Assembly (NCBI RefSeq): GCF_007748035.1
Contig: NZ_CP036278.1
Location: 186,001 to 250,000 of the forward strand
Reading direction: 5' to 3'
Source: Aeoliella mucimassa
Lineage (GTDB): Bacteria; Planctomycetota; Planctomycetia; Pirellulales; Lacipirellulaceae
DNA: 64,000 nucleotides
The translations under genes and the position numbers were made by a program. Shown here piece by piece: positions 1 to 64,000 of the stretch. A model generated the notes under the pieces. It searched no databases, had not been told where the DNA came from, and saw only the letters and a program-made list of their open reading frames with translations. Within the stretch, counting starts at the first letter, position 1, and the number at the start of each line of letters is the position of its first letter.

Positions 1-18
1 AGGATCCACTAGCATAGC

Positions 19-48
19 TTGAGCGAATACCGCAAAAAGGCTTACACT
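19..48 (+). promoter_or_regulatory. Possible sigma70 promoter of floA
   Basis: TTGAGC (19-24) and TACACT (43-48) are separated by 18 bp and lie about 60 bp upstream of the floA start. The match is moderate and the window edge hides anything further upstream. Confidence 0.3.
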
Positions 49-108
49 GCACTTTCGAACCACAGCGTTCCCACATTCCAGCATCGTATTCAGAAGTAGG
101 TCTCCGAA

Positions 109-1116
109 ATGGGTGGTCCTTTACTGACAATCATTGGCGTCGCGATCGTTGTCGCGGGGCTAGTGCTCATCACCATTTTCGCCCGCTATTTTCGGCTGTG
201 GATTCAGTCGTTCATGACGGGAGCGGGAATTTCGCTCTTCGACCTGATTCGCATGACCTTCCGTAAGGTGAATCCCGCGGTGATCGTCCGCAGCAAGATC
301 ATGGCCGTGCAGGCCGGCCTCACCGACGAAGAGGGGGTGACCACCCAAGCACTCGAAGCCCACTACATGGCCGGCGGCAATGTGCCGCTGGTGATTCGAT
401 CGATGATCGCTGCCCGCAAGGCCAAGATCATCGACCTCGATATCAAACGGGCGACCGCCATCGACCTGGCTGGCCGGAATATTCTGGAAGCGGTGCAGAC
501 CAGTGTTTACCCGCGTGTGATCGATTGCCCCAGCAAAGACAGCAAAAAACCGTCGCTCGACGCCGTGGCCAAAAACGGCATTCAGCTCAAGGTAAAGGCT
601 CGCGTGACCGTGCGGGCGAACCTCGACCAGCTGATCGGCGGTGCTACCGAAGAGACGATTGTCGCCCGCGTGGGCGAAGGCATTGTGAGCGCGATTGGCT
701 CGGCCGACACGCATGCCGACGTGCTGGAGAACCCCGATCGGATCTCCAAAGCGGTGCTGGCTCGCCGGCTCGACTCGCAAACTGCGTTCGAAATCGTTTC
801 GATCGACATCGCGGATATCGATGTTGGCGACAACATCGGTGCCCGGCTCGAAGCCGATAAGGCCGAAGCCGACACCCGAGTGGCCCAGGCGAATGCGGAA
901 AAACGCCGCGCGGCCGCGGTTGCCACCGAGCAAGAAAACATGGCCACGATCGAGCAAAACCGGGCCACGCTCGTGCAGGCTCAGGCCGAGGTACCCAAGG
1001 CCATGGCCGAGGCCTTCCAGTCGGGCCGGCTGGGAATTCTCGACTATTACAAGCTGGAAAACGTAAAAGCCGATACCGACATGCGAGACGCCATCGCCAA
1101 GGCGGGGCGAAAGTAA
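109..1116 (+). CDS. floA: Flotillin-like membrane scaffold protein FloA
   Basis: A 335-aa protein of the FloA (UPF0365) family. These proteins organise functional membrane microdomains. One N-terminal hydrophobic hairpin segment (about residues 5-27) is followed by a band-7-like region and an Ala/Glu-rich coiled coil (about 245-310, with repeated [20 protein letters not shown]-type sequence). The conserved opening after the membrane segment, with [16 protein letters not shown], is typical of FloA, and the length matches the family. In many bacteria floA follows an NfeD gene; here the window starts just upstream, so that partner cannot be seen. The next gene is 77 bp downstream on the same strand. 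Identification is secure; a role in lipid-raft-like domains is from family knowledge. Confidence 0.93.
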
Positions 1117-1193
1117 CCTGTTCCGCCCTCCAGAAGCTGGACGCCTTTGGCTAGTTTCGCGAGTTTTTCCTTTCATCGACGTCTGATTCCATC

Positions 1194-1994
1194 ATGCCAT
1201 TCCTGTTCCAACCTGTGCTGGCAGACCTCGCCTTGTTGATCAAGGTGATATTCCTGCTGGTGATCATGGCTTCGGGCATCGTGCGTTGGATTCGCGAGGC
1301 GAAACAGCCGCCGGCCCCGCCGCAGCGACCGGGACGCCGGCCGGCGCGGGACCCGCTGGACGATCCGATGGAACACGACGAGCGACCTCGTCGACAGCCG
1401 CAGCAGGAAGAAATTCGCTCGGAAGTCGAGGAGTTTCTCCGCCGCATCGGCAAAGGAGAGCCGGAGCCAGGTCGCCGTGCCCAGCCGGTCGAAGCTCGGC
1501 AGACCCCGCCCGCTGCGGGTAGCCGACGTCCTCGGCAGATCGAGATGATCGACGAAACAGGTTTTGGCGTGGATGACCGGCCTCGCCAGACGCATCGTCG
1601 TACGCCGCCGCAACAAGCTCAGCCGAAGCCACTTTTTCCGCCGGTGCCGTCGACGCCGCCGCGCCAGGGTATCGAACGGGGCGAATCGGTGGCCGAACAT
1701 GTCGCGGTTCACCTGAACGAGGACCAATTCCGCGAGCGGGCCACCCACCTCGGGGAAGACGTCGCCCAATCCGACGAGCGGCTCGAAGCCCATTTACACC
1801 AGACTTTTGACCACGGGCTGGGCAGCCTGGCGGCTCGTCGCAAGGTTCGGGAGCAGGAAGATGCGGCAAAACGAACTGCCGAAGAAGCTCCCAATTTGGC
1901 CGAAACACTGCTTGGAATGCTCTCATCGCCTGCAGGCGTGCAGCAAGCGGTGATCCTGAACGAGGTGCTCCGCCGCCCCGACGACCGCTTCTAG
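1194..1994 (+). CDS. Hypothetical one-TM protein with Pro/Arg-rich linker
   Basis: A 266-aa protein that I do not recognise. An N-terminal membrane segment (about residues 8-27) is followed by a long, low-complexity, Pro/Arg/Gln-rich, highly charged stretch (about 35-170). A more ordered C-terminal section ends in a hydrophobic helix (LAETLLGMLSSPAGVQQAV) and a short basic tail. The layout is that of a membrane-tethered protein with a disordered cytoplasmic arm. It lies 77 bp after floA on the same strand, so it may be co-transcribed with it and act with the flotillin; that link is inference from position only. No catalytic motif is visible. Codon use on this strand looks real and the antisense ORFs look like high-GC shadows. 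Confidence 0.75.
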   Translation: MPFLFQPVLADLALLIKVIFLLVIMASGIVRWIREAKQPPAPPQRPGRRPARDPLDDPMEHDERPRRQPQQEEIRSEVEEFLRRIGKGEPEPGRRAQPVEARQTPPAAGSRRPRQIEMIDETGFGVDDRPRQTHRRTPPQQAQPKPLFPPVPSTPPRQGIERGESVAEHVAVHLNEDQFRERATHLGEDVAQSDERLEAHLHQTFDHGLGSLAARRKVREQEDAAKRTAEEAPNLAETLLGMLSSPAGVQQAVILNEVLRRPDDRF

Positions 1995-2335
1995 GCGTCG
2001 CTGCGGAGCTCTGATTGGGTACAACGCGGAGCGATCCCCGCATCCGCTATGGCCCGCACAATCCGGCGGTAAAACCTGATCGTCTTGAATTTGCTTAAAC
2101 CGCCTAAATTGACATTGGTTTTAGCCACTGACTATACTGCGAGAAGCCCCATAACAACTGGCTTGTCGCTTGGCTCCATGAGTCGAGTACGAGTCGCAGA
2201 GTTACAGGCACGGTAACCGCCCGGAACACTCCCCTTTTCGTGCATCGCAAGCAGGTCAGGCCTCAATCGTTGGAGGTCGCAAGGGAATCCCTCGTCCCAC
2301 TTGATGCGAATAATGGGGAAGAGAGTAAGCAGAGC
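1995..2335 (+). other. Intergenic region with promoter for the coiled-coil cluster
   Basis: About 340 bp without a supported gene. It holds the consensus-like promoter at 2109-2138 and an untranslated leader of about 190 nt before the ATG at 2336. An open frame continues upstream of that ATG from 2240, but the start at 2336 makes the N-terminus align with the downstream paralogue. Confidence 0.5.
2109..2138 (+). promoter_or_regulatory. Sigma70-type promoter for the 2.3-4.2 kb gene cluster
   Basis: TTGACA at 2109-2114 and TATACT at 2133-2138 with an 18-bp spacer. The -35 is a perfect consensus and the -10 differs at one position. A start site near 2145 would give a leader of about 190 nt before the gene at 2336. 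Confidence 0.6.
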
Positions 2336-2875
2336 ATGGTTAATTTTGTCGGCAAAATGTTCGTCGTCCTCGTGGCGATCCTGAGCGTCATGTTTCTTGG
2401 CGTAGCGATCGCTGTGTTTTCGACTCACAAGAACTGGAAGGCCACGATCGATGAGCAGCAGGCCCAGATTCAGGAGCTGCAAGCTCAGCAGGAAGCGTTT
2501 TCGACACAGTACAAACTGAACGATGCGAACCTGCAGATCGAACTCGCCGCGGCGGAGAATCAAATCGTCAAACTCGAACGCGAACGCGTGCAACTGATGC
2601 TGCGTAATGAACAGATGCAGCAACAACTCGACGACTTGACCCAACGCCGTCGCGACCTGACCACCGACATCGCGAGCACACAACGTAAGAACGATGAACT
2701 GGCGCAACAGAACGCCCAGTTGCAACAAGACATCGCCACTACCCAACAAGCAACGGGTGTGGCATTCGACGAAGCAGTTCGAGCCACGAGCGAACTGCAT
2801 GATGCCAAGCTGAAGCTCGAAACCGAGCTGGAGCGTAACGCTCAACTGGTAGAGCAAGCCGGAGGAATTGAGTAA
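2336..2875 (+). CDS. Membrane-anchored coiled-coil protein, paralogue 1
   Basis: A 179-aa protein of no recognised family. One N-terminal membrane helix (about residues 5-27) ends in the motif STHKNWK and is followed by about 130 residues of Gln/Glu/Leu-rich heptads that should form a long coiled coil. I chose the ATG at 2336, rather than the earlier in-frame start at 2240, because the protein then begins exactly like the next gene (MxNxxGKxF, then the shared helix and STHKNWK). The stop is 2 bp before the start of that paralogue, so the two are very probably co-transcribed. The topology suggests a structural or tethering role in the envelope, which is inference. Confidence 0.75.
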   Translation: MVNFVGKMFVVLVAILSVMFLGVAIAVFSTHKNWKATIDEQQAQIQELQAQQEAFSTQYKLNDANLQIELAAAENQIVKLERERVQLMLRNEQMQQQLDDLTQRRRDLTTDIASTQRKNDELAQQNAQLQQDIATTQQATGVAFDEAVRATSELHDAKLKLETELERNAQLVEQAGGIE

Positions 2876-2877
2876 CG

Positions 2878-3729
2878 ATGAACTTAATTGGAAAGATTTT
2901 CGTGCTGGTCATCGTGCTCATGAGCCTGTTGTTCATGACACTGGCGATGGCAGTCTATTCGACCCACAAGAACTGGAAGACAGCTTACAACCAGCTGGAC
3001 GCCAAGTACAAGCAATTGGACTCGGAGTACAAGCAGGCTAATAGTGCTGCACAACTTACCGAAGCACAGTTGCGAGGTCAGTTGGATGCTTCGCAGTCGG
3101 ATGTCGGTCGTTTGCAAAGCGAACGGCAGTCGTTGATTGCTCGTAACGAAGACATTCAAACCGAAATCAACAACCTGAAGCAAGAGAGTCGCGACGCGAC
3201 CGCTGCGGTGGCTTCGACCCAGGCGAATGCCGAACGGTTGTCGGGCGAAAACAGCGTGCTGCGTGACAACGTGATCGCTGCGAACGAAGCAGCCGATGAG
3301 TCGTTCAAGAAGACGCAAGAAGCCACGGGCAAGTTGCACGACGCGAAGCTCGAGTTGGCTAACAACATCGAATCGGTCAGCGAGCTGACTGCCGAAGTCG
3401 CCCGCATGCGGGTGCTGATGACCCGCGAAGGTCTGAACCCCGACATGCCGCTTGATAACACAGTGCCTCGCGTAGGTGGCTTTGTCAGCAGTATTCGCCG
3501 TCGGGCTGGGGACGAAATGATCGAAATCACGATTGGTTCCGACGATGGCATTCGTCCCGAACACACCGTGGAAATCTTTCGCATGACCAACGACCCGAAC
3601 CAGTCGAAGTACCTTGGTCGGGCCCAGGTGCTCAGTACCGATGGCGATCGGGCTTACGCTCGCATTCTGCCTAACTTGAAGAAGGGCCGCATAGAGGAGG
3701 GCGATCGTGTCGCAACCCGACTTAACTAA
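2878..3729 (+). CDS. Membrane-anchored coiled-coil protein with C-terminal beta domain, paralogue 2
   Basis: A 283-aa paralogue of the preceding gene. The same N-terminal helix and STHKNWK motif are followed by a coiled coil to about residue 180. It then adds a C-terminal domain of about 85 residues (from VGGFVSSIRRR) that the first copy lacks. That domain is beta-rich and contains IGSDDGIRPEHTVEIFR and ends GDRVATRLN; it resembles the small beta-barrel domains of MreC-like proteins, but only weakly and from memory. The pair looks like a duplication in which one copy kept or gained the end domain. The last 23 bp overlap the next gene in another frame. Function unknown; an envelope scaffold is a guess. 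Confidence 0.8.
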   Translation: MNLIGKIFVLVIVLMSLLFMTLAMAVYSTHKNWKTAYNQLDAKYKQLDSEYKQANSAAQLTEAQLRGQLDASQSDVGRLQSERQSLIARNEDIQTEINNLKQESRDATAAVASTQANAERLSGENSVLRDNVIAANEAADESFKKTQEATGKLHDAKLELANNIESVSELTAEVARMRVLMTREGLNPDMPLDNTVPRVGGFVSSIRRRAGDEMIEITIGSDDGIRPEHTVEIFRMTNDPNQSKYLGRAQVLSTDGDRAYARILPNLKKGRIEEGDRVATRLN

Positions 3730-3904
3730 TGGACCTGTTCGAACGACGTCTTCCGGCCAAAAGTCGAAAGCCACCGTTTACACCGCGTTGCTCGGTATCG
3801 CAGCCATGTGTCTGGCAATCGGATGCATCATGCTGATGATCGAGATCGGTCGCTACGCTTCCGACGCCGGTGTGACCAGCGGCTGGTTTGGCGTGATCAA
3901 ATAG
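3707..3904 (+). CDS. Small one-TM membrane protein, copy 1
   Basis: A 65-aa protein with a short polar N-terminus (MSQPDL), one hydrophobic helix (about residues 25-46) and a short tail. The start is GTG at 3707, supported by a strong AGAGGAGG ribosome site 7-14 bp upstream and by a second copy that starts the same way. The gene begins inside the final codons of the coiled-coil gene (23-bp overlap, different frame), suggesting translational coupling. The family is unknown to me. The repeated neighbour and the Shine-Dalgarno support it being real despite its size. Confidence 0.7.
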   Translation: MSQPDLTNGPVRTTSSGQKSKATVYTALLGIAAMCLAIGCIMLMIEIGRYASDAGVTSGWFGVIK

Positions 3905-3965
3905 TCGCAGGTATTCGAGAACACTCCGCGAAGCGGACTCCCAAATAACTCTACGAGGTCGACCC

Positions 3966-4163
3966 GTGTCGCAACCCGATCTAGAACCAACTCGCAGCAT
4001 GGTGGTGCAAAAGCCAAAGAGCAACGTCTACACGGTGCTGCTCGGCATCGCCGCCCTGGCGCTGGCGGTTGGATGCGTGGCCATGCTGCTTGAAATCGTA
4101 AACTACTCCGGCAGCTTCGGCTTCTCGAGCCTGTACGATGCGATTCGTGGCCCTTCGAACTAA
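3966..4163 (+). CDS. Small one-TM membrane protein, copy 2
   Basis: A 65-aa paralogue of the preceding small gene. It shares MSQPDL at the N-terminus, the VYTxLLGIAAxxLAxGC helix start and an (I/L)E(I) turn after the helix. It also starts with GTG, preceded by ACGAGGT. It is the last gene of the cluster and is followed about 50 bp later by a strong hairpin. Whether these small proteins bind the two coiled-coil proteins is unknown, but the pattern of two plus two paralogues in one transcript is suggestive. Confidence 0.7.
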   Translation: MSQPDLEPTRSMVVQKPKSNVYTVLLGIAALALAVGCVAMLLEIVNYSGSFGFSSLYDAIRGPSN

Positions 4164-4210
4164 CAAGCTTGCCGGCGACAAGCTCTCAGAGTATCGCTAA
4201 GCGAAAAACC

Positions 4211-4242
4211 AAGACCCCACGAGTCTGGCTCGTCGGGGTCTT
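4211..4242. terminator. Bidirectional terminator between convergent genes
   Basis: AAGACCCCACGAG (4211-4223) pairs with CTCGTCGGGGTCTT (4229-4242) with one bulged base and a 5-nt loop. On the minus strand the stem is followed by GGTTTTTC, a good U-run for ferritin. On the plus strand the run is weaker. It sits between convergent genes. Confidence 0.7.
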
Positions 4243-4286
4243 ATTAATGAGTTGTTCGCTATCGATGGCTAAAGTCGCTGTGGGGG

Positions 4287-4811
4287 CTACTCGCCAGCCA
4301 CCGCACCATCGTCGCCAGGTTGGCGAGCGCCGAGTTCCTGGTCCAACGCCAAGAGCGACGCGGGGTCGTCTTTGACCATTTCAAACTTATGCACAATGTC
4401 GCGGGCCGACTTCTCTTCTTCGACCTGCTCCTTGATGAACCATTCGAGCTCCACCAGCGCTGCAAAGGCCTTTTCCTGGAAGGCTAGCTCGTAGAGCTGT
4501 TCGATCTGTTCGGTGACCGACTGTTCCTGAGCGTAAGCAGTGCTGAACACGCCCGGCACCGAATCGAAATCGATCGTCGGCTGGGCGATTGGGCTTAGTT
4601 TGACCCGAGCGCCGCGAGCGATAAGGAACTCGTACAGCCGCATCGCGTGGGTGTACTCTTCCTGGCTTTGCACCCGCATCCACTGGGCGCAACCAGTGAA
4701 CTGCTTGTGCTCGCAATAAGCACTCATCGACAGATAGCTGTAAGAAGCGAACAGCTCGTTGTTGATTTGATCGTTGATCGCGTCTGTCATGACAGACGAT
4801 AGACTTGGCAT
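4287..4811 (-). CDS. ftnA: Non-haem ferritin (iron storage)
   Basis: A 174-aa ferritin that would oxidise Fe(II) and store it as mineral in a 24-mer. The ferroxidase ligands are visible: Glu19 in INNELFASYSYL, Tyr26, Glu52 and His55 in QEEYTHAMRLYEF, and the later glutamates of LVELEWFIKEQVEEEKS. The length matches bacterial FtnA. The ATG at 4811 has a GAAGGGA ribosome site 7 bp upstream; a second Met at residue 8 is less likely. The gene is monocistronic, with the terminator at 4211-4242 beyond its stop. Iron-regulated expression would be expected, but no Fur box was recognised. Confidence 0.95.
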   Translation of the reverse strand: MPSLSSVMTDAINDQINNELFASYSYLSMSAYCEHKQFTGCAQWMRVQSQEEYTHAMRLYEFLIARGARVKLSPIAQPTIDFDSVPGVFSTAYAQEQSVTEQIEQLYELAFQEKAFAALVELEWFIKEQVEEEKSARDIVHKFEMVKDDPASLLALDQELGARQPGDDGAVAGE

Positions 4812-4939
4812 GGTAAATCCCTTCGTGCAGGTACCCTTTGTTCAGGGAGGTGTCGATCCGAGGGATACAATCCTAAACAAGTAGGGCAGGGGAGCAACCG
4901 TGGGGAGGGTGATTTTCCCGGTGCTACCACTGCCCGCTT

Positions 4940-4960
4940 GCGGTAGGGATTGTCTACCGC
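4940..4960 (-). terminator. Hairpin just downstream of tRNA-Leu
   Basis: GCGGTAG (4940-4946) and CTACCGC (4954-4960) form a perfect 7-bp stem with a 7-nt loop, 3 bp past the tRNA 3' end. There is no U-run, so it may be a processing or pause hairpin rather than a true terminator. Confidence 0.3.
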
Positions 4961-4963
4961 CAG

Positions 4964-5047
4964 TGGGCCCGACTGGAGTCGAACCAGCACGCCCTTGCGG
5001 GCACATGCCCCTCAAGCATGCGCGTCTGCCTATTCCGCCACGGGCCC
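4964..5047 (-). tRNA. tRNA-Leu (anticodon GAG)
   Basis: On the minus strand an 84-nt class II tRNA folds from a 7-bp acceptor stem GGGCCCG/CGGGCCC. The anticodon loop TTGAGGG is flanked by CATGC/GCATG, giving anticodon GAG, which reads CUC and CUU leucine codons. A long variable arm (GTGCCCGCAAGGGCGT region) and the T-loop GGTTCGACTCC are present. The discriminator base is A. CCA is not encoded (the next bases are CTG), so it must be added by the CCA enzyme. Confidence 0.95.
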
Positions 5048-5123
5048 ATAGATTTGGCTTAAACAGCCAAGCTTAAAGTGTAACCAAGTGGCCGCCGAGG
5101 TCAACCGTCGGAGGCCTTGTAGA

Positions 5124-5468
5124 TTACTCGGCTGTTTGGGGGTTTTGGATGCGGAAATCCTCCTGCTGCAGCCGGTATTCTTTGGTATCCATCAGCGTAA
5201 TGCTCAGGAACAGACCCACAAACACCAGGGCGGTCATCAGTACCATGCCGTTGATCGGCTTGTCGTGGGCCAGTTGCATGAAAATCAGGCCTACCAGCAG
5301 GGCTTTGGCCGTGGCGATCAGCAGCGTGAGCCCCACTTCGTACTGGCCGAAGTCGACCATCGTTTGCGTGGCCTGGAACACCGTGAGGATGGTCAACGCG
5401 ACCAGCGCCAGGAAGGTGCCTAGCAGGACAGGAAGCGGAGTAATGTAGTGGTGATGATTATCAGACAT
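5124..5468 (-). CDS. Cytochrome c oxidase subunit IV (caa3-type, small membrane subunit)
   Basis: A 114-aa protein with three membrane helices, matching the prokaryotic subunit IV family found with caa3 oxidases. It begins MSDNHHHY, has the helix LLGTFLALVALTILTVFQ, then TAKALLVGLIFMQLAHD and a third helix ending in SITLMDTKEY. It is the last gene of the respiratory block, 54 bp after subunit III. Its role in the family is to stabilise or help assemble the oxidase rather than carry redox centres. Confidence 0.85.
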   Translation of the reverse strand: MSDNHHHYITPLPVLLGTFLALVALTILTVFQATQTMVDFGQYEVGLTLLIATAKALLVGLIFMQLAHDKPINGMVLMTALVFVGLFLSITLMDTKEYRLQQEDFRIQNPQTAE

Positions 5469-5522
5469 GGTTTTATCGGCTAGCGGTCTGCAAGCGGGTG
5501 GAAAGGCGAAGCAGAACGCTCC

Positions 5523-6566
5523 TTATTGAATCAAGTACAACAGGGGGAACAGGTAAATCCAAATCAGGTCGACCAAGTGCCAGTACAAACCGGTGTATTC
5601 TACCGGGCCGTAGTACTCGGAGTCGAAATGCCCGCGTCCTGCGCGGCTAATGATCCAAACAAACACGCCGATGCCCGCCAGGATGTGGATGGCGTGCACG
5701 CCGGTCATGGCGTAGTAGATGCTGAAGAAGACGCCGGGGAACTTGGAGCCTTCACCGCCGTATGCCAGTGGGTCGCCAGCAGGGGCCTCGGCATCGGCCG
5801 GGGCGGCTGCTTCATCCGTAGCAGGGGCTTCCGCGGTCGTTTCGGTGTGAGCGACTTCTCCTTCGGCCGCGTGTTCTTCGGCGTGCTCCTCGCCTTCGGC
5901 ATGCTCACCAGCAGTAGCGTGATGCGATGCTTGTTCTTCGTGCAGCGTGTAGGCGTTACCAGCCAGGCAGCCGACGCCGGCGCCGAACAGGGTGGCCCCC
6001 AGGGCAAACAACGCCCATTTGCCACCAGCGGCCTTGATCACCATGCTCACCACGACGAACGCAACCGCGATGCCGAGCAGCCAGAGGCCGATCGACTGCA
6101 GCGTTGCATGCGTTTCGGTAAGGTCGGGATGCGAACCATCGACGTAGGAAAAATTGCCCCGCCAGAACAATCCTTCTTTGAACTTCAGCCCATACTCTAC
6201 CGACTTCACGCCCATGAACGCACCAGCGCAGAACAGCGTGAAGATCAAGTTGGTGAGCAAGCCCTTCCTATCGTTCATTTGGGCGCAACGCACCGCCCAG
6301 GCGACCGACAAGCTACTTGCCAGCAGCACCAGGGTGTTCGCGGCCCCCAGGTAGGGATTCAGGAACTGAGCGGCTTTCTCGAACACCTCAGGGTGGTTCG
6401 AGCGGTACACAGCGTACGCGCAGAACATGGCACTGAAGAACAGAACTTCGGTAGCCAGGAACAACCACATACCGAGCTTGCCGGCCTGGAACTGCTGCTC
6501 ACTGGTTTCGAAGTGGTGTGCCTGAAACCGATGATGAGAATGGTCGTCAGCGTGGGCGGTGGACAT
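5523..6566 (-). CDS. coxC: Cytochrome c oxidase subunit III with acidic His-rich insert
   Basis: A 347-aa subunit III of a haem-copper oxidase, longer than most of its family. The N-terminus is His-rich (MSTAHADDHSHHRFQAHHFE). The GKLGMWLFLATEVLFFSAMF helix and the C-terminal YWHLVDLIWIYLFPLLYL helix are diagnostic. Between the fifth and following helices lies a low-complexity insert (about residues 204-272) rich in Glu, Ala, His and Pro, which explains the extra length. It lies 58 bp after subunit I and 54 bp before subunit IV. Subunit III has no metal centre but stabilises the enzyme. The insert is unusual and is discussed as a finding. Confidence 0.95.
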   Translation of the reverse strand: MSTAHADDHSHHRFQAHHFETSEQQFQAGKLGMWLFLATEVLFFSAMFCAYAVYRSNHPEVFEKAAQFLNPYLGAANTLVLLASSLSVAWAVRCAQMNDRKGLLTNLIFTLFCAGAFMGVKSVEYGLKFKEGLFWRGNFSYVDGSHPDLTETHATLQSIGLWLLGIAVAFVVVSMVIKAAGGKWALFALGATLFGAGVGCLAGNAYTLHEEQASHHATAGEHAEGEEHAEEHAAEGEVAHTETTAEAPATDEAAAPADAEAPAGDPLAYGGEGSKFPGVFFSIYYAMTGVHAIHILAGIGVFVWIISRAGRGHFDSEYYGPVEYTGLYWHLVDLIWIYLFPLLYLIQ

Positions 6567-6624
6567 GTGCGAGTAAACGTTGAGTGATCAAAAACGGATA
6601 GGAGAGACGAACTTACGACAGGCC

Positions 6625-8357
<1,733 letters not shown>

Positions 8358-8358
<1 letters not shown>

Positions 8359-9512
8359 TATTGTTGGTCTCCTGCTTCGGGAGCATCGGTCTCTGGTTTA
8401 TCTGTTTCCGGACTATCCGTCTCGGCTGTATCGGTCGAGGCATCCTGTTCGCCATTCTCGGCGGCTTCGGCAGCCGCTTCGGCTTCTTCACGCGATGGGC
8501 CGTCGTACTTGCCAGCCAATTCCTTCATGTATGCGGTAATCGCATTTACTTCTTCATTGGAGACCAGCGAAGGAGGATAGGCCGACATCTTTACGCTCTC
8601 GTAGCCAGCACGAATTTTGGCCTGAGGCTTGCGAATCGACTCCATCACGTAGTTGTCCATCGCAGGAATATCGCTGGGGTCGATCGAGTCGCCGCCGACA
8701 AACGTCTTTGGCTTGGCAGGATCGTACACGTCCTTCCACGAGGGACCACCGCCGGCGATCGAGCTTCCGTCGTCCGTATGACAGGCCTTGCAGCCCTTCT
8801 TTGCCCAGAGTTCCTTCCCCCAGTCGGGAGGATAGGCAGGCGGTGTGCTGAGTTTGTTGAGTTGTTCCTGGAAGGCCGCATCGTCCTGGTGCACCACGAC
8901 GATGCTGTTCATGTTCGAGTGGTCACGGCCGCAGTATTCGGCGCAGAACAGGTCGTAGCTACCTGGCTCGGTGGCTTCGAACCATTGGTAGGTGTAACGT
9001 CCAGGCACGCAGTCCATCTTCGCGCGGAACGCGGGGATGTACAGGCTGTGGATCACATCGCGAGATTCCTGCTTCAGTCGAATCGGCCGATTAGGTGGTA
9101 CGTGCAGCACATCGGAGCTCGCTCCGTTGGGATACACGAAGTTGAAGTTCCACTTCGAGGCGACCACCCGGATTTCATAGGCATCCGCCGGAGGGGTTCG
9201 CATGTCCATGAACAGGGTGAAGCTCATGAAGAAGATAAGCGCGAGCAGCAATACGGGAATGACCGACCAGATGATTTCCAACGCATTGTTGTGCGAGGGC
9301 GAGGGCTGCTCGGTGTGGCCTGGCCGCGCGCGGTATTTCACCACGAATGTCACCATCAATGTGACGACCAGCACGAAGAAGAAAATGCTGATCCAGGTGA
9401 CCACGTCGTACACGAAGTCGACGTGCTGGCCAGTGGTGGTTGGGGAATTCCCCATCCACACTCCGGCGAGTGGCAGGGCCGGCAAAGTTGTAAACGTGTC
9501 GCTTGCGAACAT
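8358..9512 (-). CDS. coxB: Cytochrome c oxidase subunit II with fused cytochrome c domain (caa3 type)
   Basis: A 384-aa subunit II. Two membrane helices are followed by the periplasmic cupredoxin domain with the CuA site [14 protein letters not shown]-terminal cytochrome c domain with CKACH follows, so electrons can pass from the cytochrome domain to CuA. The tail after the haem domain is acidic and low-complexity (Glu/Ala, then repeated TD/SPETD units). I prefer the ATG at 9512, preceded by AAGGTG at a good distance, over the TTG at 9536. The fused haem domain identifies the enzyme as caa3-type. Confidence 0.95.
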
Positions 9513-9570
9513 TTCTAACACCTTATGAACCACCAAAACACGGGGCGACTATCGCGGATCACTGCGCGGG

Positions 9571-10473
9571 CTACGCGGTAATCGTTTCCTGCGTGTCGGT
9601 GGAATCTGTGGAATCACTCTCTGTGGATTTTGTGGACCGACGGCGATGAAGCCAGTAGGGAGCCAGCGCCAGGCCGAGCACCAACACCGTGGCCGCAGCG
9701 CCGAGTTTCATGATGCCAACCGCTTGCGGGGCGTACTTGCCTTTGGTGTGGTCGTACACGAAGCAGGTCAGCAGGATTTGATCGACCGTGCTGCCAACTT
9801 TGCCGTCGGCGGCTTCGACCATGCTCAAACGCAGGGTCTTGGCTTCGTAGCCGAGCCCATTGATGTATCGCGAAACCACCCCCTCGGGCGTGACGATCAT
9901 CAACGTGGCGGGGTGGGCGAACTCGCCGGTCGATTCGACGAAGTTGTAGCGATAGCCAACCAGGTCGGCCAGTTTGTGGATGTTCTCGTCGTTGCCGACC
10001 AGGAAGTGCCAGCCATGCGAGGTGCCGGGACGATCGTATTGCTCGCTGTAACGCTTGTGCGTTAGCTTGGCCCGCTCGGGTTGTTCCCGCGGATCGATGC
10101 TAACGCTGACGATGTCGAACTCGCGACCGATGGAGAAGTTCTCCATGCCGGGATCGTTGAGCGCCCGCACCAGGTCGTTCAGTTGCTGACCGCAGAGCAT
10201 CGGGCAGTTCGAGTAGTTGAGTAGCAGCAGCACTGGCTTTTCGCCATTCATGTAGCTGCCGAGGGTGACCGCTTCGCCCTCTTCGTTGCGGAACGCTAGG
10301 TCGAGCGGCAATTGTACGCCGAGGTTTTCTTCAACGCCGACGCCGACCATTTCGTCCGGCGTTTCGTCGCCCGCTTCGATCACCACCCCGACCGCTGGGC
10401 CTGCGCATAGCAGCATGCCAACCGCGAAGAGCGGTAGAATCAGCGAACGTCGGATCGTGGGGAAAGCGTTCAT
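9571..10473 (-). CDS. SCO1/SenC-type copper chaperone for the oxidase
   Basis: A 300-aa thioredoxin-fold SCO protein that delivers copper to the CuA site of subunit II. After an N-terminal signal/anchor come the CxxxC copper motif NCPMLC and the conserved His in the loop EFAHPATLMIV (the usual Asp before this His is Ala here). It also has a C-terminal membrane helix (IMKLGAAATVLVLGLALAPYW) and a Thr/Ser-rich tail, so it may be anchored at both ends. The ATG at 10473 is chosen because it gives a clean signal sequence. It lies between the alternative complex III genes and coxB, which fits its job. Confidence 0.9.
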   Translation of the reverse strand: MNAFPTIRRSLILPLFAVGMLLCAGPAVGVVIEAGDETPDEMVGVGVEENLGVQLPLDLAFRNEEGEAVTLGSYMNGEKPVLLLLNYSNCPMLCGQQLNDLVRALNDPGMENFSIGREFDIVSVSIDPREQPERAKLTHKRYSEQYDRPGTSHGWHFLVGNDENIHKLADLVGYRYNFVESTGEFAHPATLMIVTPEGVVSRYINGLGYEAKTLRLSMVEAADGKVGSTVDQILLTCFVYDHTKGKYAPQAVGIMKLGAAATVLVLGLALAPYWLHRRRSTKSTESDSTDSTDTQETITA

Positions 10474-10533
10474 AATACTTTGGGGGTAAGAAACTCTATG
10501 CCAGGCGGCCACGAGTGGCGAATCGCACGGCCG

Positions 10534-10854
10534 CTACTTGCTGCTGAACTCCTGAAGGGTCAATTCCTTTGCCCGCGAAATGGGTACCGAGAGCGTAGTG
10601 CCCTCGCCATCGAGCCACCGAACCTGGCCGGTGAGCTTATCCTTTTGGTTGTTGATCTCTGCCACGGATTCGTCGTAGTTGATGTACGACTTTTCCGAAC
10701 GCTGCTCGGCCGAGTAAAGGTTGTACAGTCCGTAGAGACCGAAAATCAAAACCGTGGTGATGATCACCGATACCAAACCCCAGGTAACGAGGGCCTGAAC
10801 ATCGATGTCGTCGCCAGGAGTGACGTCAGCGGCAGTGTTGGTGGTTTCGGACAT
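10534..10854 (-). CDS. Small one-TM protein of the alternative complex III/oxidase cluster
   Basis: A 106-aa protein with a polar N-terminus, one membrane helix (about residues 22-46) and a soluble C-terminal arm containing VRWLDGEGTTLSVPISRAKELTL. From memory, small one-TM proteins with a WxD...PIxxAMxL-like arm occur beside SCO and cox genes in other phyla; I cannot check this. The start is ATG at 10854 (TTG at 10860 is the alternative). It sits 84 bp after actF and 60 bp before the SCO gene. It could be an extra subunit of complex III or an assembly factor. Confidence 0.75.
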   Translation of the reverse strand: MSETTNTAADVTPGDDIDVQALVTWGLVSVIITTVLIFGLYGLYNLYSAEQRSEKSYINYDESVAEINNQKDKLTGQVRWLDGEGTTLSVPISRAKELTLQEFSSK

Positions 10855-10938
10855 GGTCAAACCGACAGGACAGGGTGTGTAGTGGTGTATTGGATTTTAG
10901 CGCGTCAGTGGGAGGTATCAAACGATACGGACCAGCGA

Positions 10939-12192
10939 CTAGTGGTTTTCGAACGCGAGCGAGTCGGCCAGGCGGGGGTCGCGAACCGGCACCAGCCAGT
11001 TGCCCGAGGCAATGTACATGAGCGATGCCGCGTAGAGCAGGCCAACGCCCGCCATGGTTCCCGCGTAGATCACGATGCTTTTAAAGCCGATATCCCAGCT
11101 AGTTAACTCAGGCTCAGGGGCAATGATGTAGTACAGGTCGAACCAGTGCATCACCAGCATATAGATACCCCAGCCAGCCAGCAGTGTCTTTTGCCGGCGG
11201 ACAAAGCGCGACATGATGCCGAGGAACGGGATGATCAGGTGGAACAGGAACAGAAGTCCGGTCGCCCAACCAAGTCCGGTGTTCGTGGGATCGATGTGAC
11301 GCACTGCGTACCATTGCACTTCTTCAGGGATCGCCGCGTACCAGATCAGCAGGAACTGACTGAACGCGATGTAGCCCCAGAAGAACACAAAGCCGAACAG
11401 CAACTTACCAAGATCATGGCGATGCTCTTCGGTAATGGTATGCGTCAAAATGTCGCGGGACTGCAAACGCCAGACAACCACCGACAGTAGTGCGAAGATC
11501 GATACCGCACAGCCAGCGAAGTAATAGACGCCGAAGATGGTGCTGAACCAGGTAGGGTTCAGGGTCATCAGCCAGTCCATCGAGGCGAAGTTGATGGTCA
11601 AAGCGAACACCAGCATGGCAGGGCCGCTCCACCAACGCAGCGGTGCCATCGGTTCGTTGTCGCTAGCACGATCCTGTGCGACCGAGCGAGTGTAGTAGTA
11701 GCGGGCGATCAAGAACCAGACCACGAAATAGAAGACTTGCCGACCGACGAAGAACGTGGGATCGAGCCAAATCTGCTTCGGTTCCGCCAGCTTGGCTAAT
11801 TCCGCAGGGGGAGCCCAAGGATACAGTTCGGCGTTGCCGCTGAAGATCAGTGCGAGGATGGCGATGAAGAACAATCCGCAAACGCCGATGCCCATGGAAA
11901 TGATCTCGCCAAGTCGGCGAAGCACCACGCCCCAGCGAGCACCGGTAAGGTGCTGCACGACCACGAAGAACAAACCACCGAGCGAAATGCTGGTGCAGTA
12001 AACCACTGCAATCAGGTACGCGTGCCAGAACACCGACGAGCTGTCGCTGCTGCTCCAGAACGCGGTACCACCCAGGGCGAGCGCACCGAGAATCAACAAC
12101 GGCCCAAAAGCGATCCGCTTGAGATCGGGATTGGCCCGCCGACGCTCGGTGCTATCGTTGATCCAGGTATCGATGGAAGTCGTATGTGCCAT
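10939..12192 (-). CDS. actF: Alternative complex III subunit ActF (quinol-oxidising membrane subunit)
   Basis: A 417-aa polytopic NrfD/PsrC-like membrane protein with about ten helices. It matches ActF, the second quinol-binding-type subunit of alternative complex III. Family-like stretches include NPTWFSTIFGVYYFAG and LFGFVFFWGYIAFSQFLLIWY followed by NIPEE-like IPEEVQWY. In the known complex ActF pairs with ActC in the membrane. It follows the ActD-ActE fusion by 81 bp. Identification rests on these motifs and on gene order. Confidence 0.92.
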   Translation of the reverse strand: MAHTTSIDTWINDSTERRRANPDLKRIAFGPLLILGALALGGTAFWSSSDSSSVFWHAYLIAVVYCTSISLGGLFFVVVQHLTGARWGVVLRRLGEIISMGIGVCGLFFIAILALIFSGNAELYPWAPPAELAKLAEPKQIWLDPTFFVGRQVFYFVVWFLIARYYYTRSVAQDRASDNEPMAPLRWWSGPAMLVFALTINFASMDWLMTLNPTWFSTIFGVYYFAGCAVSIFALLSVVVWRLQSRDILTHTITEEHRHDLGKLLFGFVFFWGYIAFSQFLLIWYAAIPEEVQWYAVRHIDPTNTGLGWATGLLFLFHLIIPFLGIMSRFVRRQKTLLAGWGIYMLVMHWFDLYYIIAPEPELTSWDIGFKSIVIYAGTMAGVGLLYAASLMYIASGNWLVPVRDPRLADSLAFENH

Positions 12193-12273
12193 GTTTATTC
12201 GACTGATTGAACGTAGGGCGGGAAGCCCGCCAGCACGCTTAAAGGAGGATGGAGTAAGTACTGTCCAGGTAAG

Positions 12274-13911
12274 TTACTTGAGCGAGGCCAGTTCTTGTTC
12301 ACTAAGTTCATCGGGAGTTACTAGGCGGCTCTTCTGTAGTGCTTTGATGTACAACACAATCGCCCAGCGGTCTTTCACCGAGATTTGCTGCTTGTAACCT
12401 GCCATGCGGCCACGCATCGGGGTGCCGTCCTTGGTCCAGTCGCCAATGTTGCCATTGCTGATGGTGTCGAACAGTTGGCCAACCGGGTACTTCACCACTG
12501 CTTCGTTATGAATGGAAGTAGGAGGCGCCCAGGTGGCGAGCTGCTCGCGGGCGATGGCACGCTGGTGCACGAGCCCGTCGCCGTCGCCGGCGTAACCGTG
12601 GCACACCGCACAGTAGATGTTGTATTGACGCTCGCCGCGCTCCATGAGGTCGCTGTCGACGGTAATGGCCTCGGGGAACTCGCTCACCCAGTTGTAGTGG
12701 GGAGCCGCAGGGGCTTCGGCCTCACCACCCTCGGCAGGGGCCGCTTCGTCGGTCGCGGGTTGCGATTCTTCCGCAGTCGGCTCTTCGGCGGGGGCTTCGT
12801 CCGCAGGTTCTGCGGCTGGCTCGGCTGCAGGTTCTTCCTGCATGTCGGTCGATTTCTCGGCGGGAGCTTCAGTGGTTTCGTCCGCTGGCTGGTCAGCAGA
12901 CTCCTCCTCAGCTGGCTCCTCGGCGGGGGCTTCGTCGGCGTCAGCGGGAGTCTCTTCGGCAGGCTCTTCCGCGGGAGGCTGTTCGCCGGTGCCTTCTTCT
13001 TGCAGCAGCAAGGCGGTCTCGAAGGTTGGCTCGCTAGCAGGGATGTAGCCAAGCTCCAGGGCCGGATCAATCACACCGCGCCCGCGAGCGACGGTTCCTT
13101 CGACTGGCAATCGTGCCGAACGACCATCCTTGAACAACGAATCGGGGATGGTGGTCTGGGCTTTGTACTTGGGTTGGTAGTCCATGTCCCACCAGATCGA
13201 CAGCCGTGGCGTCGACGTGTGAACGTTGCGGTTCATGGCGACCAGGCCGAGCGGAATCAAACCGGCGACCATCAGCACGGCTCCAACCGGTACGATCCAG
13301 CTTGGCATTGGAGTGGTCGGTTGGTCGTAGAGTGCTTCGACATGCACCGCCCCGATGGCTTCGAACGCCGAGGTAATCGACTCGGTGGCAAACTGAGGAT
13401 CGTCTTCCTCGATCAGCAGGAAGAACTTGTCGTTGGTCGCCCGGGTGAACCGCTCGTTGCGGAACAGCGGGTTTGAGAACTTCGGCAGTTTATTGAATGC
13501 AATCATGCCCAGGAACGCGGTGAACGCACTGAACAGCACGATCAGTTCGAACGTCACGGGAATGTTGGCTGGCAAACTCCAGGAAGGCTTACCGCTGATG
13601 CCGTAGTCGTAACCGCTGAGCGGAAATGGCGCTTCGAAAGCGTTCATGTACCACTGCATCAACAGGGCGACAGCACACCCCGTGAGACCGGCACCCAGCA
13701 CCACCCAGGGAAGGATGGGCTTCGGCGCAGCCAGGGCGTCGTCGATGCCGTGCACCGGGAACGGCGAGTAGGCTTCGACCTTGCGGTAGCCCTTTTCGCG
13801 AATCGCACGCGCTCCGGCCACGAGTTGCTCGGGGCCAGCAAACTCGCCGAGCACCCCAATGACCTTGGGCTCGTACTTGGCGGGTTCGGGTTTAGTATCG
13901 TGATGGGACAT
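12274..13911 (-). CDS. Fused ActD-ActE: DUF3341 membrane protein joined to a monohaem cytochrome c
   Basis: A 545-aa protein. Residues 1 to about 225 are the ActD (DUF3341) module with two central helices (about 67-89 and 117-138) and another at about 200-222. Residues from about 318 to 412 are a linker built almost only of Glu, Ala, Pro and Asp. Residues from about 415 to the end are a cytochrome c domain with haem site CAVCH (Cys434, Cys437, His438) and an axial-Met candidate in GTPMRGRMAGYKQQI, matching ActE. The ATG at 13911 (MSHHDTKPE) is preferred over the upstream in-frame start at 13950. In well-studied complexes ActD and ActE are separate proteins, so this single chain is noteworthy. 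Confidence 0.9.
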   Translation of the reverse strand: MSHHDTKPEPAKYEPKVIGVLGEFAGPEQLVAGARAIREKGYRKVEAYSPFPVHGIDDALAAPKPILPWVVLGAGLTGCAVALLMQWYMNAFEAPFPLSGYDYGISGKPSWSLPANIPVTFELIVLFSAFTAFLGMIAFNKLPKFSNPLFRNERFTRATNDKFFLLIEEDDPQFATESITSAFEAIGAVHVEALYDQPTTPMPSWIVPVGAVLMVAGLIPLGLVAMNRNVHTSTPRLSIWWDMDYQPKYKAQTTIPDSLFKDGRSARLPVEGTVARGRGVIDPALELGYIPASEPTFETALLLQEEGTGEQPPAEEPAEETPADADEAPAEEPAEEESADQPADETTEAPAEKSTDMQEEPAAEPAAEPADEAPAEEPTAEESQPATDEAAPAEGGEAEAPAAPHYNWVSEFPEAITVDSDLMERGERQYNIYCAVCHGYAGDGDGLVHQRAIAREQLATWAPPTSIHNEAVVKYPVGQLFDTISNGNIGDWTKDGTPMRGRMAGYKQQISVKDRWAIVLYIKALQKSRLVTPDELSEQELASLK

Positions 13912-13968
13912 AGTCGTATGCGTGGTAATTAAGCGTGCCGCGATGGGCACCCATAAAGTCGTGAACGA

Positions 13969-15408
13969 TTAATGGTGGTCCGCCAGGTCGGGGTGATGGG
14001 CCTGCTCGTGGGCCATCACGCCTTTGACTTCCGCCATGGCTACGATTGGTAGGAATCGCAGGAACAGCAGGAACAGCGTAAAGAACAATCCAAAGCTGCC
14101 GATCAGCATGCCGTAGTCGACCCAGGTCGGGCTAAAGGCATTCCAGCTACTCGGCAGAGCGGTTCGTTCGAGGGTGGTGACCACAATCACGTACCGTTCG
14201 AACCACATGCCGATGTTCACAAAGATCGACACGATGAACATCAATATTGGGGTGGAACGGAACTTCTTGAACCAGAACAACTGCGGCATGAACACATTGC
14301 AGATGAACATCGTGTAATAAGCGGGCCACTGCAGACCGAACATGCGGTTGATGAACGCGTCTTGCTCGCCGGCGACACCGCTGTACCAGGCCATGAAGAA
14401 TTCGGTGGTGTAACCGAGGCCGACCATGGTGCCGGTGGCTAGCAGAATCTTGCAGATGTTCTCCAGGTGCTGGTCGGTCACTACGTGTTGGAGTCCGTAC
14501 CATTTGCGACACGGAACCATCAGCGTGATCACCATCGCAAAACCACTGAACACCGCACCCGCGACGAAGTAGGGTGGGAAGATCGTGGTGTGCCAACCAG
14601 GTAGCTGGCTCACGGCAAAGTCGAAGCTCACGATCGTGTGCACCGACAACACCAGCGGAGCGGCCAAGGCCGACAGCAAGGTGTAAGCCTTTTCGTACAC
14701 ACGCCATTGCGATGCGCTGCCGGTCCAACCCAGCGAAGCGATGCCGTAAGCGAGTTGGCGGATCTTGCCATTCGCCCGGTCACGCAACGTGGCGAGATCG
14801 GGAATCATGCCCATGTACCAGAACACGAGCGACACCGAAGCATAGGTACCCACCGCGAAGACGTCCCACAACAGCGGACTGCGGAAGTTGGGCCACATGT
14901 ACAAGTGCGTGGTCGGTAGCGGGAACAGGAAGTACGCAAACCAAACGCGACCAATATGGATACCGGGGAACGTACCGGCGCAAACCACCGCGAAGATGGT
15001 CATCGCTTCGGCAAAGCGGTTGATACTGGTCCGCCAGTTCTGGCGGAAGATAAACAGAATGGCCGAAATCAGCGTACCCGCGTGACCAATACCGACCCAG
15101 AACACGAAGTTCACGATCGGAAAGGCCCAGAAGATCGGGCTCGTGTTACCCCACACACCAACACCGGTGAAGATCAGGTAAGCGATCAACGCCGAGAACA
15201 TGCCAGCCAGTGAAGCACTAATGAAGAAGCTGAACAACCAAGCGGTCGGAGTCTTTTGGACTTCCTGCTCGTTGATCGCGCAGATCGATTCGGTGACCGA
15301 CTCGTAAGTCTGGCCCTTCTCCACAAGCGGCGGATTCACCCACCGGGGATCTTTTTGATCAGCGACCGGTACCGGACCGCCATTCACTACGTAGTCAGCC
15401 GTTGCCAT
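13969..15408 (-). CDS. actC: Alternative complex III subunit ActC (NrfD-like quinol-binding subunit)
   Basis: A 479-aa NrfD/PsrC-family membrane protein with about ten helices, the quinol-binding partner of ActB in alternative complex III. Recognisable stretches include [28 protein letters not shown] and [11 protein letters not shown], with the usual long loop before [15 protein letters not shown]. The C-terminal tail is His-rich ([14 protein letters not shown]). The start at 15408 (MATADYVV) is 14 bp after the actB stop; the longer frame from 15447 would overlap actB and lacks family support. It transfers electrons from quinol to the iron-sulfur chain of ActB. Confidence 0.95.
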
Positions 15409-15422
15409 AAGGTTCGCTCGTA

Positions 15423-18770
<3,348 letters not shown>

Positions 18771-18818
18771 AGGTTCTACGTGTCGAGAACGCGGGTTAGC
18801 CGCGAGCGAAAGCGAAGG

Positions 18819-19529
18819 TTAGCGATGGCAGGTCGAGCAGTTGGTGCTGGCGTTGATGTTGGGGTACATCTTTTCCATTTCCTGCCGATGGGCTTCCATG
18901 CTGGCTGGATCATTGGGATCGGGACCACCGGTCCACGCCAGGTTGGTAATCTCGCTCTGGGGACGAAGACGTGGCACTGGGTCGCGATGGCAGTCGAGGC
19001 AGAAGCCCATCGAAAGCGACTTGTCCTGCCAAACTTGATCCATCGTGTCGATGCGGCCGTGGCACTCCACGCAGCCAACACCGCGATTCACGTGGGCCGC
19101 GTGATTGAAGTACACATAGTCGGCCAGGTCGTGCACACGTTCCCACTCCACCGGCTCGCCGGTAGCAAAGCTCTGCCGCACAGGGGCCAGCTTCAAGCTG
19201 TCGGCAAACACCGCGGTGTACTTGGTACTGCCGCTGGCATCGACGCCGCTATGGCACTTGATGCAAGTGCTAGTGGGCGGAATGGCCGCATGTGCGGCAT
19301 CTTCCACCGTGTTGTGGCAGTACCGGCAGTCGAACTTCAGATCGCCCGCATGCACACGGTGGCTGAATGGCACCGGCTGCTCGGGCATGTATCCGACATT
19401 CAGCGTGGTCGGAAGCGTGAAATATGCGTAGACAAAGGCGCCGTAAGCCACCCCTGCACCAGCCCCCAGGCCGATCAGAATGACTAGTCGATTGACCCAG
19501 CTCGGAAAGTGAAAACGGTCCACAGGCAC
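18819..19529 (-). CDS. actA: Alternative complex III subunit ActA (pentahaem cytochrome c)
   Basis: A 236-aa protein with an N-terminal membrane anchor (about residues 14-38). It has exactly five haem-binding motifs: CRYCH, CIKCH, CVECH, CLDCH and the terminal CSTCH. This is the haem count known for ActA, which passes electrons on towards the monohaem subunit and the oxidase. The start is GTG at 19529, with AGGTT just upstream; another GTG two codons later is possible. It is the first structural gene of the block, 238 bp downstream of the response regulator. Confidence 0.93.
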   Translation of the reverse strand: MPVDRFHFPSWVNRLVILIGLGAGAGVAYGAFVYAYFTLPTTLNVGYMPEQPVPFSHRVHAGDLKFDCRYCHNTVEDAAHAAIPPTSTCIKCHSGVDASGSTKYTAVFADSLKLAPVRQSFATGEPVEWERVHDLADYVYFNHAAHVNRGVGCVECHGRIDTMDQVWQDKSLSMGFCLDCHRDPVPRLRPQSEITNLAWTGGPDPNDPASMEAHRQEMEKMYPNINASTNCSTCHR

Positions 19530-19767
19530 AACCTATGTGCGAATAAAATGTTCGTAGCCAGCACCACCCCCGGGCAAGAATTTGCAACCAAGAAGGCGGG
19601 AGCGGGGCCAATATCCAACGTTAAGAGCACACAGTAAACCCGAAGATTGCCTGTAAGCCAACCCTGGTCTGTGCGAAAATGCTCGCCGTGTGCTCAGTAG
19701 GATAGCGATTATGCGTGTAGATGTGACTGCGCGGTAAAACGTCACACCCAAATGGGGGGGGTGGTGG

Positions 19768-20292
19768 CTACGGGGCGAGCTTCTTGAGTTTCCGCTGCAG
19801 AGTCCGCCGAGGGATGTCGAGCAGCGTGGCCGCGCGGCTTAGGTTGCCGTCGCAGTCGGAGAGCACCTGCTGGATGTGGTTCCACTCCGCCTCGGCAAGC
19901 GATGGGGGATGGAACTCGTCGGTCGTCTCGGCGTGCAGCGCCGGCATCGCGTCGAACGCCGCCAGCACCTGGTCGGCATCGGCCGGCTTGGTGACATAGC
20001 CGACTGCGCCTTCCCGCATTGCATCGACCGCATTCGCGATGCTGCCGTAGCCGGTGAGCATAACCACCCGGGTTTCGGGCGACTTTTCCCGAACTAGCTT
20101 GAGTAGCGTCAGGCCCGAACCCCCGGGCATCCGCAGGTCGAGCACCGCTCGCTGGGGCCGCAGGCTCTCAAGGCGGTCGACCGCTTCTTCGTAGGTCGAG
20201 GCTTCAACGACCTCGAATTCGCGGGCGGCGAGCGCGCGGCCCATTCGCTCGCGAAGTAGCTCGTCGTCGTCCACTAGCAGCAGTTGTTCCAT
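19768..20292 (-). CDS. regA: RegA/PrrA/ActR-type redox response regulator
   Basis: A 174-aa response regulator. The receiver domain has the acidic pocket at VDDDE and the phosphorylation site Asp52 in VLDLRMPGGSGL, with Lys in VTKPAD. A short linker leads to a Fis-type helix-turn-helix ending IPRRTLQRKLKKLAP, closely matching the HTH of the RegA family. These regulators control respiratory and energy genes in response to redox state. Its gene lies 45 bp after a RegB-like kinase and immediately upstream of the alternative complex III genes on the same strand. Control of that operon is therefore the obvious inference. Confidence 0.92.
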   Translation of the reverse strand: MEQLLLVDDDELLRERMGRALAAREFEVVEASTYEEAVDRLESLRPQRAVLDLRMPGGSGLTLLKLVREKSPETRVVMLTGYGSIANAVDAMREGAVGYVTKPADADQVLAAFDAMPALHAETTDEFHPPSLAEAEWNHIQQVLSDCDGNLSRAATLLDIPRRTLQRKLKKLAP

Positions 20293-20337
20293 GATTCCCG
20301 TTATTTCGATAAGTAGACTGGATAGTCTACATTTACT

Positions 20338-21663
20338 TTAATCAGTTGTAGGCAACAGGACCACTGCTTGGGTACCAGATCCCCTGGTCGAGTGAATTTG
20401 CAGTTGGCCCCCTAGGCGTTCGACCACGCTGCGAGCGAGAAAAAGCCCTAAACCCATGCCTTGGCCGGGCTGTTTGGTGGTGAAGAACGGGTCGCCCGCC
20501 CGGGCGAGTACCTCGGGGCTCATGCCACCACCGCGGTCGATGATGGTGAGTTTTACGCTGTTTTCGGCCGGTTCTGCTAGTACTGTCACCACATCGGTCG
20601 AAGCATCAAGGCCGTTTTGCACCAGCCCGCGGAGCGCCTGGGAGAGGGCGACCTGCAGCACATGCAGCTTGGCCTCGGCGGCTCCCGCGCGGGGCTCGAA
20701 CGTCACTCGCTCGGGGGTGGCGAGCTCGCTGGTGATCGCCTCGACCAACTGGCGGACCGTGATTTCTTTCGGCGCTTCGCCGATCGACTGCCCTGCGTCG
20801 TACGACATGCGATGCAGGATGCTGCGGCATCGCTCGATCTCACGACGCACCAGTGCCAGGTCGTCGGCAATGCCAGCCGGCAGATCGCGGCCGGCCAGTT
20901 CGCGTTGCACCTCGTTGGCCACCACCGCAATGGTCGACAGAGGGGTCGCCAGCTCGTGGGCCGCCCCGGCTGCCAGGGTGCCGAGGGCCTCGAGCTTCTC
21001 GCTGCGTGCGCGTTCGATCTCGGCCCGGCGGCGAGCTTGCTGGCTCGCCCGCAACTCGCCGGTAAGGCGGGTCATGAACCACACGATCACGCCGGAAGCT
21101 GCGATCAAGGCAACCAGGTCGCCGGTTGCAGCGAGCGGAAGCGTTTGTCCCACTCCGGTGCTGGTGAGCCGAGCAGGGTCGCTTAGCACCGGGACCTGCC
21201 AGTGACGCCAGAACAGGAAGCCCATCGCCAGGCAGGCGGCGACTTCCAGCAGCCAGGCCTTGGCGGGTTCCAGTAGCACTCCCGCGAGTGCCAGGTTAAC
21301 GAAGTAAAACACTACGAACGGATTGGTTGGCCCGCCGGTCATGAACAGCATGGCCGACAGCACCAGCAGGTCGAGCAGCATCACGCCGGTGATGACGAAC
21401 GACGATTGGCGAATGGCGATCTGTGGTTCGCTCGCGGCCCAGCGCACCCAGCCGGCCAGCGCGATGTTCGTCGCCGCGGTCACGGCCAACGCACACAGCA
21501 GCGGAACGACCGGCAGGTGGATCTCTAGTCCGAAAACAACAATGCCGATGGTGCCTAGCTGCCCCACAATGGCCACCCACCGCAGTTTCACCAACCACGG
21601 GGCGTTCACCGCTAATCGCGTGGCGGGGAAGTCGGTCGTAGGGGCGTTGGTCGACACAGGCAT
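20338..21663 (-). CDS. regB: RegB/PrrB-type redox sensor histidine kinase
   Basis: A 441-aa kinase with about six membrane helices. The GGPTNPF motif near residue 110 matches the quinone-sensing GGxxNPF of RegB. The H-box GAAHELATPLSTIAVVANE carries His236. A cysteine follows in EIERCRSIL (Cys279), the position of the RegB redox box cysteine. The catalytic domain has GGGMSPEVLARAGDPFFTTK and GQGMGLGLFLAR. I prefer ATG at 21663 to the upstream TTG at 21672. The substrate is the adjacent regulator. Both quinone and thiol sensing elements appear conserved, so it probably reports on the quinone pool used by the downstream respiratory genes. Confidence 0.92.
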   Translation of the reverse strand: MPVSTNAPTTDFPATRLAVNAPWLVKLRWVAIVGQLGTIGIVVFGLEIHLPVVPLLCALAVTAATNIALAGWVRWAASEPQIAIRQSSFVITGVMLLDLLVLSAMLFMTGGPTNPFVVFYFVNLALAGVLLEPAKAWLLEVAACLAMGFLFWRHWQVPVLSDPARLTSTGVGQTLPLAATGDLVALIAASGVIVWFMTRLTGELRASQQARRRAEIERARSEKLEALGTLAAGAAHELATPLSTIAVVANEVQRELAGRDLPAGIADDLALVRREIERCRSILHRMSYDAGQSIGEAPKEITVRQLVEAITSELATPERVTFEPRAGAAEAKLHVLQVALSQALRGLVQNGLDASTDVVTVLAEPAENSVKLTIIDRGGGMSPEVLARAGDPFFTTKQPGQGMGLGLFLARSVVERLGGQLQIHSTRGSGTQAVVLLPTTD

Positions 21664-21925
21664 CGGTTCCAAGTGGTTAGCAGTTGGGGCTCAAGCAAAG
21701 CATAGGTCATGGCGAATTGCCCCGGTGAGTTGGGCACGGCCATTCAGCGTTCGCCGCTGCTGGTTTGCTTTGCATCCACTCTATGGTTTCGTTGGGCTTG
21801 CCGGACCGCAATAGGGTGCCTGGTGGGATAGAGGCGGCAAAAATTTGCATCCCCACCGACAATGCGGCACAATAACGCGTATCCCTCCTTTGCTGACGTT
21901 ACCCCTCCTGCCCAACGTCCGAATC

Positions 21926-24238
21926 ATGATTACTACTCGTCGACGACTGCGTGGTGGTCTTATTGTATTGCTGGTCGCTCTCGGTATCTGTCCGGTGGTT
22001 AGCCAGTATGCGTTTGCCAACGATCTCGGTAAGCAAATCTACGCCGATCAATGCGCTCACTGCCATGGTGAGCAAGGTCGTGGAACCGAAGACTATCCTT
22101 CGCCGCTCGAGGGAGAGCTTTCCTCGTTGCAACTGGCCGAGCAAGTACGGCTGACGATGCCGGAAGACAATCCCGAGTCGCTCACGCGCGACGAAGCCCG
22201 CGCGGTTGCCGATTACGTGCATGGCAGCTTTTATTCGGCGATTGCTCAAGCCCGCGACCAGCAAGCCCGAGTCGAGTTGGCCCGCCTCACCGTGCGTCAG
22301 TACCGCCGCGTGGTGGCCGACCTGGTGGAGAGTTTTCAGTACCACACCAATTGGAATCAACCTGGTGGGCTGGAAGCAATGTACTTCAATGGGCATCAAC
22401 CTCAGTGGGGCGACAAAGCGGTGCTGAAGCGCGTCGACCCGACAGTCGACTTCGACTTTGGAACCGAGGTGCCCGTTGCCGAGTGCGAGAACCCTCAAGA
22501 GTATTCGATGCGTTGGACCGGTTCGGTACTGGCCGGCGAAACCGGTTGGCACGAGTTTGTCGTGACCACCGACCAGGCGTTTCGGTTGTTTGTGAACGAC
22601 AATGAAAAGGCGATGATCGACGCTTGGGTGAAGAGCGGCGACGACACCGAGTTTCGCGCGAAGGTCTACCTGATGGGCGGACGCGCGTATCCCATCAAGC
22701 TCGAGTTCTCTCGCGGCAACCAAGGGGTGCAGGATAAGAACCTCAAGGACAAGTTCCAGAAGACCACGCCCGCTTCGGTGCATCTGCAGTGGGTGCCGCC
22801 GCATGGGGCGATGACCGTCATTCCTTCGCGGATGCTCTCGCCGGCCAGCTCGCCGGAGTCGTTTGTTTGCACCACGCCGTTCCCGCCCGATGATCGCAGT
22901 TACGGATGGGAACGTGGTACCACCACCTCGCGGCAATGGTTCGAAGCGGTCACTTCCGCGGCGATCGAAACCACCAACTACGTCGCCGATCATCTGAATC
23001 GTCTGGCCAATACCAAGGACGATGACGAAGCGCGCGCTGAGAAGCTCAAGACGTTTTGCGCTCAGTTTGTCGAACGCGCGTTGCGACGTCCGCTCGACGA
23101 AGACCTTCGTCTGTTCTACGTCGATCGCCATTTCGCGGAAGTCGACGACCCCGAAGTCGCGACTCGACGGGTGTTGTTGATGACACTCACCTCCGCCCGC
23201 TTCCTGTTCCGCGAAGCCTCCGGCGGCACGCCGCTCGACGACACGGCCGCGCGGCTGTCGTTCACGCTGTGGGACTCGCTGCCCGACAACGAACTCCGCG
23301 AAGCCGCCAGCGAAGAGCGACTCGCCAGCGACGAGCAACTACGCGATCAGGCGGAGCGAATGCTGTCCGACTTGCGGGCGCACTGGAAGATTCGGCAGTT
23401 CCTGTTCACTTGGTTGCACGTGGATATGGATGTCGATCTGCACAAAGACTCCCAGCGTTTTCCTGATTTCGATGCGGCGATCGTCGGCGACTTGCGAACG
23501 TCGCTCGATCTGGCGATCGACGACATCGTGTGGTCCGAGGCTTCGGACTATCGCCAGTTGTTCCTCGACGACCATGTGTTTCTCAACAACCGCCTGGCCA
23601 AGTTCTATGGTGTCGATCCGGCCGAAGATGGTGGGTTCGCCAAGATCGAACTCGACGCGGGCCGGCGGGCCGGGGTGCTTACCCATCCTTACGTGATGAG
23701 CAACTTCGCCCATACCGACATGACCTCGCCGATCCACCGCGGGGTGTTCCTGGTGCGTGGCGTGCTAGGCCAGCCACTCAAGCCGCCACCCGAGGCCGTG
23801 GCTCCGCTGCCGATTGATCTGCATCCCGACCTCACCACGCGCGAGCGGGTGACCTTGCAAACCAAGCCGCCGAGCTGCATGACTTGTCATCATGTGATTA
23901 ACCCACTCGGGTTCGTGTTCGAGCGGTTCGATGCCGTGGGGCGCTGGCGCGACACCGAGCGCGACAAGCCGATCGACGATCGCGCCGAATACCAACCAGC
24001 CGATGCTCCGTTGGTGGAGTTCGCTGGTGCTCGCGATATGGCCCAGTACCTGGCCAAGAGCGACGAAGCTAGTCACGCGTTCGTAGAGCAAATGTTCCGC
24101 TTCCTGGTTCAGCAGCCGGTGCAAGCGTATGGTCCCGAGGTCGAGCAGCAACTGCATCAGTCGTTCGTCGACAACGGGTATTCCATTCGCAAGTTAGCGG
24201 TCGAAATCGCCGTTGTTGCTGGACGCACAGGTCGATAG
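21926..24238 (+). CDS. Secreted cytochrome c / DUF1592-family protein with PA14-like domain
   Basis: A 770-aa secreted planctomycete protein. A signal peptide (about residues 8-31) is followed by a cytochrome c domain with CAHCH and a PA14-like beta domain (about 150-280). DUF1587/DUF1595, DUF1592 and DUF1588 regions follow; the DUF1588 part holds [20 protein letters not shown], a second CxxCH. A DUF1585 tail ends the protein. I chose ATG at 21926 because it directly precedes the signal peptide; the frame opens at 21845 without support. It is followed 28 bp later by a DUF1552 gene, its standard partner. Such pairs are thought to act outside the cell membrane in electron transfer or polymer use, but the biochemical role is unproven. 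Confidence 0.92.
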
Positions 24239-24266
24239 CCTTTCCTACACTTTGGGGAGTTTCGCG

Positions 24267-25586
24267 ATGTCTCGACAAAATTCTCGCCGTGAGTTTCTGC
24301 GCGCCATGGGACTCAGTGCCGCGGTGGCTCCGTTCGTGATGAATCGCCCCAGCCTGGCGTTTCCCGCGAGCGCGGCCCGCAAGCAGCGGCTGATCATCAT
24401 CTTCACCCCCAACGGCGTCGTGCCGCCGACGTTCTGGCCCGACGAAGAAGGGGCCGACTTCAAGTTTAAGTCGAGCCTGGAGCCACTCGAACCGTTCCGC
24501 GATAAGACCCTCATCCTGCACGGAGTGAACGATGCGGTGCGGGGCGATGGCGATAGCCACATGCGCGGCATGGGCTGCTTGCTCACCGGTATCGAGCTGT
24601 TTCCCGGCAACGTGCAAGGCGGTGGCGACACCCCGGCCGGCTGGGCCAGCGGGCTGTCGATCGATCAGGAAATCAAACGCTACCTGCAGCAAAACGAAGC
24701 CACTCGCACCCGCTTTGGATCGCTCGAGTTCGGCGTGATGGTGCCGCAGCGGGCCGACACCTGGACTCGCATGGTTTACGCCGGGCCGAACAAGCCGATC
24801 GCTCCGATCGACAATCCTTACCAGATGTTCGAAAAACTCTACGGCGAAATGAAGGATCGTGAGAACATGGTCAGCGTGCTCGACGAGCTCCGCGAAGACC
24901 TGGCCGCGGTCCGCCAGATGGTGAGCGCCGAAGATCGCCAACTGCTCGAGCAGCAGGAGACCTTTGTCCGCGAGTTCGAGCAGTCGCTTAAGTCGTCGGA
25001 AGAATCGCGGGCGGAGGATCACGCCGAACCAGAATTGCCACCGGGAATCGATCGCACCAACGACCAGATGCCTGAGCTTACGCGGATGCAAACCGAGCTC
25101 TTGGTGCACAGCATGGCGAACGACTTCACGCGGGTCGCCACCTTCCAGTTCACCAACTCGGTGGGGGGCGCTCGCATGGGCTGGCTCGGCATCGAGGAAG
25201 GGCATCACGCCTTGTCGCACGAGCCCGACAGCAACACCGAAGCGATGGAAAAGCTAACCAAGATCAACCGCTGGTTCTGCGAGCAGCTCGCCCACCTGGC
25301 GAAGCGGTTGGACGAAACTCCCGAACCGGGCGGCGAAGGCTCGCTGCTCGACAATACGCTAATCGTCTGGACCAACGAACTCGGCAAGGGCAGCTCGCAC
25401 ACGCACAACAACACTCCGTTCGTGCTCGTCGGCGGTGGGCTCGACTTCAAGATGGGGCGTTCGCTGAAGATGGGCGGAGTGCCTCACAACCGCTTGCTCA
25501 TGTCGCTGGCGGCAGGCTTCGGTTACCAGCTCGACTCGTTTGGCAATCCCGACTACTGCGGTGCCGGTCCGTTGGCCCTGGGATAA
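24267..25586 (+). CDS. DUF1552-family secreted protein (Tat signal)
   Basis: A 439-aa protein with a twin-arginine signal, [18 protein letters not shown], at the N-terminus. The DUF1552 family sequence follows, including [27 protein letters not shown] and the C-terminal [23 protein letters not shown], which resembles part of an alkaline-phosphatase-like fold (DUF1501/DUF1552 group). The ATG at 24267 has GGGGAG upstream; the earlier frame start at 24213 would bury the Tat signal. It pairs with the DUF1592 gene 28 bp upstream, almost certainly in one operon. Function unknown. Confidence 0.92.
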
Positions 25587-25790
25587 CCGGGCGCCGATCC
25601 GGCTGCGAACCTTGCTTCGTGTAACCAACAATCGCAGTGTTCGTTTGCTCATCATCTGTTTGACTGCAGCCGACATCGCGTGCGGCTTTTGGCTGTTATT
25701 GCTCGTTGTGTTTGCTCCCTGATTGCAGCTTGCAAAATCACCCCCGCGTTGTTAATTTCGACAGCGTAACTCGTTTACTAAGGGGGCATC

Positions 25791-26612
25791 ATGGGGGTAG
25801 TGATCGCGTTTGTGCCGGTTGCGGCCGGTGCGCGACTTTCGCGTGCGGCTTTCGCAGCCGATCTGGCAACCTGGGAGAACATGGTTGACCAGCCACGGAT
25901 TGAGAAGCAAGACAAGACACTTTCGTTTTCGTATGGCGATAGGTTTGCCGTCGTAGGGATGATGCCCGCGTCGATTCCCGCCGACGAATTGGAAGGTCCT
26001 GTTGCAACAAGTTGGCTCTGGCCCGACGCCGAGATGGAGCTGGCTGCTCAGCGAGGTCATCTATTGGTAACCGTCGGCTCGACCGATGAGTCGGACGATC
26101 CGATCGCGCTTCGTAAGTTCCTTACCCAAGTGGTTGCTTCGGTGCTCGCGACCACCGATCAAGCGTTAGGGGTCTACGTCGGTGAAGCTGGCATGGTTGT
26201 CAGTCGCGAGTTGTACTTGCAGATCGCCCGCGAGATGCTGCCGCGCGACGTGCCGTTGCCGCTGTGGATTGATTTTCGCGTGGGGCCGGTCGACTTCGAC
26301 AGCGGTTTATCCTATGGTTTCACCGACGGCCTGGAAGAACTCGGGCACATGGAATTGGTCACCGAAAACGCAAGCGAATCGCCCGGCGAGTTGCGCGAAC
26401 GGATGATGAGCCTGGCCGACTACCTGCTCTCGAACGGTCCCGTGATCCGCGACGGCCACACGGTCGGCGCCGACTCGGAAGAGAAGATCACCGTCCGGTA
26501 TCGCTCGTCGCCATTCGGGCACGACAGCCAAGTGATGGGGCTCGACTACTCCACCAAACGACGCCGCACCCGCAACTCGACAAAACAGAAGCGTAGCTGG
26601 TTCAGCCGATAG
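25791..26612 (+). CDS. DUF4261-like protein
   Basis: A 273-aa soluble protein that resembles the DUF4261 family, from the pattern of an alpha/beta N-terminal half and the sections EAGMVVSRELYLQIAREML, PLPLWIDFRV and YGFTDGLEELGHMELVTENAS. The C-terminal 30 residues are basic. It stands alone, about 200 bp after the DUF1552 gene, and 168 bp upstream of the accessory strip. No catalytic residues can be assigned. DUF4261 proteins are often linked with toxin-immunity loci, but nothing here proves that. The family call is from memory and moderately certain. Confidence 0.7.
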   Translation: MGVVIAFVPVAAGARLSRAAFAADLATWENMVDQPRIEKQDKTLSFSYGDRFAVVGMMPASIPADELEGPVATSWLWPDAEMELAAQRGHLLVTVGSTDESDDPIALRKFLTQVVASVLATTDQALGVYVGEAGMVVSRELYLQIAREMLPRDVPLPLWIDFRVGPVDFDSGLSYGFTDGLEELGHMELVTENASESPGELRERMMSLADYLLSNGPVIRDGHTVGADSEEKITVRYRSSPFGHDSQVMGLDYSTKRRRTRNSTKQKRSWFSR

Positions 26613-26613
26613 C

Positions 26614-26640
26614 CAGACACGTCGGAAGTCAGACACGTCG
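26614..26640 (+). repeat. Short direct repeat
   Basis: CAGACACGTCG occurs at 26614-26624 and again at 26630-26640, just past the stop codon of the DUF4261-like gene. It marks the left edge of the accessory strip. It could be a target duplication or chance. Confidence 0.4.
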
Positions 26641-26737
26641 CTTATGGTCGATGTCTCATGCATCCTGGTTGAGGCTGTGAGAGCGTCGTAGTCGTTGATG
26701 CGCCGTCGGAGCTTAAGGGGAGCTTTGCTTTCATAGT

Positions 26738-26759
26738 TGTCCGAAAGTCTTGGGTTATC
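26738..26759 (+). repeat. Shared 22-bp repeat, copy 1
   Basis: TGTCCGAAAGTCTTGGGTTA plus TC, ending 21 bp before the start codon of the gene at 26781. It is one of three near-identical copies in about 950 bp. Confidence 0.6.
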
Positions 26760-26780
26760 CAACTGCTAACAGGAATCGTA

Positions 26781-27089
26781 ATGAATAACCTTGAAGAGAA
26801 ATTCGCTAAAATCATCCAGTATTACAGTGAGGGGTTTGTTACTGAAAGGGAATTGGCACCGATTTTTGTGGAGCAGCTTACAAGTAGCCGGAGAGAAAGC
26901 GACGCTAAAGAGTTAATTAGCATGTTTCCGGAATCGGTTCAGCCTGTCATGCGAACGTGGATTTTAAAGCAAGCGGAGCAACCTTCCGGTTACACTCCAA
27001 TTCTCATTGGTGGCAAATACCCACCAGAAGAGCTAAAGCGCGTTCGTGATTCACTGTGCGAGATCGCGAGAGTGCTCGAACAGGACTAA
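26781..27089 (+). CDS. Hypothetical protein (accessory strip)
   Basis: A 102-aa, mostly helical, soluble protein of no family known to me. It begins MNNLEEKFAKIIQYYSEGFV and includes PILIGGKYPPEELKRVRDSL. The DNA is clearly more AT-rich than the flanking genes, which hints at transfer or relaxed selection. Its size and acidic/helical character would fit an immunity-type protein, but no toxin is seen next to it. The ATG is preceded by ACAGGAATCGTA, a reasonable ribosome site. The shared 22-bp repeat lies just upstream. Confidence 0.6.
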   Translation: MNNLEEKFAKIIQYYSEGFVTERELAPIFVEQLTSSRRESDAKELISMFPESVQPVMRTWILKQAEQPSGYTPILIGGKYPPEELKRVRDSLCEIARVLEQD

Positions 27090-27263
27090 CCTTCGGAGAG
27101 ATTATCCGATACCCCATGCCGGCAGTGTGGGGTAGAGGCTCTAGGGTGCCAAGCGGGGGCGGCTGTTGGTTGTGCCCGGTCTCTTTTGCCTATACGTTAA
27201 GATAGTGCGAGCATCGCAGTTGTCGGTGCGGTCGCGGCTTTAGAGGAAATCGCCACCGGCTGC

Positions 27264-27285
27264 TGTCCGAAAGTATTGGGCTATC
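27264..27285 (+). repeat. Shared 22-bp repeat, copy 2
   Basis: TGTCCGAAAGTATTGGGCTA plus TC, ending 27 bp before the start codon of the gene at 27313. It differs from copy 1 at two positions. Confidence 0.6.
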
Positions 27286-27312
27286 GCAGATAGAAAACCA
27301 AGGGCCACAGAA

Positions 27313-27591
27313 ATGACATGGATTTCCTGCTTTGCTCTTACGCTTTTTGCAGTGTTACTTAAGCTATCCAATGCAGATGGTACAGGTAGTTTCCTTTCAC
27401 CACATGTGCCCGGTCCATATCAAGGGCTGCTGGTTATTTTTCTAGCAATAGTAGGTGTGCCCTTGGTAGCGGCCTACGAAGTGATGGGACTTCGCGAGAA
27501 GCAAGCCGCTCCTAATAAGTATCTATTCTGGACAGTGCTGCCATTGATCGCAATGTACTGCGTAATTTTTTTGATTGTCCCTCGAATGTGA
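27313..27591 (+). CDS. Hypothetical three-TM membrane protein (accessory strip)
   Basis: A 92-aa hydrophobic protein with three likely membrane helices (about residues 3-20, 38-58 and 68-89) and no soluble domain. No family recognised. The base composition is lower in GC than the core genes. It is preceded by the second copy of the 22-bp repeat and by AAGGGCC as a weak ribosome site. Together with the genes at 26781 and 28119 it forms a run of small unrelated ORFs, each with its own spacer. Confidence 0.55.
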   Translation: MTWISCFALTLFAVLLKLSNADGTGSFLSPHVPGPYQGLLVIFLAIVGVPLVAAYEVMGLREKQAAPNKYLFWTVLPLIAMYCVIFLIVPRM

Positions 27592-27660
27592 CTATAACTT
27601 TTTACCGCGATAACTCTGAAGTGGATCCCACTTATTGGTCCACTCGCTTAGATAGAGTGC

Positions 27661-27682
27661 GATAGCCCAAGACTTTCGGGCA
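27661..27682 (-). repeat. Shared 22-bp repeat, copy 3 (inverted)
   Basis: GATAGCCCAAGACTTTCGGG plus CA, the reverse complement of the sequence seen at 26738 and 27264. The inverted copy lies downstream of the small membrane-protein gene, so copies 2 and 3 flank it as an inverted pair. Confidence 0.6.
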
Positions 27683-27685
27683 GCG

Positions 27686-27988
27686 GTGGGCTATGACTGT
27701 TACGCCGCTACGGCCGGGGCGTATTCGGCTAGAGCATCGACGTTTTGTGATTGCGATTGTCCAGGAAACGGCAAGAAGAAGTATGACTCTGGCCTGAAAG
27801 TTACTTCATACACCGCGACTTTTGGGGAGTTTTGGTATGATGGGTTCGTCAACGCAAGCTGGGTAGGAAATCATGGGGGAGTAGGTCAGCGTCCGGACGC
27901 TTGGCCTGACTGGCATATCCACAGGTCGGTTCTTTCAAGCTCCAATATCGTGCAACAATTGATTGCGAGTAGAACGAGACCTCGATAA
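27686..27988 (+). CDS. Doubtful ORF, possible gene fragment
   Basis: A 100-codon frame starting with GTG that overlaps the end of the inverted repeat. The translation has Cys-rich (CDCDCPGNGKKK) and Trp-rich (FGEFWYDGFVNASWVGNHG) stretches that look protein-like. There is no ribosome site, and the open frame begins only a few codons upstream, so it may be a 5'-truncated remnant. No family recognised. It could equally be chance. Confidence 0.25.
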   Translation: MGYDCYAATAGAYSARASTFCDCDCPGNGKKKYDSGLKVTSYTATFGEFWYDGFVNASWVGNHGGVGQRPDAWPDWHIHRSVLSSSNIVQQLIASRTRPR

Positions 27989-28118
27989 AGATAGAACTCT
28001 ACAATGTTTGGTCCGTCGAATCGAACTTCAGGAATCCAAAAACCAGGAAGCCTACCATTGTTCTACCTGGAAGTCGAAAGGTTCACATGTACGTCACAAT
28101 AAAAGAGAATTTCCAACC

Positions 28119-28415
28119 ATGTCCGTAATTGAAGTGATGCTGTTCGATCCTGCTGGTTGGATGTTTATGCCTATCATTGTGTTGTTGTATATTTGGACAC
28201 GTCGCAAGATAAATGGGTGCCTCACTGTGCCGATCTTGAGCCTAGCCTTTGTCCTCACTTTGTCAGTATTTAGTGGTCAATATGAATCATACTCCGATGC
28301 TGCGAATGTAGTGTTGTGGACTGCTGCTTTCACTGTTTGGGGATTATTTATTTACGCTTTAATCGAAGCTAGCTTCAAGATACTTGGGTGGTGCCGCGTA
28401 TGGTCCAAAAACTGA
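28119..28415 (+). CDS. Hypothetical three-TM membrane protein (accessory strip)
   Basis: A 98-aa hydrophobic protein with three likely helices (MFMPIIVLLYIW, LTVPILSLAFVLTLSVF and VVLWTAAFTVWGLFIYALIEA). I chose ATG at 28119, preceded by AAAAGAGAA; the frame runs further upstream to 27963 without a plausible start. It has a lower GC content than the core. No family recognised. It resembles the gene at 27313 in size and topology but not in sequence. Confidence 0.55.
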   Translation: MSVIEVMLFDPAGWMFMPIIVLLYIWTRRKINGCLTVPILSLAFVLTLSVFSGQYESYSDAANVVLWTAAFTVWGLFIYALIEASFKILGWCRVWSKN

Positions 28416-29142
28416 ATCGAGCCGAACCCCCTTGTTTCAGACCGATTGTTTAACACGCCGAGCCCAGAACTCGGCCGACATCAGGAGAGCATTGTCACCG
28501 AACCCGAAAACGAACGAGTTAAAGAGCCCGAACTGTTGCGGGGTTTTCCGTGGGAATCGGGCGACGCAGGGGGCGGATTCCCCAGTTCGCCAAGATGGGG
28601 CATCTTCAAGGCTTTTGGAGCCTGTCGAAGGAGTGCATGTTGGCGAAACTCGGCGGGGTGGCACTGTTACGGCGTCCGCTTTTTGGGTGCCACTGCTGGC
28701 TTGTCGCGGACAGCCTTTCCGGATCGCATGGCAGTAGCAACGGCTAGTTAATGATTCGCCACGTTACCCAAGCACCAGCAGTGTGTTGGATGTTTGGTGT
28801 GGGGCGTCACGACACTCGAAGAACTGAGCAGCTATGACCCCCGACTACCGATCGGCGTTAGTGGGTAGTCTAGGACGTGGGTAGCGGTTTCTGGCCACGG
28901 ATGAACCGGATCATCACGGATGGGCTAACCGCAGGACCTCTTGGGCTTCGCCCACCTACAACTGGGTGTAGTGCGCCCAGCTGTCGGTGCTACCCAAAAT
29001 CTCCGCGGGCTCGGCGCCTGTGCCATGTTGGCTCGATTCTCACGCCGTACTCTGGTGCTACCCTCCCCGGGCCTGATAGCCCGACCCGTCCCGCAAGCGG
29101 GAGGGTAAATTCGAGGGCTAAACGAATTTTCTGACCATTCCA

Positions 29143-29188
29143 GTTTTCGCTGGAAAGTGGCCACCTGTGGTGTTCTAATGGACAGGTG
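29143..29188 (+). repeat. Interspersed motif, copy A
   Basis: TTTTCGCTGGAAAGTGGCCA followed by CCTGTGGTGTTCTAATGGAC and AGGTG. CCACCTGT and ACAGGTGG within it form a perfect 8-bp inverted repeat. It matches copies at 57822 and 61789. Confidence 0.6.
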
Positions 29189-29460
29189 GTTGTTGGCTGT
29201 CGGCTATCAGCTTTCGGCTGTTGGCTTTTTAGTGATTGGAGGTGATCGCGATGTGATGCTTATCTGAATAGCAAACTACTAGCGACGCGCAGGCGAAGGG
29301 TTGCCGGCGTGGGCGTTCGCTGCTGCGCGCGTGTCAAAGCTCTAAGCCTTAGGCTTTAAGCGGTAGGCTAGATCTTTCGGTCGCTGGAAGCTGCTTCAAG
29401 ATGACATATTCGCATTCCGCATTCCGCAATCCCAAATCCCCAATCGTGTCTCCTCCCCAA

Positions 29461-29705
29461 AATAGTTTCCCACCCATGGGAATCTATTTTGGGCAACTAT
29501 CCCGGAGGTGTTGATGCAACTCATTGCTGACAAACGACTTGCGATAGTTTCCCACTGCGAAAATAGATTCCCACTCGATGCGTTTTGGGAAATGGGAATC
29601 TATTCGGGCGCGAAAACCACTGGTTTTGTAGAGCGGGCGGAGATTCAATTTTCCCATCGGTGGGTAAATTGGGAATCTATTCGTGAGCATTGGGAATCTA
29701 TTCCC
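29461..29705. repeat. Cluster of palindromic 12-mer repeats
   Basis: TGGGAATCTATT occurs directly at 29477, 29593, 29670 and 29691 and inverted at 29562. One-mismatch or two-mismatch inverted copies lie at 29461 and 29543. The units pair into hairpins: 29461-29472 with 29477-29488 (4-nt loop), and 29562-29573 with 29593-29604 (perfect 12 bp, 19-nt loop). The last copy extends to the palindrome GGGAATCTATTCCC (29692-29705). Confidence 0.75.
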
Positions 29706-29961
29706 CTCCGAAGGTTCGAGCGTGTGCGGGGGGGGGCTGGTGGAGATAGGTTGGATTGGCGAACCGCAGGAGAGGGGAGTTTGGAGGGGAGGCCGGTCGC
29801 TGGATCGGATTCTGCTGCTTTCGTGACGCACGCAGGTGGTGAAACAGGTATCCTGGAAGTGTCGCACATCCAGCCGCCGCCGGTGGTGTGGTGGTTGGCC
29901 TGTGGAGTCGATTCGAAGCGAAGTGAAACTGACGCGTTGTCCTTTTTAAGGAGTCAGAGAA

Positions 29962-30945
29962 ATGGTGGTACATCGGATCGCTTTGATGATGGGGATGATC
30001 TTGCTCACCTCCTCCGCCGAGGCGCAGAAGTTGGTGGAGTATCGCAACTTCGAGGAGCGATCGAGCGAGTATGGTTCGATGGCCTTTAGTCCCGACTGGA
30101 AAACACTCTACTCGGCAGGCACTGGTAGCAAGATCAAGGATTGCGACGTCGAGGCCAATCAGGTGATTGGCGAGTTCACCAAGAATCGCGAGACTTTCAC
30201 GAGCGTGCTGACCGTGAGCCCCGATGGTAAATGGCTAGTCGCCGGCGAGAGCAACGGCGCGATCGTGTTCTACCAACTCCCGTCCGGCGAAGTCGCCAAG
30301 CAACTGGATGCGAAGCGATGGGTTCGCTCGCTGGCGTTCACCGCCGATGGTAAGGAGTTGTTCTCCGGAAGCGACGATCACCAGATCGTTCGTTGGGACC
30401 TGGAAGCCGAGCAACCGAAGGAACAATGGCCGACGGACAAGCAGGGCTACATCACCTTGTCGCCTGATGGAAAAACGGCCGCGACTACTGGGCTGTCGCG
30501 CAAGGTCTCGTTGTGGGATCTGGCGACTACCAAGTCGGTTGGCGAACTCAAGGTTCCTGCGGAGTCGACGTACGGAGTCGCTTTCAGTGCGGATGGCAAG
30601 TGGTTGCTCTCCGGCGATCGTCGCTCGCCGTACGAGGTCCGCCTGTGGGACTTGGCGACCAGAACCGCGCAGCACGAGATGGATGGTCGCAACGATGGAG
30701 TGGTGGCCGTGGCTTTTCATCCCAGCGGCAAACTCGTGGCCGCGGCGAAGTTGAACGGGGCCATTGAGATGTGGAGCGTCGAAACCGGCGAACTGGTCGA
30801 TTCGGCAAACAGCGGAGTGTCGAATGCGTTGGGGCTGAGCTTCAGTGCTGATGGCACCAAATTGGCCCATGTATACGGGGCCACCGAAGCGGCTTGCGGG
30901 GTGCGCATCTGGCTGTTGGAAGGTCTGGAGGAGGCGTTGGAATAG
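29962..30945 (+). CDS. Secreted WD40-repeat protein
   Basis: A 327-aa protein with a signal peptide (about residues 1-22, cleaved near AEA-QK) and about seven WD40-like blades. Recurrent blade ends include VRWDLE, VSLWDLATTKS, VRLWDLATRTA and IEMWSVETGE, each preceded by FSxDGKxL-type strands. It should fold as one beta-propeller and act as a protein-binding platform outside the cytoplasm; the partner is unknown. AAGGAG lies 10 bp before the ATG. It is 168 bp upstream of the polyketide synthase gene on the same strand, but a promoter-like sequence lies between them. Confidence 0.85.
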   Translation: MVVHRIALMMGMILLTSSAEAQKLVEYRNFEERSSEYGSMAFSPDWKTLYSAGTGSKIKDCDVEANQVIGEFTKNRETFTSVLTVSPDGKWLVAGESNGAIVFYQLPSGEVAKQLDAKRWVRSLAFTADGKELFSGSDDHQIVRWDLEAEQPKEQWPTDKQGYITLSPDGKTAATTGLSRKVSLWDLATTKSVGELKVPAESTYGVAFSADGKWLLSGDRRSPYEVRLWDLATRTAQHEMDGRNDGVVAVAFHPSGKLVAAAKLNGAIEMWSVETGELVDSANSGVSNALGLSFSADGTKLAHVYGATEAACGVRIWLLEGLEEALE

Positions 30946-31040
30946 CAACATCGGTTCGGCAGGGTAGCCGTGTTGGGTGAACCTGAGGCGGGAGACGGGG
31001 AATTCTGGGGCTGGAATCCCCCAGATGGGGGTCCTGTGGG

Positions 31041-31069
31041 TTGAATAGGGACCCTGGGTCACTTATTCT
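31041..31069 (+). promoter_or_regulatory. Possible promoter of the polyketide synthase gene
   Basis: TTGAAT (31041-31046) and TATTCT (31064-31069) with a 17-bp spacer, about 45 bp before the ATG at 31114. A CCCCC/GGGGG hairpin (about 31016-31031) just upstream may end the WD40 transcript. Confidence 0.4.
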
Positions 31070-31113
31070 ATGGGGTTTCCGAAGGCTCATCTCGCCCTGC
31101 AGATAACCTCTTG

Positions 31114-34100
31114 ATGTCAGACCTAGCCCAACGAATGGCGAATCTCTCGCCTGCCCAGCGAAAGTTACTTCAGCAACGTCTCGCGGGGCAAAAAGCCCAA
31201 GCCGAGCCGATCGCCATTGTCGGTATGTCGTGCCGCTTCGCCGGCGCGAACAGCCTGGCCGAGTACTGGCGCGTGATCCGCGACGGCGTGGAAGCCGTGA
31301 GCGAGGTGCCGCCCGATCGCTGGGACATCGACGAACTGTACGATCCCACCGGCACGCAGTCGGGCAAGATGTTTACCAAGTGGGGCGGGTTCGTCGATCG
31401 CATCGACCAGTTCGATCCTCAGTTCTTCGGCATCGCTCCTCGCGAAGCGTCGCGGATGGACCCGCAGCAACGCATGCTGCTCGAGGTCGCTTGGGAAGCG
31501 ATGGAAAACGGCGGCATCCCGGCCGACCAGCTCGCTGGCAGCAAGACCGGCGTGTACGTCGGCATCGGCGGCGCGGATTACTCGAAGGTTCCCTCGCAGT
31601 ACGCCAACTACTATCAGCAGATCGACGCCCACGTCGGCACCGGCAACGCGCTGTCGATTGCTGCGAATCGCATCTCGTACATCTTCGACTTCCATGGCCC
31701 AAGTGCGGCGGTCGATACGGCTTGCTCGAGTGCGTCGCTTGCCATTCACCTGGCAGTGGAGAGCCTGCGTCGTAAGGAGTGCAACGCCGCGCTGGCCGGC
31801 GGCGTGAACGCGATTATCACACCGGAGACCACTATCGCGTTCTCCAAAGCGCGGATGCTCTCGCCCGAGGGCAAGTGCCGCCCGTTCGATGCAGGAGCCA
31901 ACGGTTACGTCCGTGGCGAAGGGTGTGGTCTGGTGCTGCTCAAGCGCCTGGCCGACGCTCAGCGCGACGGCGATCAGATACTCGCGGTCATTCGCGCAAC
32001 GAGCGTGAATCAGGATGGTCGCACTTCGGGCATTAGCGCGCCGAATGGTCAGTCGCAGCAGGAGTGCATCCGCGCAGCCCACACGCAGGCGGGAGTCACC
32101 GCGGCCGACATTTCGTACGTCGAAGCCCACGGCACCGGCACCCCGCTCGGCGATCCCATTGAAATGCAGGCGCTCACAGAGATCTTCCAGAGGGCGAGCG
32201 ACGACGATCAACCGTTGCACGTCACCAGCGTGAAGGCCAACATCGGTCATACCGAGACCGTTTCCGGCGCGGCTGGTTTGATCAAGACCGTGCTGTTGAT
32301 GCAGCAGGAGCTGATCCCGCCGCAGTTGTATTTTGAATCGATCAACCCGCACATTGCGCTCGATGGTTCGCGAATTGTGGTTCCGCAGCACGCGACACCA
32401 TGGCCCGCAGCTGGTGGCCGGCGGCTGGCTGGCATCAGCTCTTTTGGCTTCGGTGGCACCAACACCCATTTGCTGATCGAAGCCCCTTCGGCCGATCTAG
32501 TAGCGACAAAGGACGAACCGGAGCAGGTCGAACGGATACCGGCCGAGCAGGTCGACCCGACACTAGCGGCCGAACCACGGCATCGCCATGTGCTGAAGCT
32601 CTCGGGCCGCACGAGCGATGCGATCGAACGCCAGGCCGAGCAGATCGCCAGCTACCTCGGCGAGCATCCCGAAGCCACGCTGGCCGACGTGTGCTTTACA
32701 GCCAATACCGGGCGGGCCGACTTCAATCATCGCGCAGCCATCGCTTCCGATTCGCGCGAGTCGCTCGAAAAAGCCTTAGCGACCCTTGCTGCTGGCAAGG
32801 CGAGTCCCACGGTCAAACGCGGTCAGGTGAAAGGCATCGCCCGCCCGAAGGTGGCCTTCCTTTTTACCGGGCAAGGTTCGCAGTACGCCCAGATGGGGCG
32901 CGAGCTGTATCGCACCGAGCCGGTGTTCCGCGACGCGATCGACCAATGCGACGAAATCCTTCGCGTGGGGCTAAGCGAATCGCTCCTCAGCATTCTGTTC
33001 CCCACCGACAACGACGATGCCGAGCTGGTGAACCAGACCATCTTCACGCAGCCTGCGCTGTTTGCCATTGAGTACGCCATGGCCCGGCTCTGGCAGTCGT
33101 GGGGAGTCGAGCCGAGCATCCTGCTGGGCCATAGCGTTGGCGAATACGTGGCCGCGACCGTGGCTGGCTGCATGACCCTGCCTGAAGGTTTGGGGCTCAT
33201 TAGCGAGCGGGCGCGGTTGATGCAGCAGATCTCGAAGCCAGGCAAGATGGCGGTGGTGTTTGCTGCCGAAGCCGACGTGGCCAAGAAGCTCGCCGGCCAG
33301 GAAGATCGCGTTGCCATCGCGGCCGTGAATGGCCCGGAGAACACCGTGATTTCGGGCGACGCGGCGGCCGTGGATGCGCTTGTCGACGAGTTCGAATCGA
33401 GCGGCGTCGGCCTGCAGCGTCTGGTCGTGTCGCATGCGTTCCATTCGCCGTTGATGGACGAAATGCTCGACGCGTTCGAGGAGTTTGCTGCCGGCATCCA
33501 ATTCCAACCACCCACCATTCCGCTAGTGTCGAACCTCACCGGCCAGGTGATGACCGAGGCCCCCACCGCCCGCTACTGGCGCGACCATGTTCGCGGGGCG
33601 GTGCGATTCGTCGACGGCGTCGAACGCGTGGCCGAGGCCAAGGTGTCGGTGCTGCTCGAGGTCGGTCCGACTGCCAGCCTGCTCGGCATGGCCAAGCGAT
33701 GCCTTGCCGGGTACTCGGCGGCTAGCATCTCGTCGCTCCGCAAGGGACAAGATGCCGATCAGGCGCTGGCCACCGCGGTGGGCGAAATGTACACCGCTGG
33801 CGTGAAGCTCGACTGGCGGGCGCGCAGCACCCATCAGGCGTCGCAACGTTTGATGCTGCCGAATTACCCATTCCACCGAGATCGGTTCTGGTTCGATGTC
33901 GATGGCCCGGCTGGCTCCGGCATCGCGCGTCGCGGGGCCACTGGTGGGCGTCCGCTGCTGGGGGGACGTGTGCCGAGTGTCTGGACCAACGCGGTCTACG
34001 AGACCATTGTCGACGCTCACTCGCCGGGCTACCTGGTGGATCATCAGGTGCAAGGTTCGGTCGTGGTGCCTGCCGCGGCGTTCATCGAACAAGGGCTAGC

Positions 34101-37100
34101 GGCTGCTCGCGAAACGTTTGGCGACGGACAGCACGGCATCCGCGACGTTTCGGTGCAGGCGGCCATGTTCTTGCCCGAGGAAGGTGCTCGGCTCGCTCAG
34201 ATCACCGTCGAGCCCGAAGCCGGCGGTCGCAGCGAGATGGAAAGCTATAGCACGCCGGCCGATGCCGACTCGCCCGAATGGCAATTGCACGCGACAGCAA
34301 CGCTGTTGGCCGAGTCGCAGTTGCCAGCGGTCGATACGCTACCGACCATCGACCTGGCGGGAGTTCGCCAGCGCACGATCGACAGGAAGACTCGCGACGA
34401 GTTCTACCAGATCGTCGCCGAGCGGGGACTCGTGTACGGTCCGCAGTTCCAGGTGCTCGGCAAAGTCGATCGCACCGACAGCGAAGCGTTGGCTCCCATC
34501 GAAGCCCACGAAGCAGTGGTGGCCGAACTGGCCAAGTACCGCTTGCATCCGGTGCTCGGCGACGCTTGCCTGCAAACGCTCGCGTCGACGGTGCCGCTCG
34601 AAGAGGATGGCAACTACAGCCCTTATACCTACATGCCGGTCGCAGTAGGTTCGGTCCGCGTGATCGAGCCGATTACGTCGCTCGTTAGCCCGGTCTATTG
34701 CTACGCGATTCGCCGGTCGGAAGACGCAACACCGAGCCCCGAGTCGGTCACTAGCGATGTTTATCTGGTCGACGAGACGGGGCGGGTGCTGGTCGAGATG
34801 CTGGCCGCTAAGGTGCAACGCATCGGGCGGGGGGCCGCTGCTGGCGAAATGCATCAGCCGACCGACTGGCTCTACGCACTCGATTGGGTCGATGCCCCGC
34901 TGGCAGAGTCCACTTCGGCCGCCGATGGTACCTGGCTGGTGTTTGGCGACGCAGGAGCCGTGGGGCTCGAAATCGCTAAGCACTTGGCGAGCGACAAGCG
35001 TCGGGTCGTGCTAGTCCGGCCGGGAGCTACTCGCGAGTACGTGGCCGAGGACGATTCGATTGCGATGATGACGATCGATCCTTTGAATGCCGATCACTTC
35101 AGCGAGGTCTTTGCACACATTGCTGAAAGCGGCCAGACGGTCGCAGGCATCGTGCTGTCGTGGCCGCTCGATGTCGAAAATCCCACTGGTGCCGATCCGC
35201 AAACTGCTTGGAGCGATGCTGCTCGGCTCACGGTGCATACCGCGCTCGACGTGGTGAAGAGCACCGTGCGATGTGGTCAATCGAAGATGCCTCGGCTGTG
35301 GATCGCCACGGCCGGCGCGCAGGCCATCGGCGACTCGGCGGTGAACGTGGCCCAAGCCCCGCTGGTCGGTTTCACTCGCGTGGCCGCGGTCGAGCACCCC
35401 GAGCTTTCGCCGACGCTAGTCGATCTCGATCCCCAGAACCCGGATGCCGCGCAGCTTGTCGCCGAACTCGGTGGCGACTCGCCCGAAAGCCAGGTTGCGT
35501 ACCGCGACGGCAAGCGGTTGGTCGCTCGGTTGGTGGCCGACACCACGAGTCGCGACGCAGTTGCTGCCAGCCAGGCTTCGCTTGGCGAACTCAAGCCAGG
35601 TGGGGCGTTCCAGCTCCGCATCACTAGCCCTGGTTCGTTCGACGCGTTGAAGTACGTGCCGGTCGAACGCAAGGCACCTGCGGCTGGCGAAGTGGAACTG
35701 GCCGTGCATGCGACCGGCCTGAACTTCAGCGACGTGCTCAAGGCCCTCGGTTTGTACCCAGGCATCAAAGACGAGATTGTTCCGCTCGGTATCGAGTGCT
35801 CCGGCGTCGTGACTGCGATCGGCGACGGGGTGACCCAATTCAAGGTCGGCGACGAGGTGATGGGCGTTGCTCCCTACGCGTTTGCCTCGCACGCGACCAC
35901 CCGCGACTACACGCTGGTGCACAAGCCGAAGAACATCAGCCACGACGAAGCCTCGACCGTGCCGATCGTGTTTCTCACCGCCCACTACGGGCTGGTGCGA
36001 CTCGCGGGCATCGAGAAGGGGGAGCGGGTACTGATTCACGCAGGGGCCGGCGGTGTTGGTCTGGCTGCCATTCAGATCTGCCAGCACTTCGGTGCCGAGG
36101 TGTTCGCGACTGCCGGAAGCGACGAGAAACGCGACTACCTCCGCTCGCTCGGCGTGAAGCACGTGTATAGCTCGCGAACGCTCGACTTCGCCGAACAGAT
36201 TCTCGAAGACACCAATCGCGAAGGGGTCGACGTGGTGCTCAACTCGCTCCCTGGCGAGGCGATTACCAAGAGCCTGTCGATTCTTCGCGCGTATGGTCGG
36301 TTCCTCGAGATCGGCAAGACCGACATTTACCAAAACCGTAAGATTGGCCTGCTGCCGTTCCAGGATAACCTGTCGTACTTTGCCATCGACCTCGATCGCA
36401 TGCTCCGCCAGCGACCCACGTACATTCGCGGGCTGTACGACGAAGTGATGCCATACTTCGAGAAGGGCATCTACGAGCCCGAGCTGTTCACGCGGTTCGA
36501 GCTGGATGGCACGATCGACGCGTTCCGCTACATGTCGCAGCGCAAGAACATCGGCAAGGTGGTGGTCGCGGTGGCCGACTCCGTCACCGGTGGCGACGAC
36601 CAACCCGCGCTGCCTGACGAGAGCCTGATTCATAGCGACGGTAGCTACCTGATCACCGGTGGTCTTGGTGGTCTCGGTTTGCAAGTCGCCAACTGGCTGG
36701 CCGATAACGGGGCGGGTGGTTTGGTGCTGATGAGCCGCCGGGCCCCGTCGGATGCGCAGCAAGCCGCCATCAAGTCGCTCGAAGCCAAAGGCACCAAGGT
36801 GCATCACCTGCAGGGCGACGTGGTCGACCTTGTCGGGCTGACCGCTGGGCTGGCCGCGCTACCGACCGAGTTACCAAAGATCCGCGGGGTGATTCACGCC
36901 GCTGGCGTATTGGCCGACGGGGTGATGGCCGACATGTCGCTCGAGCAATTCGATCGGGCGATGCTGCCGAAAACACTCGGTGCGTGGAACCTGCACCTGG
37001 CGACCGCCGAGATGCCGCTCGACCTGTTCGTGATGTTCTCCAGCGTCGCTGCCATGATTGGATCGCCTGGGCAATCGAACTACGCGGCTGGCAACGCAGC

Positions 37101-38574
37101 GCTCGACGCCATCGCCCACTATCGCCGGCAGCAGGGCTTGCCGGCCACAAGCATTAACTGGGGTCCCTGGGCTGGCAGCGGTATGGCCGCCGATACGTTC
37201 GGCGAAACCGATCGCGAAGCGGGCATCAAATCGCGCGGCATGGATCTGATCCCCGTCGACGAAGGCCTGCAACTACTAGGCGACCTGGTTGCCGCTGGCA
37301 CGGTGCAAACCACCGTGATGGATGTGTACTGGGAGTCGCTGCTCACATTGCTTGGCTCGCGACGACTCTCCGCGCTCGAGGCCATGGCGTCCGAACATGG
37401 CTCCGGCGAATCGGCCGGCTCCGCAGTCGATCACGATTTCCGCAACGAGCTGTTTGATGCACCAGCCGGCGAGCGGGTGCCGATGGTTCGCGATTATATT
37501 CAGGCCGAACTGGCTCGCATCATGAGCTTCGAGCCCGATCAGCTCGATGTTGATCTGCCGCTAACCGCGTTTGGCCTCGACTCGCTCATGGCTTTGGAGC
37601 TCAAGAACAATCTTGAAGCTCGGCTGGCGTTCACGTTGCCGATGGCCAAGCTATTGGAAGGTCCCAGCATTGCTTCGCTTGCTGGCGACACGGTGCAGCT
37701 GATCCTCGGCGATGAGTCGAGTGATAGCGAAGTGACCTTGAGCAAAGAGTGGAACGCACTAGTGAAGCTTCGCGACGGTTCGGCCGCCGAGCCGCTGGTG
37801 CTGCTCCCCGCCTTGGGTGGCGACGTTGGTTGTTACCACGATCTGGTGCAGCAACTGTCGGTCGATCGCCCGGTACTGGCGTTCCGTCCCCGCGGAATCG
37901 ACGATGCGAATCCACCGCACGAATCGATGCAGCAACTGGCAACCGACTACGCCCAGGCGATCATCGACCTGCAGCCGACCGGACCGCACTACATCGCCGG
38001 TTGGTCGGCTGGCGGTGTCACTGCGTTTGCGGTGGCCGAAGCGATGCTGGCCGCTGGTCGCGAAGTGAAGCTGCTCGCGCTGTTCGATGCTCCGCTGCCG
38101 ACCATCTATCGCAAGATCGACCTGGATGACGAAGCTGGGTTCTTGCTCGATATGATTCGGTTCACCAACCGGTTTGCAGGCACGAACATCGAAGTGTCGA
38201 TCGATAAGACCTCCGACTTGTCGGGCGACGAGCGGTTTGCCTTCGCGCTCAAGCAAGCTCGCGAGCAAGGGATGTTCCCACCGAGCGTGAGCGACGAATA
38301 CGTGCACCGGCTCCTGGCCGTGGGTACTGGATTGATTCGCGCCAGCCAGGGCTATAAGCCGGCTCCGCTCGATATCACCATGCAGTTGTACCTGCCGACT
38401 ATCGCAGGTGGACTGGAAGATATCACGGAGCACGACCTGCCCGACGACAACGGCTGGAAAAGCCTGGTCGGCCAGAACACCGAGTTCACCAACATCACTG
38501 GCGATCACTTCACGATGATGACTGCCGAGGGAGCCAAGCAGCTGGCAAAGCACCTGGATGGATTGCTGAAATAG
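31114..38574 (+). CDS. Single-module highly reducing type I polyketide synthase
   Basis: A 2486-aa enzyme. KS: residues about 34-465, with Cys204 (DTACSSAS), His339 (EAHGTG) and His379 (NIGHTE). AT: about 580-880, with Ser674 (GHSVG) and HAFH at 774-777, which predicts malonyl-CoA. DH: about 950-1240, with His977 (HxxxGxxxxP) and Asp1150. ER: about 1490-1810, with HAGAGGVG at 1642-1649. KR: about 1840-2040, with TGGLGG at 1848 and Tyr1990. ACP: Ser2157 (GLDSL). TE: about 2230-2486, with Ser2298 (GWSAGG) and His2465. All catalytic residues are present, so one module could build and release a fully reduced chain, probably iteratively. No phosphopantetheinyl transferase or tailoring genes adjoin it. 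ATG at 31114 is preferred to TTG at 31111; no clear ribosome site is visible. Confidence 0.97.
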   Translation: MSDLAQRMANLSPAQRKLLQQRLAGQKAQAEPIAIVGMSCRFAGANSLAEYWRVIRDGVEAVSEVPPDRWDIDELYDPTGTQSGKMFTKWGGFVDRIDQFDPQFFGIAPREASRMDPQQRMLLEVAWEAMENGGIPADQLAGSKTGVYVGIGGADYSKVPSQYANYYQQIDAHVGTGNALSIAANRISYIFDFHGPSAAVDTACSSASLAIHLAVESLRRKECNAALAGGVNAIITPETTIAFSKARMLSPEGKCRPFDAGANGYVRGEGCGLVLLKRLADAQRDGDQILAVIRATSVNQDGRTSGISAPNGQSQQECIRAAHTQAGVTAADISYVEAHGTGTPLGDPIEMQALTEIFQRASDDDQPLHVTSVKANIGHTETVSGAAGLIKTVLLMQQELIPPQLYFESINPHIALDGSRIVVPQHATPWPAAGGRRLAGISSFGFGGTNTHLLIEAPSADLVATKDEPEQVERIPAEQVDPTLAAEPRHRHVLKLSGRTSDAIERQAEQIASYLGEHPEATLADVCFTANTGRADFNHRAAIASDSRESLEKALATLAAGKASPTVKRGQVKGIARPKVAFLFTGQGSQYAQMGRELYRTEPVFRDAIDQCDEILRVGLSESLLSILFPTDNDDAELVNQTIFTQPALFAIEYAMARLWQSWGVEPSILLGHSVGEYVAATVAGCMTLPEGLGLISERARLMQQISKPGKMAVVFAAEADVAKKLAGQEDRVAIAAVNGPENTVISGDAAAVDALVDEFESSGVGLQRLVVSHAFHSPLMDEMLDAFEEFAAGIQFQPPTIPLVSNLTGQVMTEAPTARYWRDHVRGAVRFVDGVERVAEAKVSVLLEVGPTASLLGMAKRCLAGYSAASISSLRKGQDADQALATAVGEMYTAGVKLDWRARSTHQASQRLMLPNYPFHRDRFWFDVDGPAGSGIARRGATGGRPLLGGRVPSVWTNAVYETIVDAHSPGYLVDHQVQGSVVVPAAAFIEQGLAAARETFGDGQHGIRDVSVQAAMFLPEEGARLAQITVEPEAGGRSEMESYSTPADADSPEWQLHATATLLAESQLPAVDTLPTIDLAGVRQRTIDRKTRDEFYQIVAERGLVYGPQFQVLGKVDRTDSEALAPIEAHEAVVAELAKYRLHPVLGDACLQTLASTVPLEEDGNYSPYTYMPVAVGSVRVIEPITSLVSPVYCYAIRRSEDATPSPESVTSDVYLVDETGRVLVEMLAAKVQRIGRGAAAGEMHQPTDWLYALDWVDAPLAESTSAADGTWLVFGDAGAVGLEIAKHLASDKRRVVLVRPGATREYVAEDDSIAMMTIDPLNADHFSEVFAHIAESGQTVAGIVLSWPLDVENPTGADPQTAWSDAARLTVHTALDVVKSTVRCGQSKMPRLWIATAGAQAIGDSAVNVAQAPLVGFTRVAAVEHPELSPTLVDLDPQNPDAAQLVAELGGDSPESQVAYRDGKRLVARLVADTTSRDAVAASQASLGELKPGGAFQLRITSPGSFDALKYVPVERKAPAAGEVELAVHATGLNFSDVLKALGLYPGIKDEIVPLGIECSGVVTAIGDGVTQFKVGDEVMGVAPYAFASHATTRDYTLVHKPKNISHDEASTVPIVFLTAHYGLVRLAGIEKGERVLIHAGAGGVGLAAIQICQHFGAEVFATAGSDEKRDYLRSLGVKHVYSSRTLDFAEQILEDTNREGVDVVLNSLPGEAITKSLSILRAYGRFLEIGKTDIYQNRKIGLLPFQDNLSYFAIDLDRMLRQRPTYIRGLYDEVMPYFEKGIYEPELFTRFELDGTIDAFRYMSQRKNIGKVVVAVADSVTGGDDQPALPDESLIHSDGSYLITGGLGGLGLQVANWLADNGAGGLVLMSRRAPSDAQQAAIKSLEAKGTKVHHLQGDVVDLVGLTAGLAALPTELPKIRGVIHAAGVLADGVMADMSLEQFDRAMLPKTLGAWNLHLATAEMPLDLFVMFSSVAAMIGSPGQSNYAAGNAALDAIAHYRRQQGLPATSINWGPWAGSGMAADTFGETDREAGIKSRGMDLIPVDEGLQLLGDLVAAGTVQTTVMDVYWESLLTLLGSRRLSALEAMASEHGSGESAGSAVDHDFRNELFDAPAGERVPMVRDYIQAELARIMSFEPDQLDVDLPLTAFGLDSLMALELKNNLEARLAFTLPMAKLLEGPSIASLAGDTVQLILGDESSDSEVTLSKEWNALVKLRDGSAAEPLVLLPALGGDVGCYHDLVQQLSVDRPVLAFRPRGIDDANPPHESMQQLATDYAQAIIDLQPTGPHYIAGWSAGGVTAFAVAEAMLAAGREVKLLALFDAPLPTIYRKIDLDDEAGFLLDMIRFTNRFAGTNIEVSIDKTSDLSGDERFAFALKQAREQGMFPPSVSDEYVHRLLAVGTGLIRASQGYKPAPLDITMQLYLPTIAGGLEDITEHDLPDDNGWKSLVGQNTEFTNITGDHFTMMTAEGAKQLAKHLDGLLK

Positions 38575-38658
38575 CGTAGGCTTTCAGGCATCGAGTTTCG
38601 GGGGTAAGCTGAACATCGTTGGCTTATCCTTCTGATTCCTGAATCGACACTCTTCGTT

Positions 38659-39996
38659 ATGAACCAGCCTATTATTAGTGTTTCCGGGTTGCGCGGCATC
38701 GTCGGCGAGTCGCTCTCGCCCGAGCTCGTGGCCCGCTACCTTGGTGCGTTTGCTTCGCAGTTGCCGCGTGGTCCGGTGCTATTGTCGTACGACGGTCGGG
38801 CGACTGGGCCGATGCTCTCGGCTGCCGCGCGGTCGACGTTGATGGCGACCGGGCATATGGTGCTCGACGCCGGCCCGACAGCCACGCCGACGACGGGAGT
38901 GTTGGTGAAGCACTATCACTGTGTCGGCGGGGTGCAGATCTCTGCTTCGCACAATCCGGCCGAGTACAATGGTATCAAACTGTTCGGCCCCGACGGTCGG
39001 GTCATTCCGGCAAACGAAGGCTTGCAGGTGCGTCGCCGGTACGAAGCGGGCGAAGTGCAATGGGTCCGCCACGACGAAGTCGGCGACTATGAACTGCTGG
39101 CCGACGTGGTGAACGAACACTGGGATCTCATCGCTCCGTTGGTCGACGTCGAACGCATTCGCAGTCACAAGTTCAAGGTGCTCCTCGATTCGAATCACGG
39201 GGCAGGTGGAGTGGTCGGCAAGCACGTGCTGCAGAAGCTTGGCTGCGAGACGATTCACCTGGGGGCCGAGCCAACCGGCGAGTTCCTGCATACCCCCGAG
39301 CCGACCGCCGAGAACCTGACCGGCGTGTGTCAGCAGGTCGCCAGCCAGCAAGTTGCGGTGGGGTTCTGTCAGGATCCCGACGCCGATCGGCTGGCGCTAA
39401 TCGACGAACGCGGACGCTACGTCGGCGAAGAGTTCACGCTCGCGATTGCGGTAGATCATGTGCTGCGAGCCACCCCTGGCCCGGTGGTGACGAATTGCTC
39501 GACCAGCCGGATGACCCAGGACCTGGCCGAGAAGTTCGGAGTTCCTTTCTTCCGCTCCGCGGTCGGCGAGGCGAATGTAGTTGACAAGATGATTCACCAC
39601 GACGCAGTGCTCGGCGGCGAAGGCAACGGTGGCGTCATTCACCCCAAGGTCATCGGGGTGCGCGATAGCATGGTTAGCATGGCCTTGGTGCTCGACGCCT
39701 TGGCGGCTCGCGAGGTACCGCTAAGCCAGTTGGTCGACGAGTTGCCCCAGTACGCGATTCACAAAGCCAAGGTGACGATGCCAGCCGAGCGGGTAGAAGC
39801 CGCTTGCGGGCAGCTCGAATCGCACTTCGCCGCGGCCACGCCTGATCGGATGGACGGGTTGCGGCTCGACTGGCCCGACCGCTGGCTGCTGGTGCGGGCG
39901 AGCAACACCGAGCCGATTGTTCGCATCTTTGCCGAAGCTCCCACGGCCGAAGCCGCCAAAGAGCTGTGCGACGAAGCCGCCGAGGTGATGGGATAA
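38659..39996 (+). CDS. glmM: Phosphohexomutase (phosphoglucosamine/phosphomannomutase family)
   Basis: A 445-aa alpha-D-phosphohexomutase that moves phosphate between C6 and C1 of a hexose or hexosamine. The phosphoserine loop SASHNP, the metal site DPDADRLA, the sugar loop GGEGNGGVIHP and the phosphate-binding RASNTEPIVR are all intact. The GEGNGG loop is of the type seen in GlmM-like enzymes of some bacteria and archaea rather than the GEQSGH of classical GlmM, so the substrate is uncertain between glucosamine, mannose and glucose phosphates. It follows the polyketide synthase by 84 bp on the same strand. The stop codon abuts the ATG of the next gene. Confidence 0.88.
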   Translation: MNQPIISVSGLRGIVGESLSPELVARYLGAFASQLPRGPVLLSYDGRATGPMLSAAARSTLMATGHMVLDAGPTATPTTGVLVKHYHCVGGVQISASHNPAEYNGIKLFGPDGRVIPANEGLQVRRRYEAGEVQWVRHDEVGDYELLADVVNEHWDLIAPLVDVERIRSHKFKVLLDSNHGAGGVVGKHVLQKLGCETIHLGAEPTGEFLHTPEPTAENLTGVCQQVASQQVAVGFCQDPDADRLALIDERGRYVGEEFTLAIAVDHVLRATPGPVVTNCSTSRMTQDLAEKFGVPFFRSAVGEANVVDKMIHHDAVLGGEGNGGVIHPKVIGVRDSMVSMALVLDALAAREVPLSQLVDELPQYAIHKAKVTMPAERVEAACGQLESHFAAATPDRMDGLRLDWPDRWLLVRASNTEPIVRIFAEAPTAEAAKELCDEAAEVMG

Positions 39997-40356
39997 ATGC
40001 GATTCGGCATTCGATCGCTATTGATCGTTAGTGCGCTACTGGCGGTGGGAATCAGCCTAGTGCGGTTCGCCTGGCACTCCTGGCCGTCGATGGTGATCTC
40101 GGTAAGCTTCGGATTGCTACTAGGGCTCGCGTTGAACGTGCTTCGCGTGCTGAAAGAACGTAGCAGCGAGATGCCTCGCGGGCTGCTTACCGGTATGTTC
40201 CTAGTGGCCGCCGGCATTGCCGTGGCCGAAGCGTTTATCGATAGCCCGAGCAAAATCGGGTGCTTCGTTGGGCTGGTGGTTTACGGTGGGTTCTACTTCA
40301 CATGGCAACGTTGGCTGCCGGGGTTACTCGCTGCTTGTGGGCTTGAGAATGCGTGA
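39997..40356 (+). CDS. Hypothetical membrane protein
   Basis: A 119-aa hydrophobic protein with about four membrane helices and no recognised family. Its ATG directly follows the TAA of the phosphohexomutase gene, and its last 8 bp overlap the next gene, so the three should be translated from one message. A coupled, housekeeping-linked membrane protein is all that can be inferred. Confidence 0.7.
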   Translation: MRFGIRSLLIVSALLAVGISLVRFAWHSWPSMVISVSFGLLLGLALNVLRVLKERSSEMPRGLLTGMFLVAAGIAVAEAFIDSPSKIGCFVGLVVYGGFYFTWQRWLPGLLAACGLENA

Positions 40357-40756
40357 GCCGAAAGAGCAATCTGGTAACGCGACTGACAACCCTTACCAGT
40401 CGCCGCAGATCGCACAGCAGGGGGGGCCTGGGCGTCGCAGGCTGATGTTAAGTTGGTCGCCTGGCTTCTTGCCTTTTGTGTTCACGATGGTCCATACCGC
40501 GGCCATAGGTTGGTACGCATTGTATGGCAACTCGAGTACTGCTCTCGCTTCCGACTCTGGACTGGAGCGGTGGACGCTCTGGTGTTGGATTGATTTCCCA
40601 ATTGGCACACTCGCCCTATTCGAAGAGTGGGTGATCGAATCCGACTCCGCCACCTTCACCTGGCTACTGATGCTGGGAGGGGCTCAGTGGGCGTTGTGGG
40701 GATGGATCGTTCAGCAGTTGCTGCAGGTGATGGTTCGCGAAACGCGGACTCCCTGA
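40349..40756 (+). CDS. Membrane protein with planctomycete NPYQSP motif
   Basis: A 135-aa protein with a polar N-terminus containing DNPYQSP, then three membrane helices. NPYxSP near the N-terminus is frequent in small planctomycete membrane proteins, known to me from experience; no function has been attached to it. The ATG at 40349 overlaps the end of the preceding gene by 8 bp (ATGCGTGA). The longer frame from 40217 would overlap that gene by 140 bp and is unlikely. Confidence 0.7.
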   Translation: MREPKEQSGNATDNPYQSPQIAQQGGPGRRRLMLSWSPGFLPFVFTMVHTAAIGWYALYGNSSTALASDSGLERWTLWCWIDFPIGTLALFEEWVIESDSATFTWLLMLGGAQWALWGWIVQQLLQVMVRETRTP

Positions 40757-40769
40757 ACTCTCCGAGAGC

Positions 40770-41372
40770 CTAAGTCATCAACTTGTAAATCAGGTAACCA
40801 AATCCACCAGTGGCTAGCGTAATGCCTAGCAGCCCGAGCAGACCATCGCGGGCGGTGATGGCCAGCCCCAGGAATAAGATCGCTGCGGCCGGCACCGCAG
40901 CCAGCCCGGGAATCAACTCGGCCATCGGCATCATCAGCGCGAGCAACACGCAGAGTCCGGCGATCACGTGCTCCATCGGACCTTCGACCAGCACCTGCAG
41001 TCGGCTGCCGAGAAAGCCATCGACCCACTTCGCCCAAGGGCGACTTCTGTCGACGGCTTCGAGCACTTTCTTCTTTTTGACGCTACGCTCACCAAGCACC
41101 GCAGGCACCCACGGGTGAGTCCGTCCCAGCATGTATTGCGATGAGATCAGGATGATGATCGATCCCATGATGGTCGGTACGAAGGGAATCATGCCGATGG
41201 GGGGAATCAGAGCAATGAGCGCAGGCAGCACCAACAACGGCCCAAACGTCCGCCCGTCGAAAGCGTCGAGCGCTTCTCGCACCGTGAGCGTCTCGTCTTC
41301 CTGCTCGACTTTGGTTTCGAGTTGGTCGACGACTTCTTCGAGATTTTGAGGCGATCCGTCGGTGGCAGGCAT
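40770..41372 (-). CDS. ExoD-family membrane protein
   Basis: A 200-aa member of the ExoD family (named for a rhizobial exopolysaccharide gene, biochemical role unclear). A soluble N-terminal segment (LEEVVDQLE, then TVREALDAFDGRTFGPLLVL) leads into four helices with the family motif ALIPPIGMIPFVPTIMG and the C-terminal AITARDGLLGLLG. I chose ATG at 41372. The frame runs to 41609 but that extension covers the pgk terminator and has no family match. It is convergent with the NPYQSP gene and co-directional with pgk. Confidence 0.85.
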   Translation of the reverse strand: MPATDGSPQNLEEVVDQLETKVEQEDETLTVREALDAFDGRTFGPLLVLPALIALIPPIGMIPFVPTIMGSIIILISSQYMLGRTHPWVPAVLGERSVKKKKVLEAVDRSRPWAKWVDGFLGSRLQVLVEGPMEHVIAGLCVLLALMMPMAELIPGLAAVPAAAILFLGLAITARDGLLGLLGITLATGGFGYLIYKLMT

Positions 41373-41572
41373 GGTTTTTTGGTGGTCGGCAAGCGACCAG
41401 TAGGGTGGTTGCAAAACGATCAATCTAACAAAGATGCTCTGGGAAATGCGGGATAAACTCCGCATTTCAGGCGTCTGGCGACACGCGGCCCGTTTAGGCT
41501 CGGTCGTCGAACTACTAATAATGCAACTCGCAGGCCAAAGTACCAACGTGGTGAAAAATGGAGTGCGCAACA

Positions 41573-41613
41573 AAAAAGTGCTGCGGCCATCAGCGATGGC
41601 ACGCAGCACTTTG
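41573..41613 (-). terminator. Intrinsic terminator of the pgk gene
   Basis: On the minus strand AAAGTGCTGCG and CGCAGCACTTT (41602-41612 and 41575-41585) form an 11-bp stem with a 16-nt loop followed by a run of T. It begins about 30 bp after the pgk stop. Confidence 0.85.
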
Positions 41614-41642
41614 TGTTTTGCAGTTGATTGTCGTGCTAGCGG

Positions 41643-43025
41643 TTACTTGGCACCCAAACGCAGGGCAACCAGGTAAGGCACTGGTTCGCTACCCAATGCG
41701 TTGAGCACGGTACCACCAGCGGTGAAGGTGTGGGTCACCCAGTCGGGCTCGCCGTACTTGTCGAGGGCCTTGCCCCCTTCGCCACCGCCGACGTAAACCT
41801 CGACGCCAGCTTCCTTCATCCGCTTAAGCTCTGGAATCCAGGCCTTGGTGCCACCTTCGAACTTGGGATCTTCGAACATGCCGAACACGCCGTTGTGGAA
41901 GGCTACTGCGCCGCTACCATGCTTTTCGATGAACTCACCAACAGCTGCGTGGAACTTCTCGATCGACTTGGGACCGATGTCGAACTGTTGATCGTTGGGC
42001 TCCAGTTCGTCCTTGGAGGTGCCATCGCCGATGATCGAGTCGCAAGGCACCGTGAAGGTGATGCCCTTCTCGCGACCGTCGGCCACGATTGCCTTGGCCT
42101 GCGCCACGCGGTCTTCGGGAATGTACCAAGGCTCGCCCTTGTTCACGGGGTCTTCCGCGGCGCCGAGCGACACGGGAGCGTTGTCCAACTCACCGATGGC
42201 TTTGCGAATGGCCATGGCCAGCGAACCGGAAGCGAAGATTTGCTTGATCGAACCGCGGGCGATCATGGCTTCCATGTCGTCGAGCTTGTCGATCTTGATA
42301 CCACTGAACACGGCCAGCGTCGCGCCCAGGCACTTTTGCATCGGGCCATCGAACTCGCCAGCGGCGTACTTGCCGAGGGCCACTTTCTCCATGGCCGCGG
42401 GAACGACCACGCTCGAGGCATCGAGCGAACCAGCACTGAAGGCTTCGTGCACGTACACGCTGCCGATCTTCTCGGCACACTCGTTGGAGAACTTCGCCAG
42501 GTTCTCGGCCAGCGCGGGCACGTCGTCCTTCTTGGCCTTCCACATCACTCGCTCGATGTTGTACTTACGAGTGTTCTCCAGCACGATCACCGCACCGGCT
42601 TCTGCGGCGTCGATCGTCTGCTTTACTTCGGGCTTGATGGTCAGCGTCTCTTCGTCGAGCCAGTCGCCGATCATCGGTACTTCGCAGCCCAGCAGTTCGC
42701 CGATGCGCTTGGCGACTTTGTCGAGGCTCTTCTCGGGATCACGACCGATGTGGCCGAAGATCACTTGCTTCCAGCCGCGCTCTTGGCCGTACTTGAGGGT
42801 GTCGACCATCGAACGCAGGCGGATGTCGCCTTCGCCGACCGTTGCGCCCGGCTTCGCGTCCACGTCGCCCCGCACCAGCACCACGGTGCCCGATGGCAGG
42901 TCGGCCAGAGACTCGAGACGTGGTACCGCCGACAGGTAGTCGTTCAGCCCCAGATCGGGAGCCGCGGCCCGGCCTTCGACGATGGTTTCACACCAGGTTT
43001 GCATTTCGGCAGGGGTTACGGGCAT
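41643..43025 (-). CDS. pgk: Divergent phosphoglycerate kinase
   Basis: A 460-aa protein alignable to phosphoglycerate kinase along its length, but with many changed motifs. RVDFNVP becomes RGDVDAKP. HLGRP becomes HIGRD. ENxRF becomes ENTRK. The AFGxAHRxHxS segment becomes AFSAGSLDASS, losing the His-Arg pair that grips 3-phosphoglycerate. GGAKVxDK becomes FSGIKIDK. The nucleotide loop GGGDT becomes GGGEGGKA. Lysines of the hinge and several arginines remain. It also has a 30-residue N-terminal extension. It may be a true but divergent enzyme or a paralogue with another substrate. It stands alone with its own terminator. Confidence 0.8.
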   Translation of the reverse strand: MPVTPAEMQTWCETIVEGRAAAPDLGLNDYLSAVPRLESLADLPSGTVVLVRGDVDAKPGATVGEGDIRLRSMVDTLKYGQERGWKQVIFGHIGRDPEKSLDKVAKRIGELLGCEVPMIGDWLDEETLTIKPEVKQTIDAAEAGAVIVLENTRKYNIERVMWKAKKDDVPALAENLAKFSNECAEKIGSVYVHEAFSAGSLDASSVVVPAAMEKVALGKYAAGEFDGPMQKCLGATLAVFSGIKIDKLDDMEAMIARGSIKQIFASGSLAMAIRKAIGELDNAPVSLGAAEDPVNKGEPWYIPEDRVAQAKAIVADGREKGITFTVPCDSIIGDGTSKDELEPNDQQFDIGPKSIEKFHAAVGEFIEKHGSGAVAFHNGVFGMFEDPKFEGGTKAWIPELKRMKEAGVEVYVGGGEGGKALDKYGEPDWVTHTFTAGGTVLNALGSEPVPYLVALRLGAK

Positions 43026-43321
43026 GGCTAGTTTCCTCTTGTTGGAACGAAAATATGGGTGAAATAGGGAATCGTGGGCAAGTTCAGGCTGCGGCGTTCG
43101 ATCGCCAGACCGCCTGTTTCCGCCGAGTAATTCCGCTCGAGTGCACTTATTTGCGATCAGCCACGGGGGGCCTAATCGCCAACGATTTTATCGCGCCAAA
43201 CCCACCCTTACAAAGGTGCGGGGCAGGGGGATGCAAGATTCTGGACCTCTGTAGTTTCAACTCCAGCAACCGGTAGCTAGAATGACAGCACAGGCGCCAA
43301 ACGATTTTCTCACCCTTTCCC

Positions 43322-44410
43322 GTGGTGGCGGCGCTCCTCGTGCAATTGCTTCTTCTCAAGCGACTGGTGCTGGTGCTCGTGCTGTTTGGCACCGTGTGCG
43401 CGGCGGCCGTGGTGACGTACGTGCTGCACGGCTGGCGGCTCGACGACGCTATCTACATGGTGGTGATCACCGTGTTTGGCGTTGGCTACGGCGAAGTGCA
43501 GCCGATCGACTCGGTGCCGCTGCGAGCGGTGACCATGGCCCTAATTTTTACAAGCTACGGCAGTCTTATCGTTATTGTTGGAGGGTTTGTGCAAATGGTA
43601 ATGGAAGGCGAAATCTCCCGCGCGCTGAGTCATCGTCGCATCACCCGCGGCATCGACGAACTCAAAGGCCACACCATTCTGTGTGGCTTCGGCCGCGCGG
43701 GGCGCATCCTGGCTAAGCAACTGGCCGAGGCGAATCATCAGTTCGTGGTGGTCGACATGGATGGCGACCGTCTGAGCGAGGCCGAGTCGCATGGCTATCT
43801 CATCCTGCAAGGTAACGCGGTCGAGGAGGAGACGCTCATCAAAGCGGGCGTCGAGCGGGCCAAGACGCTGGCCAGCGTCCTCGCGGCCGATGCCGACAAT
43901 GTGTTCATCACGCTCACCGCGCGCGAGCTGAATCCCGACCTGCACATCGTCGCCCGGGCCGAGTACGCTTCGACCGAGAAAAAGCTGATTCGGAGCGGGG
44001 CGAACCGCGTGGTGCTGCCGGCCGTGATCGGCGGCATGCGCATGGCGCAACTCATCACCCGCCCGAGCACCGAAGAACTGCTCGCCAGTCATCAAAACAT
44101 CGAGGAGCTGCAGCACGAGCTAGGACACATCGGGCTGAAGCTCGACGAGCTACCAGTAACGGCCGGCTCGCCGCTCGATGGACACGCGGTGGCCGATATC
44201 GAACTTGGTGGCAACCAAGGGTTCCTGATCGTCGGCGTTCGCAAACGCGACGGGCACGTACTCGTCGACCCCGAGCCAACCACCAAGCTCGCCGACGGCG
44301 ACGCAGTAATCGTGCTCGGCCATCACAACGACCTCCCCCAACTCGCCAAGCGGTATACCACGAAGAAGGAAATCTACTACCGCGGGGCGAAGGTGGAAGT
44401 CACTGGGTAA
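43322..44410 (+). CDS. Two-TM potassium channel with RCK (TrkA-N/TrkA-C) domains
   Basis: A 362-aa channel. Two membrane helices flank a pore with the filter TVFGVGYGEV (GYG signature). Next come an RCK Rossmann domain with ILCGFGRAGRILAKQL (about residues 116-235) and a TrkA-C domain at the C-terminus (about 280-355). The assembled tetramer would pass K+ gated by ligand or redox state. The start is GTG at 43322 with no clear ribosome site. It is divergent from pgk, with a 296-bp spacer that holds nothing I recognise. Confidence 0.9.
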   Translation: MVAALLVQLLLLKRLVLVLVLFGTVCAAAVVTYVLHGWRLDDAIYMVVITVFGVGYGEVQPIDSVPLRAVTMALIFTSYGSLIVIVGGFVQMVMEGEISRALSHRRITRGIDELKGHTILCGFGRAGRILAKQLAEANHQFVVVDMDGDRLSEAESHGYLILQGNAVEEETLIKAGVERAKTLASVLAADADNVFITLTARELNPDLHIVARAEYASTEKKLIRSGANRVVLPAVIGGMRMAQLITRPSTEELLASHQNIEELQHELGHIGLKLDELPVTAGSPLDGHAVADIELGGNQGFLIVGVRKRDGHVLVDPEPTTKLADGDAVIVLGHHNDLPQLAKRYTTKKEIYYRGAKVEVTG

Positions 44411-44425
44411 TGGGCTGCGAGCGGG

Positions 44426-46537
44426 TTACCAGAAAACGTAGTACAGCACCGCGGTCAGGCCGATGCATATGTAGCCAGCGGTCAGGGCGCCCTTGCTGCT
44501 GGTAACATCCATGCTTTCGTTCACCGGAAGCTCCACTGGTTTACGCAGCGGCTTGACGATCGTGATCACTGTGAGCACGGCAAGCACCAGGATGAACGTC
44601 AGCGACATGCGGTCGAGGAACGACCAGTCGACTACGGCCTTCCACCCTACTTTCACCGGCTCGGTGATCCCAGGAATCAAGTTTGCACCTGGGATGTCTT
44701 TGCCAAACTTGAACAAGCCATAGAGTACAGGGCTCATCACCAAGCCGACGGTGCCGCACATGCGAGGAGCCCATGGAATGAGCAAGCCGAACAGGAAGAT
44801 GCCCAGCACGCCTGGCGAGATGAAGCCTTGGAACTCTTGGATGAATGTGAAGATGCCGTCGAAGGCTGGGTCGTCCAGCATGGGAGCGATCAGCATGGCA
44901 ATCAGCACGAACAGCACCACAAACACACGACCGACCGAAACCAATTCGGAGGCCGTAGTTTCGCCGCGGAACTTGCGATAGATATCCATCGTGGCAATCG
45001 TGGAAGCCGAGTTGAGCATCGAGGCCAGCGAGCTGACCACCGCACCAAAGATGGCAGCGAGCACAAAACCGAGAACGCCAGCACCTGGTTTCAGCAAGTT
45101 CTTGAGCAGTACTGGGAATGCCGCGTCGTAGTCGCGGAGTGACAATTCTTTTACGTTTAATGCCTTCGACTTATCCTGCTTGGCCGCTTCGACCATCTCT
45201 TTGTTGGCTGCCGAGAGCTCGCCAGCTTGAATCTCCGCAGCGAGTGCATCGGCACCCAGAGCAGCTGCATTAAAGTCGGCGATCAAGCGGGCTTCTTCAG
45301 GATGGTCGCCAGCAAAGACATCCGAGAAACCAAACACCGAGATCTCGTCGGTCTTGCGTTCGCGAGCGTTCTCCAGACGGGTCTCAATAGCTTTGAGGTC
45401 GTTTGCGTTTCGCTTATTCTCGGGATCCGGCTTCATGTGCGCGGGGAGCGAGTCGTACAGCTCCGGTGCATAGGCAGCCAGAGTCTTGGCGTTCTTCGTT
45501 ATCGCAGCATCGTTTAAATCGCTGCCGTACAAGTTGAATGCCAGGATACCGGGAATCACCACCACGAACGGAATCACCAGCTTTAAGAAGGCGGCGAACA
45601 CAATACCCTTTTGACCTTCGGCCAGCGACCGCGAACCGAGGGTTCGCTGCGTAATGTATTGATTCAGACCCCAATAGAAGAAGTTGGGAATCCACAGACC
45701 GAGCAGCAGGGCACTCCAAGGAATTTCCTTGTCGTCGATGGGACGCTTCATGTGCAGCTTGCCTTCTGGCACCGGCCCTTCGTTGAGTGCGAAGAATCGT
45801 TCGACGGAACTGGCCTCGGCAAGTTGTTCAACAGTAACGGTATCGTTGCGTTTGGTAAGAATCAGTTCTTCCGGTTCCGCGTTGCCAAGGGCTTGGAAGG
45901 CGAGGTACGCGACGATCACACCGCCGAGCACCAAGGCGGCACCCTGAATCAAGTCGGCCCACGCACAAGCTTTCAGACCACCCGCGAACACGTAGACCGC
46001 TGCCAGGACGCCGATAATCCAGCAACCAACCGTGATGTTACCAAGGTCGAGCCCCAGAAAGGTGGAGCCTTGGAAGAACACGGTAATCACTTTGGCCCCG
46101 GAGAAAATCACCGATGCAGTAGGAACGCCTACGAGAATGATCAGCGTTGCGACCGCCATGACCGAGCGGGCGAAGGTGTTGTAGCGGTACTCAAGGAATT
46201 CCGGAATCGTGTAGATGCCGCTTTTCAGAAACTTAGGAAGGAACACAAACGCAACGACTACCAGGGTGACCGCGGCCATCCATTCGTAACTGGCGATGGC
46301 CATACCAAGCCAGTCGGCCGCCTTGCCGCTCATGCCGACAAACTGCTCGGTGCTGATGTTTGCCGCGATCAGCGAGAAGCCAACGAGCCACCAAGTAAGG
46401 CCGCGCCCTGCGAGGAAGTAATCTTGCGCGTCTTTCTCGTTATCCTCGTCGCGACTCTTCCACAATCCAATCGCGATAACAGAGATCACGAATAAGAGAA
46501 AAACCACGACATCGAACGTTCCGATCGAAGGGTTCAT
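44426..46537 (-). CDS. Sodium/solute symporter (SSS family, SGLT-like)
   Basis: A 703-aa transporter with about 14 helices. SSS hallmarks include RGLTWWLVGFSLIAANISTEQFVGMSG near the N-terminus, the tract EFLEYRYN and the repeated inverted five-helix layout. The solute is probably a sugar, inositol or similar, but that is inference. A soluble insert of about 150 residues (from NLYGSDLNDAA to LSLRDYDAAFPVL) interrupts the usual topology between central helices. ATG at 46537 follows AAGGAATT; the frame start at 46657 is not supported. Confidence 0.9.
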   Translation of the reverse strand: MNPSIGTFDVVVFLLFVISVIAIGLWKSRDEDNEKDAQDYFLAGRGLTWWLVGFSLIAANISTEQFVGMSGKAADWLGMAIASYEWMAAVTLVVVAFVFLPKFLKSGIYTIPEFLEYRYNTFARSVMAVATLIILVGVPTASVIFSGAKVITVFFQGSTFLGLDLGNITVGCWIIGVLAAVYVFAGGLKACAWADLIQGAALVLGGVIVAYLAFQALGNAEPEELILTKRNDTVTVEQLAEASSVERFFALNEGPVPEGKLHMKRPIDDKEIPWSALLLGLWIPNFFYWGLNQYITQRTLGSRSLAEGQKGIVFAAFLKLVIPFVVVIPGILAFNLYGSDLNDAAITKNAKTLAAYAPELYDSLPAHMKPDPENKRNANDLKAIETRLENARERKTDEISVFGFSDVFAGDHPEEARLIADFNAAALGADALAAEIQAGELSAANKEMVEAAKQDKSKALNVKELSLRDYDAAFPVLLKNLLKPGAGVLGFVLAAIFGAVVSSLASMLNSASTIATMDIYRKFRGETTASELVSVGRVFVVLFVLIAMLIAPMLDDPAFDGIFTFIQEFQGFISPGVLGIFLFGLLIPWAPRMCGTVGLVMSPVLYGLFKFGKDIPGANLIPGITEPVKVGWKAVVDWSFLDRMSLTFILVLAVLTVITIVKPLRKPVELPVNESMDVTSSKGALTAGYICIGLTAVLYYVFW

Positions 46538-46825
46538 AATAATTCCTTGCCTAGTATTCACACGGTAGGCAAGGCACGGCGTACCAAGCGACCGCGAAGA
46601 AAAGTGGAGCGAATTAGTCCAAGCTGGCTTCGGTAGGCTCCGATAGAGCCTGACCACGAAGCCTCGATTTTAATCACACATCGGCCCGAAGGGTAGGCAG
46701 CTAGTGACGTCGGAAGCGGAACATCAGCAGGTTTTTCGCGCGGTCGCGCGGTGGCTTTCGACTTTCCGTTTTTTTGCAATCTTTCGCGAGTTTTTGATTC
46801 AGATAAGAATTTGAGTCGCCAAAAC

Positions 46826-48097
46826 TTAGCTGCCCTCGATGTCTGGTATGAGCCAGACCAGCCATGCGGCGATACTCCGCAGCACCCACCCGCTGAGGAA
46901 GAACGTTGCGAACAGCCACCATGCGTCGAGTCCCTGCTCGCGCAGGCGATCGTAATAGGCACTCCCCAGCAGGGCGGTCGCACTGAACGCCAGGTCGCTT
47001 GTCGCGTAGTACACCGCCAGGGCCGGGGCGGATTGCTCGATCGGAACCAGCTTGAGTTTCAGCGTGTCGAGGCTCACGTTCAGCGGGGCGTAGAACATCC
47101 ACACGACGAACGCGCCGGCCACCCACCATGGGTAGCTCGGCGTCGAGATCAAGAAAAACAGCGGCCCCGTCGCGACAATCAACTGGCAAATGGTCATTAG
47201 TCGCCGCGCGCCGAAGCGGTCGATCCACCAACCACTTGTGGGTGCCATGGCGGTTTGCCCGGCGTACATCATCGACCTAAGCCCCACTAGTTGGTGGTAA
47301 TTAATGTCGAGAACGCGCCAGGGATAAATGGCCTGGGCCGAGCTGGTGATGCCATTGGCAGCGGCAAACCAGCACGAGTACAGCAGCAGCGATGCGTATT
47401 TGCGGTCGCTCAGCACGCGGGCCATGGCTCGCCAGGTGTTCGTCGGAGTCGCCTCGTTGTTGCTTGTGCGTGGAGCCAGCCAGAGCAGCGGAACCACGGC
47501 CAGCACCAGCATGCCTGCCCCCACGCTGGCCGACCAGTAGAGCGGCACCCACCGCTCGGCACTCGGGTCGAGGTATTCCCAACCAAACGACAGCAGCACG
47601 CTTGCGGTGACGCCCACGATCCGACCGACAACGAGGAACCGCTCGCGCCAACCAACGAGCCGCCCGCGGACCGGTGGCGGCATCCAATCGCCTAGCCAGC
47701 TCCAGAGGGCGATGGTCGCGATGTATTCGAGCAGATGATACACGCACCAGCAGATCACCAGCGTCGCGATGCCGATGGCTGGGTCGAGACCTTCGCGCGG
47801 GGCCGCCAGCTGCGGCATGGCGACCAGCACCATGGCGCTCGCCAGATAGCCAGTCAGGCAAACCACTTTGCGGCGCTGGCCGGTGGTCATCATCGCGGGG
47901 GCGACCAATCGCAACAGCCCCGCGAGGTGCGGAGCCGACAGGATCAGCCCGATCGCGATGCCGCTGGCCCCCAGTCCCAAGGCTAGGTACGTGACTAGCG
48001 AGGTCGAGACCAATCCATTGCCGATGGCCCACACCAGTGCGTTGGTGTTTGCCAGATGCATGGCTTGTCGAATCGATGCCCCCCGCCGTCCGATCAT
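46826..48097 (-). CDS. MFS transporter coupled to a Ser/Thr kinase gene
   Basis: A 423-aa protein with 12 predicted helices of the major facilitator superfamily. Visible features are the first-helix region IGNGLVSTSLVTYLALGLG, the loop VRGRLVGWRERFLV between helices 4 and 5, and SGWWIDRFGARR in the middle. The substrate is unknown. Its ATG overlaps the stop of the kinase gene (ATGA, 4-bp overlap), so the two are translationally coupled; a longer frame from 48139 would overlap by 46 bp. Possible control of the transporter by the kinase is inference. Confidence 0.85.
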   Translation of the reverse strand: MIGRRGASIRQAMHLANTNALVWAIGNGLVSTSLVTYLALGLGASGIAIGLILSAPHLAGLLRLVAPAMMTTGQRRKVVCLTGYLASAMVLVAMPQLAAPREGLDPAIGIATLVICWCVYHLLEYIATIALWSWLGDWMPPPVRGRLVGWRERFLVVGRIVGVTASVLLSFGWEYLDPSAERWVPLYWSASVGAGMLVLAVVPLLWLAPRTSNNEATPTNTWRAMARVLSDRKYASLLLYSCWFAAANGITSSAQAIYPWRVLDINYHQLVGLRSMMYAGQTAMAPTSGWWIDRFGARRLMTICQLIVATGPLFFLISTPSYPWWVAGAFVVWMFYAPLNVSLDTLKLKLVPIEQSAPALAVYYATSDLAFSATALLGSAYYDRLREQGLDAWWLFATFFLSGWVLRSIAAWLVWLIPDIEGS

Positions 48098-50043
48098 TGT
48101 CGCCGATCCGCTCCCGTCAGGTAATCCATGATCCGCCATAAGCGGAAGGCGACAAACAGCATGCCGGTGAAGCCGGCTCCGCCGCCGATCGAGAGCGAAA
48201 GGTTGAGTATCTTAAAGAACGGATCGTTTGCGTCGTCGGCGGTGAGCAGCAGCATGCCGGCCGCGATGGTCGGCACGACGAACGCCAGCCCGAGCATCAG
48301 CCCGACGCGCCAACGCGTGGCGGGGATCTCCCGCTCGGCGGACGTGCGAAACAGTTCCGCCCGCGGCCAGAGTCGCGAGTAGAATCCACGCAAGGCCACG
48401 TACTGCACGCCGCACAGCGAGTAGGCGACCGCAATCAGGCCCGAGATGGTAAACGACGAGAAGAAGTGGTGGTACAGCCCCGGCGGAGCCGAGCCTGCGA
48501 AGTACTGAATGAGCAGAGGAAAGATCACCCCGCCTGGCAGCCAGCCACCCGCGGCGACCAGCAATAGCCACATCGGCAGCATTAGCGTGCGACGCCGGGC
48601 CCAGTCGATCTCTTGTTGATCGACCGCCTGGGTTCCTTCGAGTCGCCGCCAGGAGCGAAGCAGCGGCACCAGCAACATCACCCCGGCCAGGATGGCGAGG
48701 GGGTAGATCACCAGGTTGTAGCCGAATACCAGCTTTTGGAAGATGGCATGCTGCTCTGGTGAGAACTTGGTGCAGATCTGCGTCGCATTGTAACTGATGT
48801 TGAACAAGCTACCGACGAACTGCGGAACGAGTGAGAAGATGACCACCCACAAGATAGGATGGGCTTGCACCGCGCGGGCGATCCAGTGTTGGCGTCGATA
48901 ACGTCGTTCGTAGCCGCGGAGTTCGCGAACTCCTTGTAAGGCGGCCGCCAGCTCGGCTCCGCTGGCGTAGCGTTTCTCAGGATCGGGATCTAGGCACTTG
49001 GCAATGGTGTAGCTAAATGCCTTCTCGGCGTCGCCGGCGCCTTCGACAATGTCGGGACCTGTCACCCCGCGTACCGCTGCCATGCGTTCGACGTACAGCA
49101 AGCGGTTGTCGCACTTCGGCGGAAACTCCAGCGGGCTGTCGCCGGTCAGTAGCTCGGCGACTACGATGCCGAGTGAGTATAGGTCGGAGCGTTGGTCGAC
49201 CGCTTCGGCGGTGACATCGGTATCGGGGTGGAACGCTTCGAGATGTTCCGGCGCCATGTAGGCGAGGGTGCCGCCAAAGCGTTCGTCGACACTCGCGTTC
49301 TCGTCGAGCGACTGGAACGAGATGTTAAAGTCGGCCAGCAAAGGTTGCCCGTAGCGATTCACCAACGCGTTGGCCGGTTTGATGTCGCGATGCAGCACCC
49401 CCTGGCGATGGGCGTAGTCGACCGCTTCGGCCAGGCAGGCACCGATCCAGCAGGTGGCCTCGAGGTCGTCCATTTCTTCGAGCGCCTCGCGATCGCGAAG
49501 CGCGGAGGGATCGAAGATGTCGGTGAGCTTCGACCGCGTATCGACCGAAGCCAATACGTCGGCTCCGCTCCAATGACCACGAGCCTGGCGGATCTGCATG
49601 AGGTCGTGAATCACGTCGTTCAGCGGCGCGCCAGGCACCAACTGCATGCAGAGTAGTTTGAGTGTTTGACTGCTATCGACCGTTTCGCTGAACACTTGCA
49701 CGATGTGCTTGTGCTCGAGCCGCGCCATGGTGCGACCTTCGCTACCAAGGTTGGGAGCAACCTTCAGCGCGACTTGTCGATCGAGCGAGATCTGCCGCGC
49801 GAGATACACCACGCCAAACGCCCCGCGCCCAAGCACGCCTTCGACTTCGAAGTCGTCGATGCGATCGCCTGGTTTCATCACGTCGACAGCAAAGCGAACC
49901 GAGCCAGTGTAAGGCTGAGTGTTGAGTACTGTGCGAGCGGGCTGCGGCAACGGCGGCGGCATGCTCGGCGCAGCGCCGGTAACGTCGGGCGTTTCGGTTT
50001 CGCTAGCCAGGCGAACATCAGATTGCTTGGTGTCGTCAGACAT
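48094..50043 (-). CDS. Membrane Ser/Thr protein kinase with DFN motif
   Basis: A 649-aa kinase. After a Pro-rich N-terminus comes a kinase domain (about residues 62-385) with the glycine loop LGRGAFGVVY, the lysine VALKVAP, the catalytic loop HRDIKPANALV, and APE in YMAPEHLE. The metal-binding DFG is DFN (ADFNISF). About six membrane helices fill the C-terminal third (from about 400). A Lys-to-Cys change seen in the neighbouring kinase is absent here. ATG at 50043 (MSDDTKQSD) is chosen over the upstream frame. It is coupled to the MFS gene downstream. Confidence 0.88.
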   Translation of the reverse strand: MSDDTKQSDVRLASETETPDVTGAAPSMPPPLPQPARTVLNTQPYTGSVRFAVDVMKPGDRIDDFEVEGVLGRGAFGVVYLARQISLDRQVALKVAPNLGSEGRTMARLEHKHIVQVFSETVDSSQTLKLLCMQLVPGAPLNDVIHDLMQIRQARGHWSGADVLASVDTRSKLTDIFDPSALRDREALEEMDDLEATCWIGACLAEAVDYAHRQGVLHRDIKPANALVNRYGQPLLADFNISFQSLDENASVDERFGGTLAYMAPEHLEAFHPDTDVTAEAVDQRSDLYSLGIVVAELLTGDSPLEFPPKCDNRLLYVERMAAVRGVTGPDIVEGAGDAEKAFSYTIAKCLDPDPEKRYASGAELAAALQGVRELRGYERRYRRQHWIARAVQAHPILWVVIFSLVPQFVGSLFNISYNATQICTKFSPEQHAIFQKLVFGYNLVIYPLAILAGVMLLVPLLRSWRRLEGTQAVDQQEIDWARRRTLMLPMWLLLVAAGGWLPGGVIFPLLIQYFAGSAPPGLYHHFFSSFTISGLIAVAYSLCGVQYVALRGFYSRLWPRAELFRTSAEREIPATRWRVGLMLGLAFVVPTIAAGMLLLTADDANDPFFKILNLSLSIGGGAGFTGMLFVAFRLWRIMDYLTGADRRQ

Positions 50044-50223
50044 GCAGCAGAGGTGAATTGAGTGGGAGTGTTTCGCCTGGTCGAAACCGCTATTGTAACG
50101 CGACAATCGCGTAGCGGAACAAGAATGTAAATAGTGCTAAGCTGTGTGTTCGTTGCGGCTTTTCTAAACGCTACGAGAGGCCTTGCCGTTTGCAAGAACT
50201 CTCTGAATTTTGGCAAAGAAATT

Positions 50224-50251
50224 TTGACCCTTGTTGCCGATTTGATATAAT
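50224..50251 (+). promoter_or_regulatory. Near-consensus sigma70 promoter of an RNA unit
   Basis: TTGACC (50224-50229) and TATAAT (50246-50251) with a 16-bp spacer. The -10 is perfect and the -35 has one mismatch. It fires on the plus strand between two minus-strand kinase genes, so it serves neither. This is among the strongest promoter matches in the window. Confidence 0.7.
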
Positions 50252-50257
50252 AGAGGT

Positions 50258-50409
50258 GTAACGAGTTTGGTCCTTATCTTTCTGTTTTCAACAGGAGGCC
50301 AACCTATGGAAGATCCGCCTTACAGGCACTGGGGAGGCTGAGCTTTCGGTAGCGAGAGCTACTGCTAGCATGCCTCAAACAGTCACTTTTCTGTCCCAGT
50401 GGTTTTTTT
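50258..50409 (+). ncRNA. Candidate structured RNA ending in an intrinsic terminator
   Basis: About 150 nt downstream of the promoter. Hairpins: CTGTT-TTC-AACAG (50282-50294); an 8-bp stem AGCTTTCG/CGAGAGCT (50341-50360, one G-U, loop GTAG); GAGGC (50334-50338) with GCCTC (50372-50376); and the outer stem CACTGGG (50327-50333) with CCCAGTG (50395-50401). Seven T residues follow at 50403-50409. No motif of tmRNA, RNase P, SRP RNA or common riboswitches was found. The fold and terminator support a real transcript; its identity is unknown. Confidence 0.5.
50306..50341 (+). CDS. Possible 11-codon leader ORF in the RNA unit
   Basis: ATG at 50306 is preceded by AGGAGG with a 7-bp gap and reads MEDPPYRHWGG before a TGA at 50339-50341. 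The codons overlap the 5' strand of the terminator stem (50327-50333), so translating ribosomes could block terminator folding. No gene follows on this strand. It may be a chance ORF, but the Shine-Dalgarno match is strong. Confidence 0.35.
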   Translation: MEDPPYRHWGG

Positions 50410-50671
50410 GACACAAGGAGTTGTACCAAGCGAAGTAGGCTTGGTCGCCTCGGCGAACAGCTCGCCTTGCTTTCGTGTTGAGTTTTGCATCGTACGCACG
50501 TGCCTCGCGAAAAAGGCCGACATCGCTCGGCAGTAGGCACACTCAACTGCCTTGTAGGGCAGCGCTCAACTAACACGAGTAGCTCGTCGTTGCTTTCGCA
50601 CGCAGGCGCTCCGGCTGGATAACGGCAAGGCCCTTGTCGCCTCTATTTGTGCGGCAAGGGCCTGTGTTTTT
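50410..50671 (+). ncRNA. Second structured segment ending in a strong terminator
   Basis: Beyond the first T-run lie closely packed hairpins: ACCAAG/CTTGGT (about 50426-50446), GGCGA/TCGCC (about 50453-50466), GTGCCT/AGGCAC (about 50500-50540) enclosing GCCGA/TCGGC, and CTGCC/GGCAG (about 50557-50571). GTTGAG near 50477 can pair with either of two CTCAAC copies (about 50552 and 50565). A terminator ends it: AGGCCCTTGTCGC (50628-50640) with GCGGCAAGGGCCT (50651-50663), then TTTTT. It may be a read-through extension or a separate RNA; no second promoter was seen. Confidence 0.4.
50628..50671 (+). terminator. Intrinsic terminator, 13-bp stem
   Basis: A 13-bp stem with one G-U pair (50628-50640/50651-50663), 10-nt loop and a T5 run at 50667-50671. 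It is nested inside a perfect 10-bp inverted repeat CACGCAGGCG (50599-50608)/CGCCTGCGTG (50698-50707). Confidence 0.75.
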
Positions 50672-50869
50672 ATATAGGCCATGCTCAGCGATTGCAACGC
50701 CTGCGTGAGCAAAGGTCTCCTCTGTTTCTCGCAGCAATCTTCTTGAGTTCGCATCGCTGTTCTCGATGCGTCGCTGCTATCTTCACTCGATTCTCAACTC
50801 GCGCGTGATAGTCGATTTGCCTCTTCCAATGGTGGCAGGCGAACTGTCTCGCTGCGCGAGTAACCCGCA

Positions 50870-51745
50870 CTACGCAGCGTCTTCGCTTTTGAGCATCTTG
50901 ATCGCGTTAAGAAAGTCGCCGACGTTGGTGTAGCGTTTGTCTGGTTCCGACTCGATGCATTTGAGAATCGCCGCTTCCAAGCGAGGGTCGATTTTCTCAT
51001 AGAACTGACGGATCGGCGGGGGAGCCGACGCCCCGTGCGACATGGCTGCCATGCCATCGGAGCCACGAGCCCAGGGGAGTTCGAACGCGAAAAGCTCGTA
51101 CATCGATACGCCGAGTGCGAAAATGTCGAGCCGCTGGTCCGTGGGACGCCGACGTACCACTTCAGGAGCCATGTAGTTCGGCGTGCCGGTGCGGATGCCG
51201 GGCTGCATGTATTGTTTCTCGGCCGGCACGGTCAGCCCGAAGTCGATCAGCTTGAGCGACGAGGCGTCTTTGCTGCAGACGAAATTACGAGGGCAGATGT
51301 CGCGGTGAATGTAGCCCGCGTCATGCACCACTTTCAGGGCCTCGGCCATCTGTCGGACTAGCGTCAGCCGATTTCCATCAAGCAGCGGGCTCTTGCCGAC
51401 GATCAGCGAGTTGAGTCCCGGGCCATCGAGAAACTCCATCACGATGTACTGCTGGTTCTTGGTGGTGATGCCGTACTGCAGCGTGGTCACGATGAGGGGG
51501 TGGTTGAACGAGCTGGCGATTTCGCCTTCGGTCGGTTTGTCGAGTCCCTTGAACCGCGACTCGAGGGTCTGCGTTTTACCGAGGTCGAGAATCTTCAGCC
51601 CTACCATTTGATCGGTTTGGCGGTCGCGAGCCATGTAGAACTCGCTCATGGTGCCCGATACCGCTTCGCGCATGAATTGGTAACGTTTTTGGACGTCGAC
51701 CTTGCCGCCGTCGAGTATCGATTTGAAAAAGTCGCCAAGTCCCAC
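50870..51745 (-). CDS. Ser/Thr protein kinase with atypical catalytic loop
   Basis: A 291-aa soluble kinase. The start is GTG at 51745 (GLGDFFKSIL), with GAGG upstream; the frame to 51829 lacks support. The ATP lysine is in VGLKILDL, DFG is intact (LIDFGLT), and APE is present in YMAPEVV. The catalytic loop reads HRDICPRNFV, with Cys in place of the usual Lys after HRD. There is no membrane segment or extra domain. It is 827 bp upstream of the membrane kinase, separated by the candidate RNA unit. Confidence 0.87.
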   Translation of the reverse strand: MGLGDFFKSILDGGKVDVQKRYQFMREAVSGTMSEFYMARDRQTDQMVGLKILDLGKTQTLESRFKGLDKPTEGEIASSFNHPLIVTTLQYGITTKNQQYIVMEFLDGPGLNSLIVGKSPLLDGNRLTLVRQMAEALKVVHDAGYIHRDICPRNFVCSKDASSLKLIDFGLTVPAEKQYMQPGIRTGTPNYMAPEVVRRRPTDQRLDIFALGVSMYELFAFELPWARGSDGMAAMSHGASAPPPIRQFYEKIDPRLEAAILKCIESEPDKRYTNVGDFLNAIKMLKSEDAA

Positions 51746-51936
51746 GATGGAGAGCCTCAAGCTGGGGGGAGTGTGTTCCGTGAATCGTCGTAAGCATCCA
51801 ATATACCCAGCCGCCGAGAAACGGGGCAATAACTTGGCAGCCCTTCACGAGCCGCCGATGCGGGGATAAATGCTCTAAAAATCTAGCTTATCGGCCGGCA
51901 TCCGGCCTGGGGAACACTTCCCGGCGCGGCGAGAAC

Positions 51937-53208
51937 TTAGCCAATAATCTCGCTGACGTCGATCAGATGCAGCTGCCGGCCGCTGCCGGTGTGGGGAGAA
52001 TCGATACAAATCGTGCGACCGTCGCGACTGTAGCGAGGGTGGGTGTCGCAGCGAGATTCCCCGCGGTACTCCGGCGGCAAATAAAACTCGCCGAGCGGCA
52101 CCAATCGGCTCGTCGGAATGTGAAACAGGAACGGCTTTTGATTCCGATTGCCATCGGGATAGGTGTCCGAAAGCATCCACTCGTTGTTCGTGCCAGGCAG
52201 GTAGGTGTTGTGCCCGTTCTGGGTGAGCAGCCCTTCGCCGACCTGCGAGATGTTCGAGGTCTTGTCTTCGAACACGTAGTAGCCAGCCCGACGGCCCGTT
52301 GGGTGCGTCCACATGCAGACGTGCTGAGGATCGCGCCAGATGAAGTGCGAGGTGTTGCCCGAGGGATCGAGCACGTACAGGTCGCTGCCATCGATGTTCG
52401 CGGTAAACATGCGAGTGGTGAAACCGCCATGCGGCTGGCCGGTCTCCGGGTGCCGAGCCCGCCAGCGATGCAGGAAGATGAACCGCTGCGAGTCGGGGCT
52501 CACCAGCAGGTGATTGAAGTAGTGCCAGCGATCGTCGAGCGTGCTGCCTTGGAAGGGGATCTTCGCCACGTCGGCGAGCGACACCAGTAGCGTCGACTCA
52601 CCGGTCGAAAGATCGACTTTGAAGATTCCCTCGTCGGCCGGAGCGAGTTGCTCCGGATGGCGGTCGTCGAGGCCCACGTAACCGTAGCCCGGGCGCATGC
52701 GCTGCAAGCGGGCGAAGTCGAGCGACAGGCCAAACTTGCCATCGGGGCTGATCGTGTAAATCGGGTGGGGCAGGGTGGATTGCTCACCGGTGATCACGTT
52801 CTTGCGGCGGGCGACGTAGCGGTCGGCTTCACGATCGTTCCACAGCACCTCGTGCAGGGTGCCAGGGATCCATTGCAACATGCAACCTTGCTGCCATCCC
52901 CAGGCCTGGCTCTTGCCGAGCTCGATCCAGTGATCCCCCTGCTCGGTGTTGACCATGCCGACCTGAATGGTATCGCCAGCGCGGGGCGAGCGATGCTCGA
53001 AGTCGACCTGGTTCGATAGCACGTATCGATCGGTGGGGTCGAACTGCCATTTGTCGTAGTAGCCAAACCAGTGATGCTTGGGACCTTGCGTGATGGTGCG
53101 AACCGGAGGGAAGTCGCGCGACGCTTCGGCGGCCAGCAGACGCGAGCTACCATACAATCCAGCGAGGCCAGCTGCGGTTTGGGCCAGCATGGTTCGGCGG
53201 TCGATCAT
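51937..53208 (-). CDS. Secreted beta-propeller protein (oligogalacturonate-lyase-like)
   Basis: A 423-aa protein with a Tat-like signal (DRRTMLAQTAAGLAGLYG) followed by TolB/WD-type blades. The sequence HHWFGYYDKWQFDPTDRYVLSNQ and the C-terminal CDTHPRYSRDGRTICIDSPHTG resemble the propeller of oligogalacturonate lyase and related sugar-binding proteins found in planctomycetes. No catalytic metal site can be confirmed. It may bind or cleave a polysaccharide. ATG at 53208 follows GGGAG; the longer frame from 53280 is unlikely. Confidence 0.82.
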   Translation of the reverse strand: MIDRRTMLAQTAAGLAGLYGSSRLLAAEASRDFPPVRTITQGPKHHWFGYYDKWQFDPTDRYVLSNQVDFEHRSPRAGDTIQVGMVNTEQGDHWIELGKSQAWGWQQGCMLQWIPGTLHEVLWNDREADRYVARRKNVITGEQSTLPHPIYTISPDGKFGLSLDFARLQRMRPGYGYVGLDDRHPEQLAPADEGIFKVDLSTGESTLLVSLADVAKIPFQGSTLDDRWHYFNHLLVSPDSQRFIFLHRWRARHPETGQPHGGFTTRMFTANIDGSDLYVLDPSGNTSHFIWRDPQHVCMWTHPTGRRAGYYVFEDKTSNISQVGEGLLTQNGHNTYLPGTNNEWMLSDTYPDGNRNQKPFLFHIPTSRLVPLGEFYLPPEYRGESRCDTHPRYSRDGRTICIDSPHTGSGRQLHLIDVSEIIG

Positions 53209-53300
53209 CGGTGAAGCTCCCGGGGCGTGAAAAGTCGCGTGGCCATCGAAGGCCAGTCTGCTTTGCTCCAGGGTACCCACGCGCTCACTCCGCTCGCAAG

Positions 53301-54548
53301 TTACTCGCTCAGGCTAACCTCTCGGCCTTGCCGCTCCTGCACTGCGACTCCGTCGGCGATTTTGTCGCTGGGATGCAGGATGACTTTGTCGCCGAGTTCG
53401 AGCCCGCTGGTAATTTCGGCCTCGAGCCCGTTCTGATTGCCGACTTCTACGCGTACTTGCTTTGCGTGACCTTCCTCGAGCACGAACACCGCCCATCCAG
53501 TGTCGGGGCGGAACAGCGAACTGGCCGGCACGCGGAGCACGTCGTTGGCTTCGGCTACCACGATGCGAGCTTCCACCCGAAAACCATCGCCGAGGGTTTG
53601 TCGCTCTTCGACCGGATCGGTCAGATCGACCACTACGTTCACACGTTGCTCTTCGACACCAAGCGTCGAGATTTTGGTAAAGCCGCTCGGTTCGACAAGT
53701 CGCACGCGTCCGTTGAGTACTTTGTCGCCACCCCAGTGTTCGAACATCACTGCTGCGCCGGGTTTGATCTTTACCGCGTCGCTCGAGAGCACGTCGATCA
53801 CTACTTCCAGGTCGTGAGGATCGCCAAGCTCCAAGAGCGGCGTGCCGGCGGTCACCACGGCCGAGCTTTCTTGCATCACGCGAAGCACCCGCCCGGTAAT
53901 GGGGGAGCGGATGGTGTGGTTCCAGCCGCCGTTGCCGTTTTCGCTGGTGGGAGCAGCGTTGTCGTCTTCGCGCGGCTGCGACCGTAGCAGCGCCGACTCG
54001 GCTTGTTGCAGCTCGAACTGAGCGATCGACTTGGCGAACTTCGCGCTCCGCAGCCCTTCGCTCGCGGTGCGGAAGCGGGCTTCGGCGTCGTCTAGCTCGT
54101 TGGCCGAGATCACCTCGGCGGTCGCTCGGGCGCGGGCCAGTTGCGTTTCGGCGTTGCTCAACTCGATGCGGGCCTGCTCGAGAAGCGGCTCGCTGCGATC
54201 GAGTGCCGCCTGGGCTGCGCTCACGCGGGCTTCGGCCTGGGCGATGGTTCGGGCGTCGAGCAGTTCGGGGTCGCGGGGCTCGATGGTCGCCAGCAACGTC
54301 TCGCCAGCTTGCACGGGATCGCCAGGGTCGAGGTCGATACGCAACAACCGCCCCATCAGCGGCGACGACACTACATACTTTTCGCGAATGCGGGTCTTGC
54401 CATCTTCGTCCACCGTCACGAGCACGGTGCCCTTATCGAGCTTGGCCACGTCCACTTTCACCGGCTCAGGTACAAACAAGCTATAGCCAATCACTCCAAC
54501 CAGGGCGACCGCGATCAAAATCAAGAACCAGGTGAGCCAACTTTTCAT
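53301..54548 (-). CDS. HlyD/MacA-type periplasmic adaptor protein
   Basis: A 415-aa membrane fusion protein. An N-terminal membrane anchor (MKSWLTWFLILIAVALVGVIGY) is followed by a lipoyl half-domain, a long alpha-hairpin (about residues 100-215, Ala/Glu-rich), the second lipoyl half (ITGRVLRVMQESSAVVTAGT) and beta-barrel domains. Such adaptors link an inner-membrane ABC or RND pump to the outer envelope. The large permease at 55144-57513 is the likely partner, with one unknown gene between. ATG at 54548 has no obvious ribosome site. Confidence 0.88.
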   Translation of the reverse strand: MKSWLTWFLILIAVALVGVIGYSLFVPEPVKVDVAKLDKGTVLVTVDEDGKTRIREKYVVSSPLMGRLLRIDLDPGDPVQAGETLLATIEPRDPELLDARTIAQAEARVSAAQAALDRSEPLLEQARIELSNAETQLARARATAEVISANELDDAEARFRTASEGLRSAKFAKSIAQFELQQAESALLRSQPREDDNAAPTSENGNGGWNHTIRSPITGRVLRVMQESSAVVTAGTPLLELGDPHDLEVVIDVLSSDAVKIKPGAAVMFEHWGGDKVLNGRVRLVEPSGFTKISTLGVEEQRVNVVVDLTDPVEERQTLGDGFRVEARIVVAEANDVLRVPASSLFRPDTGWAVFVLEEGHAKQVRVEVGNQNGLEAEITSGLELGDKVILHPSDKIADGVAVQERQGREVSLSE

Positions 54549-54607
54549 CGTGCGAAGGGGGTAGAGTAATCGTTGCGATAGGATGGGGGATTTGCTGAAC
54601 TGCAGCA

Positions 54608-55102
54608 CTAAGCGGCTTCCACTACGCGCTCGATAACATCAAGCGTGCTTTCCTCTAGCGGGCCGGTCTGCAGATAGCGTTGTCGTGTGATGGCGGTCTT
54701 CAGGTACTTCTTGGCGTCGATATCGATCTTGCCTTCGTCGAGCAGCTGCCCCAAGCCAGTTGCAATCATCGTGGTGTCCAAGGTGATCAGGTCGTAACTG
54801 TCCGCGAGTAAGGCACCTTCAGGATTAGCAAGATCTTTTGCTATTTGTTCTGGCGTGGTCAGCGAGTCGTTGTAAGCGGCAAGTTGTCCCATGAGTATCC
54901 AGTCGAAACACTCGGTGAGTGGTGCGGTGGGATGTTCGTTTCTCCAACGTCGCCATTCATAGTAGGCGTCGAATCCTTCGTCGCTCCCAAAAGGATTGCC
55001 CTCGTCGGCACAATCCCAGAAGAGATTGTCCGTCATTAGTTCCCGCGCACGCGGGTGGGCAAGCTCTGGTTCGTTGAATGGATCGTGTTCTTCGTCACAC
55101 AT
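54608..55102 (-). CDS. Hypothetical acidic protein
   Basis: A 164-aa, acidic, soluble protein of no known family. It has a Glu/Asp-rich N-terminus (MCDEEHDPFNEPE), a Trp-rich middle (YYEWRRWRNEH), and a helical C-terminus. It sits 41 bp after the permease gene and 59 bp before the adaptor start, so it is probably in the same operon. A cytoplasmic accessory role is possible but unproven. Confidence 0.65.
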   Translation of the reverse strand: MCDEEHDPFNEPELAHPRARELMTDNLFWDCADEGNPFGSDEGFDAYYEWRRWRNEHPTAPLTECFDWILMGQLAAYNDSLTTPEQIAKDLANPEGALLADSYDLITLDTTMIATGLGQLLDEGKIDIDAKKYLKTAITRQRYLQTGPLEESTLDVIERVVEAA

Positions 55103-55143
55103 CGTGGTTGTACCTCACGGCGTAAGTTCGTGTTGCAACTATC

Positions 55144-57513
55144 CTACTCTTTCGACTTCAGCACCGCGATGAGGTCTAAGTGATCAAGTTTCGAGCGAAC
55201 CAGCAGCGACGACGCCAGCGAAGCGGTAAGCACTACCGAAACCGCCAAGGCGTAGGTGGATCGTTCGATGATAAAGGGAAACCGAAACGCTTCTTCGTCG
55301 GCCAGGAAGGTCGACAGGAAGTAAGCAAAGCACCAGCCGAGCCCCATGCCGAGCGGCAGCGCCAGCACGGTGATTGTGCCTAGCTCGCCGAGCAGGATGG
55401 CCGAAATCTCCTGGCGGGTGAAACCGATAACGCGAAGCGTTGCCAGTTCGCGACTACGCTCCGAGAGCGTGATGCGAGCGCCGTTGTACACGACGCCGAG
55501 CGCGATAATCACGGCAAACGTCAGGTTAATGGTTTTCATCGTGCCGAGGTTCTTCGACACCGTGTCTTGAAAACTGTTGAGCGAATGCTGCTTCACGTTC
55601 ACGGCCGCCACTTGCGGGGTGTGCTTCAGTTCGTTGTAAACGTTCTCGGCTTGGTTGGGATCCACACGCAGATAAGCGCCTGTCGCCCGCGGGCCTTCGC
55701 GCATCAGGCGATTAAGTTCGGTCAGGTTCATGTAGACGTTCAGCCCCGCCAGGTCGTCGAGTATCGTGACGATCGGCAACCGAATCGTGGGGCGTTTGCC
55801 TTCGAGGGTTTCGATGGTCAGGTAGTCGCCGACCTCGGCTTCGAGCATCGTGGCTAGCTTCTTCGACACGATCAGCCCCGACGGCGGTGGCTGCCAGCTT
55901 TCCAGATGGCGGTCGATAAGTTGCAGCAGCGACACATCGGTCGGCAGCGAACGGATCGCCGTGCGGCGGTACCGCGAGCCGTTGCGTACCCGCGCGGGGA
56001 TGGTCCGCATCGGCTCTGCTTGCATCACTCCTGGGATGTTGGCCAACTCGTACGAAAGGTCGGTCGATAGCGGTTCGACCGTGGTCACTTGCACGTCGAA
56101 CAACTGCATGCGGAAGTACTGCGAGTCGATCACAAAGTCGATGCTGTCCTGAATGTACTGCCCTACGACGATGATGGCGACCGACAAACTGATGGCAAAG
56201 ATCGAGATCGACGTTTTGATCTTCTGACGCTCGAGCTGACGCACCACCATGCGGGCGACGTTCGGCAGGTGGTGGCCGATGCCGAGCCGCTCGAAGAACG
56301 TCGGTTTGAAGTTGGCCGGCGGCTCAGGCCTCATCGCTTCGGCCGGCGGAATGCGAACCGCTCGCCAGATGGCCCCCGCAGCACCTCCGCAAGCAGCGGT
56401 CGAGGCCACCGTGACTGCCAGGGCGACGATGCTCCAGCGGACGCTCACGAAGATCTCGGGGTACTGATATACCCGCGCGAGCAGCTCGGTGACGATGCCA
56501 GCCAGAAAGGTGCCGCCGATTGTGCCGACCACCGAGCCGACGCAGGTGATCAGCAGCACCAGCTTCATGTAGTGCCAGGCGATGTCGAGGTTGGTGTAGC
56601 CAAACGCCTTGAGGGCGGCAATCTGTTCGCGCTGCAGGCTCAGCATGCGGGTGAGCACCACGTTGAATAGAAACGCGGCGACCCCCAGGAAGATGCTCGG
56701 CGCAATCAGCCCGGTGGTCTTCAGCCCGTTGATGTCCCCTTCGAGAATCATGTGCGAGATCTGATCCTTGCGCCCGTACGCGCCGCTGCCCCCGTAGGGG
56801 TCGAGCAGTTCGTCGGTGCGAAAAATTACCTCGTCGACATTCGTGCCATGCAGCAGCTCAAACGAAACATCGTTGAATGCCCCTTCCATGTTGAACGCTT
56901 GCGACAGGGCTTCGTGATTCATCCAGAGCACGCCAAAGTGTTTGGCGTCGGGCACCAGATCGCCTGGTTTGATCTGAAACACGTACTCCGGCGACAGCAC
57001 CACGCCGACCACTTGCAGTTTCTTGAGCCGGCCATTGATCACGGCCGAAATCTCGGAGCCCACCTGCAACTGGTTCGCGTCGGCAAACTTCTCGCTCGCC
57101 AGCACTTCGTCGTCCGCGCCCGGAGTGAGCCATCGGCCGCGCCGGAGGTATAGCTTATTGAGCAACGGCTTGCGCGTGTCGGGCACGCTGATCAGTCGCC
57201 CGACCACCGGTTCGTTCACGTTCTCGAGGTCGAGGTTCACCCCTTCGACGATGCGGGTCTCGAGCCGCGCGACGCCGGGGATCTCGGCCAGGCGGCCTTT
57301 GAGCGAGTCGGGCGCGCGCTTCACGCTGGCAAACACTTCGGCGAAGCTCGAGCGTTCGTAGAATGCCGAGCGGGTCGATTCGAGCGAGCGAAGCGTGTTC
57401 TGCGAATTCACAAAGGTCGCCACGCCGGAGGCAATCACCAACGAAATGGCAATGGCCTGCCCCCACAGCGAGCGAAGGTCGCGAAGCAACTTGCGGTCGA
57501 GGGAACTTAGCAT
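55144..57513 (-). CDS. Large FtsX-type ABC permease (two FtsX domains)
   Basis: A 789-aa permease with two tandem FtsX/MacB-like units. Each has a periplasmic domain and a three-helix bundle; the motifs LQREQIAALKAFGYTNLDIAWHYMKL and LSERSRELATLRVIGFTRQEISAILLGE mark the two cytoplasmic coupling loops. An N-terminal helix follows LLRDLRSLWGQAIAISLVIASG. Such permeases, with a HlyD adaptor, resemble DevC/LolC-like exporters. No ATPase gene is present within the operon, so it must be supplied elsewhere. The start is ATG at 57513. Confidence 0.9.
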   Translation of the reverse strand: MLSSLDRKLLRDLRSLWGQAIAISLVIASGVATFVNSQNTLRSLESTRSAFYERSSFAEVFASVKRAPDSLKGRLAEIPGVARLETRIVEGVNLDLENVNEPVVGRLISVPDTRKPLLNKLYLRRGRWLTPGADDEVLASEKFADANQLQVGSEISAVINGRLKKLQVVGVVLSPEYVFQIKPGDLVPDAKHFGVLWMNHEALSQAFNMEGAFNDVSFELLHGTNVDEVIFRTDELLDPYGGSGAYGRKDQISHMILEGDINGLKTTGLIAPSIFLGVAAFLFNVVLTRMLSLQREQIAALKAFGYTNLDIAWHYMKLVLLITCVGSVVGTIGGTFLAGIVTELLARVYQYPEIFVSVRWSIVALAVTVASTAACGGAAGAIWRAVRIPPAEAMRPEPPANFKPTFFERLGIGHHLPNVARMVVRQLERQKIKTSISIFAISLSVAIIVVGQYIQDSIDFVIDSQYFRMQLFDVQVTTVEPLSTDLSYELANIPGVMQAEPMRTIPARVRNGSRYRRTAIRSLPTDVSLLQLIDRHLESWQPPPSGLIVSKKLATMLEAEVGDYLTIETLEGKRPTIRLPIVTILDDLAGLNVYMNLTELNRLMREGPRATGAYLRVDPNQAENVYNELKHTPQVAAVNVKQHSLNSFQDTVSKNLGTMKTINLTFAVIIALGVVYNGARITLSERSRELATLRVIGFTRQEISAILLGELGTITVLALPLGMGLGWCFAYFLSTFLADEEAFRFPFIIERSTYALAVSVVLTASLASSLLVRSKLDHLDLIAVLKSKE

Positions 57514-58221
57514 CGCGACAGGAGCGGGTAAAAGGGGCTCGGGGGCAGGGGCCTTTCGAGCGTTATCAAAGTTACTATTCCAGTGAGTTGTTGGTCAGCC
57601 GCGGGACAGTCCGCCGCCACTACAGAACATGGAGGTGCAACTTGCATTAGTCTACCCGAGTTCGTCGTGGCCGACGAGTTCGGTGCTGGAGGATGTCGTA
57701 GAGCGCAACTTTTTTGCGACGAAGTCCAACCTACAGGTCATTTAAGACATGTTGCTCCGAAACCGTCGGCGGTTGTTCGCAGGCGTTGTCGCCGGGGGAA
57801 GAAATCCCCACGAACCTCCGCGATTTCGCTGGGAAATGGCCACCTAATGTGTTAGTGTACAGGTGTTGACTTTGGTGGTGTGGCGATGGCCATTGCGACC
57901 CACTACCGTAATAAAAATGGAGACCGATCGGACGCTAGCAAGCAGAACTCGTTGAATCTTAACAATCAGTACAACCGCTGCCACCGCCGGGGGGCCTGTC
58001 GGCTTTTCAGTCGATGGGGAGAGGGCTACTCGCCAGGGCAGCGGTCAATGGCGCTGCCAGCGACTCGGTGAGCGCGAGTTTTTTCGGCAATACTCTCCCG
58101 ACCTCGACGAATACGCAGTCACACGCAGCTTCTTCGGCAAAGCGGAAGCTACGCTACGGTAGCAATTTCCGCAAATCAGCCTTGGTTGTTGTGCGAATCA
58201 CCTTCTTCATGGATCGCTACG
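57514..58221. other. Divergent intergenic region
   Basis: About 700 bp between the divergently transcribed permease and SPFH genes. No supported gene; the ORFs here are short and lack ribosome sites. It carries copy B of the interspersed motif (57822-57865). Promoters for both sides should lie here but none was clear. Confidence 0.5.
57822..57865 (+). repeat. Interspersed motif, copy B
   Basis: ATTTCGCTGGGAAATGGCCA followed by CCTAATGTGTTAGTGTACAG and GTG. It aligns over its whole length with copies A and C. Internal CACCT/AGGTG can pair. Confidence 0.6.
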
Positions 58222-59982
58222 ATGGACGATAACGACAAAGACGTGATCATTATGGACTCCGACAACGACGGCCCGACCAATACCCTGCTCAAGAAACTAG
58301 TGAAGCTTGGCCCGATTGCGATCGTGCTGTTTCTGATGTTCCTGATGGGCTTTGCCTGGTTCGTGTATACGAACTGTCGGATCAACGTGCCTGCGCGGCA
58401 CATCGCGGTGCTTACCCGCAAGACCGGCATCAACATGGAGAACTCGCAGGAAGTGGCCGCCGATGCGGACCACAAGGGACTGCAGATGCAGGTGCTCTCC
58501 GAAGGGCGGTACTTCAAGAACCCTTATACCTGGGACTGGAAAGTCTACCCCATGGTCGAGATCCCCGCCGACAAGATGGGCGTGCGGGTGCGGCTGTATG
58601 GCGACGACCTTCCTTACGGGCACTTCATTGCGTTCGACAAGAATCAAAAGGGCATTATTAAAGAGGTGCTGAAACCAGGTCGGTATGCCCTCAATGCGAT
58701 GGTGATCGATCGGGTGACCAAGCAAGAAGTCGGCGGCAACCGCCGGCATCGTAGCGACTTTGTCGAGGTAATCGAGCTGTGGGACCCCAAGGTGATTCCC
58801 GCTGGTTACAAAGGCATTGTCACCAACCTGGCTGGCCCGATGCCGGAGGATCCCAACGAACTGCTCGTGGAGGAAGGCTTCCGCGGGCCGCAAGAGAAAA
58901 CGCTCGACCCGCAGACCTATTATCTGAATCCCTATCTCTATCGCATCAACTCCATCGACACCCGCTCGCAGCGGTTTAACCTGTCGATCGGCATGGACAT
59001 GACCTTTCCCTCGAAGGATGGTTTTCCCATTTCGCTCGACGGCATTATCGAGTTTCGCGTGGTGCCCGAAACCGCCGCCGAGACTTACGTTACTTACAAC
59101 GACGTGACCAACGACGAAGATGGAGCCAGCGACATTTCGCAGGAAATCATCAACAAGGTCATCATGCCCAACGCTCGGGCGTTCTGCCGGTTGCGTGGTT
59201 CGAATACCTCGGCTCGCGAGTTGATCGGCGGCGAAACCCGTACCGCTTTCCAGGCAGAGTTCCAGAACGCGATCACCAAAACCTGCAAGGAGCAAGGCAT
59301 CGAGATCGTGCAGGCGTTGATCACCAAGATTAAACCGCCGCAAGCGATTGCCGAGCCGCTTCGCGACCGCGAAGTCAGCGCGCAGCAGCTAAAGCAGTAC
59401 ACGCAGCAGATTCTTCAACAACAGCAGGAAGCAAAGCTTGCGACCGAAAAAGCGTTGATCGAACAACGACGCGAAGTGATTGGTGCCGATCGCGAAGTAG
59501 TGGAAGTCGTGACCCTCGCCAAGGAAGAACAGCAAGTCGCCCTCGAAGCGGCCAATCGCGATAAGGCGGTCGCCGAGCAAAAGCTCGAAGCGGCCAAGGA
59601 CGAAGCCGAAGCCTTGCTGGCCCGGGCCACCGCCAAGGCGGCCGTGATCGGGTACGAGAACGAAGCCGACGCCGCGGGTTGGCGGAAGGCGGTCGAGGCC
59701 CTCGGCAACAATGGCGACGCCTACGCTCGTTACGTGTTGTACCAGAAGCTCGCTCCCGGTTATCGCAACATCATGGCCAACACGGCCGACTCGCCGCTGA
59801 TGGACATCTTTCAATCGTTCGGCAGCAGCGCGGTAGCGGCTCCTCCCGCAGCAAACCAACCCGTCGCACCAAGTCCTGAAGTGGAGCAAGCTCCGCCAGC
59901 CGTGATGCCGGTCGAGGAATCTTCTGCCGCAGTAGACGAAGTTCCCGCCGAAGCAGAAACGCCTGTACCGGCGGCTGAGTAG
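58222..59982 (+). CDS. SPFH-domain (prohibitin/flotillin-like) protein 1
   Basis: A 586-aa protein with an acidic N-terminus, one membrane helix (about residues 33-57), an extended SPFH/band-7 region to about 375, and an Ala/Glu-rich coiled coil to about 480. A Pro/Ala/Glu-rich low-complexity tail ends it (about 535-586). Family-type sequence includes LDGIIEFRVVPETAAETYVTYN and VQALITKIKPPQAIAEPLRDRE. Such proteins form ring-like membrane scaffolds. ATG at 58222 (MDDNDKDV) is preferred to the upstream frame. It is followed 60 bp later by a second SPFH gene. Confidence 0.88.
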   Translation: MDDNDKDVIIMDSDNDGPTNTLLKKLVKLGPIAIVLFLMFLMGFAWFVYTNCRINVPARHIAVLTRKTGINMENSQEVAADADHKGLQMQVLSEGRYFKNPYTWDWKVYPMVEIPADKMGVRVRLYGDDLPYGHFIAFDKNQKGIIKEVLKPGRYALNAMVIDRVTKQEVGGNRRHRSDFVEVIELWDPKVIPAGYKGIVTNLAGPMPEDPNELLVEEGFRGPQEKTLDPQTYYLNPYLYRINSIDTRSQRFNLSIGMDMTFPSKDGFPISLDGIIEFRVVPETAAETYVTYNDVTNDEDGASDISQEIINKVIMPNARAFCRLRGSNTSARELIGGETRTAFQAEFQNAITKTCKEQGIEIVQALITKIKPPQAIAEPLRDREVSAQQLKQYTQQILQQQQEAKLATEKALIEQRREVIGADREVVEVVTLAKEEQQVALEAANRDKAVAEQKLEAAKDEAEALLARATAKAAVIGYENEADAAGWRKAVEALGNNGDAYARYVLYQKLAPGYRNIMANTADSPLMDIFQSFGSSAVAAPPAANQPVAPSPEVEQAPPAVMPVEESSAAVDEVPAEAETPVPAAE

Positions 59983-60042
59983 CGCGACGCATCCAATCAC
60001 TAAAGCACACTATCTACTCGTTCCCCGAGCGAGGTCAAACAA

Positions 60043-61671
60043 ATGAATCGACTTTTATCTGCCTTAGCTGTTTTTCTGGTTCTGCTATCGCTCACCGCGT
60101 GGTTTATCGTGGAGTGGGGCGTGAACCGGGTGTATGTGGAGGATGGCCAAAGCCTGCGACTCCGCTACAAGGGGGCCATCCTGTTTGGTAAGAACGAACG
60201 CGCGAAACCAGGCCATTGGGCCGAAGAAGGGCAGGTCGGCGTGCTCGCGAAACTTCGCGGGCCTGGCCGTCACTTCTATTGCCCGGTCTGGTGGGAACGC
60301 GAAGTGATCGACGACGTGGTGATTCTCCCCGGCGAAGTCGGTGTAGTAACTTGCAAGCTCGGCGACGACCTGCCTGATGGCGAGTTTCTCGTCGACGGCG
60401 ACATCGGCGCTACCAAGTTCAAAGGCATCCTCCGCAAAGTGCTGCACCCTGGGCGGTATCGCATTAACGACTACGGTTACGAAGTAACAAAGGTCAAGCT
60501 GCAGGAGTTCACCTCGGGCAATAGCGAGAAGAAGGCAGGCTGGGTTGAGATTCCCACTGGCTACGTCGGCGTCGTTACCAACCTAGCCAGCAACAAGCTG
60601 ACCGGCGCCAAGGCCGGCATCGCCAAGGAAGTGCTGCCGCCCGGCATCTACCTGATTAACGGTCGCGAGCAAAACATCGACATCGTCGAAGTCGGCTACC
60701 GCTACAACTCGATTCAGGTGGAAGTGAAGCGCGACGCGCAAGGCAACGAAGTGGTCGACGAAAACGGCGAGCGAGTCATCGCCGACGAAGACAGCGGCAT
60801 TCAATTTCCCTCGAGCGACGGTTTCTCGATGCATCTCGACTTTACCGCGATCTGGGGTCTGATGCCCGATCAGGCACCGCATGCGATTCGCACCATCGGC
60901 AACGTGAAAGCGATTGAAGAGAAAATCGTGCTGCCGCAGATCGAGTCGATCCTTCGCAATCGTGGTTCCGAGTATAAAGCGGTCGAGCTGCTGGTTGGCG
61001 ACGATCGCGAGAAGTACCAGGAGGAGAGCCTCGCGGAGTTCCATCGTGTGCTCGACGCCAAGCAAATCACTTTGCTGTACGGTCTGGTTCGCCACGTTTA
61101 CATTCCCGAACAGGTTCGCAAGCCGATCCAAATGTCGTTCATTGCCGACGAACTCACCCTGACCCGCGAGCAAGAGCAACTGACTGCGAAGGAAGAAGCG
61201 AAGCTTCGCGAATCGGAAGAGCAGGTGTCGCTCGCCAGCCGCACCGTGGAAGTCGATACCAAGAAGCAAGTCGCTGGCCGCAATGCCGAGGGGGATCGCG
61301 AAGCCGAAACGATTCGCGCCGAGACGATTCGTAAGATCGCGGCCATCGAAAAGGAAACTGCGGCCCTCGAAGCCGAGGCCGAACGCGTGCTCGGCGAAGC
61401 CGAGAACCAAGGCAAGAAGCTGGTAGAAGAAGCCACGTCGGATCGCTTCCGCCTGGCCGTCGAGGCGTTCGGCTCGCCCGAAGCCTATAACAACTGGGTC
61501 TTCGCTTCCGGCCTGCCCGACGACGTGAAGCTGCAGTTGCTGTACGCCGGTCCTGGCACGCTGTGGACCGACATGAGCAAAAGCGACGGCGGCTTCGGAG
61601 TCCGCGCGATGCTGCCGATCGACAACACCGCGCCGGCACCCACCAAGAAGCCGGCGAGCCCGAAGAAGTAG
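60043..61671 (+). CDS. SPFH-domain protein 2
   Basis: A 542-aa protein of the same architecture: N-terminal membrane helix (about residues 5-25), SPFH region to about 360, charged coiled coil (about 365-475) and a short Pro/Lys-rich tail. Shared elements with the preceding gene include the LPGEVGVVTCKLGDDLPDGE and GYVGVVTNLASNKL type segments. The two probably form a hetero-oligomeric membrane ring, as with bacterial HflK/HflC pairs, though they are not close to HflKC. Spacing of 60 bp supports one operon. Confidence 0.88.
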   Translation: MNRLLSALAVFLVLLSLTAWFIVEWGVNRVYVEDGQSLRLRYKGAILFGKNERAKPGHWAEEGQVGVLAKLRGPGRHFYCPVWWEREVIDDVVILPGEVGVVTCKLGDDLPDGEFLVDGDIGATKFKGILRKVLHPGRYRINDYGYEVTKVKLQEFTSGNSEKKAGWVEIPTGYVGVVTNLASNKLTGAKAGIAKEVLPPGIYLINGREQNIDIVEVGYRYNSIQVEVKRDAQGNEVVDENGERVIADEDSGIQFPSSDGFSMHLDFTAIWGLMPDQAPHAIRTIGNVKAIEEKIVLPQIESILRNRGSEYKAVELLVGDDREKYQEESLAEFHRVLDAKQITLLYGLVRHVYIPEQVRKPIQMSFIADELTLTREQEQLTAKEEAKLRESEEQVSLASRTVEVDTKKQVAGRNAEGDREAETIRAETIRKIAAIEKETAALEAEAERVLGEAENQGKKLVEEATSDRFRLAVEAFGSPEAYNNWVFASGLPDDVKLQLLYAGPGTLWTDMSKSDGGFGVRAMLPIDNTAPAPTKKPASPKK

Positions 61672-61696
61672 CTCGCTGGAAAGCCGGCCAACTCGA

Positions 61697-61751
61697 ACCC
61701 AATAGTCGCAGTGCTCTCCCCCCATGAGTTGGGGAGGGCAGTGCGGCTTTC
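61697..61751 (+). terminator. Possible terminator after the SPFH pair
   Basis: CTCCCC and GGGGAG pair around CCATGAGTT (about 61712-61736), extended by imperfect GCAGTG/CGGC flanks, then CTTTCTCATTT. The U-run is broken, so the call is tentative. Confidence 0.35.
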
Positions 61752-61788
61752 TCATTTAGCTGCCCCGCTTTCCCCTCAAAGCCGGCGG

Positions 61789-61828
61789 TTTTGCTAGGAA
61801 ATGGCCACCCAATGTGGTACACTACGTG
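61789..61828 (+). repeat. Interspersed motif, copy C
   Basis: TTTTGCTAGGAAATGGCCAC followed by CCAATGTGGTACACTACGTG. It matches copies A and B in the first 30 bases and diverges near the end. Confidence 0.55.
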
Positions 61829-61973
61829 TTCGCATGAACATGCGTGTGTGACCTGAACAGCCTGCCCGAAATAAAGCCCCCAGGGGGCAAAACGAGTTTC
61901 CACTTACGACCGATGAGCTATTCGCAAACCATTACTGAAAAAGAACTTACGACAACCGATGTCGGCGTAAGAA

Positions 61974-62011
61974 TTGCCCCCACCCATCGATTTTCCGACA
62001 TTTGGGGGCAA
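61974..62011 (+). promoter_or_regulatory. Inverted repeat in the mfd leader region
   Basis: TTGCCCCCA (61974-61982) and TGGGGGCAA (62003-62011) form a perfect 9-bp inverted repeat with a 20-nt spacer, about 75 bp before the mfd start. It could be an operator or hairpin; the second arm is part of the repeated GGGGGCAAAAC. Confidence 0.35.
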
Positions 62012-62085
62012 AACCACCCTGGCGGCACCCCGTGGTCGGTTCCGCTAGGCGATGCGATGTCGCCGCGCTACAATTGCTGGTAACC

Positions 62086-64000
62086 ATGGACGATAAACCT
62101 GTGGTCGCTGACCAGCCGGCTCCCAATCGGGGGGCCCTGGAGATGCTGACCGCCGAGCTTGAACAACTTCAAGGCTTCGCCGACGTGCAGGCCAGTCTGC
62201 TGGCTGGGCACAGCGCCACGTTGGGCGGTGTCTGGGGGTCGTCGTGCGCGCTGGTCGCGGCCACCCTGGCAAGCGACTGCCCCGCGACGCTCGTCGTCGT
62301 GACCCCGCGTCCTGCGACCATCGACACCCTGGCCGACGACCTGGAGCTATTCACCAAGTTGCCAGTGATGTCGTTCCGTCCGAGCGAAGCGAACACCTCG
62401 CGAACCGTGGTGATCGACGAAATCGAAGGCGAGCGGCTGCGGGTGGTCAAGCACTTGGCTGCCGACGACACGCCGCCCAAGCTGGTGGTCACCTCGATCC
62501 AGGCGCTCATGCAGCCGGTGCCGAATCGCGAAACGCTGGCCAGCTGCACGCGTCGTATCTCGGTCGGCGACACGATCGACCTCGAAGAGCTGGCCGAGTG
62601 GCTCAGCGAGCGGGGGTGCCATGGCACGTCGGCCGTCGAGCTGCCCGGCGAGTTTGCCGTGCGGGGTGGCATTGTCGACATCTTCCCCCCCGACGCGCTG
62701 GTGCCCGCCCGCATCGAACTGTTCGGCGACGAGATCGACTCGATCCGCGAGTTCGACGTTGCGACGCAGCGGAGTCACGACCCGCTGAAGCATCTCGACG
62801 TCACGCTGCTCGATGCGAACTCGTCGGCCCGGTCGCATTTAACGTCGCTGCTTGCCGAGGGTAGCTGGTTTGTGCTGGTCGAGCCGACCGACATCGATGA
62901 GGAGGGACGCTACTTTCACGAGCGACAAGACTCGCCGCAAAAGCTGCACAGCACCCGAACCACGCTGGCCGAAATCTACAAGTTTCCGTCGGTCACCGCG
63001 GCTGGCATCCCGAGCGGCTCCTACGAAACTACCTGCCATCTCGGGTTCGAGAGCGTCGAGCGTTTCAGCGGCGACCTGAAGAAGGTGCGCGACGAACTGG
63101 AAAGCGTCGCTGGCACCGAGCGAGTCCTGCTGGCGTGCGAAACGCCGGCCGAGATCCAACGACTCGAAGAACTGTTTGCCGGCAGTCCCTTGCTCAAGAA
63201 AAAGCAAATGGACTTCGTGATCGGCCGATTGCACGAAGGATTTCGCATCGTCACGCGGCAAACGGTGCTGCTTTCGTCGGCCGAGTTGTTCCATCGCCAT
63301 GCCAGCGTGGCTCGCAATACGCGAAGCTACCAAGGTCGGGCGATCGACAGTTTCCTGGAGCTGAAAAAAGGCGACTTGGTGGTGCATGTCGCTCACGGTA
63401 TCGGTCGCTACCGTGGCATCAAGCTGCTCGAGAAAGAAGGTCGCTCCGAAGAGCACCTGGAGATCGAATACGACGGCGGTACCCGCATCTACGTGCCGAG
63501 TTTCCGCATTGAGCTGGTGCAGAAATACGTCGGCGGCAAGAAGCTGAAGCCGGCCCTCGCGAAGATCGGCGGGCAGGCTTGGGCGCGGCACAAGAAGGCG
63601 GCCGAAAAGGCGGTGCACGACCTGGCGGCCGAGATGATCGAACTGGCTGCGAAACGCGACGCCCGCCCTGGCATCCGCTTCCCCGACGACACCCCTTGGC
63701 AAAAAGAGTTCGACGCGGCCTTCCCCTACCAGGAAACGCCCGACCAGTTGCGGGCGGTGGTCGACATCAAGGCCGACATGCAGCAACCGCGGCCGATGGA
63801 CCGACTGCTCTGCGGCGACGTCGGCTTCGGCAAAACCGAGATGGCCATGCGGGCGGCGTTCAAAGCGGTCGACGCTGGCTACCAGGTGGCCGTGCTGGTA
63901 CCGACCACGGTGCTGGCCGAGCAGCATTGCCGCACGTTCCGCGAGCGGATGGCCGAGTTCCCCTACGAGATTGCCTCGGTCTCGCGATTCAGCACCGATC
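62086..64000 (+). CDS. mfd: Transcription-repair coupling factor Mfd (5' part, runs off the window)
   Basis: The first 638 codons of Mfd, which removes stalled RNA polymerase and recruits UvrA to DNA lesions. Visible parts are the UvrB-like N-terminal domains (ELPGEFAVRGGIVDIFPPDA), the RNA-polymerase-interacting domain (KKGDLVVHVAHGIGRYRGI, EYDGGTRIYVP) and the start of the helicase with Walker A GDVGFGKTEMAMRAAFKA. The C-terminal helicase half lies beyond the window. The start ATG at 62086 lacks a clear ribosome site. No frameshift is seen in the visible part. Confidence 0.97.
   Translation, partial: MDDKPVVADQPAPNRGALEMLTAELEQLQGFADVQASLLAGHSATLGGVWGSSCALVAATLASDCPATLVVVTPRPATIDTLADDLELFTKLPVMSFRPSEANTSRTVVIDEIEGERLRVVKHLAADDTPPKLVVTSIQALMQPVPNRETLASCTRRISVGDTIDLEELAEWLSERGCHGTSAVELPGEFAVRGGIVDIFPPDALVPARIELFGDEIDSIREFDVATQRSHDPLKHLDVTLLDANSSARSHLTSLLAEGSWFVLVEPTDIDEEGRYFHERQDSPQKLHSTRTTLAEIYKFPSVTAAGIPSGSYETTCHLGFESVERFSGDLKKVRDELESVAGTERVLLACETPAEIQRLEELFAGSPLLKKKQMDFVIGRLHEGFRIVTRQTVLLSSAELFHRHASVARNTRSYQGRAIDSFLELKKGDLVVHVAHGIGRYRGIKLLEKEGRSEEHLEIEYDGGTRIYVPSFRIELVQKYVGGKKLKPALAKIGGQAWARHKKAAEKAVHDLAAEMIELAAKRDARPGIRFPDDTPWQKEFDAAFPYQETPDQLRAVVDIKADMQQPRPMDRLLCGDVGFGKTEMAMRAAFKAVDAGYQVAVLVPTTVLAEQHCRTFRERMAEFPYEIASVSRFSTD

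Follow-up and report, generated by a model that had tools for sequence, protein, structure and literature searches.

Judging from sequence comparison, the plus strand of the window, i.e. the whole 64,000-nucleotide stretch of Aeoliella mucimassa DNA that was analysed, carries at 50258..50673 what looks like a single RNA unit with its own promoter-like site and terminator. The unit, its promoter, its Shine-Dalgarno (SD) sequence, the start of a tiny ORF, the position of a hairpin (P2) and the terminator are supported; that the RNA is transcribed and translated, with ribosomes pausing on it, we infer. Our tentative reading, which we hold to be quite possible if short of probable, is that of a stand-alone RNA of ~415 nt with a proline-pause leader module following a logic like that of mgtL and mgtQ. 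The following features were assigned:

50224..50251, plus strand: predicted sigma70-type promoter, TTGACC-16-TATAAT, with an extended -10 (TG precedes), 11 of 12 consensus matches
50258..50673, plus strand: putative single transcript of ~415 nt, its start deduced from the position of the -10
50293..50298, plus strand: Shine-Dalgarno sequence AGGAGG, 7 nt before the ATG; folding of the window RNA predicts it to be paired
50306..50341, plus strand: tiny ORF MEDPPYRHWGG*, with a six-residue start pattern common to 14 of 14 homologues
50327..50401, plus strand: hairpin P2, arms CACTGGGG (50327-50334) and TCCCAGTG (50394-50401), with its base at position +22 relative to the start codon
50403..50409, plus strand: T7 directly 3' of P2 (after one G), which would make P2 terminator-like
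50410..50444, plus strand: block B, GACACAAGGAG and then a hairpin CCAAGC (50426-50431) / GCTTGG (50439-50444)
50609..50612, plus strand: CTCC able to pair with GGAG of block B (50417-50420) and so to close the 3' domain, in individual and consensus folds
50628..50671, plus strand: predicted intrinsic terminator, stem 50628-50663, loop motif CGCCTCTNNNTGTGCG (50638-50653), then T5 (50667-50671)

The near-consensus promoter of the preliminary description was confirmed (11 of 12 matches, TG before the -10), and it was the one match found in a region where shuffles gave an expectation of 0.5. Promoters were located at a like distance from the mini-ORF in G001 (TTGACC-17-TATACT) and G003 (TTGACG-17-TATATT), this distance being 54 to 58 nt in all three genomes, and a promoter-like site with at least 9 of 12 matches was present in 8 of the 14 homologues, that of the other 6 being weaker. 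Both flanking genes encode protein kinases (Pfam) on the minus strand, so that the RNA does lie opposite to both, as had been stated. Folding of the window RNA from -50 to the terminator gave a z of -6.4 against 15 shuffles. The first part, a 150-nt segment in which an outer stem followed by T7 had been reported, contained the stem, a G and the T7 and gave z = -2.6, with 5 of 200 shuffles folding equally well; the second part of 263 nt, reported as packed hairpins with a terminator and T5 at the end, gave z = -4.1, with 0 of 200 shuffles folding equally well, and ended in the stem at 50628-50663. All 12 RNAs tested folded better than the mean of their 15 own shuffles (z -1.6 to -7.4), and the distance from start codon to terminator ranged from 205 to 448 nt across homologues.

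The preliminary description had left the choice between one and two small RNAs; a single one now looks the better choice, given the joint recurrence of the 5' and 3' blocks and a T7 after the first hairpin that was peculiar, among the homologues read, to the window. Two separate sRNAs were rejected on the co-occurrence of the two blocks in G001, G003 and, as detected by independent models, G037 and G005. By eye, the homologues read had no T7 immediately after P2, and a conserved attenuator composed of P2 and T7 was discarded, the T7 right behind P2 being found in the window only. The central proposal of an undescribed plus-strand RNA with its own transcription signals was upheld by blocks that recur together in two relatives at another locus.

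Upon a blastn search with 521 bases against 97 genomes (the own genome and relatives), clear collinear matches were obtained only in G001 (E 1.5e-17) and G003 (E 6.7e-13); of the weak matches (E 0.003 to 1), that in G005 (E 0.0097) later proved real, and few others were inspected. G001 and G003 carry the RNA at one common locus, flanked by a small exported protein on one side and a peptidyl-prolyl isomerase/aroB pair on the other (own reading). The locus in the window is a different one, which suggests that the unit is a gene in its own right and did not remain behind from its neighbours. Covariance models built from three blocks (R1, terminator; R2, SD and ORF; R3, block B) were run on 43 genomes of the window's family, Lacipirellulaceae. 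In G037 and G005 the independent models R1 and R2 both matched, on one strand and ~330 nt from each other; R1 alone matched in G018 and G042, and R2 alone in G034 and G025. Pattern searches of the order, covering 396 and 376 genomes, matched 12 and 14 genomes, with 2 and 4 matches in the reversed controls, and the pattern of an SD followed by M-x-x-P-P-D yielded G055, G071, G087, G095 and G153. In total, 14 homologues were accepted, 9 among the 43 family genomes and the remaining 5 spread over four further families of the order; this spread is patchy, and 14 among the 396 order genomes sampled is a lower bound, the patterns being strict. The possibility raised beforehand, that the region would lack conservation in relatives, therefore did not come true, homologues having been found.

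Several candidates were set aside on reading: G045, G245, G373 and G327 of the first order pattern search as coding or chance; G049, G349, G178 and G286 of the second, G049 seeming to be antisense to a coding frame; and the weak model matches in G039, G015, G029, G032, G009, G021, G008, G026 and G022. The genus member G002 (2.8 Mb assembly) gave only a weak blastn match (E 0.056) with no block convincingly shared, and none in the covariance-model searches. A wider spread in the phylum was rejected: in 119 genomes there were 2 pattern matches, one lacking an in-frame start codon and one in unclear context, both set aside, and the reversed control gave 8. An origin from phages, plasmids or viruses was likewise dropped, three patterns being unmatched in viral contigs and blastn giving no match in plasmids and phages. 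According to simple ORF calls (G001 corrected by hand), the nearest downstream ORF was convergent in 9 of 14 homologues, the window included, in the same direction in 4 (G005, G025, G055 and G071) and undecided in G034. It was also noticed by eye that LuxR-type HTH-like small ORFs lie near the RNA at two loci (L054 and L059, in G018 and G042), and that a protein-kinase-like frame follows the RNA in G042; kinases flank the RNA in the window.

By its appearance the RNA is not purely non-coding, as a conserved SD-primed tiny ORF at 50293-50341 had been overlooked. SD and mini-ORF sit in the first ~90 bases of the transcript. AGGAGG is the best conserved 5' block in the window, G001 and G003, and it is followed by ATG, ATG and TTG, respectively, with the frame kept; the corresponding peptides are MEDPPYRHWGG, MEDPPYGQLRSIVAADFVAS and MDDPPYSYLRGVLFG. 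In all 14 accepted homologues, M-[EDQ]-[DSNT]-P-P-[DY] stands behind an SD-like sequence, that of G042 being deviant (AAGGGGAG). The start codon is ATG in 10, GTG in 3 and TTG in 1, codon 2 specifies Glu, Asp or Gln, codon 3 Asp, Ser, Asn or Thr, and codon 6 Asp or Tyr, whereas codons 4 and 5 are Pro in 14/14 (codon 4: CCG 12, CCA 2; codon 5: CCG 7, CCT 4, CCA 3). Half of the homologues (7 of 14) have Gln at codon 2, so the acidic part of the peptide is not fixed. From codon 7 onwards little is common beyond close relatives, the C-termini being unrelated and the peptides 8 to 31 residues long. The four codons GAT CCG CCT TAC are identical base for base in the three closest genomes, and for this reason a constraint at the RNA level is possible there.

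It should be noted that the ORF was partly required or favoured by the search in 7 of the 14 homologues (the five outside the family, G034 and G025). G018 and G042 were found by the terminator model alone, and both carry an SD and MESPPD.. or METPPY.., respectively, so the ORF test is unbiased by the search in these two. A second ORF behind AAGGAG of block B was rejected, as no shared frame was seen by eye in the three closest genomes. Nor does the mini-ORF resemble, by eye, the hydrophobic toxin peptide of a type I toxin-antitoxin system, its constant part being acidic/polar with prolines and its C-termini variable; the long C-terminus of G025 is partly hydrophobic.

Just past the conserved codons, a helix starts in most of the RNAs, built of unrelated sequences. 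Its arms are CGAAGCATTGT/GCAATGCTTCG in G001, GGAAGCTTGAG/CTCAAGCTTCC in G037, CGAGAGATGGC/GCCGTCTCTCG in G034, TGTCGGAGGAGC/GCTCCTCCGATG in G055 and GAGAGGCTG/CAGCCTCTC in G087. Stems starting at +22..+30 from the start codon were better than those of dinucleotide shuffles (Fisher p 6.8e-8 over 12 RNAs combined, G025 and G071 being omitted as near-copies). Elsewhere the same test gave p 0.98 (+4..+12), 0.99 (+13..+21), 0.89 (+40..+48) and 0.67 (+58..+66), with weaker signals at +31..+39 (p 0.019) and +49..+57 (p 0.0042). Taken individually, P2 had p > 0.1 in 5 of the 12 (window 0.116, G003 0.156, G005 0.27, G042 0.44 and G153 0.65). In partition-function folds, the mean unpaired fraction of +25..+36 was 0.15 compared with 0.36 in shuffles and was below the own shuffle mean in 12/12. 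For the SD it was 0.18 compared with 0.28 (lowest of 15 shuffle means, 0.225), being lower in 8 of 12; in G003, G018, G037 and G095 the SD was not more paired than in shuffles.

Block B is identical in letters in three Aeoliella-genus genomes only, and its model revealed nothing credible outside these three in the 43 family genomes, the next best match having E 0.065. Its pattern, searched in all genome contigs, gave 3 records, namely A. straminimaris, a Pirellulales MAG and a Prevotella, the last taken for chance as no other block was seen by eye. The pair GGAG/CTCC is invariant and hence gives no covariation support. In the consensus fold of three sequences, 20 of 101 pairs had two-sided changes, but numerous pairs were broken and the covariation term was close to zero; the compensatory changes looked for thus did not amount to clear covariation across the whole RNA. 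The preliminary description had also proposed a switch in which GTTGAG (50477-50482) pairs with either of two CTCAAC copies (50542-50547 and 50565-50570). These motifs are indeed present in the window, but neither is kept at the aligned places in the two closest relatives, and the two-partner switch was rejected because the first, alternative partner has no counterpart there and is thus not conserved; pairing with the second copy may persist as a changed helix, e.g. GGTG/CACC in G001 (by eye).

A terminator was detected by script in 12 of 14 homologues, that of G003 with a weak U-run, and by eye G018 and G087 have a hairpin with a weak U-run. The loop motif CGCCTCTNNNTGTGCG occurs at the terminator in 7 of the 9 family homologues, though the stem differs outside Aeoliella. 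In the 43 family genomes it was found at 9 places, whereas its reversed control was found at 8. Such a tally carries no weight by itself; what matters is that 7 of the 9 places sit in the terminator of the unit, the other two being in G012 and G037:C69. The sequence conservation of a terminator loop may point to an additional role. An inverted repeat, CACGCAGGCG / CGCCTGCGTG (50599-50608 and 50699-50708), was noticed to flank the terminator and is absent by eye in G001 and G003; its pairing would rival the stem that closes the 3' domain, or else shape the 3' ends of minus-strand transcripts of the kinase gene. Of seven patterns tried, CTCCG is over-represented behind the mini-ORF: 11 of the 14 RNAs contain 17 copies between them, against 6.7 ± 2.7 in shuffles, 0 of 100 of which reach 17. 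CTCCT is not enriched. The CTCCG copies could pair with GGAG, be it in the SD of the RNA itself or in other mRNAs.

From this anatomy the following course of events is proposed. Ribosomes would load at the strong SD, partly hidden by folding, and translation of M-x-x-P-P-D/Y would slow down or abort at the Pro-Pro step. A bacterial ribosome extends ~15 nt ahead, counted from where its P-site codon begins. During a pause at Pro4/Pro5 the front edge would hence lie at +25 to +28, where P2 has its base in most of the RNAs, leaving P2 closed, and on translation up to the stop codon it would enter the 5' arm and open P2. By arithmetic, with the front edge put at +15, a ribosome that has come to the final sense codon extends to between +37 and +106, beyond the P2 base in 14/14 (P2 bases were entered by hand, some by eye); given these two positions, a Pro-Pro pause would keep P2 closed and completion would open it. 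A plainer explanation of the place of P2 is that structure may begin only past the footprint of the initiating ribosome, a hairpin start after ~+20 being a need of any efficiently initiated ORF. In the proline-pause reading, the deciding state would be EF-P capacity, prolyl-tRNA, Mg2+ or the destabilisation of ribosomes by acidic-proline N-termini. The own genome contains two EF-P-family genes (G000:C1:1202014-1202181 and G000:C1:1920028-1920204; PF08207 over cut-off, frames of 197 and 224 aa), which seem to represent EF-P and a paralogue; mgtL is reportedly EF-P-dependent. How the RNA folds, how long it persists or where it ends would then depend on the translation state, and the RNA would act in trans or simply report. 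With a convergent ORF next downstream in 9 of 14 genomes, classical attenuation is less likely than an effect exerted in trans or on the RNA itself. The attenuator RNA rnTrpL is said to act in trans as well, and the attenuator of rnTrpL/peTrpL reportedly belongs to a trp operon context.

Among other explanations, a dual-function sRNA, with a 3' domain that base-pairs with mRNAs and a mini-ORF that only loads ribosomes or gives a minor peptide with no pause sensing, seems to us rather unlikely. An independent promoter and terminator of the kind found in such RNAs are present here as promoter-like sites and predicted terminators, the neighbours are mostly convergent, and the enriched CTCCG could pair with GGAG-type ribosome-binding sites. 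However, the fixed Pro-Pro and the fixed place of P2 would be left unexplained, and some CTCC copies are already engaged in internal stems (in G055/G071 those of P2 and the terminator, in the window the GGAG/CUCC pairing). SgrS/SgrT and RNAIII are dual-function sRNAs with longer conserved peptides. That the unit is the gene of a bioactive micropeptide followed by a structured 3' UTR would agree with the conservation of SD, start codon and first six residues with synonymous changes, but peptides of 8 to 31 residues with unrelated C-termini, 205 to 448 nt from start codon to terminator and folding superior to the shuffle mean in 12/12 make it improbable. Little probability is likewise given to a structured non-coding RNA in which SD-ATG-PP is an untranslated motif: the base identity of GAT CCG CCT TAC in the three closest genomes is what this predicts, whereas across families both Pro codons show wobble changes and ATG, GTG and TTG replace each other with frame and SD spacing kept.

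A classical cis leader, attenuating a downstream gene, would possess much of what was observed, i.e. a leader ORF with a ribosome-binding site (14/14), an overlapping hairpin that a ribosome could open, as indicated by the helix test and the reach arithmetic, and a terminator, to which may be added the T7 after P2 in the window and the same-direction downstream ORF in G005, G025, G055 and G071. Nevertheless, these four ORFs do not look to be of one kind (by eye), the gene order in the window leaves no sense gene for read-through, and the convergent ORF next downstream in 9 of 14, the window included, argues against an ordinary attenuator, so that we consider this possibility very improbable. 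Chance, with no functional unit at all, is hardly credible; the region is an orphan intergenic one, strict patterns found few relatives, and in two pattern searches reversed matches were about as many or more, yet collinear conserved blocks at a different locus, the co-located matches of independent models and the helix test speak against it, and we regard it as refuted by the co-located matches and the common anatomy in 14 genomes.

A further step, which is possible but doubtful, would be that the RNA represents a new class of free-standing ribosome-pause sensor in Pirellulales, a movable RNA gene that reports EF-P, prolyl-tRNA or Mg2+ state in trans. Translation-sensing leader peptides are known from the front of operons, to which they are attached, and a sensing front end with no downstream gene would be unusual. 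Leader-peptide logic, that is, a Pro-Pro pause and a hairpin at the front edge of the ribosome, would then be uncoupled from operons, and the Met-x-x-Pro-Pro RNA would offer a concrete, short object for EF-P- or Mg2+-dependent translational sensing.

With respect to known classes, the earlier statement that no tmRNA, RNase P, SRP, 6S-type or common riboswitch motif was recognised agreed with Rfam, which gave no credible match in the region: at gathering score the whole window contained only a tRNA elsewhere, the RNA region at E <= 10 gave only E 1.7-4.6, far below gathering scores, and 13 stretches with other homologues gave none at E <= 0.5. Among the matches listed for the open-access literature searched, there was no description of such an RNA and no planctomycete study of such RNAs, and the strings MQDPPD, MEDPPD and MEDPPY were absent from the same literature. 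Two planctomycete terms were absent from the main text of a structured-RNA survey (PMC6429828).

Small RNAs with short ORFs are a known kind (survey, PMC5521070), and codon choice at Pro-Pro pairs as a means of tuning pausing is the subject of PMC8129111. The leader mgtL of mgtA (E. coli/Salmonella) contains a destabilising EPDP motif, is EttA-dependent, and its ribosome has been seen with Pro3 in the P site (PMC11282234). It resembles the present RNA in its tiny ORF with acidic residues and prolines at the start and in that the translation state sets the RNA fold; unlike the latter, after which mostly no sense gene follows, it controls a downstream gene via a Rho-dependent terminator, and acidic residues matter in MgtL, whereas here Pro-Pro is constant and residue 2 often Gln. 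In mgtQ, an 8-aa ORF between mgtC and mgtB of Salmonella, ribosome destabilisation selects among stem-loops overlapping the ORF (PMC8092293). Common to both are a very short ORF with acidic codons and alternative stem-loops overlapping it, but mgtQ frees the ribosome-binding site of downstream mgtB, and its single Pro codon acts by base pairing only (PMC8092293). The Sinorhizobium leader peptide peTrpL, which originates from a transcription attenuator, acts in trans (PMC7298713); rnTrpL/peTrpL is derived from the trp attenuator, whereas no operon lies behind the RNA in the window. Dual-function sRNAs (SgrS/SgrT, RNAIII and yfr6; for yfr6, PMC2864571) are similarly stand-alone, a few hundred nt long and equipped with a short ORF, but here only about six residues are kept, together with a hairpin at a fixed distance from the start codon. 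The Rhodopirellula-1 motif (Weinberg 2010; PMC2864571) is, like the present RNA, a structured RNA candidate reported from Planctomycetes, in its case with Proteobacteria; compared by its table row only, it differs in being marked 'y', taken as cis-regulatory, as opposed to a stand-alone unit. As far as searched, and with Rhodopirellula-1 compared by that table row only, a stand-alone gene that unites a fixed Pro-Pro mini-ORF with a hairpin at the edge of the ribosome appears to be new.
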